In this document: positions 1 through 38,295 of the stretch, piece by piece
Layout: every line of letters begins with the position of its first letter
How positions within the stretch are numbered: position 1 is the stretch's first letter
Assembly (NCBI GenBank): GCA_024638855.1
Contig: JAHEJP010000005.1
Span: 1-38,295 of the forward strand
Source: Chloroflexota bacterium
GTDB taxonomy: Bacteria; Chloroflexota; Anaerolineae; Promineifilales; Promineifilaceae
Reading direction: 5' to 3'
Length of the DNA stretch: 38,295 nucleotides
Notes under the pieces: generated by a model
The model's input: the letters and a program-made list of their open reading frames with translations, nothing else
Database searches by the model: none
What the model was told of the DNA's origin: nothing
Program-made: the position numbers and the translations under genes

Positions 1-1638
1 AGAACTTCGAAACTTACTCCCAATCGGCGTGTACACCCGTAAATAATTCCAATAACAATCCTCGATCAAATCCCCATAGCGCGTATTTTCAGTATAACTA
101 ATGTTGCCATGGATACAAGCAGTCTCGGCGATATTGTCTGGAAACGCATACTCTATTGCTACTTCTGCAGCGCCCGTCCCCGTTTCATCTAAAGTTACCT
201 GGTATTTGAGTGATCTATCTACTGTCGCGTTCACTTTGTTGAAACCCATATTCGTATCGACGGCTAATAAAAAGTCGCCGTCGCTGGGTATATCTAGTCC
301 ACCATCCCATCCAATCTTTTCTAAGATTTGGGCTGCCTCTGGGTCACGAAAATAAATTTGCAGGTGGCGCTGTTCGATCCCCTCATTTATTGCTTTGGTA
401 AGTTGTAATATATCGAGAGAACCAATATTAAGCAGGATCCGGTCTTTAATGGCCTTTGCCAAAGGACCCATGAAGGATTTTCTATCCAAGATCCAGTTTT
501 CCTCATGGTAGAGTTGGTTACCAGGCCCCCACTCTTCGCGCATTTCCTGGACCACGTTCGAACTATTTACATTCTGATCGAGGTCTGATATGTAGAGAGG
601 GCCGGTCGCTTCAAGAAGCGCTTGAACAAAATGCTGATCCAGGGCCACAGCGCCATCGAGCGATACATTCTGACTATAGTTATAAAGATCGATGGCCATC
701 TCGGCCGATGTCGGGAAATCGGGCCAATAGTTTGAATCCCGAAATAGAAAAATGTCCATTCCCATAAAATCGTTATAGGGTTGGGGAGGAAAACCATAAG
801 GTTTGTTCTGCCAATCGTCGATCAGGTTGGCATTTTTGAAGTCGAGTACCATGATCTGGCCATTTTCGACGGTTAGTAATCCAGCACCACTGATAAAGCC
901 CCCAGTGGCTCGTAATTCATCTTCATTTTGAGCCAATATGAGATAGCTTCGGCGGCCGTTCATTCCCATCAATTCCGGAAGAATCTGCGCAATGGTCAAG
1001 CTCTCGCGAGCCAGCGGCAGGTTGTCATCCAATAGCCTCAGAAGATCCTGTATTTGAATGGGCAGATCTTCTTCATTTTTTAAGTTAGATCTATGGGTCT
1101 CAAGCTGAGCTAAGGCCGTAGCGGCTGCAATTAACTCGGGTTCTGCCTGCTGTAAACTTTCGAGTATTTTCGGTAGTTCCGCTTGATAAAGACCATCGTC
1201 TGATTGGATGATATCCAGGGAGGGCCTGACTGCCTGCACCAAAAGCAGAGCCGCTTCACTTCCCGAATCTGCGATCGCCAATAACTCCGGCGTCGCTTCT
1301 GAAATGGAACCGACTATTGGCAAAGGGGCCAATAAAGCAGCAAACGTCTCAAAAGGGGTAACGATGGTTTGAATGGTTTTGATGTCCTCTCGAACGCCAA
1401 CTGCCAAACGTTCCAGCTCCAAGGGATCAGCCTGCATGATGCCAGCGCCCATGATTTGGTAAAGATCGTCCTGGTGCCCTAACAGAGAACTTCGAACTTG
1501 AATTAACCGGTAGGTCACAAGTCCAAACCATAACAGGACTAATCCTAGCCCAAATAATAAAAGCAGGAGCGCGAACCGTCTGGAGGGTCTCTGGTCTTGC
1601 TTTATTTCTGCAGAAGGTACGGATGAGTCTACGGGCAC
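1..1638 (-). CDS. DUF4012 domain membrane protein (C-terminus beyond left edge)
   Basis: An open frame starts at a GTG at 1638 and is still open at position 1, giving 546 residues. The first ~18 residues are polar. A single hydrophobic segment at about residues 20-43 should anchor the protein, leaving the rest outside the cell. The stretch NEDELRATGGFISGAG, preceded by RSYLILAQ, is the hallmark of the DUF4012 family, which has no established biochemical function but often sits near exopolysaccharide and cell-surface genes. The GTG lies 7 nt after the stop of the DUF2723 gene, so it looks like the last visible gene of the seven-gene minus-strand unit. No clear ribosome site precedes the GTG; an in-frame stop just upstream rules out a much earlier start. 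Family assignment is firm; the role is unknown. Confidence 0.85.
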   Translation of the reverse strand, partial: MPVDSSVPSAEIKQDQRPSRRFALLLLLFGLGLVLLWFGLVTYRLIQVRSSLLGHQDDLYQIMGAGIMQADPLELERLAVGVREDIKTIQTIVTPFETFAALLAPLPIVGSISEATPELLAIADSGSEAALLLVQAVRPSLDIIQSDDGLYQAELPKILESLQQAEPELIAAATALAQLETHRSNLKNEEDLPIQIQDLLRLLDDNLPLARESLTIAQILPELMGMNGRRSYLILAQNEDELRATGGFISGAGLLTVENGQIMVLDFKNANLIDDWQNKPYGFPPQPYNDFMGMDIFLFRDSNYWPDFPTSAEMAIDLYNYSQNVSLDGAVALDQHFVQALLEATGPLYISDLDQNVNSSNVVQEMREEWGPGNQLYHEENWILDRKSFMGPLAKAIKDRILLNIGSLDILQLTKAINEGIEQRHLQIYFRDPEAAQILEKIGWDGGLDIPSDGDFLLAVDTNMGFNKVNATVDRSLKYQVTLDETGTGAAEVAIEYAFPDNIAETACIHGNISYTENTRYGDLIEDCYWNYLRVYTPIGSKFRSS

Positions 1639-1645
1639 GATACTA

Positions 1646-3121
1646 TTAAGAATCTCTTATTTTCTTATAGTCTACACATGAGTAATAGCCTTGACCAACA
1701 AACGATACACGGCATACCGGCCGTTCCTGTTGATTACTCTTCACAAATCCGGGTACATCATCTTCAATTAGTCTCTTTAGTTCAGGATAAGTATCTTGTA
1801 GTCGTTGCCGGTACCAGGGAAACTGAAACATATTTTCATCGACAATGGCGATGTCCATTCTGACACCCTCGACGTGTTGGAAATACCACAATGCGGCAAC
1901 TGTTTGGTCGCCCCCGGTGAGCAATATGGCATTGTCCGGAGCCACCTCCAACATTTCTTCGGCCGCCCCCCGAACGTCAACGGTCGGCGTCGAAAGAGAT
2001 GGGATGGCCAAGGTGACCATCAACAGCGGTAGAAGTAGAGCTAAAACCTTTAATCGAGGTAAAAATAGTCCAAGGTTTACGCTTAGTAACAGAACGGCAG
2101 GTATTAAATACACAAAAGAATCGGGCGTACTGTAAGTGAGTGCATAGCCTACAAACAGCATTGCCGTTACTAATAAAGACGATCCCGGCCGCTTGCGGTC
2201 GTTCGAGCGATCAGCGATCAATCCAACGATAGTTGCAAACGTTAATATCATTAATGGCAGGAAGATAGCTAGTCCCCATCTGGTCATTCGAGCCAGCCAT
2301 AATGATGGCGATATCGAGAGGATATTGGGGCGATAGAGCCGGCCGCTAACGAGCCACCACCAAGCTTCGATGGTGTTCGCTTCGCCCCAAGATACAGGAC
2401 TTCCGCTATTGGATAAGACAGGCAGAGCCAATAATGGCAGTAATCCTATTGCAGTTCCGGCTGCCAAACCGGGCCATGATTTCTTCGGGACCAAAAGCAG
2501 CAGGAGAGGGATGAATAACAGTGATGTTAGGTGGCCAGCAATACTCAGGCCAAATACGAATCCGATTAGCGCCGGCCGTCGATCGGTGATAATGGCCCAA
2601 AGCAGAGCTGCAAGCAATAGAGCGTTGAGGGCATATACCTCGGCGATTAGAGATTGTTGCCATACCACCGGAACAAACGCGTAGGTTAAACCACAAGCAA
2701 TACAGGCCAAGGTCAATGATGAAAGAGCCCAAATGTGAGTCTGTGGTATAAGAGATTTTTTGGCCGCAATCGCCGATACAAAGCCGGCTGCTGCCGCCAT
2801 TGACATGGCAGAAAACAAATTGTACCGGAAGGCGATTGTACCAATAGGAATCATACTAAATAGTTTTCCGAACAACACGTAGATGGGAAATCCTGGGGGG
2901 TGGGGGATGCCGAGTGAATAGGAGGCTGCTATTAACTCGCCTCCGTCACCACCGTGGTAGGCCCAAGAAATATCATCCTCCAAGGTGAAGACATACAAGA
3001 TCAAAACGATCAAAGTACTGGCTAGCGGTATAGCAGAGTGTCCTAGAGAATCGATGGCGTGGGAGCAAAATCGACTTGCTAGAATTCGATTACGGAGCAG
3101 AAGCTTGTTGAGCAAATCCAC
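1646..3121 (-). CDS. DUF2723 family multi-pass membrane protein (GT-C-like)
   Basis: This 491-residue protein is mostly hydrophobic, with about ten predicted membrane helices. Its N-terminal part carries the DUF2723 signature: a GGDGGELIAAS loop followed by LGIPHPPGFPIY and LFGKLF. DUF2723 proteins resemble GT-C glycosyltransferases and protein O-mannosyltransferases, which move a sugar from a polyprenyl carrier to an acceptor outside the membrane. The acidic loop after the first helix is where the GT-C catalytic aspartate normally lies. The reported start is GTG at 3121, but AGGAG lies only 2 nt from it and 8 nt from a TTG two codons further in (3115), so TTG may be the true start. It lies 14 nt after the membrane C25 peptidase gene and 7 nt before the DUF4012 gene. 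Surface glycosylation is an inference from fold similarity and context. Confidence 0.85.
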   Translation of the reverse strand: MDLLNKLLLRNRILASRFCSHAIDSLGHSAIPLASTLIVLILYVFTLEDDISWAYHGGDGGELIAASYSLGIPHPPGFPIYVLFGKLFSMIPIGTIAFRYNLFSAMSMAAAAGFVSAIAAKKSLIPQTHIWALSSLTLACIACGLTYAFVPVVWQQSLIAEVYALNALLLAALLWAIITDRRPALIGFVFGLSIAGHLTSLLFIPLLLLLVPKKSWPGLAAGTAIGLLPLLALPVLSNSGSPVSWGEANTIEAWWWLVSGRLYRPNILSISPSLWLARMTRWGLAIFLPLMILTFATIVGLIADRSNDRKRPGSSLLVTAMLFVGYALTYSTPDSFVYLIPAVLLLSVNLGLFLPRLKVLALLLPLLMVTLAIPSLSTPTVDVRGAAEEMLEVAPDNAILLTGGDQTVAALWYFQHVEGVRMDIAIVDENMFQFPWYRQRLQDTYPELKRLIEDDVPGFVKSNQQERPVCRVSFVGQGYYSCVDYKKIRDS

Positions 3122-3135
3122 AGCTCCTGGGGCAA

Positions 3136-5286
3136 CTATGAACCTGACCTTGCAGGTCGTAAGATCAGGGCACTGGGATCACCTAACAGGCCAAAAGTAT
3201 CGCTGATTTCCTGCAGATCACTGTCTGTATCGATTGCCAACTGTAACTTGGCTTCGAGAACGGCATCCCCCATCCGGATGACTGCCGGATCCTGCAAATT
3301 CCGTAGCAAGGCTGTAGCAAAAGGTTGTTGGCTGGTGGAGAGCGTTAGGCTTGTTGCTGCTACTATCAGGACCGGACCTCCAGCCTCGATCAGCATCGTT
3401 TCGGACAATGATGTTTGCGTTGGGTGGGCGAAAAAGCCTGTTAGGCAGGTAAGCTGGACGACAATGGGAGGCGGACCAGACGTTTTAAGGGCAAGGGCTG
3501 ATTGGCCATCCAACAAATTATCTTTTCCCCAACGATCCAAACTACCATGCCCGGTATAAGTGACAAGCCAGGCGCCTTCGTGCCAGGCTTGGGCAAATTC
3601 TTCAGCCTCTGCACCAATGAGCCGCTGTACATTATCGCTGTCCATCTGGCTATCTGCTAAAAGCTCCTCGACTAAATAGCTGAATTCATTGCTGCTGCTG
3701 TCGGCGGCAAAAATCGCCTGTTTGGAGGCTTGTGCTGCCTGTTCATAGGCCAGCGTCCTGGCCACTAGATCTTCGACATCCTGATAATTATCCACCGGCC
3801 AACGGCCGACAGCCAAATCGGGCTTGCCATCATCATCGATATCGGCTAACCGGGCGTCGCTAACGGTTTCGCCACTGTAGCTTACACGTACCATGGGAGA
3901 CGGTACCCCATTCTGAGGCGCTTCGCCCATATAGTCGCGGAAATCATAAGTCGCGTCGCCAACGAGAAACAGGTAACTTGGAGCCGGTTCTTGCCATTGT
4001 TCATGTGTGTAGGCAACGAACTGATTAATGTATTCGGGACCAGCCTGGCCAAAACCAAATTCATCATAGATATCTTCGACCGGGACAACCTTGGCCGTGA
4101 TACCTTGGGCTTCCCTGGCCACAAGCAAGGGTTCCAGGGCCGGGGCTAATTCCTCCGTGGTGATGATGAGCATGTCTGCTTGATTATCTGCATCAAGCAG
4201 AGCGCTATCATCGAGGGCTTCAATATTATCGGGTTCAAGATATTGAGGGGCGCCGACGATGAGCCCATGAACATCTGGCGTGACGCCGAGCGTTACAGTT
4301 CCGTCTTCAAATTGCCAGCCCGTTATCAGACTGGGTTCGGCCGGGTCAGATATTTCGAAGATGGCCGGTTTTTCATCGTATCCAAAGATGTTGAGCTGCC
4401 CCTCGAATCCCTGAAAATACAGGCTCTCTTCATCTGCCTGAGACGGCCGCAAAAACTCAAGTTCGAGCCAATCCAGTCGCATGACATCGATGGGAGTAGC
4501 GCCAGTCTGACTATTATCAAAGCGGATCGTATTCTTACCTTTTTTTAGAACGCCCTCATTCAGGGCTATTTCATCGTCGAAATGCTTTTCTCCATCCCAG
4601 GTAATTGTTCCGACAAGATGTTCATTGACGTAGATATCCAAATCGTGGTCGTCTTCGATATCTGGATTCTGGGTAACGCCTAACATCCTCAAGCGCAATG
4701 TGGCCGGACCTTCGGCTATTTCATCGATCTCCAGGTCGATCGATTCGCTCTGTTGGGCTTGGATCGTCAGCCAATACCAGGGATCGAGAGATGACAAATC
4801 ACCGTCAAAGTTAGCCGCGCTTCGACCATCATACAAGAGATTCTTCTCCAGGCGACGGTGTTGGATAATATGGCGAATTGGCTTATTATCAGCACCGGAA
4901 AAACTCTGACTGTCCATGTTTTGCCCAGGTTCGCCGAAGTGTATAATATACGTATTATATTTCGTATAGCGACTATTAGGTGCCTGGCCGTAGAACGATA
5001 TAAAATCGCCGTTAAGTTGATAGGGCACTTGCTTGCCATTCAAGGTCAAGTTGGTTGTTGAAGTGTCAATGTTCTCGGCCGGAAATCCAAGTTGTTGGAG
5101 ATCTTTCATCTTGATCCGATAAGGACCATCCTGGCTGATTGATATCTTAATCGCCTCAACGGGGATACTGGAATCAGTGATTTTGGCTCTGGAATCTAAG
5201 AAATCGAAGAGGGAAACAGCAACGAACCCGACGATGATTAGCCCAATAATTAGACCGATCACAGCGAACATATTTCGTGTAGACAT
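3136..5286 (-). CDS. Membrane-anchored C25 family (gingipain/PorU-like) cysteine peptidase
   Basis: The protein has 716 residues when started at the ATG at 5286. An in-frame start 99 nt further upstream would overlap the previous gene by 88 nt and was rejected. A hydrophobic segment at residues ~5-27 should anchor it with the bulk outside the cell. Residues ~45-70 (ISQDGPYRIKMKDLQQLGF) match the beta-rich N-terminal module seen in PorU-like proteins. The C25 domain occupies about residues 365-710, with LVGDATYD, the catalytic histidine in YTGHGS (about H580) and the catalytic cysteine in QLTCLTG (about C614). Both catalytic residues are intact. C25 peptidases cleave after Arg or Lys, or act as transpeptidases/sortases (PorU). 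It lies 11 nt after the anchored fibronectin-like gene. The substrate is unknown. Confidence 0.88.
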   Translation of the reverse strand: MSTRNMFAVIGLIIGLIIVGFVAVSLFDFLDSRAKITDSSIPVEAIKISISQDGPYRIKMKDLQQLGFPAENIDTSTTNLTLNGKQVPYQLNGDFISFYGQAPNSRYTKYNTYIIHFGEPGQNMDSQSFSGADNKPIRHIIQHRRLEKNLLYDGRSAANFDGDLSSLDPWYWLTIQAQQSESIDLEIDEIAEGPATLRLRMLGVTQNPDIEDDHDLDIYVNEHLVGTITWDGEKHFDDEIALNEGVLKKGKNTIRFDNSQTGATPIDVMRLDWLELEFLRPSQADEESLYFQGFEGQLNIFGYDEKPAIFEISDPAEPSLITGWQFEDGTVTLGVTPDVHGLIVGAPQYLEPDNIEALDDSALLDADNQADMLIITTEELAPALEPLLVAREAQGITAKVVPVEDIYDEFGFGQAGPEYINQFVAYTHEQWQEPAPSYLFLVGDATYDFRDYMGEAPQNGVPSPMVRVSYSGETVSDARLADIDDDGKPDLAVGRWPVDNYQDVEDLVARTLAYEQAAQASKQAIFAADSSSNEFSYLVEELLADSQMDSDNVQRLIGAEAEEFAQAWHEGAWLVTYTGHGSLDRWGKDNLLDGQSALALKTSGPPPIVVQLTCLTGFFAHPTQTSLSETMLIEAGGPVLIVAATSLTLSTSQQPFATALLRNLQDPAVIRMGDAVLEAKLQLAIDTDSDLQEISDTFGLLGDPSALILRPARSGS

Positions 5287-5297
5287 CAAGGGCAAAA

Positions 5298-6392
5298 TTA
5301 GCCAGTACGCTGGCGGGAGTACCAATAAATGGCGCCGACGATACCTAGAACAAAAATGAGCAAGGCTATGATAAAGCCAATCCATAGAACGAATGTGCTG
5401 GCGAGCCGATCACTTGGATTGCTGCTGGCCATTTCTGAATCGTCAACTGTTGCAGGGGAAGAATCGCTGCCTATCGCCGGGGCGGTGCCAAAATTTGGGG
5501 CGCTTGGAGGTGGGATGTTTTCTGGTGCGGCTCCTGGATAAGCGCTGGGATTCACCTGGAATGGCTGCTCAATACTATCTGGGGCAAGGCTAGGGTAAGA
5601 TAACTCGCTACCGGGCAAAACTGGCGTAACCAGTGGGGCAGGATATCCTTCGCCGGTTGGCTGAGCCTGGGCCTGGTTCGATACCGTCGTATTGTTACCG
5701 CTTGAGGTATCTGAATTGGCACTGGCAACGCCGCTAGTAGAAGTAGGATTCTGGTTTATCGTTCTAGATAAAATCGTTGCAGTCGCTCCAGCGCCGGAAG
5801 TCGAGCCTGTGGTTTGTTCACCTGATGATGCTTGACTGGTAACCTGCGGCGTTGGCGTCCTGGTAGGCGTACGCTGCGGTGTGCTGCTTGGCGAAGAGGG
5901 AACAGTGGTTCCCGTCGATTGGGCTATAGTAGATGTGACAGTGGGCGGTGCCTGGGTCTGGCCAGCAGTAACCACGATCGGCTGGGTTCTGTTTTCGGTG
6001 CCATCAAGTTCAATTTCGATCAAAATGTAGAAATAATTCTGGCCGTTATTGACGCCGTCTTCGTCCCTAACTTCATATTCAGCGCCGGAGAATGCATCGC
6101 TGGCCAGAGAGGGTACAAAACCGATAGCGCTCAATCTTTGAAATGGGCCTTCCAATTGCAAAGCGCGTTCTATTTCAAAGCCGACGGTATCCAGTTCGGT
6201 CGCCGTTGCCCACTCGAGAACTACTGCGCTATCCTGACCTTGACCTCTGAAGTAGATTAGCGAAACCGCTGTAGGATTCTCTCCCCTGGCGTTGCTGAAC
6301 GACAGTCCGCTCAAGAAAATCGCCAACAGCAGGGCGATTGATAAACCGTTGCCGATGTATTTTTTTGAGATATGGGTCGCTTTTAAGTTCAT
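5298..6392 (-). CDS. Anchored surface protein with fibronectin-like module and Ser/Thr-rich stalk
   Basis: The protein has 364 residues. A signal peptide (hydrophobic at ~17-36) is followed by a module at about 40-140 containing VVLEWATATELDTVGFEIER, a D-E-D-G turn and NYFYILIEIELDG. This pattern (V-x-L-x-W-x-T-A-x-E, then F-x-I/V-E-R, then a YY/YF-x-L strand) is the fibronectin-like fold that often precedes sorting domains in Bacteroidota secreted proteins. Residues ~145-325 are a low-complexity Ser/Thr/Pro stalk, a likely O-glycosylation target. A C-terminal membrane helix (~336-358) is followed by a short basic tail. Its ATG overlaps the stop of the large C25 gene by 4 nt, so the two are translationally coupled. 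A second copy of the same module is encoded at 10058-10522. Ligand and role are unknown. Confidence 0.8.
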   Translation of the reverse strand: MNLKATHISKKYIGNGLSIALLLAIFLSGLSFSNARGENPTAVSLIYFRGQGQDSAVVLEWATATELDTVGFEIERALQLEGPFQRLSAIGFVPSLASDAFSGAEYEVRDEDGVNNGQNYFYILIEIELDGTENRTQPIVVTAGQTQAPPTVTSTIAQSTGTTVPSSPSSTPQRTPTRTPTPQVTSQASSGEQTTGSTSGAGATATILSRTINQNPTSTSGVASANSDTSSGNNTTVSNQAQAQPTGEGYPAPLVTPVLPGSELSYPSLAPDSIEQPFQVNPSAYPGAAPENIPPPSAPNFGTAPAIGSDSSPATVDDSEMASSNPSDRLASTFVLWIGFIIALLIFVLGIVGAIYWYSRQRTG

Positions 6393-9300
6393 TTAAGCAA
6401 AATTGGCAACCAAGCCGCCCGGTTTAAGACCATCACCTCAGCTTGGTCCTGTTCGTTGCCTGGCACGTAATCTAAACCCGTTCCTGTGACGCTCGCATCC
6501 GCGCTCTTTGCGCCCAGGGAAATGGTAGGCGTGATAAAGGCCGTAATTACGACTGTCGCCGTTTCGTTCCGCGGTATACCTTTATTTCTTAAACCTTCTC
6601 CAAATTGTATGTCGAATTGCAGCGGGTTGCCATCGTCCTTTATATCTACTTCGATTGATGAAGTGGCGGTAATGAAATGGAATCCATCTGGTAGCAGGTG
6701 TTCGACCGAAGCGTGGCTTGGATAAACGCCAAAATTGGAGATATCAAGTTGGTAACGCACTTCTTCACCAGGTGCGGCAGCCGCTGTGTTAGCCGAGTGG
6801 GCTAGGCTCAAGTTAGGTCTGAAGAGTTGCATCGCCGGATCGCCTCCGACAACGTAGCTGTATATCAGCGAATCATACGCGCCCGGAAGCGAACCATAAT
6901 ATATCTTAGCATAGGTGGTTGCTCCACCGATGGTGGTGATTCCTTGGTTAAACAGCTCGTCGTAAAACGCGCCGATGATAGCTGAATGTTCGCTGGAAAG
7001 GCCCAACCCTGTAGAACCAAAATGAGCGGCAGCGCCCACGCCGATTCCTTGGGCATTTTTGGCTCGCAATAAGGTCTCCCCGAGGCCCTGTTTCTCTGGG
7101 TTGTTGTATTTGCCGTCCAGGCAATTACCTGTGATGATCACAAATGGTCGTTGCGTATTGGTGAAGTTGTCTACGTCACTGGTGGTTAGTATCGAACCAC
7201 CCCAGTTATCTGTCGCACCATGGCCGCGATAGTTAATTATCGTTGCCCCTGTATTGTTCATGGCCTGAAAAATATCGGCGCGCAAGCCGTCCACGTCACT
7301 GTAATTTTCACGGCAGAAGGGAATGGTTTTGAAACTATCTGGCAGCTTATCTGCTTGCCATTGATTTTGAAGGCAGAAATTACCGGCGGCACCAGGGTTA
7401 TCGCTCACGAAAACTATATTTTCCATCCAGCCATAAGACTGTAGCTGATTCTGATCATAGCGGATAATTTTGCTAACAGCTGTGGCCACATGATCGGCCG
7501 TTTGGGCAGCTATACGGCCCAGATAGATATCTGGTGCCAGATCGTCGTCACTTAGTAAGCTAAAAACCAAATCGGAGGGGATTTCACCCTGCCAGGGATC
7601 GATATGGACCATGTCAGATAACATGAATTGTTCATCGGTCCAGTCTGGATTGAGATGGCGCGGATCCTGGGTTGAATCGCCGACTAGCAGAGCGAAAGTT
7701 GGCGGCGTATTCCAATTCTCGAGGGCGTATTTCAGGTAATCTTTGATTGCGGCCGGGATCGGCAATCCATAACCATACTGGTTGATCACATCTTCCACTG
7801 AAATCACGTGCGTGGACAGACCACCGTGTATCGACGACGAACGGTGATCGGCCAGGACCTGCACCTGGGATAAGAAGTCCGGGTTCGATATGGCCACCCA
7901 ATCGGCGCCCCCCGAGGTCGGATTTAAGTCCGCTGGAATATATTTGCTGATGGTTAGGGGAGACAGCGTATTCTGTTCGGATATGGCGATGAATTTGGAG
8001 CCGGCCGGTTGGCTAGACCCAAAGGTGAAGGCGTAAGGTCCGCCACCGCTCACGTCGATGGTGGACTGGGTGATCGAAATGGGAAAAGTCCGTTGGCTTA
8101 TATCCCAAATGATTGGCTGATTTTGCAAAAAGTTTTGTACCTGGAACTCTTTGGGTCCACCGTTGTCAGCGCTGAATATCAATTGGTTGTCGCTGGCGAT
8201 CAATTTACGCAGATAGTCGACCGTTATCCGGTTCAAGGCAGTGCAGGGAAGGCATTTTGCATCAGCAGCAGACCACTGAGTACTCATATAGCTAACATCG
8301 AAATTATTGGTACCGTTGATCAAGGTATTGATTGGAACGCTGCCTGTTATATTGGCATTATTCTCATACAACCAGTTGCCGGTACTACTCTCAAAATAGT
8401 TATTCATTGTAATGGTGGTTGTAAAACCAACAGAATTTGTCGTTGAGGCATCTCTTGTTGAAAACTCGGCCGTAAACTGGGCATCTGGTCCCGAATCGGC
8501 CGGATTATTCAAAGTCATGGTGTATGTTCCATAACGAGCAAATCTTGATATCGGTGGCACTCGATCCCAGTACCAGGAGTCAGCCTCGTTAGGGTATGAG
8601 TCCTTCCAGTTGGTGTAGATGCTGATGTAATGGTTTTCTTCCTCGCGAGTTACGCTGGAGAGGAACTCCGTCACGGGCGTCCCGCCGGCAAGTGAGTCAA
8701 TTCCGGTTATAGTTGTCGGACTACCACCGGCCCAGAGCCAGAAGACGTTGTTGGTGATGAATTGGCGCTCCAGTCGCGAACCGTTAAATGCCCAACCATA
8801 GAATCTGATTTTTTCCGATGATTCAAATGAGTTGTCATCATCACCGATGAATTCATAAGCCACCGGACCTCCACGGTAGTTCATCTCAAATGTCTGGGGA
8901 TCGACGCTGCCGACCTGCATACCGGCCGCTTCTAAATCGGCATACGTGAGCTCATAAATGCCGTCCTGCTTGATTTCAATCTTAAATGTCTCTGTGCCGA
9001 TGGGCAGGGAGGTGCCAGGAGCCGGTGGTCCCGGCGGCAAACTCCGGAAAGCTCGGACTTGATCGCCATTGAGAATCTGACTAGTCAGGCTATTAGCGAG
9101 CTGATCGTCGTGAGTTGGGGCGAGCCGACGGCCGGAAAAGTTGGCGCCGTCGAACGATATGTTTACTTCGACCTGGCTCGAATAGCTTAATGCCTCGCTG
9201 GTTAGATCATAGCGGACCGGATAGAGAGTCAGGCGGGCCAGGCGAAGATCGCGCACGTAAAATGGCTCAGATAAATCGAATTGTTCGGCCGGGTATTCGC

Positions 9301-9781
9301 CGTTTATCGCTTGCGCGCCGGTGATCGGCCCGGCCGCTTCGACAAAACCTGATGGGGAAAGGGAAGATTCCTCATCTGGCTGATAACCGCCGGCAAACGT
9401 CGCCCGGGGCGCATTTTGCACCTGTACCCCCTGCAATGTCCCCGTGTTTTCTGTTTTCAGCCTGACGTTTGCCTCGGCTTCAGGCGGCAAGACAATGAGG
9501 GTGGTGTAGTAGGGGAGTTCGGGCAGGTCCGGACTCCTGGTCAGGTCGTTCAAGCCTTGGACACTTAAGCTGCCATCGTTATCCAAGCTAGGAGCAGGGG
9601 TATTGAGCCGGAATGACAAACCGCTCTCGTTTGAAACGAATTCGCTGACGCCGGGGTTCTGTGAGGTATCGATTTCTTGGGATTGACCAGCGGCCGGCAT
9701 GGAACCAGAGACGCTCGTCATCAGCAGGGATAAAAACAAAATGGCTAAGATTGAGCTGATGGTTAATAATTTCCAACGCAT
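6389..9781 (-). CDS. Large secreted C25 family (PorU/gingipain-like) cysteine peptidase
   Basis: The protein has 1130 residues with a signal peptide (hydrophobic ~5-24). A prodomain-like region (~55-245) includes LPELPYYTTLIVLPP, typical of gingipain-family propeptides. A PorU-like segment follows (~260-360: FKIEIKQDGIYELTYADL, then VDPQTFEM). The C25 catalytic domain is at about 640-990, with FALLVGDST, the catalytic histidine in NYRGHG (H854) and the catalytic cysteine in ITGNCLDG (C887). A beta-sandwich resembling DUF11/CARDB follows (~992-1120). The protein ends in AAWLPILLK, with no further membrane helix. It starts 26 nt after the PqqD-like gene and overlaps the next gene by 4 nt. Surface maturation or degradation of proteins is expected; sortase-like action is an inference. 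Confidence 0.88.
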   Translation of the reverse strand: MRWKLLTISSILAILFLSLLMTSVSGSMPAAGQSQEIDTSQNPGVSEFVSNESGLSFRLNTPAPSLDNDGSLSVQGLNDLTRSPDLPELPYYTTLIVLPPEAEANVRLKTENTGTLQGVQVQNAPRATFAGGYQPDEESSLSPSGFVEAAGPITGAQAINGEYPAEQFDLSEPFYVRDLRLARLTLYPVRYDLTSEALSYSSQVEVNISFDGANFSGRRLAPTHDDQLANSLTSQILNGDQVRAFRSLPPGPPAPGTSLPIGTETFKIEIKQDGIYELTYADLEAAGMQVGSVDPQTFEMNYRGGPVAYEFIGDDDNSFESSEKIRFYGWAFNGSRLERQFITNNVFWLWAGGSPTTITGIDSLAGGTPVTEFLSSVTREEENHYISIYTNWKDSYPNEADSWYWDRVPPISRFARYGTYTMTLNNPADSGPDAQFTAEFSTRDASTTNSVGFTTTITMNNYFESSTGNWLYENNANITGSVPINTLINGTNNFDVSYMSTQWSAADAKCLPCTALNRITVDYLRKLIASDNQLIFSADNGGPKEFQVQNFLQNQPIIWDISQRTFPISITQSTIDVSGGGPYAFTFGSSQPAGSKFIAISEQNTLSPLTISKYIPADLNPTSGGADWVAISNPDFLSQVQVLADHRSSSIHGGLSTHVISVEDVINQYGYGLPIPAAIKDYLKYALENWNTPPTFALLVGDSTQDPRHLNPDWTDEQFMLSDMVHIDPWQGEIPSDLVFSLLSDDDLAPDIYLGRIAAQTADHVATAVSKIIRYDQNQLQSYGWMENIVFVSDNPGAAGNFCLQNQWQADKLPDSFKTIPFCRENYSDVDGLRADIFQAMNNTGATIINYRGHGATDNWGGSILTTSDVDNFTNTQRPFVIITGNCLDGKYNNPEKQGLGETLLRAKNAQGIGVGAAAHFGSTGLGLSSEHSAIIGAFYDELFNQGITTIGGATTYAKIYYGSLPGAYDSLIYSYVVGGDPAMQLFRPNLSLAHSANTAAAAPGEEVRYQLDISNFGVYPSHASVEHLLPDGFHFITATSSIEVDIKDDGNPLQFDIQFGEGLRNKGIPRNETATVVITAFITPTISLGAKSADASVTGTGLDYVPGNEQDQAEVMVLNRAAWLPILLK

Positions 9782-9807
9782 AAATTATCCTTTGAAAATG
9801 AGTCGAG

Positions 9808-10080
9808 TTATGACCAGATTAAGATATCTCTTTGATTCAATTCCTGGAGAAAACTTTTAACGTCAGAGGCGGCCTCTGCCTCGGAAATTTCGTATTCTTG
9901 GGCTACTAAATCACAAATATCCCTGACGGTTCTTTTGCCATCAACAAGTTGCCATACAAGAGTACCAACTTCGTTGAGGACGCGCACTTGCCCGCCTTCA
10001 GGCGATATGATGACCGTACCATCTTCCATCTCCCGCCAAATTAATTCAGACGACTTATCAGGGATTCGTCTTTGATCCAT
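9808..10080 (-). CDS. PqqD-like (RRE) peptide-chaperone protein
   Basis: The protein has 90 residues from the ATG at 10080, which has AGGA 7 nt upstream. A start 30 nt earlier (10110) lacks a good ribosome site and overlaps the upstream gene more. The sequence follows the PqqD winged-helix pattern: ELIWREMEDGTVIISPEGG, then VRVLNEVGTLVWQLVDG, then TVRDICDLVAQEYE and a C-terminal helix with FLQELNQRDIL. PqqD-family domains (RiPP recognition elements) bind a leader peptide and present it to a modifying enzyme. Here there is no radical SAM enzyme, cyclase or obvious precursor in the window; the gene lies between a fibronectin-like membrane protein (23-nt overlap) and a secreted C25 peptidase. 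The fold assignment is strong, the partner is unknown. Confidence 0.87.
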   Translation of the reverse strand: MDQRRIPDKSSELIWREMEDGTVIISPEGGQVRVLNEVGTLVWQLVDGKRTVRDICDLVAQEYEISEAEAASDVKSFLQELNQRDILIWS

Positions 10081-10522
10081 TGTTTTTTCCTGAAGCACTT
10101 TTGAATCCATAGAGGAACAAGATCAAAGCAAAAATCGCACATACAACAGCCACAGGAATGATCCAAAAAGGCCTCGTTGGCGCTTGAACGGTCAAGACTT
10201 GATGTGCAGCCGATGTGCTGTCAAACTCTACATCCTCTAGGCGATAATAATAAATTCTGCCCGGAACAACGTCCTTGTCAGTAAATTCGTACGATGCTCC
10301 GGCGGCCGGATCAGCCTGGCTGGCGATCAGTTTATCGTTTATTTGCTTGTAAATGCCGGTTTCATTATCACTCTTAAGTATATTAAAGCCAGCAGTCTCG
10401 AATTCCGTTTCCGTCCGCCATTCTAACTTGATAGCCGGTGAAACCACCACCTGGCTGACGATTAGGACAATGGCCAGGATGAGCCATAATATTCCCAGCA
10501 AGATTAGTGTCGATCGCCGCAT
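10058..10522 (-). CDS. Small two-helix membrane protein with fibronectin-like module
   Basis: The protein has 154 residues: an N-terminal membrane helix (~5-28), an extracellular module (~30-118) and a C-terminal helix (~122-142) with a short polar tail. The module reads LEWRTETEFETAGFNILKSD, then YEFTDKDVVPGRIYYYRLED, and is clearly the same fold as in the 364-residue protein at 5298-6392. It is the first gene of the minus-strand unit. Its 3' end overlaps the pqqD-like start by 23 nt. No enzymatic motif is visible; it may be a docking or scaffold protein for the surface system. The family is unnamed as far as I can tell. Confidence 0.78.
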   Translation of the reverse strand: MRRSTLILLGILWLILAIVLIVSQVVVSPAIKLEWRTETEFETAGFNILKSDNETGIYKQINDKLIASQADPAAGASYEFTDKDVVPGRIYYYRLEDVEFDSTSAAHQVLTVQAPTRPFWIIPVAVVCAIFALILFLYGFKSASGKNNGSKTNP

Positions 10523-10906
10523 TAATGTTTAAATTCAGATCAAGAAAAGTAAGCTATAGATAGTGAGTGCGAATTCTAGCAGAAAGAATGATAAGTGTGT
10601 TACAGTTTCTAGCCCATGAGCAATTTTGCCTATCTTGTAGCCAATTCAAATGGGGAAATGCCCCTTATCAGGCTTCGATAATGGGCAAAACCAGAACTTA
10701 TCTCTTAATAACAAGTGTAAGATTCATATTTCATATAGGCTAGCAGCTCTAGTTCATTTTAGGATCGCTATCCATCGCTTCCTCTTTTACAGAGGATCTG
10801 ATAGTGGCACAAAATCATTAGAGGTGCGTGAGTGAAAGCCTTCATTGCCGATGGCGTTCTATTTATTGGTTAAAAATCTCTATCTTTGCAGCCAAAGGAG
10901 TTGAGG
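10523..10906. other. Divergent intergenic region (384 nt)
   Basis: This gap separates the surface operon (minus) from radA (plus) and must hold both promoters. On the minus strand a TAGAAT at about 10580-10585 could be a -10 box, but no good -35 lies 16-18 nt from it. No convincing plus-strand promoter was found for radA. A hairpin is described separately. The radA ribosome site AAGGAG is at 10895-10900. An open frame at 10650-10835 (+) has no family resemblance and no ribosome site and is not called. Confidence 0.4.
10660..10686. other. Imperfect hairpin in radA/surface-operon intergenic region
   Basis: GCCC-C-TTATC and GATAA-T-GGGC pair as a 4 bp plus 5 bp stem separated by one C/T mismatch, closing a 7-nt loop. 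No T-tract follows on either strand, so it is not an ordinary intrinsic terminator. It could be a leader structure or an operator; the sequence alone does not decide. Confidence 0.3.
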
Positions 10907-12286
10907 ATGGCCAAGAGCCATACCCAGTATGTTTGCCAAAGATGTGGTCGAATCACGGCCGCATATGTCGGAAAATGCCCTCAGTGTAGTGAATTCGGGT
11001 CTATGGTCGAACAAACCGTCTCCCCTGCCTCGAGCGATAGCGGGGCAAAGCGCCACTTTACAGGCCACAGGAGTAAGCCGGAACGGCTTGTCGATGTGAA
11101 GTCGGATGGCATCAGTCGACTACCACTGCCATTGCCAGAATTTTCACGGGTCCTTGGAGGAGGTATCGTCCCCGGATCGCTAACGTTGGTTGGTGGTGAT
11201 CCAGGGATCGGAAAATCAACCCTATTGCTCCAGGTGGCTGGCCTGATCGCTGCTTCTAGTGGAAAGTGTCTTTATATCTCGGGGGAGGAAAGCGTCCGGC
11301 AGATCAAGATGCGAGCAGATCGCATGCATATTCAGGCAGATAATTTATATCTGGTAACTGAAACGAACCTAAACGTGATTTTCGAGCACATCTTGGAGGT
11401 CCAGCCCGTTGTCATCATCGTGGATAGTATCCAAACGATGTACTCGGAGGAATTAACTTCCTCAGCCGGAAGCGTGACTCAGGTTCGAGAGTGTGCCGGC
11501 CGATTGCAGGAAGTTGCCAAGAATACCGGTCTATCGATATTTCTGGTCGGGCATGTGACGAAAGAGGGAGCGATCGCGGGACCTCGGGTACTTGAGCACA
11601 TCGTTGACACAGTATTGTACCTTGAAGGCGATCCATTCCACCGATATAGGTTATTGAGAGGCGTCAAGAATCGTTTTGGGGCGACGAGCGAAGTCGGCGT
11701 TTTTGAGATGGTTGAGCATGGTATGATCGAAGTCCATAATCCCTCCGAAGCTTTTTTGGCAGAGCGCCAAGTTAACGCACCCGGATCGGCTATCGCCGTC
11801 ACCATTGAGGGGACCCGTCCGCTGCTGGTGGAGATACAGGCGTTGGTGGTCACCACATCATTCTCAAACCCCAGACGTACGGCAAATGGTATCGACTATA
11901 ATCGACTACTACTGTTGTCGGCCGTCTTGAGTAAACGATCGAATCTGAGATTGCATGATAAAGATATCTATGCCAATGTGGTGGGGGGGTTACGTATCGA
12001 TGAGCCGGCCGTGGATTTGTCAGTTGCCGTCGCAATCGCCAGTAGCGCCAAGGATAGACCCGTCCATGCGGATTTAGCGTTGATGGGGGAGGTCGGATTA
12101 AGTGGCGAAATTCGAGCGGTTAGCCAACTCGATAGGCGGCTAAATGAAGCTGCGAAATTGGGCTTTAAGCGCTGCATTATACCGGGCTCGTCCAAAATGT
12201 TGCGCGCCAAAATCCCTAGCGAATTGGAAATAATCAAATGCCGGTCTATCCGGGATGTCTTGGATCGTGCTTTACTTTCCGCCTAA
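10907..12286 (+). CDS. radA: DNA repair protein RadA (Sms)
   Basis: RadA is a RecA-like ATPase that promotes branch migration and processing of recombination intermediates. The protein has 459 residues from the ATG at 10907, which has AAGGAG at 10895-10900; an upstream in-frame ATG at 10886 has no such site. Visible are the N-terminal C4 zinc finger (C10, C13, C24, C27), Walker [11 protein letters not shown] (~96-105), a Walker B-like VVIIVDSIQ, the RadA-specific KNRFG motif (~254-258), and a C-terminal Lon-protease-like domain with [15 protein letters not shown]. Length is normal for the family. Its stop codon overlaps that of the convergent GH99-like gene, and no terminator lies between them. 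Confidence 0.97.
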
Positions 12287-14079
12287 TAGTGGCGACTAAG
12301 ATACAGCAAAGCACCGCCAATCAAAGCTAAGACTAAAGCTCCACCAAGTACGGTCGGCAAGATCCCGAGAGATTGATTGGGTGAGCCATCATCAACAGGC
12401 GCATTCGTAACCTCAGACTCGTCTCTTTCAATTGGTTCAGCTGTTTCCGTGGCAGATAAGGCTGTCGATGTCGGCAACGGGTTTGGCGTAATTGATGGGC
12501 TTTGGGTTAAAGTGAGCGAGGGTTCTGGTGAAGGTAATTCAGATGAGCCGCCAACTTCCTGAGGAATGGGTCGAAAACCCACGATCAGTTGTTGGCCAAT
12601 TTGTAGAACGCTACCCTCATTAAAACCATCATTCAGTTCATATAGCTCTGCCAATTGCAAGTCATAGGCCAAGGCGATACCAATTGGGGTATCCCCTTCT
12701 TTGACCGTGTAGACGGCCGTGCCATCATCCCGGATCACGGCGCCAGGAAATTCGGGGAAGAAAAGACCTTCGACTTCATCGTCATAGCCGATGATCAACA
12801 AGTCTCCAACCCTAAGGATATCTTCTGTGGTTCGGTCATTTAAGGTGAGGATTTCCTCAACCGTTATGCTAAATCGATCGGCGATCCCGATGAGCGAATC
12901 ACCAGCAACGACTGTGTAGACGATGGCGCCATCGTCCCGTGGCGTTGGCGAGGCGATGGGAGTTGGCGAAGAAGTAGGCGTAGGGGTACTGGTAGGAGAT
13001 GGTATTGTGGTCGGCGTTGGCGATGGGCCGAAAGTGGGCGTGAAAGATGGCTTCAATGTCGGAACTGGAGGACTAGTCGCCTGGACAACGGGAGCCGGTG
13101 CAGCAATGCTCCCGGACTTGAAGCCAGAGCTGAACTGGGAAGTCAGGTCCAAGTAGGTATTACCGAATTCTACACTTGGTTCAATATGACTTCCCTCGGC
13201 CCACTCGTTAAAGGAGTTGATGATCAACATATCAGGAGCGCTGGCGGCCGCACCGCTAAAACTTGACTGGTAATATGAGCCGCCAGCCCTATCACGGACG
13301 ATGGTTGCATCTCCACGTCCCAATAAAGAGTCATTAAATCCAGGCATGGCGGTCGCGACCCAATATTTATAAGTACCATAAGTGGTCGATGCGGCTCGGG
13401 TATTAGCTGCCCAAGTGGCAGCGGTGCCAGCGGGACTGTTGGACCAGGCGATATTATAAAGGTGCAATCCGTCAAAGACTGAAAGGTGTTCGGGGCTGCC
13501 TCCCTCGGCGATCCAAATGGAATTGTGGTTTGGGTCAACTTGTTCTCTAATAGAGGCCCATTCGCCAACGCTAAGCAACCAGTTAGCCCAAAAAAATATG
13601 ACTGGTTTTCCATCAACCCGCAGATACGCCCCGTGATTAGCATGGGTAGCCAAAAGGGTATTCAAGGCCTGTATTCTGTCGCCATTTCCTGAGAAAAAAG
13701 GGCTGCCAGTTTCGAAGTCTACGGCCGCCCTGAAGCCGCTGCTTGAAGCGATGTTTAAAAGGTTTTGGAAATTTGATTGGGTTTGATTGGCTGAAGGACC
13801 ATACCAACTTTGAACAAATGCATCAATTCCGGCCGCCTTAGCCTGATTTACATGGCGTTGAATGGTACCGCTATCCGTTGATAAATAGGGTTGAGGTGGC
13901 TGGAAAGGCGTGCGGCCGGGTCCGAATGAACCGGGCTCGTACCAGGCGTAATAAAAAGCCAGGACGAGTCTCGTTTGGCCTTGAGCGTTGGCCGAACTTC
14001 TAACCAACAACAAAAGACCAAGAAAGAATGGTAGTAGCAACAGAAACGAGATATTTATCTTTTGTGCTCTAGAAAACAT
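12283..14079 (-). CDS. GH99-like glycosidase with two LysM domains and C-terminal membrane anchor
   Basis: The protein has 598 residues from the ATG at 14079; a TTG two codons upstream is possible but neither has a clear ribosome site. A signal peptide (~10-33) is followed by a TIM-barrel-like domain (~36-320) with [37 protein letters not shown] and [15 protein letters not shown], the pattern of GH99/GH71-like and WbsX-type proteins. GH99 enzymes are endo-acting on alpha-mannosides. Then come a Pro/Thr/Ser linker (~330-383), LysM 1 (~386-432, [17 protein letters not shown]), LysM 2 (~455-503, [17 protein letters not shown]), a second linker and a membrane helix (~572-594). LysM modules bind N-acetylglucosamine-containing polymers, so wall or surface-glycan attachment is likely. 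The precise substrate is not known. Confidence 0.82.
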
Positions 14080-14121
14080 GGTCAAATAACACCAAAAAAA
14101 ACGGGTGACAAAAAAAGACGA

Positions 14122-14242
14122 ATCAGTTCAGGAACCCGGTAGTAAGTGCCTCCGGTTTCAGACACTCAAATATTGCACCAGGTGCTGCATCATCAGATGC
14201 TGCCTATAGAACGCGTAATTATACCTAGTTGACCGAACTGAT
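14122..14242. other. Multi-hairpin structured element (candidate leader or small RNA)
   Basis: An outer stem ATCAGTTC (14122-14129) pairs with GAACTGAT (14235-14242). Inside it are GAACCCGG pairing with CCGGTTTC (7 of 8 positions), a perfect GCACC-A-GGTGC palindrome (14175-14185; its 1-nt loop means it would open partly as RNA), and GCATC-ATCA-GATGC (14187-14200). Together they form a plausible multi-branched fold of about 120 nt. Strand cannot be decided: it could be the 5' leader of the GH99-like gene or lie upstream of rpsF. No known RNA family was recognised. Confidence 0.35.
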
Positions 14243-14262
14243 GAAAACGACAGAAATCATGC

Positions 14263-14290
14263 TTGCTTGCGGAGTATTTTGTGGTATCCT
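14263..14290 (+). promoter_or_regulatory. Weak sigma-70-type promoter candidate for rpsF
   Basis: TTGCTT (14263-14268) and TATCCT (14285-14290) are separated by 16 nt, each matching the consensus at 4 of 6 positions. Transcription would begin near 14297 and give a leader of about 110 nt before rpsF, long enough for autoregulation by S6:S18. Confidence 0.3.
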
Positions 14291-14408
14291 TCCAGGCTGT
14301 TGCACGGCACATTTCTTGATAATTGGGTTTTGTCGCCGTTTTCCGCTCTTGACATCAGCAAGGGCAGATGCTCGCTAGAGCGATTCCAAGGAAAGGAGAA
14401 TAGGCAGC

Positions 14409-14702
14409 ATGCGTGAGTATGAAGTCACAGTGATTCTGAATGCGGGTCTGGAAGATGATACCCAGAAGGAAGTTTTGGGTCGCGTCGAAGGTTGGCTAGC
14501 CGAAGGTATGGCGGAGGACGCAGAATTGAAGTCCGAGCACTGGGGCCAGAGAACATTGGCATACCCGATAAATAAGCAAACCGATGGCTACTACATGTAT
14601 TATGAAGTTGCCTTAGACCCTGTAAAGATCAGCGAGATTGAGCGCAATTTCACCTACATGGATGAGATACTGCGTCACCTGGTCGTTCGAAAAGAAGACT
14701 GA
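14409..14702 (+). CDS. rpsF: 30S ribosomal protein S6
   Basis: S6 binds S18 and the central domain of 16S rRNA on the platform of the small subunit. The protein has 97 residues, normal for S6, beginning MREYEVTVIL and containing the conserved HWGQRTLAYPINKQTDGYY and the C-terminal ILRHLVVRKE. The ATG follows the purine-rich GGAAAGGAGA at a suitable distance. The usual gene order is rpsF-ssb-rpsR; here rpsR follows after 116 nt with no ssb. Confidence 0.97.
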   Translation: MREYEVTVILNAGLEDDTQKEVLGRVEGWLAEGMAEDAELKSEHWGQRTLAYPINKQTDGYYMYYEVALDPVKISEIERNFTYMDEILRHLVVRKED

Positions 14703-14818
14703 TCAGCCCACTATATTTATTTATCGGTGAATACATTTGATAGATACAGGCGACGACAATCCGTCTCTCGTTAGTCCGATAATGGCGCCTGGGTGTTCAG
14801 AATAAGGAGTCAACAAAT

Positions 14819-15079
14819 ATGGATGATGACAATAGACAACGTAGAGGTGACTTGGATTCGAGTCCTTATCACAGAAAACGCCGAATCTGCGCTTTTTGTG
14901 TTGAAAAGGTTAGCGAAATCGACTACAAGCAACATGAGGTTCTTCGTCGTTACCTGACCGAACACGGCCGAATTCGTCCCCGCCGGCAGACCGGAACATG
15001 CGCGAAACACCAGCGAAGTTTGGCCAAAGCCGTGAAAAGAGCCCGTCACATTGCGCTATTACCGTTTGTAGTCGATTAA
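14819..15079 (+). CDS. rpsR: 30S ribosomal protein S18 (zinc-type)
   Basis: S18 is the partner of S6 in the 30S platform. The protein has 86 residues with the conserved core [39 protein letters not shown] and the tail [10 protein letters not shown]. The C-x-x-C pair plus the later C-x-x-H make this the metal-binding (C+) form of S18. AAGGAG lies 9 nt before the ATG. An acidic N-terminal extension ([11 protein letters not shown]) precedes the core. It is 17 nt upstream of the SurA-like gene, so the two are probably co-transcribed. Confidence 0.96.
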
Positions 15080-15096
15080 TTACTTAAAAATTAAAG

Positions 15097-16461
15097 ATGG
15101 CCAAAAAGCGTAAGCAACTCGAAGAAGAATCACGGCGCCAAAGTCGTAAAGAAGTATTAATGGCGCGGAAGCAAGAAAGACAAACACGCCAGGTCCGTTT
15201 AGTCATAATTGGCATTGCCATTCTATTGGTGGCGATCTTACTAGTTGGGGTAGTCAATGAACTTTTCATTAAGCCATCGAACCCGGTGGCTAATGTTAAG
15301 GGCGTCGAAATCCCTTTAAGCGATTGGCGAAATAGGGTTCGGCTGCAGCGGGCCCAATTAATTGTTGGTCTGGAAGATTTGGCGGAGACGTTTGGACAGG
15401 ACATTGGCCAGGTACAACAATTCGCGGGACAGCAAATCGGTTTACTGGAAGATCCACAAACGATGGGCCAGCTTGTCCTCGACCAGATGGTAGACGAGCA
15501 GCTGGTTTTACAAGCAGCGGCCGCTCGTGGAATCTTTGTATCCGAAGAGGACGTACAAAAGGAAATTGAGGAGTCGTTTAGCTATTATGGCGGCGCGGCG
15601 CCTACTGCCTTGCCATCACCAACAGAGACCATCGTACCAACGCCATCATTGACCCCGATACCGACTGCGGTGATTACAGATGTGTTGCCGACCAGCACAC
15701 CATTTCCCACCCCGGTTATAGGACCCACTGGCACCCCACTCCCTACTTCTACGCCGGTTTCCCTTGAATCATTTCAGGAAAGCTTGAATGAAACACTTGA
15801 CAGTCTTGGTGGATTTGGGGTTGAGGAGGACGATCTTCGAGAAGTGGTTAGGGCCCAGATATACCAGGAGCTGCTCATAGAAGCGTTGGTTAAGGAAGAA
15901 GAGTTGCCAACGGCAGCTGAGCACGCCAGTTTTTATTTTCTTTCTTTTGACGCCGAAGAGAAAGCACAAGAGGCACTCGCCGATGTCAACCGAGAAGGAT
16001 TTCTTAATGTCTGGAATTCGATTCGCAGCCTACCTCCAGAAGATGCAGCTGATAGTAGCGCAATAGCAAGCGAAGTTCTCTGGCGAACTGAAGATGAACT
16101 AGGCGAATTCTTTGGAACTGATTTAACCGAGGCAGTTTTCAGCCAGGAAATCAATGAACCTAGCGCGGTCATCTTCGTACCTGATATTAGCGAAGAGGCT
16201 AGTGATCGTTATTACGTCATTATGGTCAGCGGCAGGGAAATTCGACCGCTTAGCGAGGCTGCTCTTGGCACGGCTGAGCAGGAACTGTTCTCTAGTTGGC
16301 TGGAATCCCAGAAGGTAACTGGCGTTGATCTGTTTGAAAGATGGCGAGCGAATGTGCCCCAACGGCCTATACTTGACCGGCGTTTCTTAATGCCGCCGAC
16401 TCCTGGCCCACCGACACCGGCCTTAGAAATTCCAGAAATTCAGGGGACACCTGAACAATAA
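15097..16461 (+). CDS. SurA/PrsA-like membrane-anchored foldase-type protein
   Basis: The protein has 454 residues. A very basic cytoplasmic N-terminus (~1-33) is followed by a membrane helix (~34-55) and an extracytoplasmic SurA_N-like helical region (~56-175), with VKGVEIPLSDWRNRVR and DQMVDEQLVLQAAAARGI. A Pro/Thr/Ser-rich insert (~180-225) interrupts it, and a C-terminal half follows. The end (YYVIMVSGREIRPLSE) resembles the closing strands of a parvulin peptidyl-prolyl isomerase domain, but the parvulin core before it is short and lacks the usual active-site motifs. I call it a foldase-like chaperone with a degenerate or diverged isomerase domain. It follows rpsR directly and ends at a strong terminator. 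Confidence 0.7.
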   Translation: MAKKRKQLEEESRRQSRKEVLMARKQERQTRQVRLVIIGIAILLVAILLVGVVNELFIKPSNPVANVKGVEIPLSDWRNRVRLQRAQLIVGLEDLAETFGQDIGQVQQFAGQQIGLLEDPQTMGQLVLDQMVDEQLVLQAAAARGIFVSEEDVQKEIEESFSYYGGAAPTALPSPTETIVPTPSLTPIPTAVITDVLPTSTPFPTPVIGPTGTPLPTSTPVSLESFQESLNETLDSLGGFGVEEDDLREVVRAQIYQELLIEALVKEEELPTAAEHASFYFLSFDAEEKAQEALADVNREGFLNVWNSIRSLPPEDAADSSAIASEVLWRTEDELGEFFGTDLTEAVFSQEINEPSAVIFVPDISEEASDRYYVIMVSGREIRPLSEAALGTAEQELFSSWLESQKVTGVDLFERWRANVPQRPILDRRFLMPPTPGPPTPALEIPEIQGTPEQ

Positions 16462-16521
16462 GTCCTAAAGTTAAGAAAAGTCCGCTGCGGCTCTTTCAAC
16501 CAGGTTCGGCGAATAAATATC

Positions 16522-16566
16522 ACGGGTTGGACAATGCTCGAGCGTTGTCCAACCCGTTTCGTTTTT
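16522..16566 (+). terminator. Intrinsic terminator of the rpsF-rpsR-SurA-like unit
   Basis: ACGGGTTGGACAA (16522-16534) pairs perfectly with TTGTCCAACCCGT (16545-16557). A central GCTCGAGC palindrome could extend the stem, which closes on itself and is followed by TTTCGTTTTT. It lies 60 nt after the SurA-like stop and between convergent genes, so it may also limit read-through from smc, although the T-tract favours the plus strand. Confidence 0.9.
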
Positions 16567-16592
16567 AGTGAGTAATTGGGAGGAGTGAATAC

Positions 16593-19500
16593 CTACTCAT
16601 CGAAGTGGTTAACATAATCTTCCGGTCTTATTGAAACCACCTGACTGACGCTATCGGCGCCCATGCTCACACCATAGACACTTTCGGCAACTTGTACGGT
16701 GCCCCTGTTATGAGTGATCAAGATAAATTGGGTTTGTTCGCTCAACTCCCGTAACAAATCACGGAAGCGGGTCACATTGGCGTCATCAAGCATAGCGTCG
16801 ACCTCGTCGAGAACGCAGAAAGGAGTAGGGGAGACCTTTAATAGAGCAAAAATAAGGGCGACGGCCGTGAGTGATCGCTCCCCGCCGGAAAGCAGTGCCA
16901 ATCCTTGTTCGCGACGACGGGGTAGTCTGGCAACGATATCGACCCCACTATTAATTAAGTCATCGGGATCGGTCAATACCAATTGGGCTGAACCACCGCC
17001 GAAAAGTCGCTTGAATACATCTCCGAAGAGAGCGTCAACTTCCTCAACGATGGCTGCGAAGGCCAGTGAAGTCTGGTCATCTAGCTCATCAATTACCCGG
17101 CTTAACTTTGTCTGGGTTTCAGCGAGATCCTCGATTTGTTGTCCCAGGTATTCATACCTCTCTTTTGTTTCGTCGTATTCGGCCGGCGCATCTGGATTGA
17201 ACCCGCCCATCCGGTTGAGTTGGCCCCGATAACGTTGGATTGTTTCTTCTATATCTTCTGGCAATACCTCAACATCAGGCAATTGCTCGACGACTTCGGC
17301 GATGGGCAACGGCGATTGGCCTGCTTGATCGTCATCGTACCGTAGGTTAACCAGGCCTAAATCTACTGTTATCCGCTCTTGAAGTGCCTCAATCTGATTT
17401 TCACTGCGGTTCAGTTCGATTCTAGCTTGCGTATATTGGGTTTCTAGCTCATGGCTGGACCGTTGGATTCGGTCCAGTTGTTTCTCAAGTTGGGCTAATT
17501 TGGTTCGATTATTAACCACTTGCTCTTTTAGCGGGCTTAGGGTTGTTTCCAGAGCAGAGAATTCACTCTGCAACTTCTTAAGATTTGATTCCTCATCTTT
17601 TAGTTGGAGAGCTTGCCAGGCATTCTTCAACTCGGCCTGCCGTTCGGTGCGCCTCTGCAACAAGTTTTCAATCTGCGTTAATGTCGCTCTTCGACTATCA
17701 ACAACTGCTTGCCGTCCGGCCAGGATTGTCCTGGCCGCATCCGCCTTTTGCATCAGTTGGCGTTTCTGGTCTTCTGTTTCTGTCACCGGCAAAGAAACTA
17801 ACTGCTGCTTAGCTATCTCTATCAGCTGAGATTTTTCCTGCAATGTAACTTTGTCCTCAACCAAAGATGCCTCTAATGTGGCAATATGCTTCAGATTTTT
17901 CTGTAACTCCGCTTTGCTAGCATGGCGTTGCTCTTGAAGCATTTGCTGTTTTTGCTGACTCAAGTCTATGGCTCTTTGAGAGCGGCCAATTTTCTGATTT
18001 AATTCGACAATTTGCTTGCTGAGAGTTTCTTCTGCGATATCAAGCCCATCCAGGGCAGTCTGTACTTTTGCGGCTTGTTCCTGCAGCAATTCAAGTTCAT
18101 TTGTCTTTTCGTATAGTAAAAGCTGACTGTCGGCCAATTGAGCGGCTGTAACTTGAAGCTCTTCTTGAACAGCGAGAATATTGGCCTCACTTTTAAGCGG
18201 GTTGGACTCCACTAAACCCCCCGAATGGACCACAAATCCATCTAAAGAGGCGGCCAGGGAACCTGGTGGCAACTCGTCTACGATCGTATAGGCATCTTCG
18301 CGTGACTGAACGATCAAGACACGACCTAACAACAGTCTTGCCAAATCGCGCGACTCGCTGCTTGACTTAACCAAATTATCGGCCCAATCAATGACGCCAC
18401 TGCCTGAGGGTGTTTGAAGTGGCCCGGGTACATTCAGTTTGCCAGCAACACCCGTTACGAGCCATTCACTTGCGTTAAGATCCAGAAACGACCACATTGA
18501 TTGGACATCGGATACTAGATACGCTGATAAGCGATGTCTGAGAGCAGAATCGATCGCTCTTTGATATCGTTCTTCAATCTGCACTGTATCAATAAAGGGT
18601 ATAATATTTTGACCACTTTCGATTTCCGGTTGCGCATCCAATCGCATTTCTTCCATCAAATCATGTCGAGCTTGTAAAGCCGCAATACCGTCACGTATCA
18701 GGGCGTTTTCTTTTTCAAGTGATTCAATATTCGATCGGTGTATAGAATATTCCTTTGACAATCCACTACGCTTTTGATCAATGATAGCAATCTCATTATT
18801 TAATTGCCTCAATTGTTTGTTATCGGCTTCAAGCGATTCTATATGGCGTTCAATATCGGCCGTTATCTGATTCAAATGAGCGTTGTCTGATAACAAATCC
18901 TCGCTTTCTCGCCGGCGCTGTTGAAGTTGGTCCAAGATACCTTCGGCTTTTGCATTGTCGCTTCGAAGTTTATCCCGCTCAAATTCTAGATTATTCAATT
19001 GGTTTTTCTTTGTCTCGATTTGTTCTTGGGTTACCTTGATGGTCAATTTGAACTGCCGCCAGGCTTTTTCATTTTCTTGAAACTCATTTTGGACGTTCGT
19101 CAGCTCGATCACCGCTTGATCCAATTCTGACAAGGCTATATTCTGCTGTTGTTCCAGGCGAGGTATTTCCTCACCTAAATCGACCAATTGTTGCCAGAGA
19201 GCTGATTTCCTTTCACGAAGTACGGCAACAAGTCGACGGGAGTCGTCAAGTTTTATGCGTACATCTTCCTGGAGAATATTTGTCGATTCAACTTCTTTCT
19301 GCAATTTTCCGGCCAATAGACGCTGCTCTTGAATTTCCTCTTGTAAGTTAAGCGTCTTGCTTCGTTCAGATTCCCACTCACTTTTTAACTGTTCGGATTC
19401 GAACCTATTGTGTCGCAATTCTTGTTTTGCTTTTAACCATTTATATCCATACCAGATCCGGAGATGGTGTCGGAGGTCTGCCGCGACTTGTTCATAGTTC

Positions 19501-20138
19501 TGGGCACGATTTGCCTGGCGCTTCAGGCTAGTCAGGCGCGGCCTAATTTCACTCAAGATATCATGCAGGCGCTCAAGATTGCGATTGGTTTCATCAAGAC
19601 GCCGCAAGGTCTCTGCCCGTCGTGATTTATAAAGACTGATACCGGCCGCTTCTTCAAATAGCGAGCGTCTTTCATCAGCTCTAAGAGATAAGGCCTGATC
19701 GACCAGGCCCTGGCCAATGATAGTGTAAGTGCGATGGGCTAATCCGCTGCTTGACAGGAGTTCCGAAACGTCGCGGAGGCGTACTTTTTGTCCGTTAATG
19801 AGGTATTCGTTTTCGCCAGAACGATATGCTCGCCGGCCGATCTCAATTTCCGAATAATCAATGGGTAACCAGCCGGTCGAGTTGTCCAAAGTTAGGATTG
19901 CCTGGGCCATACCTGCACGCGCCCGCTGCTGGCTACCGGTGAAAATCATGTCTGCGGTTCTTTTGCCTCTAAGCGTGCTGAAGCTCTGTTCTCCCAACAC
20001 CCAACGCAAAGCATCGGCAATATTGCTCTTCCCACTACCATTAGGACCAATTACAGCGGTTATCCCATTGGTAAACTCGAAGGCTGTCTTCGTGGCAAAT
20101 GTTTTGTACCCGTGTAAGGTAAGTCTCTTAAGTCTCAT
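16593..20138 (-). CDS. smc: Chromosome segregation protein SMC
   Basis: SMC is the ATPase of bacterial condensin that compacts and segregates the chromosome. At 1181 residues it is full length. Visible in order: Walker A GPNGSGKSN (~31-39), a long coiled coil (~165-500), the hinge (~505-665), the returning coiled coil (~665-1000), the ABC signature LSGGERS (~1083) and Walker B FCVLDEVDAMLDD (~1107-1119), then a D-loop and ITHNRGT. The genes for its partners ScpA and ScpB are not in the window. It is third in a minus-strand unit after moaB and the rlmI-like gene (79-nt gap). Confidence 0.97.
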   Translation of the reverse strand: MRLKRLTLHGYKTFATKTAFEFTNGITAVIGPNGSGKSNIADALRWVLGEQSFSTLRGKRTADMIFTGSQQRARAGMAQAILTLDNSTGWLPIDYSEIEIGRRAYRSGENEYLINGQKVRLRDVSELLSSSGLAHRTYTIIGQGLVDQALSLRADERRSLFEEAAGISLYKSRRAETLRRLDETNRNLERLHDILSEIRPRLTSLKRQANRAQNYEQVAADLRHHLRIWYGYKWLKAKQELRHNRFESEQLKSEWESERSKTLNLQEEIQEQRLLAGKLQKEVESTNILQEDVRIKLDDSRRLVAVLRERKSALWQQLVDLGEEIPRLEQQQNIALSELDQAVIELTNVQNEFQENEKAWRQFKLTIKVTQEQIETKKNQLNNLEFERDKLRSDNAKAEGILDQLQQRRRESEDLLSDNAHLNQITADIERHIESLEADNKQLRQLNNEIAIIDQKRSGLSKEYSIHRSNIESLEKENALIRDGIAALQARHDLMEEMRLDAQPEIESGQNIIPFIDTVQIEERYQRAIDSALRHRLSAYLVSDVQSMWSFLDLNASEWLVTGVAGKLNVPGPLQTPSGSGVIDWADNLVKSSSESRDLARLLLGRVLIVQSREDAYTIVDELPPGSLAASLDGFVVHSGGLVESNPLKSEANILAVQEELQVTAAQLADSQLLLYEKTNELELLQEQAAKVQTALDGLDIAEETLSKQIVELNQKIGRSQRAIDLSQQKQQMLQEQRHASKAELQKNLKHIATLEASLVEDKVTLQEKSQLIEIAKQQLVSLPVTETEDQKRQLMQKADAARTILAGRQAVVDSRRATLTQIENLLQRRTERQAELKNAWQALQLKDEESNLKKLQSEFSALETTLSPLKEQVVNNRTKLAQLEKQLDRIQRSSHELETQYTQARIELNRSENQIEALQERITVDLGLVNLRYDDDQAGQSPLPIAEVVEQLPDVEVLPEDIEETIQRYRGQLNRMGGFNPDAPAEYDETKERYEYLGQQIEDLAETQTKLSRVIDELDDQTSLAFAAIVEEVDALFGDVFKRLFGGGSAQLVLTDPDDLINSGVDIVARLPRRREQGLALLSGGERSLTAVALIFALLKVSPTPFCVLDEVDAMLDDANVTRFRDLLRELSEQTQFILITHNRGTVQVAESVYGVSMGADSVSQVVSIRPEDYVNHFDE

Positions 20139-20217
20139 CGATGGCGGGCAGTATATTATTAAGTCCTTGGCATGACAATGGATAAATTCATCACGAAAGA
20201 TCTACAGGCTTTATTGG

Positions 20218-21453
20218 CTAAGACACCTGGCAAATGAAGCCCTTAAGATAGGCAGATTCAGGAAATGTCACCAAAACGGGATGATCTGCAGCCTGGCCTA
20301 AACGCTGGATTATCTGTACATCTCGTCCAGCATCCACTGCTGCTCCAAACAGTACCTTCTGGAACAGATCTTCGTTTACCAGACCGGAACAAGAAAAGGT
20401 GGCCAACAGCCCCAAAGGGCGAAGCAATTGGAGCGCGAGTAGGTTCAAATCCTTGTAACCCCTACAGGCTGATGGAATATCTTGTTTCCGATTGGCGAAC
20501 TTGGGTGGGTCTAAGATTATGACGTCGAACTGGCGGCCTTCTTCCCTAAAATCTCGTAGAATTTGAAATGCATTGCCTCGAATATATTGATCCTGTGGGC
20601 GAGCCAATTTATTCAGATCCAAATTTTGCTTGATGGCGCCCAGGAATGATCCTGACGTTTCAACGTTGGTTATTTTCCTGGCCTGATTAATGGCCGCATA
20701 AATTGAGAAACCGCCAGTATAAGCGAATACATTAAGTATTTCACGTCCTTCTACGTGGGATTGTTGGCAAACTAGTTGGCGATTATCGCGTTGATCCAGA
20801 TAAAGTCCGGTTTTGTGGCCTCGGTATAGATCGGCCATCATCGCCTTATCATTCTCAAGAATCTTCAACGATTCTGGTGGTGCTGTTCCCGCAAGTAAGC
20901 CGACAACCTTTTCTAGCCCTTCCTTTTTCCTGACGTTAACATCAGATCGCTCCAATATTCCACGTGGTTTAATGGTATCTTCCAAGATCCGTGTTAAAAG
21001 AGTTTTACGAATGTCAACGCCTAGCGTTAGAAATTGCACGGCCAGATAATCTTCGTATTGGTCCACAATCAATCCAGGCAGGCCGTCAGACTCGGCAAAT
21101 ATCAGTCTTAAGGCCGTTGTCCCTCGATCTTTAATACCTATAGCTTGGCGGCGATGTACGGCTCTCTGAACCTTTTTGCGCCAAAATTCTTCATCTATGC
21201 GTTCATCAGGATCCCAAGATAAAATCCGGACGCTTATTTGTGAACGGGGGTTAAAGTAAGCCCGGGCTAGCCACTGATTGTTTTCACCAATGATTTCAAC
21301 GACATCACCCGGTTGTGGAACACCCTGAACGATTTCGCGAATAGCGCCAGAAAAAATCCAAGGATGCCGGTTCTTGATTGGCTTTTCCCGCTCCTTGAAT
21401 ACCCTTATCGATGCCGTAGCAAGGTTCACGACCTTAAACCAACCGGTGCCCAT
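20218..21453 (-). CDS. Class I SAM-dependent rRNA methyltransferase, RlmI-like
   Basis: The protein has 411 residues from the ATG at 21453, which overlaps moaB by 20 nt. The longest open frame starts 66 nt earlier but its extra residues do not fit the family. A GTG at 21429 that avoids the overlap is also possible. Family features: an N-terminal PUA-like domain (KPIKNRHPWIFSGAI, then GDVVEIIG and ISVRILSW), a central EEHI-like region with GLIVDQYEDYLAVQF, and a Rossmann methyltransferase domain with ILNVFAYTGGFSIYAA, NVETSGS, and FDVIILDPPKFA, the catalytic-type motif of RlmI/RlmK proteins. In E. coli, RlmI makes m5C1962 in 23S rRNA; the same target is inferred here. Confidence 0.85.
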   Translation of the reverse strand: MGTGWFKVVNLATASIRVFKEREKPIKNRHPWIFSGAIREIVQGVPQPGDVVEIIGENNQWLARAYFNPRSQISVRILSWDPDERIDEEFWRKKVQRAVHRRQAIGIKDRGTTALRLIFAESDGLPGLIVDQYEDYLAVQFLTLGVDIRKTLLTRILEDTIKPRGILERSDVNVRKKEGLEKVVGLLAGTAPPESLKILENDKAMMADLYRGHKTGLYLDQRDNRQLVCQQSHVEGREILNVFAYTGGFSIYAAINQARKITNVETSGSFLGAIKQNLDLNKLARPQDQYIRGNAFQILRDFREEGRQFDVIILDPPKFANRKQDIPSACRGYKDLNLLALQLLRPLGLLATFSCSGLVNEDLFQKVLFGAAVDAGRDVQIIQRLGQAADHPVLVTFPESAYLKGFICQVS

Positions 21454-21937
21454 GCTCGGCACTCTTTTCGCCCCGAAGCAATTTGAGAGCATGCGGCAAG
21501 ACGGGGAGAAGCAGGTCAAGGTTTTCTTTCACAGCTTTTGGGCTACCGGGAAGATTGATGATCAATGTTTTACCCCGAATACCGGCTGTAGCTCGAGAAA
21601 GCATCGCGTGTTTGGTTATTTTTAAGCTTTCGCTTCGCAGCGCTTCCACTATTCCCGGAGTAGGTTTTTCAATGACACGAACGGTGGCTTCAGGGGTTAC
21701 ATCACGCGGTGCGAACCCAGTTCCACCTGTAGTCAATATTAAGTCCAATCCAGTATCGCACCAGTTTTCCAGATATTTGGCTATCTCGATGATTTCGTCG
21801 CTTACTGTTGCTTGTTTGGTTACCTGCCATTTAGTTTTTCGCTCGAGTATTTCCACAATCAATGGTCCACTCACATCTTGATATTCACCACTGGCAGCTC
21901 GATCGCTAACGGTCAACACACCCACGCAAATATCCAT
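21434..21937 (-). CDS. Molybdenum cofactor biosynthesis protein, MoaB/MogA type
   Basis: This family adenylylates molybdopterin before metal insertion by MoeA. The protein has 167 residues. The ATG at 21937 lies 7 nt after GAGG; an adjacent ATG at 21940 and one at 21952 are alternatives. Motifs: CVGVLTVSDRAASGEY, LILTTGGTGFAPRDVTPEA (the GGTG substrate-binding loop), and TLIINLPGSPKAVKENL. MoaB and MogA cannot be told apart by eye. A moeA gene lies at 35583-36845, so both late molybdenum-cofactor steps are represented in the window. It is first in a unit with the rlmI-like gene and smc. Confidence 0.93.
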   Translation of the reverse strand: MDICVGVLTVSDRAASGEYQDVSGPLIVEILERKTKWQVTKQATVSDEIIEIAKYLENWCDTGLDLILTTGGTGFAPRDVTPEATVRVIEKPTPGIVEALRSESLKITKHAMLSRATAGIRGKTLIINLPGSPKAVKENLDLLLPVLPHALKLLRGEKSAEHGHRLV

Positions 21938-21985
21938 CATTGTGCCTCGCATTTGCTTTTCATCGTTATCGCTAACTGGGGAATG

Positions 21986-22006
21986 CTACACCAGAACTTG
22001 ATGTAG
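21986..22006. other. Hairpin between PHP gene end and moaB
   Basis: CTACACCA pairs with TGATGTAG (one mismatch on the plus strand, a G-U wobble on the minus strand) around a 5-nt loop GAACT. It lies about 25 nt beyond the PHP-protein stop and about 50 nt before the moaB start, so it could terminate the former or sit in the leader of the latter. No T-tract follows, so intrinsic termination is doubtful. Confidence 0.3.
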
Positions 22007-22030
22007 TTGTGGCTTCCTGTTAAGAAAAAC

Positions 22031-23827
22031 TCAACGGCCGTGTTTTTCGCCATGTTTTTCGACGAGTTTCATCCATTGCTCGTTCATTCCACTGTCCGTA
22101 ACACCGTAATAAATATGCACCCCTTCGGAATCCCGCAACGCTAGATCATACCATGAGTAGTTTTCACGGCGGCGCTCGTCTACCACTGCAATATTTCCTT
22201 GCCAGGGAATATCTTCTTCTTTTGGATCATTGGATTCAACCTGGGTGATGGCATAATGCCAGAGCTTTCTAGCCGATGACTTCGTTACATTCTTGATTAG
22301 GTTACCATTTCGCAGATCCCGCACGGTATGATAAATGGTGCCGTTGCGCTCTTCGCTGGCTACAATCTGCACACCGGTGCGCGGAGCAGAAGGTGATTCA
22401 TCGACTTGCCCATCAGTTAAAGTGCTTCTGGTAACTTCTTTCGGTGCGGTAAAAGCCTGATCGTATTGGGTAGCGATTTCTAGCGGTGGTTCTAAGGCAA
22501 TATTTTCCTTAACTCTCCGTTCGACAAGGCGGATGACTTCGTCTCGCACCGCCAAGGTTGTCTCCGCTTCATCGCGAACATAAAAGCCTTTGTCGTCCAT
22601 AGCATAAGGCAAGTCTCGTCCAGGCGGTACGATGACCCTTACAATCGCTTTACCCTGCGATGCGAGGCTATCAATATTTACATTCGGATCTGGGCTTAGA
22701 TGCTTAGAGATGGCTGAATGCAAGAATTCAATCGAATTCTTGTGGTCTCTTACGCCAACAATCTTTTCATTTATATTTTCCGAGAGTCCAATATAAACCG
22801 TTCCGCCATTAGTATTGGCCATAGCACAAATATCTTGAAGGATCCGGTTCAGATGGCCTCCGCGCTGTGCCATACTGGCGTGAAAAGACTGGACAATGGA
22901 TGGACCTTCCTCTCGAGCAACAAGGACGAAATCAGCCGGTTTTGCAGGCCCACGAAATGGGCGGGTAAGAGAGAAATCATTACCCTTTAGCACCTCAGCT
23001 AGATCCTCGAAGGTGACTTCCTTCAGCAAGATCTCGGTAACTCTGTCGCCAACGCCAAGATGCTTTGAGCTACTGGTATCGCGTACGAGGCGATGTGCAT
23101 CGGAACCCTGAATGCAACGCATTGGTCGAGGATACTCGGGTTTTGAGCCATCGAAAAAGCGTCGCGTGGCATAACGACCATGTTTTTCCAGATCCGTCAC
23201 CTCAAGGCAGTGTAGATTTGGATCTTGCGTATAGGTCATTTTCGTCTGACCGCCAAAATCCAATCCGCGCATAATCACACCATTGCCAGAGTTGGCGTGA
23301 GCGGCTATCACCAGGCCACCGGCCTGGTTGATGACTTTATAGGCTGTAAGCACATCGGCCGTAGCGCCCACCGTCGAGCTACCGGCCTGCAGCTGTGTCG
23401 GAGAAATGTTCAATGTCAACAGCAGGTGTTCCAAGAATGTAACCGGTGTGTCTGGAGAAAATACACCTAGAATATGAAAGCCAAAAGTAGCCGTGAACTC
23501 GAATCCAGGTAGGACAACGATCTTCTCGAGTAGCCTCCTGTACTCTCTAAGACGTCGTTCTTCATCTGCTTTGAGACGATCTAATTTCTCGAGCATCTCC
23601 AGTTGCTCAAGATGCCGTTTCATTGCTGCATAACCGGCCACGGTATTGTGGTCGGTAAAAGCGATTAAGCTGAGATTGCGTGCTTCCGCTTGCCTTAAAA
23701 TATCAAGATAAGAAATATGAGGTTCTTGGTAATCTTTCGAGGCAGGTGTATGCAAGTGTAAGTCTATGCGTCGCCAGTCGCGGCCTCTTTTCTGAGCCGC
23801 TCCAGGTCGTTTTCTGGAATGGGCCAA
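22031..23827 (-). CDS. PHP phosphoesterase fused to AlbA_2 (Schlafen-type) domain
   Basis: The protein has 598 residues, starting at TTG (23827), 2 nt after the response-regulator gene; the next in-frame ATG would delete the first metal motif. Residues ~18-285 form a PHP domain with every expected metal ligand in place: H24-x-H26, D59-H60, E110, H118, H177 and D243-x-H245. A long charged helix (~70-100) is inserted. Residues ~303-435 match the AlbA_2 domain of Schlafen and helicase-like proteins: ICAMANTNGGTVYIGLSEN, KIVGVRDHKNS, GFYVRDEAET. The last ~160 residues contain two small beta-rich repeats of unknown fold. PHP domains hydrolyse phosphoesters; AlbA_2 domains bind or cut nucleic acid in several families. 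A role in nucleic-acid or nucleotide metabolism, possibly defence, is inferred. Confidence 0.85.
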   Translation of the reverse strand: MAHSRKRPGAAQKRGRDWRRIDLHLHTPASKDYQEPHISYLDILRQAEARNLSLIAFTDHNTVAGYAAMKRHLEQLEMLEKLDRLKADEERRLREYRRLLEKIVVLPGFEFTATFGFHILGVFSPDTPVTFLEHLLLTLNISPTQLQAGSSTVGATADVLTAYKVINQAGGLVIAAHANSGNGVIMRGLDFGGQTKMTYTQDPNLHCLEVTDLEKHGRYATRRFFDGSKPEYPRPMRCIQGSDAHRLVRDTSSSKHLGVGDRVTEILLKEVTFEDLAEVLKGNDFSLTRPFRGPAKPADFVLVAREEGPSIVQSFHASMAQRGGHLNRILQDICAMANTNGGTVYIGLSENINEKIVGVRDHKNSIEFLHSAISKHLSPDPNVNIDSLASQGKAIVRVIVPPGRDLPYAMDDKGFYVRDEAETTLAVRDEVIRLVERRVKENIALEPPLEIATQYDQAFTAPKEVTRSTLTDGQVDESPSAPRTGVQIVASEERNGTIYHTVRDLRNGNLIKNVTKSSARKLWHYAITQVESNDPKEEDIPWQGNIAVVDERRRENYSWYDLALRDSEGVHIYYGVTDSGMNEQWMKLVEKHGEKHGR

Positions 23828-23829
23828 TT

Positions 23830-24222
23830 TTACTCTGTTGCCTCCAGAAGATCGTTTAATTGTTTTGACAACGTGCTCGGGGAATATGGTTTGATGAGAA
23901 ATCTTGTGGCCCCAGCTTTATTAGCGTCGGGCTGACGCCTATCGTCACCTGAAGTCATAATAACGGGGATATCCGAATTCGCTGCTGTTCGGCCATTGCG
24001 AATAGCCTCTAATAAATCGATACCATCGTCACCCTGGGCTAAATTACAGTCGATAACAAAAGCATCAGCTCCATCTTGGGCTGCGTTTTGCGCACGTGCG
24101 ATATCGGGGCTCACTACGACCTTGAAGCCATCCATTTCTAATAGCATGCGGATTAGAGTGGTATTGGTTCTGTCATCATCGACCAAGATAACGGTATGCA
24201 TAATGGTTGATCTGGTGGTCAA
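23830..24222 (-). CDS. Stand-alone response regulator receiver protein
   Basis: The protein has 130 residues and no output domain. All receiver residues are present: acidic triad D15-D17, phosphoacceptor D58 in FVIDCNL, T90/S91 in MTSGDD, and K111 in FLIKPYSP. The TTG at 24222 overlaps the previous stop by 4 nt (TTGA) and lies 7 nt after AGGAG, which favours it over the internal ATG at 24201. It probably acts by protein-protein contact, CheY-style, and no histidine kinase is nearby. The PHP-AlbA_2 gene follows after 2 nt, so the regulator may control that enzyme. Confidence 0.93.
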   Translation of the reverse strand: MTTRSTIMHTVILVDDDRTNTTLIRMLLEMDGFKVVVSPDIARAQNAAQDGADAFVIDCNLAQGDDGIDLLEAIRNGRTAANSDIPVIMTSGDDRRQPDANKAGATRFLIKPYSPSTLSKQLNDLLEATE

Positions 24223-24434
24223 TCATGATCTCCTAAAGCTGCGATTCCTCTGACCAGACCAATGATGCCGATGGCGAGTCTAAGTGCATCTGAAGTCTTC
24301 ACGCGGGGAGGACCACCACCTTTTTCTTCCGAAGTACGGCTAAGCAGATAGCCTGCCACCAAGCCACTGGCTGCACCAATAACCGTGGTTCCAACAATAA
24401 CCTTTATCTTCCAATCTTGCTCAGAATCTGGCAT
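24219..24434 (-). CDS. Small one-helix membrane protein
   Basis: The protein has 71 residues, starting at the ATG at 24434 with GGAG 6 nt upstream (a TTG at 24440 abuts the same GGAG and is less likely). A glycine-rich helix VIVGTTVIGAASGLVAGYLL (~12-31) is followed by a polar segment and an amphipathic stretch LRLAIGIIGLVRGIAAL. The glycine spacing suggests helix packing or oligomers. No known family is recognised. It sits between a two-helix membrane protein and the response regulator in one transcription unit. Confidence 0.7.
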   Translation of the reverse strand: MPDSEQDWKIKVIVGTTVIGAASGLVAGYLLSRTSEEKGGGPPRVKTSDALRLAIGIIGLVRGIAALGDHD

Positions 24435-24436
24435 AG

Positions 24437-24934
24437 TCAACTCCGCTTAAACATGCTTGATAATCGTTTTAGTAAAGTAGTAATGTAGGCATAGATGCCC
24501 TGAACCTTTATAAAAGGCGCAGCAATCCTTGGCGCGATTCCGTCCACTTTTAGCCTGACAATGCCAACCCCACCATCTATTCGCCACATTAGAACTTGGA
24601 GCTGTCTTAATGGTGCAATTCCTTGCTTTCTGGCCTGAACCGTTGCCGCTATGAAGGCGATTGGCACAATACTGCAGAAAACCATGGCTGGAATCGTAAA
24701 TAAAATGACGACTGCATCAGTTATACCCGAGATCGTCTGCAAGGCCTCCAATGTCGGAGGATTCAGTGCAGTGTAGAGTAGAAGCAAGACTAGAATGACG
24801 ACAATTATGCTTGAAACAATGATAGGGGCGTAAACGTATCTCGTGTTGAATTTTTGGAGCGACTCTGCTCGCTCTTGTTGACTCAAGGTTGGCTCGTATT
24901 CCACCGTTTCTGGCACTATGTTAGGGGTTGTCAT
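24437..24934 (-). CDS. Two-helix membrane protein of unknown function
   Basis: The protein has 165 residues with two long hydrophobic helices (~36-57 and ~70-98), a cytoplasmic-looking N-terminus rich in Glu/Gln/Arg and a basic C-terminus (TTLLKRLSSMFKRS). The ATG at 24934 follows GGAG by 6 nt, and TACAAT about 16 nt before that could be a -10 box, giving a very short leader. First gene of the membrane/response-regulator/PHP unit. No family was recognised. Confidence 0.72.
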   Translation of the reverse strand: MTTPNIVPETVEYEPTLSQQERAESLQKFNTRYVYAPIIVSSIIVVILVLLLLYTALNPPTLEALQTISGITDAVVILFTIPAMVFCSIVPIAFIAATVQARKQGIAPLRQLQVLMWRIDGGVGIVRLKVDGIAPRIAAPFIKVQGIYAYITTLLKRLSSMFKRS

Positions 24935-25051
24935 TGCTTACTCCACGACCATTGTACCACATTGAAATGGTGCGTCACGTCTGGCAGCAAAGTCAAATAT
25001 TGACGAAATGTTCAGGTGTATCTTCGGTGTTTGGATAATCATCCAAGGGTA

Positions 25052-25384
25052 TTAAAAAGGAGGACACTTACCGCTTACTTGAGGTGTCTGTCCCGATAAA
25101 TCGTAGCACCAACAGTAATTGGTATTGATGCCGGATTCGTTCCCATCCCAGAGTAAATATCTCAATGAAGTTTTAATGCAACCGGGACCACTGGGTAATC
25201 GCCGGTTCCATTCAAATCCAACACCCTGTGCATTAACTTCCGAGATGAGAAAAATTCGTATACCGCTCAGATTAGCCGAGTATAAACGAATCTCTCCTCG
25301 AGTCGCCAGTAAGAAGGCCGTGATGGGGAAGCACATGACTATGAGCCAAATGACGATAACCCCGGCATACACTAATCGACGCAC
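25052..25384 (-). CDS. Small membrane-tethered protein with extracellular cysteines
   Basis: The protein has 110 residues. An N-terminal helix (~6-27) is followed by a ~83-residue exported part with four cysteines (CIKTS, YCWCYD and the C-terminal GKCPPF), which could form two disulfides. It starts 13 nt after the glucan phosphorylase stop and is probably co-transcribed. A 6-bp hairpin TTGGAT-GATT-ATCCAA lies just after its stop without a T-tract. No family is recognised. Confidence 0.6.
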   Translation of the reverse strand: MRRLVYAGVIVIWLIVMCFPITAFLLATRGEIRLYSANLSGIRIFLISEVNAQGVGFEWNRRLPSGPGCIKTSLRYLLWDGNESGINTNYCWCYDLSGQTPQVSGKCPPF

Positions 25385-25397
25385 AATCTTTCTGACT

Positions 25398-27530
25398 CTA
25401 ATCTCGATTCAATGCGTTTACATATAAGCCAGTGTATTCTTTTAACATGCGCCGTGTACTAAACCTGGGAGCATTTGAACGTATTGATTCACGCATTAAG
25501 GCCACCCAACCTCGTGGAACATTGTCCCTATCCCTTTCATAATAGAGAGGAACAATTTCTTCCTCCAAAAGCGAATAAAGGGAATTAGCGTCGACCGCAT
25601 CGCGAGTGTCGGGGTCATCGTAATCGAGATTGTCGCCGATGGCCCAGCCGTTTGCTCCGTTAAAGCCTTCAACCCACCAACCATCAAGGATGCTAAAATT
25701 AGCCACGCCATTAACGGCCGCTTTTTGTCCGCTTGTCCCACTGGCCTCACGCGGACGCCGAGGCGTATTCAGCCAGATGTCAACACCTTGAACAAGATAT
25801 CGAGCCATATGCATATCGTAATCTTCGATAAAAGCGACCCTCCCGCCAAGTTGGTTGTGTTTAGCCATATTGTAAATATTTTGGATGAGAGTCTTTCCAG
25901 GATCGTCTTCTGGATGCGCTTTGCCAGCAAAGATAATTTGTACAGGCCGGTGCTGATCGGCAAGTATCGCTATCAAACGGTCGAGTTCCCTAAAAATCAA
26001 GGACGCTCGTTTGTAAGTTGCAAATCTCCGGGCAAAGCCAATTGTCAGAGCATCGGGATTTAGCAGAGTTCCGCTCGTCATGATTTGAGTCGGATCATTC
26101 GATCCAACTATCCATCGATTCCTAGCACGCTCTCGGAGGAAACTCAACATCTTATATTTGAGCGAAACGTGGTACCTCCAAAATTCGACATCAGGAATGT
26201 CAAATATTCTCTCCCATAACACGGGATCGTCATGATGATCTCGCCAATCGGGCCCTAAATACTTGCTAAATAATTGGTGCAGCTCATTCGGAATCCAGGA
26301 GGGAATGTGGATGCCATTAGTCACAGAGGTGATTGGTACATCATCAGTATCCTGAACTGCCCAAACATCCTTCCACATCTCACGGGAAATCTTTTCATGA
26401 AGTTTGCTAACGCCATTTGCCTGGCCAGACATCCTTAAAGCCAGAACTGTCATATTGAAACTCGTTCCCCATTCTTCCTCATGTCTGCCAAGATCGAGAA
26501 ATTGCTCGCGACTCAATCCCAACTCATCCCAGTATCCTGCAAAATATTGCTGAACCATGTGAAATGGAAAAGCATCGTGACCGGCAGGCACTGGTGTGTG
26601 AGTTGTGAACAGTGATTTCTTGCTCACTTCAGCAGCAGCTTCATCAAAAGTGGCGCCTGCCTGCACCAATTCACGAATGCACTCGAGGACCAGAAAGGCT
26701 GAATGCCCTTCATTCATGTGCCATACATTTGGTTCGACGGACAAAGCTCGTAATGCTCGCACACCGCCAATTCCGAGCATGATTTCTTGTCGAATCCTGT
26801 GCTCGGTATCGCCAGAATATAATCTAGCTGAGAGTTCACGATCCCAAGGATCGTTTTCATCGACATCAGTATCGAGTAGGTAGAGCGGGACTCGGCCAAC
26901 CTGAACATGCCAGATGCGAGCATATACGTCACGGTCGCCCATGTGGACACGGACTCTCATTTCCGAGCCGTTTTCAGTAGTCCTCTGAATTATCGGAGCA
27001 CGGTTCAAGTTGAGTTGTTCATAGATGGCTTCTTGCCAGCCGTGCGACGGTATTCGCTGCCTGAAATAACCCTGAGGGTACATAAAACCAATACCAACTA
27101 GAGGGATACCCAGGTCACTAGATTCTTTTGCGTGGTCGCCGGACAAAATGCCTAATCCACCAGAATAAATTGGCAATGAACTATGCAATCCAAACTCGGC
27201 CGAAAAGTAAGCGACTTGGAGATTGCTATCACTCGGATTTGCCTGATTGAACCAAGTGTGCCCATTTTTCATTTCTCGATCAAAGATCATCATTACTTTC
27301 TTATACTGTTGATAAAATAATGAGTCATTGGCCGCGATATCGAGTTGTTGAGATGTTATTTCTTGCAGAAGTTGGACTGGATTGTGCTGCGTACTTTGCC
27401 AGAGACTGAGATCAAGGCGCTTGAATAACTGCCGCGCCTCGGGATTCCAGCTCCACCAAAGATTATAAGCTAGCTCAGTTAGTCGCGATATTTTTTCCGG
27501 TAATTCTACTCGGTGGTCTAATGGTGTCAT
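25398..27530 (-). CDS. glgP: Alpha-glucan phosphorylase (GT35, DUF3417 type)
   Basis: The enzyme releases glucose-1-phosphate from glycogen or maltodextrin using pyridoxal phosphate. At 710 residues it matches the shorter, Thermotoga/Thermus-style members. The DUF3417 N-terminal domain (ELAYNLWWSWNPEARQLFKRLD) is followed by the catalytic GT35 region: AYFSAEFGLHSSLPIYSGGLGILSGDH, WHMNEGHSAFL, FTTHTPVPAGHDAFP, and near the end PREASGTSGQKAAVNG, which carries the PLP-binding lysine, then DGWWVEGFNGANGWAIGD. All motifs are intact. A TATAAT at 27615-27620 (minus strand) could be its -10 box. A small exported protein gene follows after 13 nt. Confidence 0.95.
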   Translation of the reverse strand: MTPLDHRVELPEKISRLTELAYNLWWSWNPEARQLFKRLDLSLWQSTQHNPVQLLQEITSQQLDIAANDSLFYQQYKKVMMIFDREMKNGHTWFNQANPSDSNLQVAYFSAEFGLHSSLPIYSGGLGILSGDHAKESSDLGIPLVGIGFMYPQGYFRQRIPSHGWQEAIYEQLNLNRAPIIQRTTENGSEMRVRVHMGDRDVYARIWHVQVGRVPLYLLDTDVDENDPWDRELSARLYSGDTEHRIRQEIMLGIGGVRALRALSVEPNVWHMNEGHSAFLVLECIRELVQAGATFDEAAAEVSKKSLFTTHTPVPAGHDAFPFHMVQQYFAGYWDELGLSREQFLDLGRHEEEWGTSFNMTVLALRMSGQANGVSKLHEKISREMWKDVWAVQDTDDVPITSVTNGIHIPSWIPNELHQLFSKYLGPDWRDHHDDPVLWERIFDIPDVEFWRYHVSLKYKMLSFLRERARNRWIVGSNDPTQIMTSGTLLNPDALTIGFARRFATYKRASLIFRELDRLIAILADQHRPVQIIFAGKAHPEDDPGKTLIQNIYNMAKHNQLGGRVAFIEDYDMHMARYLVQGVDIWLNTPRRPREASGTSGQKAAVNGVANFSILDGWWVEGFNGANGWAIGDNLDYDDPDTRDAVDANSLYSLLEEEIVPLYYERDRDNVPRGWVALMRESIRSNAPRFSTRRMLKEYTGLYVNALNRD

Positions 27531-27614
27531 AGTGTTTTTCTTCTTATTTTATTTCTTAATAAATGCTTGATCAATGTAGAGAGTGTTCTTTGGCTTGCAA
27601 AACTTTAACGTAAT

Positions 27615-27620
27615 ATTATA
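27615..27620 (-). promoter_or_regulatory. Candidate -10 box upstream of glgP
   Basis: A perfect TATAAT on the minus strand, about 85 nt before the glgP ATG, inside an AT-rich 196-nt gap. No good -35 lies 16-18 nt upstream (TTTAAT is the best), so promoter function is only suggested. Confidence 0.3.
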
Positions 27621-27726
27621 GATCACCCAATTCGGTAATTAAAAAGAAGCCAGAAACTATACAACAACAAACTGTGAAGGCAAATAATTTAGTCGCCTCT
27701 ACCCAACCCTCACCTGTTTCTCAATA

Positions 27727-28926
27727 TTATTTAGATTCAATTGATTTTAGGTCCGACCAACTGGCATTTAGTGAACCTATGATTCGATCATACTGAGTGG
27801 CCAAGGTCCTCCAATCGAATTTGGCAACGGTTTTAGCTAGATCCAGTGCAATTGCCCTTGCCAGATCTGGGTGTTCTAGCGCCCACCGAATCTTGCTCAC
27901 TAGAGATTCCTTCGAGCTATATAAACAAGCGTCATGAAACGACTTGGGTATTAGTTCTGGGTAGCTGAGTTGATTCGGGAGAATTGGGAATGTCTGGCAA
28001 TAAATGGCCTCTATTATGCTGATTCCAAAAAATTCATGAGTAGCAGTCGATATGGTAATGGCCGAGTCCCACAGTAGCCGAGCATAATCCTCATCCGGCG
28101 CGTAGCCTTGGTAAACAACGTATTTACTTAATCGTTCCAACGCCTCGTCGAATTCGACAGGCTGCTGGCGGAAATTTTGTCCGCAGACAGCCAATCGGAA
28201 GGGTATGTCCTCTGAAGCGATATCATAGAGGGCCGCAAAAAACAATCCAGGATTCTTGTCGTATTCCCAACGTTGGTTCCATATGATCAGGGGTGTTTCG
28301 TTATGTCCGTTAATTGGTTTCGATTTTTCCAATCGCTTAAGGTCGATACCTACGGGCAAGACGCTGCTTTTCTTCTTAAGAATCGGCACCGTTTCCAATC
28401 CTTTGAATTCAGGAAAACGATTCAAGTATTTAGGCAACGCATCAAAAAAGGAAAGAAGATGATATTGAGAATTGAAAAAAACATGATCGGCAGCCAACAT
28501 TGAAGCGTAATTGATGAAAGCGTAGTGGAAATCCCTTTCACCCATCTGACGTCTCGTCGGACCATCACTGCTTATTGGGGGTAGGGGATAGGTGAGCTGG
28601 TTTTCGTGCATATATAACAATGTCTGGGCTTGACTTAACTGGCGCCGGGTCAGTGAGAGAAATGTGCTTAAATCGACCATATCTGTAGCTAGAATTACCT
28701 CTGGCCGAAATTCCCCAATCTTCTCCTCATCGGTACCGGGTACAAATCGAGTTTTCCCTTTCATGAAGTCTCGAGCAAGAGTGACTGTCCCGCCATGCAT
28801 TCGCCATTTCCAAAACCTTGCAGGGAGTGAGAGTAAGCCAAAACGATATTGCGAGTGCCGAACATACCCGTTAGCCCAAGATTTATGGCTACCCCCATGA
28901 TATGGCGACAATAACAATACATGCAT
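27727..28926 (-). CDS. DUF3524 glycosyltransferase, tRNA-queuosine mannosyltransferase-like
   Basis: The protein has 399 residues and begins with MHVLLLSPYHGGSHKSWANG, the N-terminal signature of DUF3524 proteins. Continuing conserved pieces are WKWRMHGGTVTLA, ATDMVDLSTFLSL, YMHENQLTYPL, RDFHYAFINYASMLAAD and, in the GT4-like C-terminal half, WNQRWEYDKNPGLFF, GQNFRQQP, and HEFFGISIIEAIYC. The human member of this family (GTDC1/QTMAN) adds mannose to queuosine in tRNA-Asp; bacterial members are little studied. It is transcribed alone on the minus strand, divergent from iscX-nuo. Glycosyltransferase activity is highly likely, the tRNA target is inferred from homology. Confidence 0.85.
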   Translation of the reverse strand: MHVLLLSPYHGGSHKSWANGYVRHSQYRFGLLSLPARFWKWRMHGGTVTLARDFMKGKTRFVPGTDEEKIGEFRPEVILATDMVDLSTFLSLTRRQLSQAQTLLYMHENQLTYPLPPISSDGPTRRQMGERDFHYAFINYASMLAADHVFFNSQYHLLSFFDALPKYLNRFPEFKGLETVPILKKKSSVLPVGIDLKRLEKSKPINGHNETPLIIWNQRWEYDKNPGLFFAALYDIASEDIPFRLAVCGQNFRQQPVEFDEALERLSKYVVYQGYAPDEDYARLLWDSAITISTATHEFFGISIIEAIYCQTFPILPNQLSYPELIPKSFHDACLYSSKESLVSKIRWALEHPDLARAIALDLAKTVAKFDWRTLATQYDRIIGSLNASWSDLKSIESK

Positions 28927-29123
28927 TTTATGATTATTCTTGGATTAAGATATTAGCCGTTATTATTATCAAAAGATTAAAATAATTATGTTGTGAAATC
29001 TATCATAAGTTATTCGACCATCAACATACATTGTTGTATCATAGTCGCGCCTACCGGGCCTAAGAAAATTGTACTTTCGAGCGTTTGGCCATCAACCAAA
29101 TTTACCACCAGTAACTTCAACGA

Positions 29124-29348
29124 ATGATTTATCACAGTGTGCCGGCTTTGTATTGGGATTCTACGTATGGAATCGCCATGTCTCTCATGGAGAGGCATCC
29201 AGAATTATATCCCGACAATGTCGGTCTTGAAGAATTGCTCAGCTTGATTGAGAAATTGCCAGGTTTCGTGGATGAACCTGAACTAGCGAATGAGCGCCTT
29301 TTACTAGATGTTTTAGCCACTTGGCTTGAGGAGTTTCATAACGTATGA
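29124..29348 (+). CDS. iscX: Fe-S cluster assembly protein IscX
   Basis: The protein has 74 residues and the IscX pattern: [56 protein letters not shown]. IscX is a small acidic protein that binds IscS and iron and modulates Fe-S assembly. It is the first gene of the unit and overlaps nuoB by 4 nt (ATGA). This is an unusual place, since iscX normally lies with the isc genes. No good ribosome site is visible upstream of the ATG at 29124. A weak TTCGAC-18-TATCAT pair upstream could be its promoter. Confidence 0.9.
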
Positions 29349-30031
29349 CAAATGGTGACGAGCCCTTGAAATCTGATGTAGAGATTCCAGAGGATGTCTC
29401 AGACAACATTTTTATCACGAGTTTGGATAAGATCTATAATTGGTCGCGTCGGAACTCCCTTTGGCCAATGGGGTTTGGTCTTGCCTGTTGTGCCATTGAA
29501 ATGATCTGTACAGCAGCCAGCCGGTATGATCTAGCCCGCTTTGGCATGGAGGTATTTCGTGCCTCACCCAGACAAGCGGACGTCATGATCGTGTCTGGAA
29601 CTGTAACAAAAAAAATGATTCCGACGATCGTCCGATTATATAACCAAATGCCAGAACCGCGTTATGTGTTGAGTATGGGAGCCTGCGCAAACGGTGGCGG
29701 TCCTTTTAAGGAAGGCTACAACGTACTGGATGGGGTTGACAAACTACTTCCAGTTGATGTTTACGTACCAGGATGCCCGCCAACTCCACAGGCATTAATA
29801 TTCGGGCTTATCACGCTTCAGGAAAAAATTGATCAGCAATCGATTCTAAAGGTACCATGGTATCGTAAAAATGATCCAACAGATTTTGTTCCTATTCCCG
29901 TTCTCGGTCCAGATTTATTGGATTTACGTCAAATAGATCTGATTCGAGAAAATGCCCAGAAACAAGAATCTGAAGAATTAGCCGAAAAAGAATTAACTGA
30001 GCAAGATCCTACGTTGACTCCCAATACCTGA
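29345..30031 (+). CDS. nuoB: NADH-quinone oxidoreductase subunit B
   Basis: NuoB carries cluster N2, the last Fe-S centre before quinone in complex I. The protein has 228 residues. Cluster ligands are all present: tandem C48-C49 in [10 protein letters not shown]114 in [10 protein letters not shown] and C144 in [10 protein letters not shown]. The C-terminal ~60 residues are a charged extension (glutamate-rich) beyond the usual core. Start is coupled to iscX by a 4-nt overlap, and nuoCD follows after 21 nt. Confidence 0.96.
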
Positions 30032-30052
30032 GCAAACTGTAAAGGTTTTCGA

Positions 30053-31873
30053 ATGACTGATACCAATATTGAAATTCTAGATCCCATAGCAGAGTCTGCA
30101 CCTGAAGAGAGAAATCCCGTTGAGGTAGCTACAATTGCATTGAAAGAGAACTTTCCCGATTTGATAGCAGATGATACCAGAGAACGCTATGAAGGCTTGA
30201 TGGTTCCGGCCGATCACTTGGTTGAGGTAGCTGGGTACCTGCGTGATGAATTAGGATTTGACTATTTATCAAGTGTGACGGGCGTTGATCTTCTCGAAGA
30301 AAATAAATTGGAAGTCGTCTATCACACTTACAATACGAAAAAGGGTGGCGGTTCTGTCGTTCTTAAAGTGCAAGTAGATCGGGATGATGGATCTGTGCCG
30401 ACAATGGTTCCGATATGGCCTGGAGCCGATTTCCAGGAAAGGGAAGCCTGGGATCTATTAGGAATCCGCTTTGATGGACATCCTGATTTACGCCGAATTC
30501 TTATGTGGGAGGGATTTGAAGGGCATCCATTGCGAAAAGACTGGAAAGAACCTTTTTTTGAAGATGATCAGAAACCCTTTGGTAGCCGATGGCCTGGTGG
30601 TGAGGTATCTCGCTCTGAAGAACACAATTTGTATGGCAAGAACGTACAATATCCTAAAGGTTGGATACCAGACGGTGTTGAGTTTGAGGTAGACACTGAA
30701 CTATACGCAGGAATGTCGGTTTCCCGAGATTCAACACCTGGGATCAAAACAGATAAGGTCACCGTAAATCTTGGCCCACAACATCCATCTACTCATGGTG
30801 TATTCAGGATGGTTGTGACGCTTGATGGCGAAACTGTCGTCGAATTGAAACCGGTCATGGGATATCTACACAGAAACCATGAAAAAATCGGTGAGAGAAA
30901 TACTTTTTTAATGAACATTCCCTATACTGACCGGCTCGATTACATATGTTCGATGTCTAATAATCACGGATACGTTTTGGCTGTTGAGAAGCTGCTGGAT
31001 GCAACGGTTCCAGAAAGGGCTGAGTGGATTCGACTTCTGATGGTCGAACTGACTCGATTCGTCAATCATGCCTGGGCCTTAGGATTCCTCTTAAACGATC
31101 TGGGAGCCCTTCAGACTCCAATGCTGTATCTTTATATCGAACGAGAGTTTGTACTTGACCTATTTGAGGCAACTGCCGGTTCACGGATGATGTGCAACTA
31201 TATGCGCTTCGGCGGCGTTGCTTATGATTTACCTGCTAATGTTCGCAGCGAGCCCACAATGAAGTTTTTGCACGATCTCATTTACGATCGGTTGCCAAAG
31301 GCGATGGAACAGTTAGATAACTACATTACTAATAATGAAATTGTACGCTCGCGTTGCATAGGCGTCGGTTATTTATCACCAGAGGATGCTATCGGCTACA
31401 GCACCGCTGGTCCGGTCCTCCGAGCAAGTGGCGTACCATATGATGTGAGGAAGGCTGATCCGTACTCATATTATGAACATTTAGATTTCGATATTGCGGT
31501 TCGCTATAATTGCGACATTTACGATCGTTACATGGTCAGAATTGACGAAATGTGGCAGAGCTTGAGGCTATTGAGGCAAATTCTGCCGCATTTGAAAGAA
31601 ACAGAAGGCAGCCCGATTTATAGTGGAAAACCCCAATATGCTGTCCGTGTTAAAGGTGGCGAAGCTTACGGCCGGGTTGAAAATCCCAAGGGCGAGCTTG
31701 GCTATTATGTCACCGCCCAGCCGCGATCCTCTAACCCAGAGCGCTACCATATTCGGGCCCCATCCTTCATTAACTTGACACCTCTTGGCCTAATGACTAA
31801 AGGGCACAAAGTCGCAGATATCGTGGCTATATTAGGCAGCATTGATATCGTTCTTGGAGAAGTCGATCGGTAG
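30053..31873 (+). CDS. nuoC: Fused NADH-quinone oxidoreductase subunits C and D
   Basis: The protein has 606 residues. The NuoC half (~20-185) has FDYLSSVTGVDL and FQEREAWDLLGIRFDGHPDLRRILM, then HPLRKDW. The NuoD half (~225-606) has VNLGPQHPSTHGVFRM, YLHRNHEKIGERNTF, TDRLDYICSM, and the canonical end GSIDIVLGEVDR. Both halves belong to the quinone-binding module of complex I. The N-terminal cysteine pairs that bind nickel in hydrogenases are absent, so this is a complex I protein and not a group 4 hydrogenase. A fused form is known in E. coli and others. The next gene follows after 84 nt. Confidence 0.95.
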   Translation: MTDTNIEILDPIAESAPEERNPVEVATIALKENFPDLIADDTRERYEGLMVPADHLVEVAGYLRDELGFDYLSSVTGVDLLEENKLEVVYHTYNTKKGGGSVVLKVQVDRDDGSVPTMVPIWPGADFQEREAWDLLGIRFDGHPDLRRILMWEGFEGHPLRKDWKEPFFEDDQKPFGSRWPGGEVSRSEEHNLYGKNVQYPKGWIPDGVEFEVDTELYAGMSVSRDSTPGIKTDKVTVNLGPQHPSTHGVFRMVVTLDGETVVELKPVMGYLHRNHEKIGERNTFLMNIPYTDRLDYICSMSNNHGYVLAVEKLLDATVPERAEWIRLLMVELTRFVNHAWALGFLLNDLGALQTPMLYLYIEREFVLDLFEATAGSRMMCNYMRFGGVAYDLPANVRSEPTMKFLHDLIYDRLPKAMEQLDNYITNNEIVRSRCIGVGYLSPEDAIGYSTAGPVLRASGVPYDVRKADPYSYYEHLDFDIAVRYNCDIYDRYMVRIDEMWQSLRLLRQILPHLKETEGSPIYSGKPQYAVRVKGGEAYGRVENPKGELGYYVTAQPRSSNPERYHIRAPSFINLTPLGLMTKGHKVADIVAILGSIDIVLGEVDR

Positions 31874-31957
31874 ATAATTAGCATAAAATATTCCCAGGTT
31901 ACCTGTCGCCCCATTCATGCTCTGGTGTACGGGTAGCATGTGATGTTAGGAGACAGT

Positions 31958-32644
31958 ATGTACGGTGCTGGAATAATCAAGGGTATGGCAGTTACCTTCA
32001 AGCATTTTGTAGCCACCTATTTGGACGATATCTATTGGTTGGCACGAGGTGGCAGATACTATAATGATGATGCACTCAATGTCCGTCAAAGTTTAAAAGG
32101 CCGCGGAGTCATCACGGTTTTCTATCCTGAAGAAAAACTACGTATGCCGGAACGTTTTCGGTTTATACCCTTTTTAGTGACCGATGACCCTCAACCAGGT
32201 GAACTTTGGCCCCACGACTGGTGTACCTCCTGCGGCATCTGTGCAAAGGTCTGTCCTCCTCAGTGTATTTGGATCGTTCGGGGTAAACTGCCGAATGGAC
32301 GGCCAAAGCCAGAACCGGAACAATTCTATATTGATATTGATATCTGCATGAATTGCGGTTACTGTGCCGAATTTTGTCCGTTCGATGCTATCAAGATGGA
32401 CCACGACTACGAACTAGCTGCTTACGATAGGACAACTGCTCATATTCATGACAAGGAGCGTCTTAGCAAACCCATAAGCTATTGGCGCGAGATTGCAAGC
32501 ATGAAAGCTTCTGCTGAAGCGTCTTCGCGCGAAGTTGCGGCTGCTTCGAAAGGTAAGAGAAAAGCTAAAGACCAGAAAGATTTAGATTTACCTGAATTGA
32601 GTGCCGAACAAGCTAGTCAACTGCCCTATCGAGGTCTTGGCTAA
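31958..32644 (+). CDS. nuoI: NADH-quinone oxidoreductase subunit I (two 4Fe-4S clusters)
   Basis: NuoI holds clusters N6a and N6b in complex I. The protein has 228 residues from the ATG at 31958, which has AGGAG 5 nt upstream; in-frame ATGs at 31940 and 31943 lie before that site and are less likely. Two ferredoxin motifs are complete: C89, C92, C95, C99 and C130, C133, C136, C140. The segment ELAAYDR after the second motif is typical. A basic, alanine-rich C-terminal tail of ~45 residues is longer than usual. An N-terminal amphipathic segment (KGMAVTFKHFVATYL) fits membrane-arm contact. Confidence 0.93.
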   Translation: MYGAGIIKGMAVTFKHFVATYLDDIYWLARGGRYYNDDALNVRQSLKGRGVITVFYPEEKLRMPERFRFIPFLVTDDPQPGELWPHDWCTSCGICAKVCPPQCIWIVRGKLPNGRPKPEPEQFYIDIDICMNCGYCAEFCPFDAIKMDHDYELAAYDRTTAHIHDKERLSKPISYWREIASMKASAEASSREVAAASKGKRKAKDQKDLDLPELSAEQASQLPYRGLG

Positions 32645-32664
32645 ACTCATTTTAATTTCCAACA

Positions 32665-33756
32665 ATGAATGACCGAAATAATATGACTGATCATGATTAT
32701 CCAGATGGAAAAATCACGAAAGAAGTAGTTCTGAAAGCCTTAGGGAGCGTGATAGAACCAGAGCTACACCGTGATTTGGTTTCGTTAAATATGGTGCGGG
32801 ATATAGAAATCAAGGGCTCGGATTTAAGCTTTACGATCATGTTGACAACCCCTGCTTGTCCTTTAAAGGGTAAAATGGAAGCAGATTCCAAAGCTGCCCT
32901 CAAACAGATTCCTGGGCTCAATAATGTCCGGATAAACTGGGATTCTAAGGTTCCGAACGACGAACGCATTCGCCAGCAAATTGGATCAAATTTTCGCATT
33001 ACTATTGCTATCACCAGTGGAAAAGGTGGCGTAGGGAAAACAACTGTTGCCGTGAATTTGGCCATTGAATTGGCAAATTTGGGAGCACAGGTCGGTTTGC
33101 TGGATGCAGATATTTTAGGACCAAATGTTCCGATGATGATGGGTGAGGAGCAAATGCCTCCTCCCAGAAACCGAAAAATGGTGCCCGCTGAAAGGCATGG
33201 GGTCAAGTTCATGTCCATGGCCTTTCTTGTAAAACCCGATCAACCATTAGTTTGGCGTGGACCAATGCTACATACTGCGATAAAACAATTATTAACAGAT
33301 GTGGATTGGGGCGAATTAGATTACCTCATTATCGATTTGCCTCCAGGCACCGGCGATGCCCAGCTATCATTGGCCCAATCAGTGCCTTTATCGGGTGCGA
33401 TTATTGTTACTCAGCCAATGCAAGTTGCCGCGGCCGACGCTCTACGTGGTTTGAAGATGTTTGAAAAACTGGATGTGCCGATCATAGGCGTTTTGGAGAA
33501 CATGAGTGGTGATTTCTTTGGTTCTGGAGCTGGAGAGCAATTGGCCAGAAATAATGACGTCGAATATTTGGGTTCCATTCCACTAGATGCCCAGGTACGA
33601 GTCGGTGGTGATGCTGGACAGCCAATCGTTGTCGTGGATAGAGATTCGGAGGCAGCTAAAGCCTTTGTTGCAATCACTCCCATTATCGCCGCGCGAATTA
33701 GTGTGATAACTATCGCCAACCAGTCGAATATGATCCCTATTCAGATGGTTGGTTAA
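32665..33756 (+). CDS. mrp: Mrp/NBP35-family Fe-S carrier ATPase, CxxC-less
   Basis: The protein has 363 residues. A DUF59/MIP18-like domain (~15-95, ALGSVIEPELHRDLVSLNMV, TTPACPLK) precedes a P-loop ATPase with GKGGVGKTT (~119-127), LLDADILGPNVP, and IDLPPGTGDAQL. The family carries Fe-S clusters; its mitochondrial member Ind1/NUBPL is a complex I assembly factor, which fits its place right after nuoI. In most members a CPxC pair follows the ENMS motif; here the sequence is ENMSGDFFGSGAG (~278-290) with that segment deleted. Neither candidate start (32665 or 32683) has a clear ribosome site. Confidence 0.93.
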   Translation: MNDRNNMTDHDYPDGKITKEVVLKALGSVIEPELHRDLVSLNMVRDIEIKGSDLSFTIMLTTPACPLKGKMEADSKAALKQIPGLNNVRINWDSKVPNDERIRQQIGSNFRITIAITSGKGGVGKTTVAVNLAIELANLGAQVGLLDADILGPNVPMMMGEEQMPPPRNRKMVPAERHGVKFMSMAFLVKPDQPLVWRGPMLHTAIKQLLTDVDWGELDYLIIDLPPGTGDAQLSLAQSVPLSGAIIVTQPMQVAAADALRGLKMFEKLDVPIIGVLENMSGDFFGSGAGEQLARNNDVEYLGSIPLDAQVRVGGDAGQPIVVVDRDSEAAKAFVAITPIIAARISVITIANQSNMIPIQMVG

Positions 33757-33791
33757 TATGGTAACAGGTAAGTAAATTGACTGGGGAGTCA

Positions 33792-33932
33792 CTATTTGTC
33801 CTTCCTGAGGCGGTCATCCTCTTTTAGTGCCAGGAGAAAAACCTTGTCCTTGGTATGTAGCAATAGTTTGCGCAGATAGTCTTCCTTTGATAAATAAGAG
33901 AAGGCATTAACCATTGTGTATCGTGCAGACAT
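33792..33932 (-). CDS. Possible 46-residue protein in the mrp-psp1 gap
   Basis: In the 248-nt gap between two plus-strand genes, the minus strand has an open frame starting MSARYTMVNAFSYLSKED and ending ALKEDDRLRKDK. Its composition (charged, with an amphipathic helix YLRKLLLHTKDKVFLLAL) looks protein-like, and the frame stays open for at least 25 more codons upstream. However, no ribosome site precedes the ATG, and TTGACA (33942-33947, plus strand) in the same stretch could be part of a promoter for the next gene. I keep it as a low-confidence candidate. Confidence 0.22.
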   Translation of the reverse strand: MSARYTMVNAFSYLSKEDYLRKLLLHTKDKVFLLALKEDDRLRKDK

Positions 33933-34004
33933 ATGTTTTAATTGACAATTTAGACTTTCGATATTTTGCTTGGGCTTTTCAGGAGTAGACTGCGGGGTTA
34001 CTAA

Positions 34005-34904
34005 ATGACCAATGTCATTGGTGTAAGATTTCAGAGATTAGGTAAACTTTATCATTTTAAGACAAATGGTTACGCGGAGGATTTAGATCCGGGCGACCAC
34101 GTGATTGTCGAAACGAAACGCGGCCGCCAAATGGGACAGGTTATCACCTATATCGAAAAAGATCAGATTGATAAGCGCAGAAATATCATGTCTATAGAGC
34201 GCAAGGCGTCTCCGCGCGATTTGGTGATGAAGCAAATATGGGAGCAAAAAGAACTTGAAGCCTTAATAACCTGTCGTGAAAAAGCAAGTCAACTAGGCAT
34301 CGTCGATGCGAAATTTGTGAAAGCTGAATACAGTTATGACGGCAGTTGGTTGACATTCATGTATGCCACTGAAGATAAAAAGCTAGATGTTCGAAAACTT
34401 CACAAAACTCTCAACCAATCATTTCGTTCCCGCGTTGAAATGTTGATGATTGGTCCGCGAGATGTGGCCAAGATCCTTGGTGGACATGGGGCTTGTGGAC
34501 AACCTCGGTGTTGTTCCACTTTCTTGACGGAGTTCAGCCCAGTTTCGATTCGAATGGCCAAGGCACAAGGCATTTCACTGAGCCCTCAAGAGATAACCGG
34601 CATGTGTGGCCGGTTGCGTTGTTGCCTCGTTTATGAATATGAACAATATGTTAAAGCAAAGAAACAGTTGCCAAAAGTCGGCAAACGAATTGGGACACCT
34701 TATGGCGAGGGTCTGGTAAAGGATGTCAGGGTTTTACGTGAATCCGTAATTGTCATTATCGACGGTGAAAGGAAGGAAGTCTTCCAACACGAGTTTGAGC
34801 CTATGGAGGAATTGGAAGCGCTCGAACGAAAAGCGGCATCCGGATGTTCCAAGCACGAGGGAGGTAACTGTGATTGTGGAGCCAACGGCAAGAAAGAAGA
34901 ATAG
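34005..34904 (+). CDS. PSP1 C-terminal domain protein, RicT/YaaT-like
   Basis: The protein has 299 residues with the PSP1 core: VIGVRFQRLGKLYHF, DHVIVETKRGRQMG, DVRKLHKTLNQSFRSRVEM, then the cysteine-rich GHGACGQPRCCSTFL and GMCGRLRCCLVYEYEQY. In Bacillus, RicT works with RicA and RicF in a Fe-S-containing complex that steers RNA processing by RNase Y. The six conserved cysteines of the PSP1 core are present. The C-terminal tail adds three more (CSKHEGGNCDCG). No ricA or ricF is nearby. The gene leads a unit with an HD hydrolase and moeA. Confidence 0.88.
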   Translation: MTNVIGVRFQRLGKLYHFKTNGYAEDLDPGDHVIVETKRGRQMGQVITYIEKDQIDKRRNIMSIERKASPRDLVMKQIWEQKELEALITCREKASQLGIVDAKFVKAEYSYDGSWLTFMYATEDKKLDVRKLHKTLNQSFRSRVEMLMIGPRDVAKILGGHGACGQPRCCSTFLTEFSPVSIRMAKAQGISLSPQEITGMCGRLRCCLVYEYEQYVKAKKQLPKVGKRIGTPYGEGLVKDVRVLRESVIVIIDGERKEVFQHEFEPMEELEALERKAASGCSKHEGGNCDCGANGKKEE

Positions 34905-34955
34905 ACATTCAGATATTTTCAACCGAAGAAGATTTTTCATCAAAGGTTCAATCGC

Positions 34956-35582
34956 GTGATCCCAAAACATGGTACAGAAGAAGCCTGGGCTCTAGTCAAC
35001 GAATACATAAGAGACTTTGGCCTGCAGCGTCATATGCTCGCTGTTGGCGCCGCAATGCGTTTCTATGCCCTGCGACTAAAACAAGATCCAGATTATTGGC
35101 AAACTGTTGGTCTCTTGCATGATTTTGACTGGGAGATTCATCCAGACCTAAACCATCACCCAATGGAAGGCGCCGTCATCCTAAGGGAACGTGGCTGGGA
35201 TGAGGAAATAATCCGAATAATATTATCTCATTACAGCGCTGGAACAGGTGTCTACCGAGAGAAACCAATTGATTTCGCATTATTGGCTTGTGATGAAATA
35301 ACCGGGCTAATCATTGCAACCACTTTGGTGAGGCCCTCCAAGGATATTCGGGATGTGAGATTGAAGTCAATTCGTAAGAAGTGGAAAGATAAGCGTTTTG
35401 CCGCTGGCGTTGACCGGGAACATGTGGAGCAAGTAACGAATGATTTCAGCCTAGCATGTTTTGATGGCAATTTATCTTTATGGGATCATATTGGGTATGT
35501 ATTAGAGGCCATGAAAATTGAAGCCGTGTCCTTAAAGCTGGATGGGCAGCAACAGCCAGGTCGTGTTAGCCAGGAGCCTTAA
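34956..35582 (+). CDS. HD-domain hydrolase
   Basis: The protein has 208 residues, starting with GTG at 34956. HD-superfamily metal residues are visible: H26 (QRHMLAVG), H55-D56 (VGLLHDFDWE), H67-H68 (NHHPMEGA), H92 (SHYSAG) and D113 (LACDEITG). Members hydrolyse phosphoesters, often nucleotides; the substrate is not predictable here. It lies 51 nt after the PSP1 gene and its stop codon directly abuts the TTG of moeA, so all three should be co-transcribed. Confidence 0.88.
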   Translation: MIPKHGTEEAWALVNEYIRDFGLQRHMLAVGAAMRFYALRLKQDPDYWQTVGLLHDFDWEIHPDLNHHPMEGAVILRERGWDEEIIRIILSHYSAGTGVYREKPIDFALLACDEITGLIIATTLVRPSKDIRDVRLKSIRKKWKDKRFAAGVDREHVEQVTNDFSLACFDGNLSLWDHIGYVLEAMKIEAVSLKLDGQQQPGRVSQEP

Positions 35583-36845
35583 TTGGGCAAAGAAGAATAT
35601 CTTTCGGTTTCTGATGCGCTAAAAACCGTTCTGGATGCGATTCAGGTGCTACCAGCGGTTCCCACAAATTTACTCGATGGGCTGCATCGAGTGTTGGCAG
35701 AGCCAATTGTTGCTCAACATGACTTACCGCCTTTTGCCAATTCATCCATGGATGGGTTTGCCATTCGAGCGCAGGATGTGCTCCGGGCAACAAAAGATAA
35801 TCCTGCCAAATTGAAGGTCATCGCCGATATCGCTGCTGGCCAGAGTCCACAGATCAGCATAATAACAGGATCAGCGGCACGAATAACAACCGGCGCGCCT
35901 ATGCCTGATGGGGCGGATTCTGTCATTCCAGTTGAAGATACAGATGAGCGTTGGCAAGACCGGAGTCGACCTCTGCCTGATTCTATCCAAATTTACAGAG
36001 CGGTCAGACCTGGAGCGTACGTTCGTTTACCAGGAGAAGACATCCAAGCTGCCGACCAGGTTTTGTCGCCTGGTTGTGTGTTGCGACCCCAAGAGCTTGG
36101 CTTGATTGCCTCCCTTGGATATAAGAAGGTCTCTGTGATCGGTCGAGCCAAAGTGGGTATTTTGGCAACAGGGAACGAACTGGTGGATATTGCCCAGCCC
36201 CTGGGACCTGGACAGATTCGTAATAGCAATAGTTATACGCAGGCAGCACAGGTCTTGGCTTGTGATGCCGAACCTGTCATCTTGGGTGTCGCCAATGACA
36301 GCGAGGATTCAGTCAGAGAACGACTCCAGTTGGCAATTGATAAAGGAGTCAATTTAATAATCAGTTCGGCCGGGGTCTCAGTCGGCGCTTATGATGTTGT
36401 AAAAAGTGTCCTCGAATTCGATGGAAACATTCTGTTCTGGCGCGTACGGATGAGACCAGGAAAGCCATTGACCTTCGGTTTTTACCGAGGCGTGCCTTAC
36501 CTGGGACTTCCTGGAAATCCAGTCTCGGCAATGGTTTCGTTTGATAGATTTGCCAGGCCGGCTATATTGAAGATGTCTGGTTATAAACAGCTCGAGAGGC
36601 AGCCACTGACTGTAATAATTGAGGACGAAATACAATCAGACGGCCGTGAAAGTTATTTGCGTGCAGTTGTAACACGAGAGGGCGGTCAGTATCGGGCTCG
36701 TATCTTTGAGGGCCAAGGTTCGCACATGCTATCTTCGCTCGTTGGTGCGAATGCACTTGTGAAAGTTCCTGAGAATGTGGAATATGTGGGGGAAGGTTCC
36801 TTTCTCGAGGCGATTATGATCGACTGGCCAGAGACAGTCTTCTAA
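35583..36845 (+). CDS. moeA: Molybdopterin molybdenumtransferase MoeA
   Basis: MoeA inserts molybdenum into adenylylated molybdopterin. The protein has 420 residues and starts at TTG, immediately after the HD-gene stop and 6 nt after AGGAG. Conserved elements: LPPFANSSMDGFAIRA, IAAGQSP, ARITTGAPMPDGADSVIPVED, GILATGNELV, GQIRNSNSY, IISSAGVSVGAYD and GLPGNPVSAMV, followed by the MoeA C-terminal domain. It completes a pair with the MoaB/MogA gene at 21434-21937. The 69-nt gap to the convergent S1-domain gene has only a weak ACAC/GTGT hairpin. Confidence 0.96.
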   Translation: MGKEEYLSVSDALKTVLDAIQVLPAVPTNLLDGLHRVLAEPIVAQHDLPPFANSSMDGFAIRAQDVLRATKDNPAKLKVIADIAAGQSPQISIITGSAARITTGAPMPDGADSVIPVEDTDERWQDRSRPLPDSIQIYRAVRPGAYVRLPGEDIQAADQVLSPGCVLRPQELGLIASLGYKKVSVIGRAKVGILATGNELVDIAQPLGPGQIRNSNSYTQAAQVLACDAEPVILGVANDSEDSVRERLQLAIDKGVNLIISSAGVSVGAYDVVKSVLEFDGNILFWRVRMRPGKPLTFGFYRGVPYLGLPGNPVSAMVSFDRFARPAILKMSGYKQLERQPLTVIIEDEIQSDGRESYLRAVVTREGGQYRARIFEGQGSHMLSSLVGANALVKVPENVEYVGEGSFLEAIMIDWPETVF

Positions 36846-36914
36846 GTGCTCATTAACCTATAGCTTTCTGCTTTCGAATCCCTTGTCAAAAGCAAACACC
36901 AAAAAGTGTCCTGT

Positions 36915-37700
36915 TTATTCGGCTCCTTCCTGGCTCATTTTTAGAGTGCGCTCCAACAATTCATCTTGTTTTTCTCTGATTGTTTTTGCACGGTACCGAG
37001 TTTTACCAGATCGTGTTTGACCAGGAGGTTCTTCTCGACCCGTCTCAGTCATCGCTCGCTTCAAAGCGATTTCCATTGCTGTCGGAAGCTCAATTTCCTG
37101 CTCTTCTAGGTCTAACTCCTCAATTTCTTCGACCTCAGCCTCTGGTGAATCAAGCAACGATTTTCGACTCAGATCGATCCGGCGTTTTCGCCTGTTAAAC
37201 CCAATTACCTTTACCTGGATTTCCTCACCGACTTTAACTGCTTCCGACGGGTGTTTGACGTATTCGTGGCTGAGCTCACTGATATGGACAAGCCCTTCTT
37301 TTTCTGCGCCAATATCAGCAAATACGCCATATTTTTCTATTCGAGTAATCGTACCGCTGTAAACTTGACCTTCCTTCAAATCGCCCCAATCTACAGCAAG
37401 GGGCTCGATCATCGTCAAAGTAACTTGTTCTCGTCCAGGGTCGACCGTTTCTACCCAGGCGGATATCTCATCCCCGATGGACAATGTGTCGGAAATTCTA
37501 TTCACGCGTTGGCCAAGCTTAGATATGTGTAAAATGGCATTTGAACCAACGCCGATATCGACAAATGCTCCATACAATTCGAGTCTTGTAACAGTGCCCC
37601 TGACAGACATCTTGGGCTCAAGTTCACTAATGGCGCTAGGCGTCGACGGCGCCTCGCTTGTTTCCTCTTCCTCTGCCAATTCTACCGCATCCTCTACCAT
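36915..37700 (-). CDS. Protein with two S1 RNA-binding domains
   Basis: The protein has 261 residues. An acidic N-terminus (~1-29) is followed by S1 domain 1 (~31-98, RGTVTRLELYGAFVDIG, ILHISKLG) and S1 domain 2 (~109-180, SGTITRIEKYGVFADIG, GLVHISELS, KRRIDLSRK). A glutamate-rich stretch and a basic tail close the protein. It is far shorter than full ribosomal protein S1 (four to six domains), and so is better read as an S1-like RNA-binding or ribosome-associated factor. GGAG lies 9 nt before the ATG at 37700. A perfect-consensus promoter lies ~130 nt upstream, suggesting strong expression. Confidence 0.9.
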   Translation of the reverse strand: MVEDAVELAEEEETSEAPSTPSAISELEPKMSVRGTVTRLELYGAFVDIGVGSNAILHISKLGQRVNRISDTLSIGDEISAWVETVDPGREQVTLTMIEPLAVDWGDLKEGQVYSGTITRIEKYGVFADIGAEKEGLVHISELSHEYVKHPSEAVKVGEEIQVKVIGFNRRKRRIDLSRKSLLDSPEAEVEEIEELDLEEQEIELPTAMEIALKRAMTETGREEPPGQTRSGKTRYRAKTIREKQDELLERTLKMSQEGAE

Positions 37701-37830
37701 AGCAATCTTCTCCAGAAAACAGCCGCAGTTGCAGACTGTGCCTAACTAAGACATCTTGTTGTCAAGCAAAATGGATAAACAATTTCATGAACCAAGGGGG
37801 GCAATCAGGACATTGTTAACCAGAGTGGCA

Positions 37831-37858
37831 ATTATAACAACGCCACGATCAGTGTCAA
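37831..37858 (-). promoter_or_regulatory. Consensus sigma-70-type promoter of the S1-domain gene
   Basis: On the minus strand TTGACA (37858-37853) and TATAAT (37836-37831) are separated by 16 nt, matching all twelve consensus positions. Transcription should start near 37824, giving a leader of about 125 nt. Confidence 0.8.
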
Positions 37859-37909
37859 TATATTTCGCGGATTGTAACCTGCAGTCTCTAAGATAACAAT
37901 GCACCCAAG

Positions 37910-37944
37910 AATCGAATTGCTGACTCTACGAGAGGCAGCCGATT
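37910..37944. other. Branched hairpin upstream of the S1-gene promoter
   Basis: AATCG pairs with CGATT, then, after a 4-nt AATT bulge, GCTG with CAGC and, past an A/G mismatch, CTCT with AGAG around an ACG loop: thirteen pairs in all. The motif AGAATCG occurs at 37908 and again at 37950. There is no T-tract on either side, and a tRNA fold could not be made. It lies between the end of recA and the S1 promoter in the 349-nt gap 37701-38049. Confidence 0.35.
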
Positions 37945-38001
37945 ATTTCAGAATCGTTGCACATATCCGATGACGCGTTGACGTTGGCTGGCACCAACCT
38001 C

Positions 38002-38052
38002 AAAAAAATAATCATTTAGTAGACTATCCTGAAGCACTACCTGAATAGTCTA
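38002..38052 (-). terminator. Possible recA terminator
   Basis: On the minus strand TAGACTAT, which begins at the recA stop codon, pairs with ATAGTCTA over a 17-nt loop. A run of seven T follows after 11 nt. The wide loop and the distance to the T-run make it a poor intrinsic terminator. Confidence 0.25.
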
Positions 38053-38295
38053 TTCATCTTCGGCCACAAGATCTTCTTCGACAAAGGACTCATATTGCAA
38101 TAGAGGTAACCCGGCAGCCTCTCGTATCAGGTTGTCAATTGTGTTTACCATCTCAACATTATCCTCGAGGAATGTCTTGGCGTTTTCTCTTCCTTGACCC
38201 AACAAAAGATCATCGTAGCGAAAATAAGCGCCTCGTTTATCGATCAAGCCATATTCAACACCCAAATCCAAGACATCTCCCTCTCTCGAAATGCC
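38050..38295 (-). CDS. recA: Recombinase RecA, C-terminal part (start beyond right edge)
   Basis: The last 82 codons of recA are present, and the frame continues past the window edge. The readable part begins GISREGDVLDLGVEYG and continues DKRGAYFRYDDLLLGQGRENAK, which is RecA-specific sequence from the end of the core and the C-terminal domain. It ends in the usual acidic tail (FVEEDLVAEDE). RecA drives strand exchange and SOS induction; its promoter and SOS box would lie outside the window. Confidence 0.95.
   Translation of the reverse strand, partial: GISREGDVLDLGVEYGLIDKRGAYFRYDDLLLGQGRENAKTFLEDNVEMVNTIDNLIREAAGLPLLQYESFVEEDLVAEDE

Follow-up and report, generated by a model that had tools for sequence, protein, structure and literature searches.

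A conserved Chloroflexota operon with two PorU-like C25 peptidases, and a C-terminal tail shared with unrelated secreted proteins

The window, meaning the whole stretch of 38,295 nucleotides that was analyzed, is one whole contig (C147) of a 5.3-Mb, 563-contig assembly of a Chloroflexota bacterium of the Anaerolineae type; its closest named relatives are MAGs labeled Anaerolineae, Ardenticatenaceae, and Caldilineales. Seven minus-strand genes in its first 10.5 kb form a single operon with the 5' to 3' order FNS, PqqD, C25L, FNL, C25S, DUF2723/TMEM260-like, and DUF4012. The features are as follows, by increasing coordinate.

1-1638, minus strand: DUF4012 protein (PF13196, E 7.6e-35), truncated by the contig end
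1646-3121, minus strand: DUF2723/TMEM260-like membrane protein, a candidate O-mannosyltransferase (PF11028, E 9e-30)
3136-5286, minus strand: C25S, a PorU-like C25 peptidase, TM-anchored and without a C-terminal tail; C25 domain at 3172-4173
5298-6392, minus strand: FNL, with a signal peptide, a fibronectin-like module, a Pro/Ser/Thr-rich stretch, and a C-terminal TM anchor
6389-9781, minus strand: C25L, a secreted C25 peptidase with a propeptide, a PorU-like N-terminal region, a C25 domain at 6824-7894, DUF11, and a tail
6392-6415, minus strand: C-terminal tail of C25L, AWLPILLK, seen in the sequence as a variant of [YF]LP[LIV][VI]x[KR]
9808-10080 (alternative start 10110), minus strand: PqqD-like (RiPP recognition element) protein (PF05402, E 2.2e-21)
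10058-10522, minus strand: FNS, a small protein with N- and C-terminal TM helices that flank a fibronectin-like module as in FNL

The genes are separated by gaps of 7, 14, 11, and 26 nt or overlap by 4 and 23 nt (the second overlap grows to 53 nt with the PqqD start at 10110), and all of the open reading frames that the sequence-only reading had grouped here belong to the one operon. A C25S start at 5385 would give an 88-nt overlap with FNL; the ATG at 5286, immediately ahead of the TM helix, is the better start. The identities proposed earlier for the PqqD, DUF2723, and DUF4012 proteins agree with the Pfam matches listed above. The current description of PF11028, "Protein O-mannosyl-transferase TMEM260-like", adds weight to the guess that the DUF2723 protein is a glycosyltransferase. 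The modules of FNL and FNS match each other in phmmer, as had been claimed of the two anchored proteins, and neither matches a Pfam family above the cut-off. No radical SAM protein, other modifying enzyme, or precursor peptide was found beside PqqD in the window operon. A divergent RadA gene directly adjoins the operon. Beyond it, at 12283-14085 on the minus strand, inspection by eye shows a secreted protein that resembles a glycosidase, contains two LysM-like repeats, and is TM-anchored at its C-terminus.

The two C25 peptidases differ in architecture and belong to separate lineages. They account for all of the C25 matches in the genome (Peptidase_C25, E 3.6e-66 and 2.7e-69). C25S is about 720 amino acids long and has nothing after its catalytic domain; at the N-terminus it has a TM helix in the window, whereas many relatives have a lipobox. 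C25L is about 1000 amino acids long and consists of a signal peptide, a propeptide, a PorU-like N-terminal region, the catalytic domain, sometimes DUF11, and a short tail. The gingipain-type Propeptide_C25 (PF08126, E 5.1e-11) and DUF11 were found by Pfam on C25L only. The His/Cys pair is intact in both proteins, as first noticed, with the motifs GHGS...TCLTG in C25S and GHGA...NCLDG in C25L; the catalytic motifs of C25L are GHG and NCLDG. His580 and Cys614 are invariant across 38 aligned C25S relatives. A tree of the catalytic domains separates a clade of all 29 C25S sequences (support 0.98) from a clade of all 31 C25L sequences, including those of Chloroflexia (0.94), so the pair is old and did not arise by recent duplication. 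C25 proteins from other phyla lie apart from both clades and mostly end at the catalytic domain, unlike the tailed C25L. In a few C25S relatives (L055, L057, L065) the catalytic His (GEG or GDG in place of GHG) or the Cys (TSL in place of TCL) is gone; the copies in some lineages may therefore be inactive. In-frame stops also occur in some of the relatives' sequences collected for the structure-prediction alignment.

Both C25 proteins resemble PorU more closely than they resemble gingipains. PorU is the enzyme that attaches secreted proteins to the Bacteroidota surface. By sequence, C25S matches PorU (6za2) at 4e-9 versus 2e-4 for gingipains, and C25L matches PorU at 2.6e-11 and gingipains at about 1e-9, with a further match to the Kgp propeptide structure. 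The AlphaFold model of C25S (pLDDT 90.2, pTM 0.88) has the PorU fold of N-terminal beta domains plus a C25 domain. In Foldseek it aligns with 6za2 over 796 columns, nearly the whole protein (E 3.5e-33), while gingipains match the catalytic part (E 2.7e-18) and separase ranks next. The TM-score against 6za2 is a moderate 0.55 on the query (rmsd 9.5), indicating that the C25S domains are packed differently from those of the latent PorU dimer. The N-terminal half of the model is also similar to carbohydrate-binding regions of BcsB and of CBM proteins. The NCBIfam PorU model NF033707 aligns to C25S at residues 139-744 and to C25L at residues 264-994, with 190.5 and 190.4 bits (E about 1e-56). These scores are far below its 420-bit equivalog cut-off, showing that both proteins are PorU-like but are not PorU.

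The unit is conserved in relatives. C25 peptidases are present in 109 of the 148 genomes sampled from the class. Sixty-six C25S genes had upstream sequence, and since these loci were picked by their C25 match, the fractions that follow are of C25S loci and not of genomes. An FN protein lies immediately upstream of C25S in 45 of the 66, C25L lies within four genes in 42, and PqqD lies within six genes in 22. The triad C25L-FNL-C25S recurs across many families, has other neighbors in families other than that of the window, and is also found in Thermoflexia (L212). FNS adjoins PqqD in many relatives. Gene order is kept, the PorU likeness holds in structure as well as sequence, and the idea of a conserved surface-protein unit with PorU-like enzymes, in a phylum not known for type IX secretion, is supported; neither an unconserved order nor a grouping with gingipains amid variable neighbors, the outcomes named in advance as refuting it, was seen.

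Within the same family the unit sits in an exopolysaccharide operon. The window order is repeated, completely or partially, as FNS-PqqD-C25L-FNL-C25S-[LPG-synthase-like]-[GT2/WbaP-type]-DUF2723-DUF4012 (L073, L074, L076-L083, L086, L090, L092). DUF2723 is conserved downstream of C25S, DUF4012 follows it in L073, L080, L081, L083, and L090, and Wzz, BY-kinase, or a fused Wzz/BY-kinase protein is encoded upstream of FNS. In the window DUF2723 directly follows C25S, without the two intervening genes, and the Wzz/kinase gene is missing as well. The sequence-only reading had given the unit a possible glycan role through DUF2723; the glycan side is larger than it had supposed, with Wzz/BY-kinase, GT2-WbaP, LPG-synthase-like, and methyltransferase genes in the relatives' operons. 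Wbp-type linking-sugar genes were also sought beside C25S. The search yielded a nucleotide-sugar dehydrogenase and a Wzb-like phosphatase in L042 and nothing else of the kind; elsewhere the neighbors were sulfate-assimilation or unrelated genes.

PqqD has a different setting in other relatives. It belongs to the unit in the window, as first proposed, where it stands alone. In relatives of two classes it is part of a cassette with an HprK-like kinase and a radical SAM/SPASM protein, in some cases with a SipW-like signal peptidase, found together with C25 and FN genes. In L033-L035 all three of these proteins surround PqqD within the unit (L033:8165-18630, L034:7988-18270, L035:1013-11278), and the cassette is also found in L114, L121, and L128-L130. 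The SynChlorMet/HPr-rel cassettes (NCBIfam ScmC, HprK_rel) likewise combine PqqD with an HprK-like kinase and radical SAM/SPASM proteins. However, scores against those models are below the cut-offs, and here C25, FN, and signal-peptidase genes accompany the cassette. It has the look of a peptide-modification system not described before; no precursor peptide was identified.

A short C-terminal tail is common to C25L and many unrelated secreted proteins. The ends of C25L proteins and of these other proteins fit [YF]LP[LIV][VI]x[KR], with a consensus near RVYLPLVLK and a length of about 8 residues. Besides the tail of the window protein, C25L tails include IYLPIVLK, RVFLPLILKH, VFAPLIVR, and IYLPLVLRRG. 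The proteins stop a few residues past the LP motif, and the TM helix and basic residues of exosortase and LPXTG signals are absent. In the stretches fetched around matches, 18 open reading frames end in the tail. They are long and of unrelated kinds (M28 aminopeptidase, M6 protease, PQQ repeats, oxidase-like), and mostly have a visible signal peptide where the start is within reach; a few stretches are too short to judge. No NCBIfam model covers the tail in the seven proteins scanned. C25S as a rule has no tail, and Chloroflexia have tailed C25L-type proteins, usually without an anchored C25S. The fibronectin-like module had earlier been read as a mark of cargo. It is indeed found on anchored proteins, but the FN proteins seem to be constant partners anchored in the membrane and not cargo, for which the tail is the better mark. 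Two arrangements near C25 genes may be recorded here. At L051:9911-12214 two tail-bearing secreted proteins, one of them cohesin-like, are encoded between C25L and FNL-C25S. In Chloroflexia a tail-bearing FN/DUF11-type protein adjoins a tail-bearing C25 protein and replaces the TM-anchored FNL (L113:5574-11999, L118:6361-13000, L119:5901-12169, L124:2840-7477).

The distribution of tails follows that of C25 peptidases. A 24-base pattern for [YF]LP[LIV][VI]x[KRQ]-stop was counted in the 148 class genomes, with the reversed pattern as control. The 109 genomes with C25 have 553 tail matches versus 81 for the control, while the 39 genomes without C25 have 49 versus 34. The two groups differ in tails (p 6.5e-7) and not in the control pattern (p 0.71), although the genomes are related, so that the p-values overstate independence and the co-occurrence is partly shared ancestry. 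At the family level tails correlate with C25 (Spearman 0.46, p 0.0015), and within families the contrast is in the predicted direction in 9 of 11 mixed families. Outside the class, in a sample of 350 genomes from the phylum, the 35 genomes with C25 average 6.2 tails versus 0.6 for the control, all of the genomes without C25 have three or fewer, and the tail-rich families are the families with C25. There are exceptions: three genomes that are 81-83% complete (G023, G081, G101) carry genuine tails although no C25 was found in them, and G050, G062, and others have C25 and no tails. The tail evidence is drawn from relatives and not from the window's own genome, which has few tails (2 versus 1 control) and is at chance level with a looser pattern (6 versus 5). 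Clustering of tail genes beside C25 genes was only a weak trend (8 of 298 versus 5 of 466, p 0.08) and was rejected.

Searches for type IX secretion proper gave nothing convincing. SprA/Sov was matched in 0 of 59 genomes, and the control genomes likewise had no match, so this search lacked a positive control. No cargo with the type IX C-terminal domain (CTD, TIGR04183) was found in the window's own genome, and the control matched in a Bacteroides. Scattered and mostly weak TIGR04183 matches occur in 8 of the 59 genomes. Several good CTD matches lie on two contigs (C617, C485) of G021 and are probably contamination from a Bacteroidota genome.

Several known systems share features with the unit. 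In Porphyromonas, PorU removes the CTD of cargo and attaches A-LPS delivered by PorZ, via a linking sugar (PMC8545088), and A-LPS synthesis needs WbaP and other glycosyltransferases, with nucleotide-sugar enzymes also among the A-LPS-specific genes (PMC7468200). The Chloroflexota unit shares with the PorU/PorV/PorQ/PorZ attachment complex (PMC8545088) a C25 domain after PorU-like beta domains, a probable surface location, a link to WbaP-type glycan genes, and a candidate C-terminal signal on unrelated secreted proteins. It differs in its lower PorU score and in the type IX results above, in having a tail of about 8 residues in place of a whole C-terminal domain, and in the TM or lipid anchor of C25S. 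The gingipains RgpB and Kgp share the C25 domain and, with C25L, the propeptide, but they are the weaker match in sequence and fold, and here the partners are constant and membrane-bound. PEP-CTERM/exosortase (EpsH) also has a short C-terminal signal that co-occurs with one enzyme family, as well as exopolysaccharide loci, and was found by the same co-occurrence logic as was used here (PMC1569441). The tail, however, has no TM segment or basic cluster, C25 peptidases have a soluble catalytic domain, and the exosortase distribution does not match. LPXTG sortase shares LP at the start of the motif and a cysteine enzyme; here there is no TM segment with a basic tail, and sortase is present whatever the tail count. 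None of the literature searched describes a Chloroflexota C25/tail system. What is new here is the tail common to C25L and many unrelated secreted proteins. The unit is a previously undescribed variant of the PorU kind and possibly a new C-terminal sorting system.

We propose that the operon is a Chloroflexota module for surface-protein maturation and anchoring, in which the C25 enzymes would recognize the tail, cleave the protein, and probably transfer it to an exopolysaccharide or glycolipid. The chances that this proposal is right are about even. Such a module would work as the final, attaching step does in type IX secretion, without being part of a type IX system. Secreted proteins would exit via Sec. 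Outside the membrane, C25S (membrane-bound, beside the anchored FNL), C25L, or both would read the tail and cut ahead of it, and the new C-terminus would probably be joined to an exopolysaccharide or glycolipid from the operon's polysaccharide genes. Attachment would follow Sec export and take place in an envelope that has no classical outer membrane. Some Chloroflexota stain Gram-negative and have a multilayered envelope, with no BAM or LPS genes (PMC13319060). Since C25L is itself tailed, it may be processed as a substrate, or it may belong to the attachment complex and bear the signal as PorU does. We infer the reading of the tail by C25 enzymes, the cleavage, the transpeptidation, and the acceptor, together with the roles of the PqqD, DUF2723, and DUF4012 proteins.

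The same genes can be read in other ways. The C25 pair could be a gingipain-like maturation or degradation unit, with C25L as a digestive protease, C25S as its activator, the FN proteins as adhesins, and the tail as an independent retention or folding element. The propeptide of C25L and its match to Kgp fit this explanation, enzymes with propeptides require activation, and the clustering of tail genes with C25 genes is weak. It is nevertheless rather unlikely, because fold and sequence place PorU first, with NF033707 matches that extend along both proteins, the FN partnership is constant, exopolysaccharide genes accompany the unit within the family, and tails track the genomes with C25. It is very unlikely that the unit is part of exopolysaccharide synthesis or export, with C25S and FNL binding or shaping the polymer, C25 activity regulating the process, and no protein sorting. 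The flanking polysaccharide genes in relatives and the CBM/BcsB-like half of C25S would agree with such a role, but the triad has other neighbors in other families, the catalytic dyad is kept in all 38 aligned relatives, and the tails would be left unexplained.

Another enzyme could process the tail, the C25 proteins then being tailed passengers; the candidates are classical sortase, exosortase, and the SipW-like signal peptidase that some operons encode close to C25L. This appears improbable. The tail has LP as in LPXTG, C25L is itself tailed, sortase is present in 132 of the 148 genomes, and exosortase, which is scattered, occurs in some tail-rich genomes. Yet the tail lacks the TM helix typical of sortase and exosortase signals, sortase is also found in tail-poor genomes, and the genome richest in tails (G076) has no exosortase. 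The effect of C25 on tails holds in exosortase-negative (p 7e-5) and in sortase-positive genomes (p 3e-6), and neither enzyme has a significant effect once C25 is considered. Classical sortase and exosortase were rejected as the tail enzyme because their distributions do not fit the tails.

Tail recognition and attachment by the C25 enzymes could have wider consequences for Chloroflexota. The phylum may have a C-terminal sorting system of its own, in which a PorU-like transpeptidase couples many tailed proteins per genome to exopolysaccharide or glycolipid, with no type IX secretion, TM sorting signal, or outer-membrane translocon involved; this broader claim is made tentatively, as possible rather than probable. 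If it is true, a PorU-type family and its matching tail would provide a direct handle on surface display in Chloroflexota, and PorU-type attachment would be possible without type IX secretion. Many hypothetical secreted proteins could then be annotated from their last eight residues.
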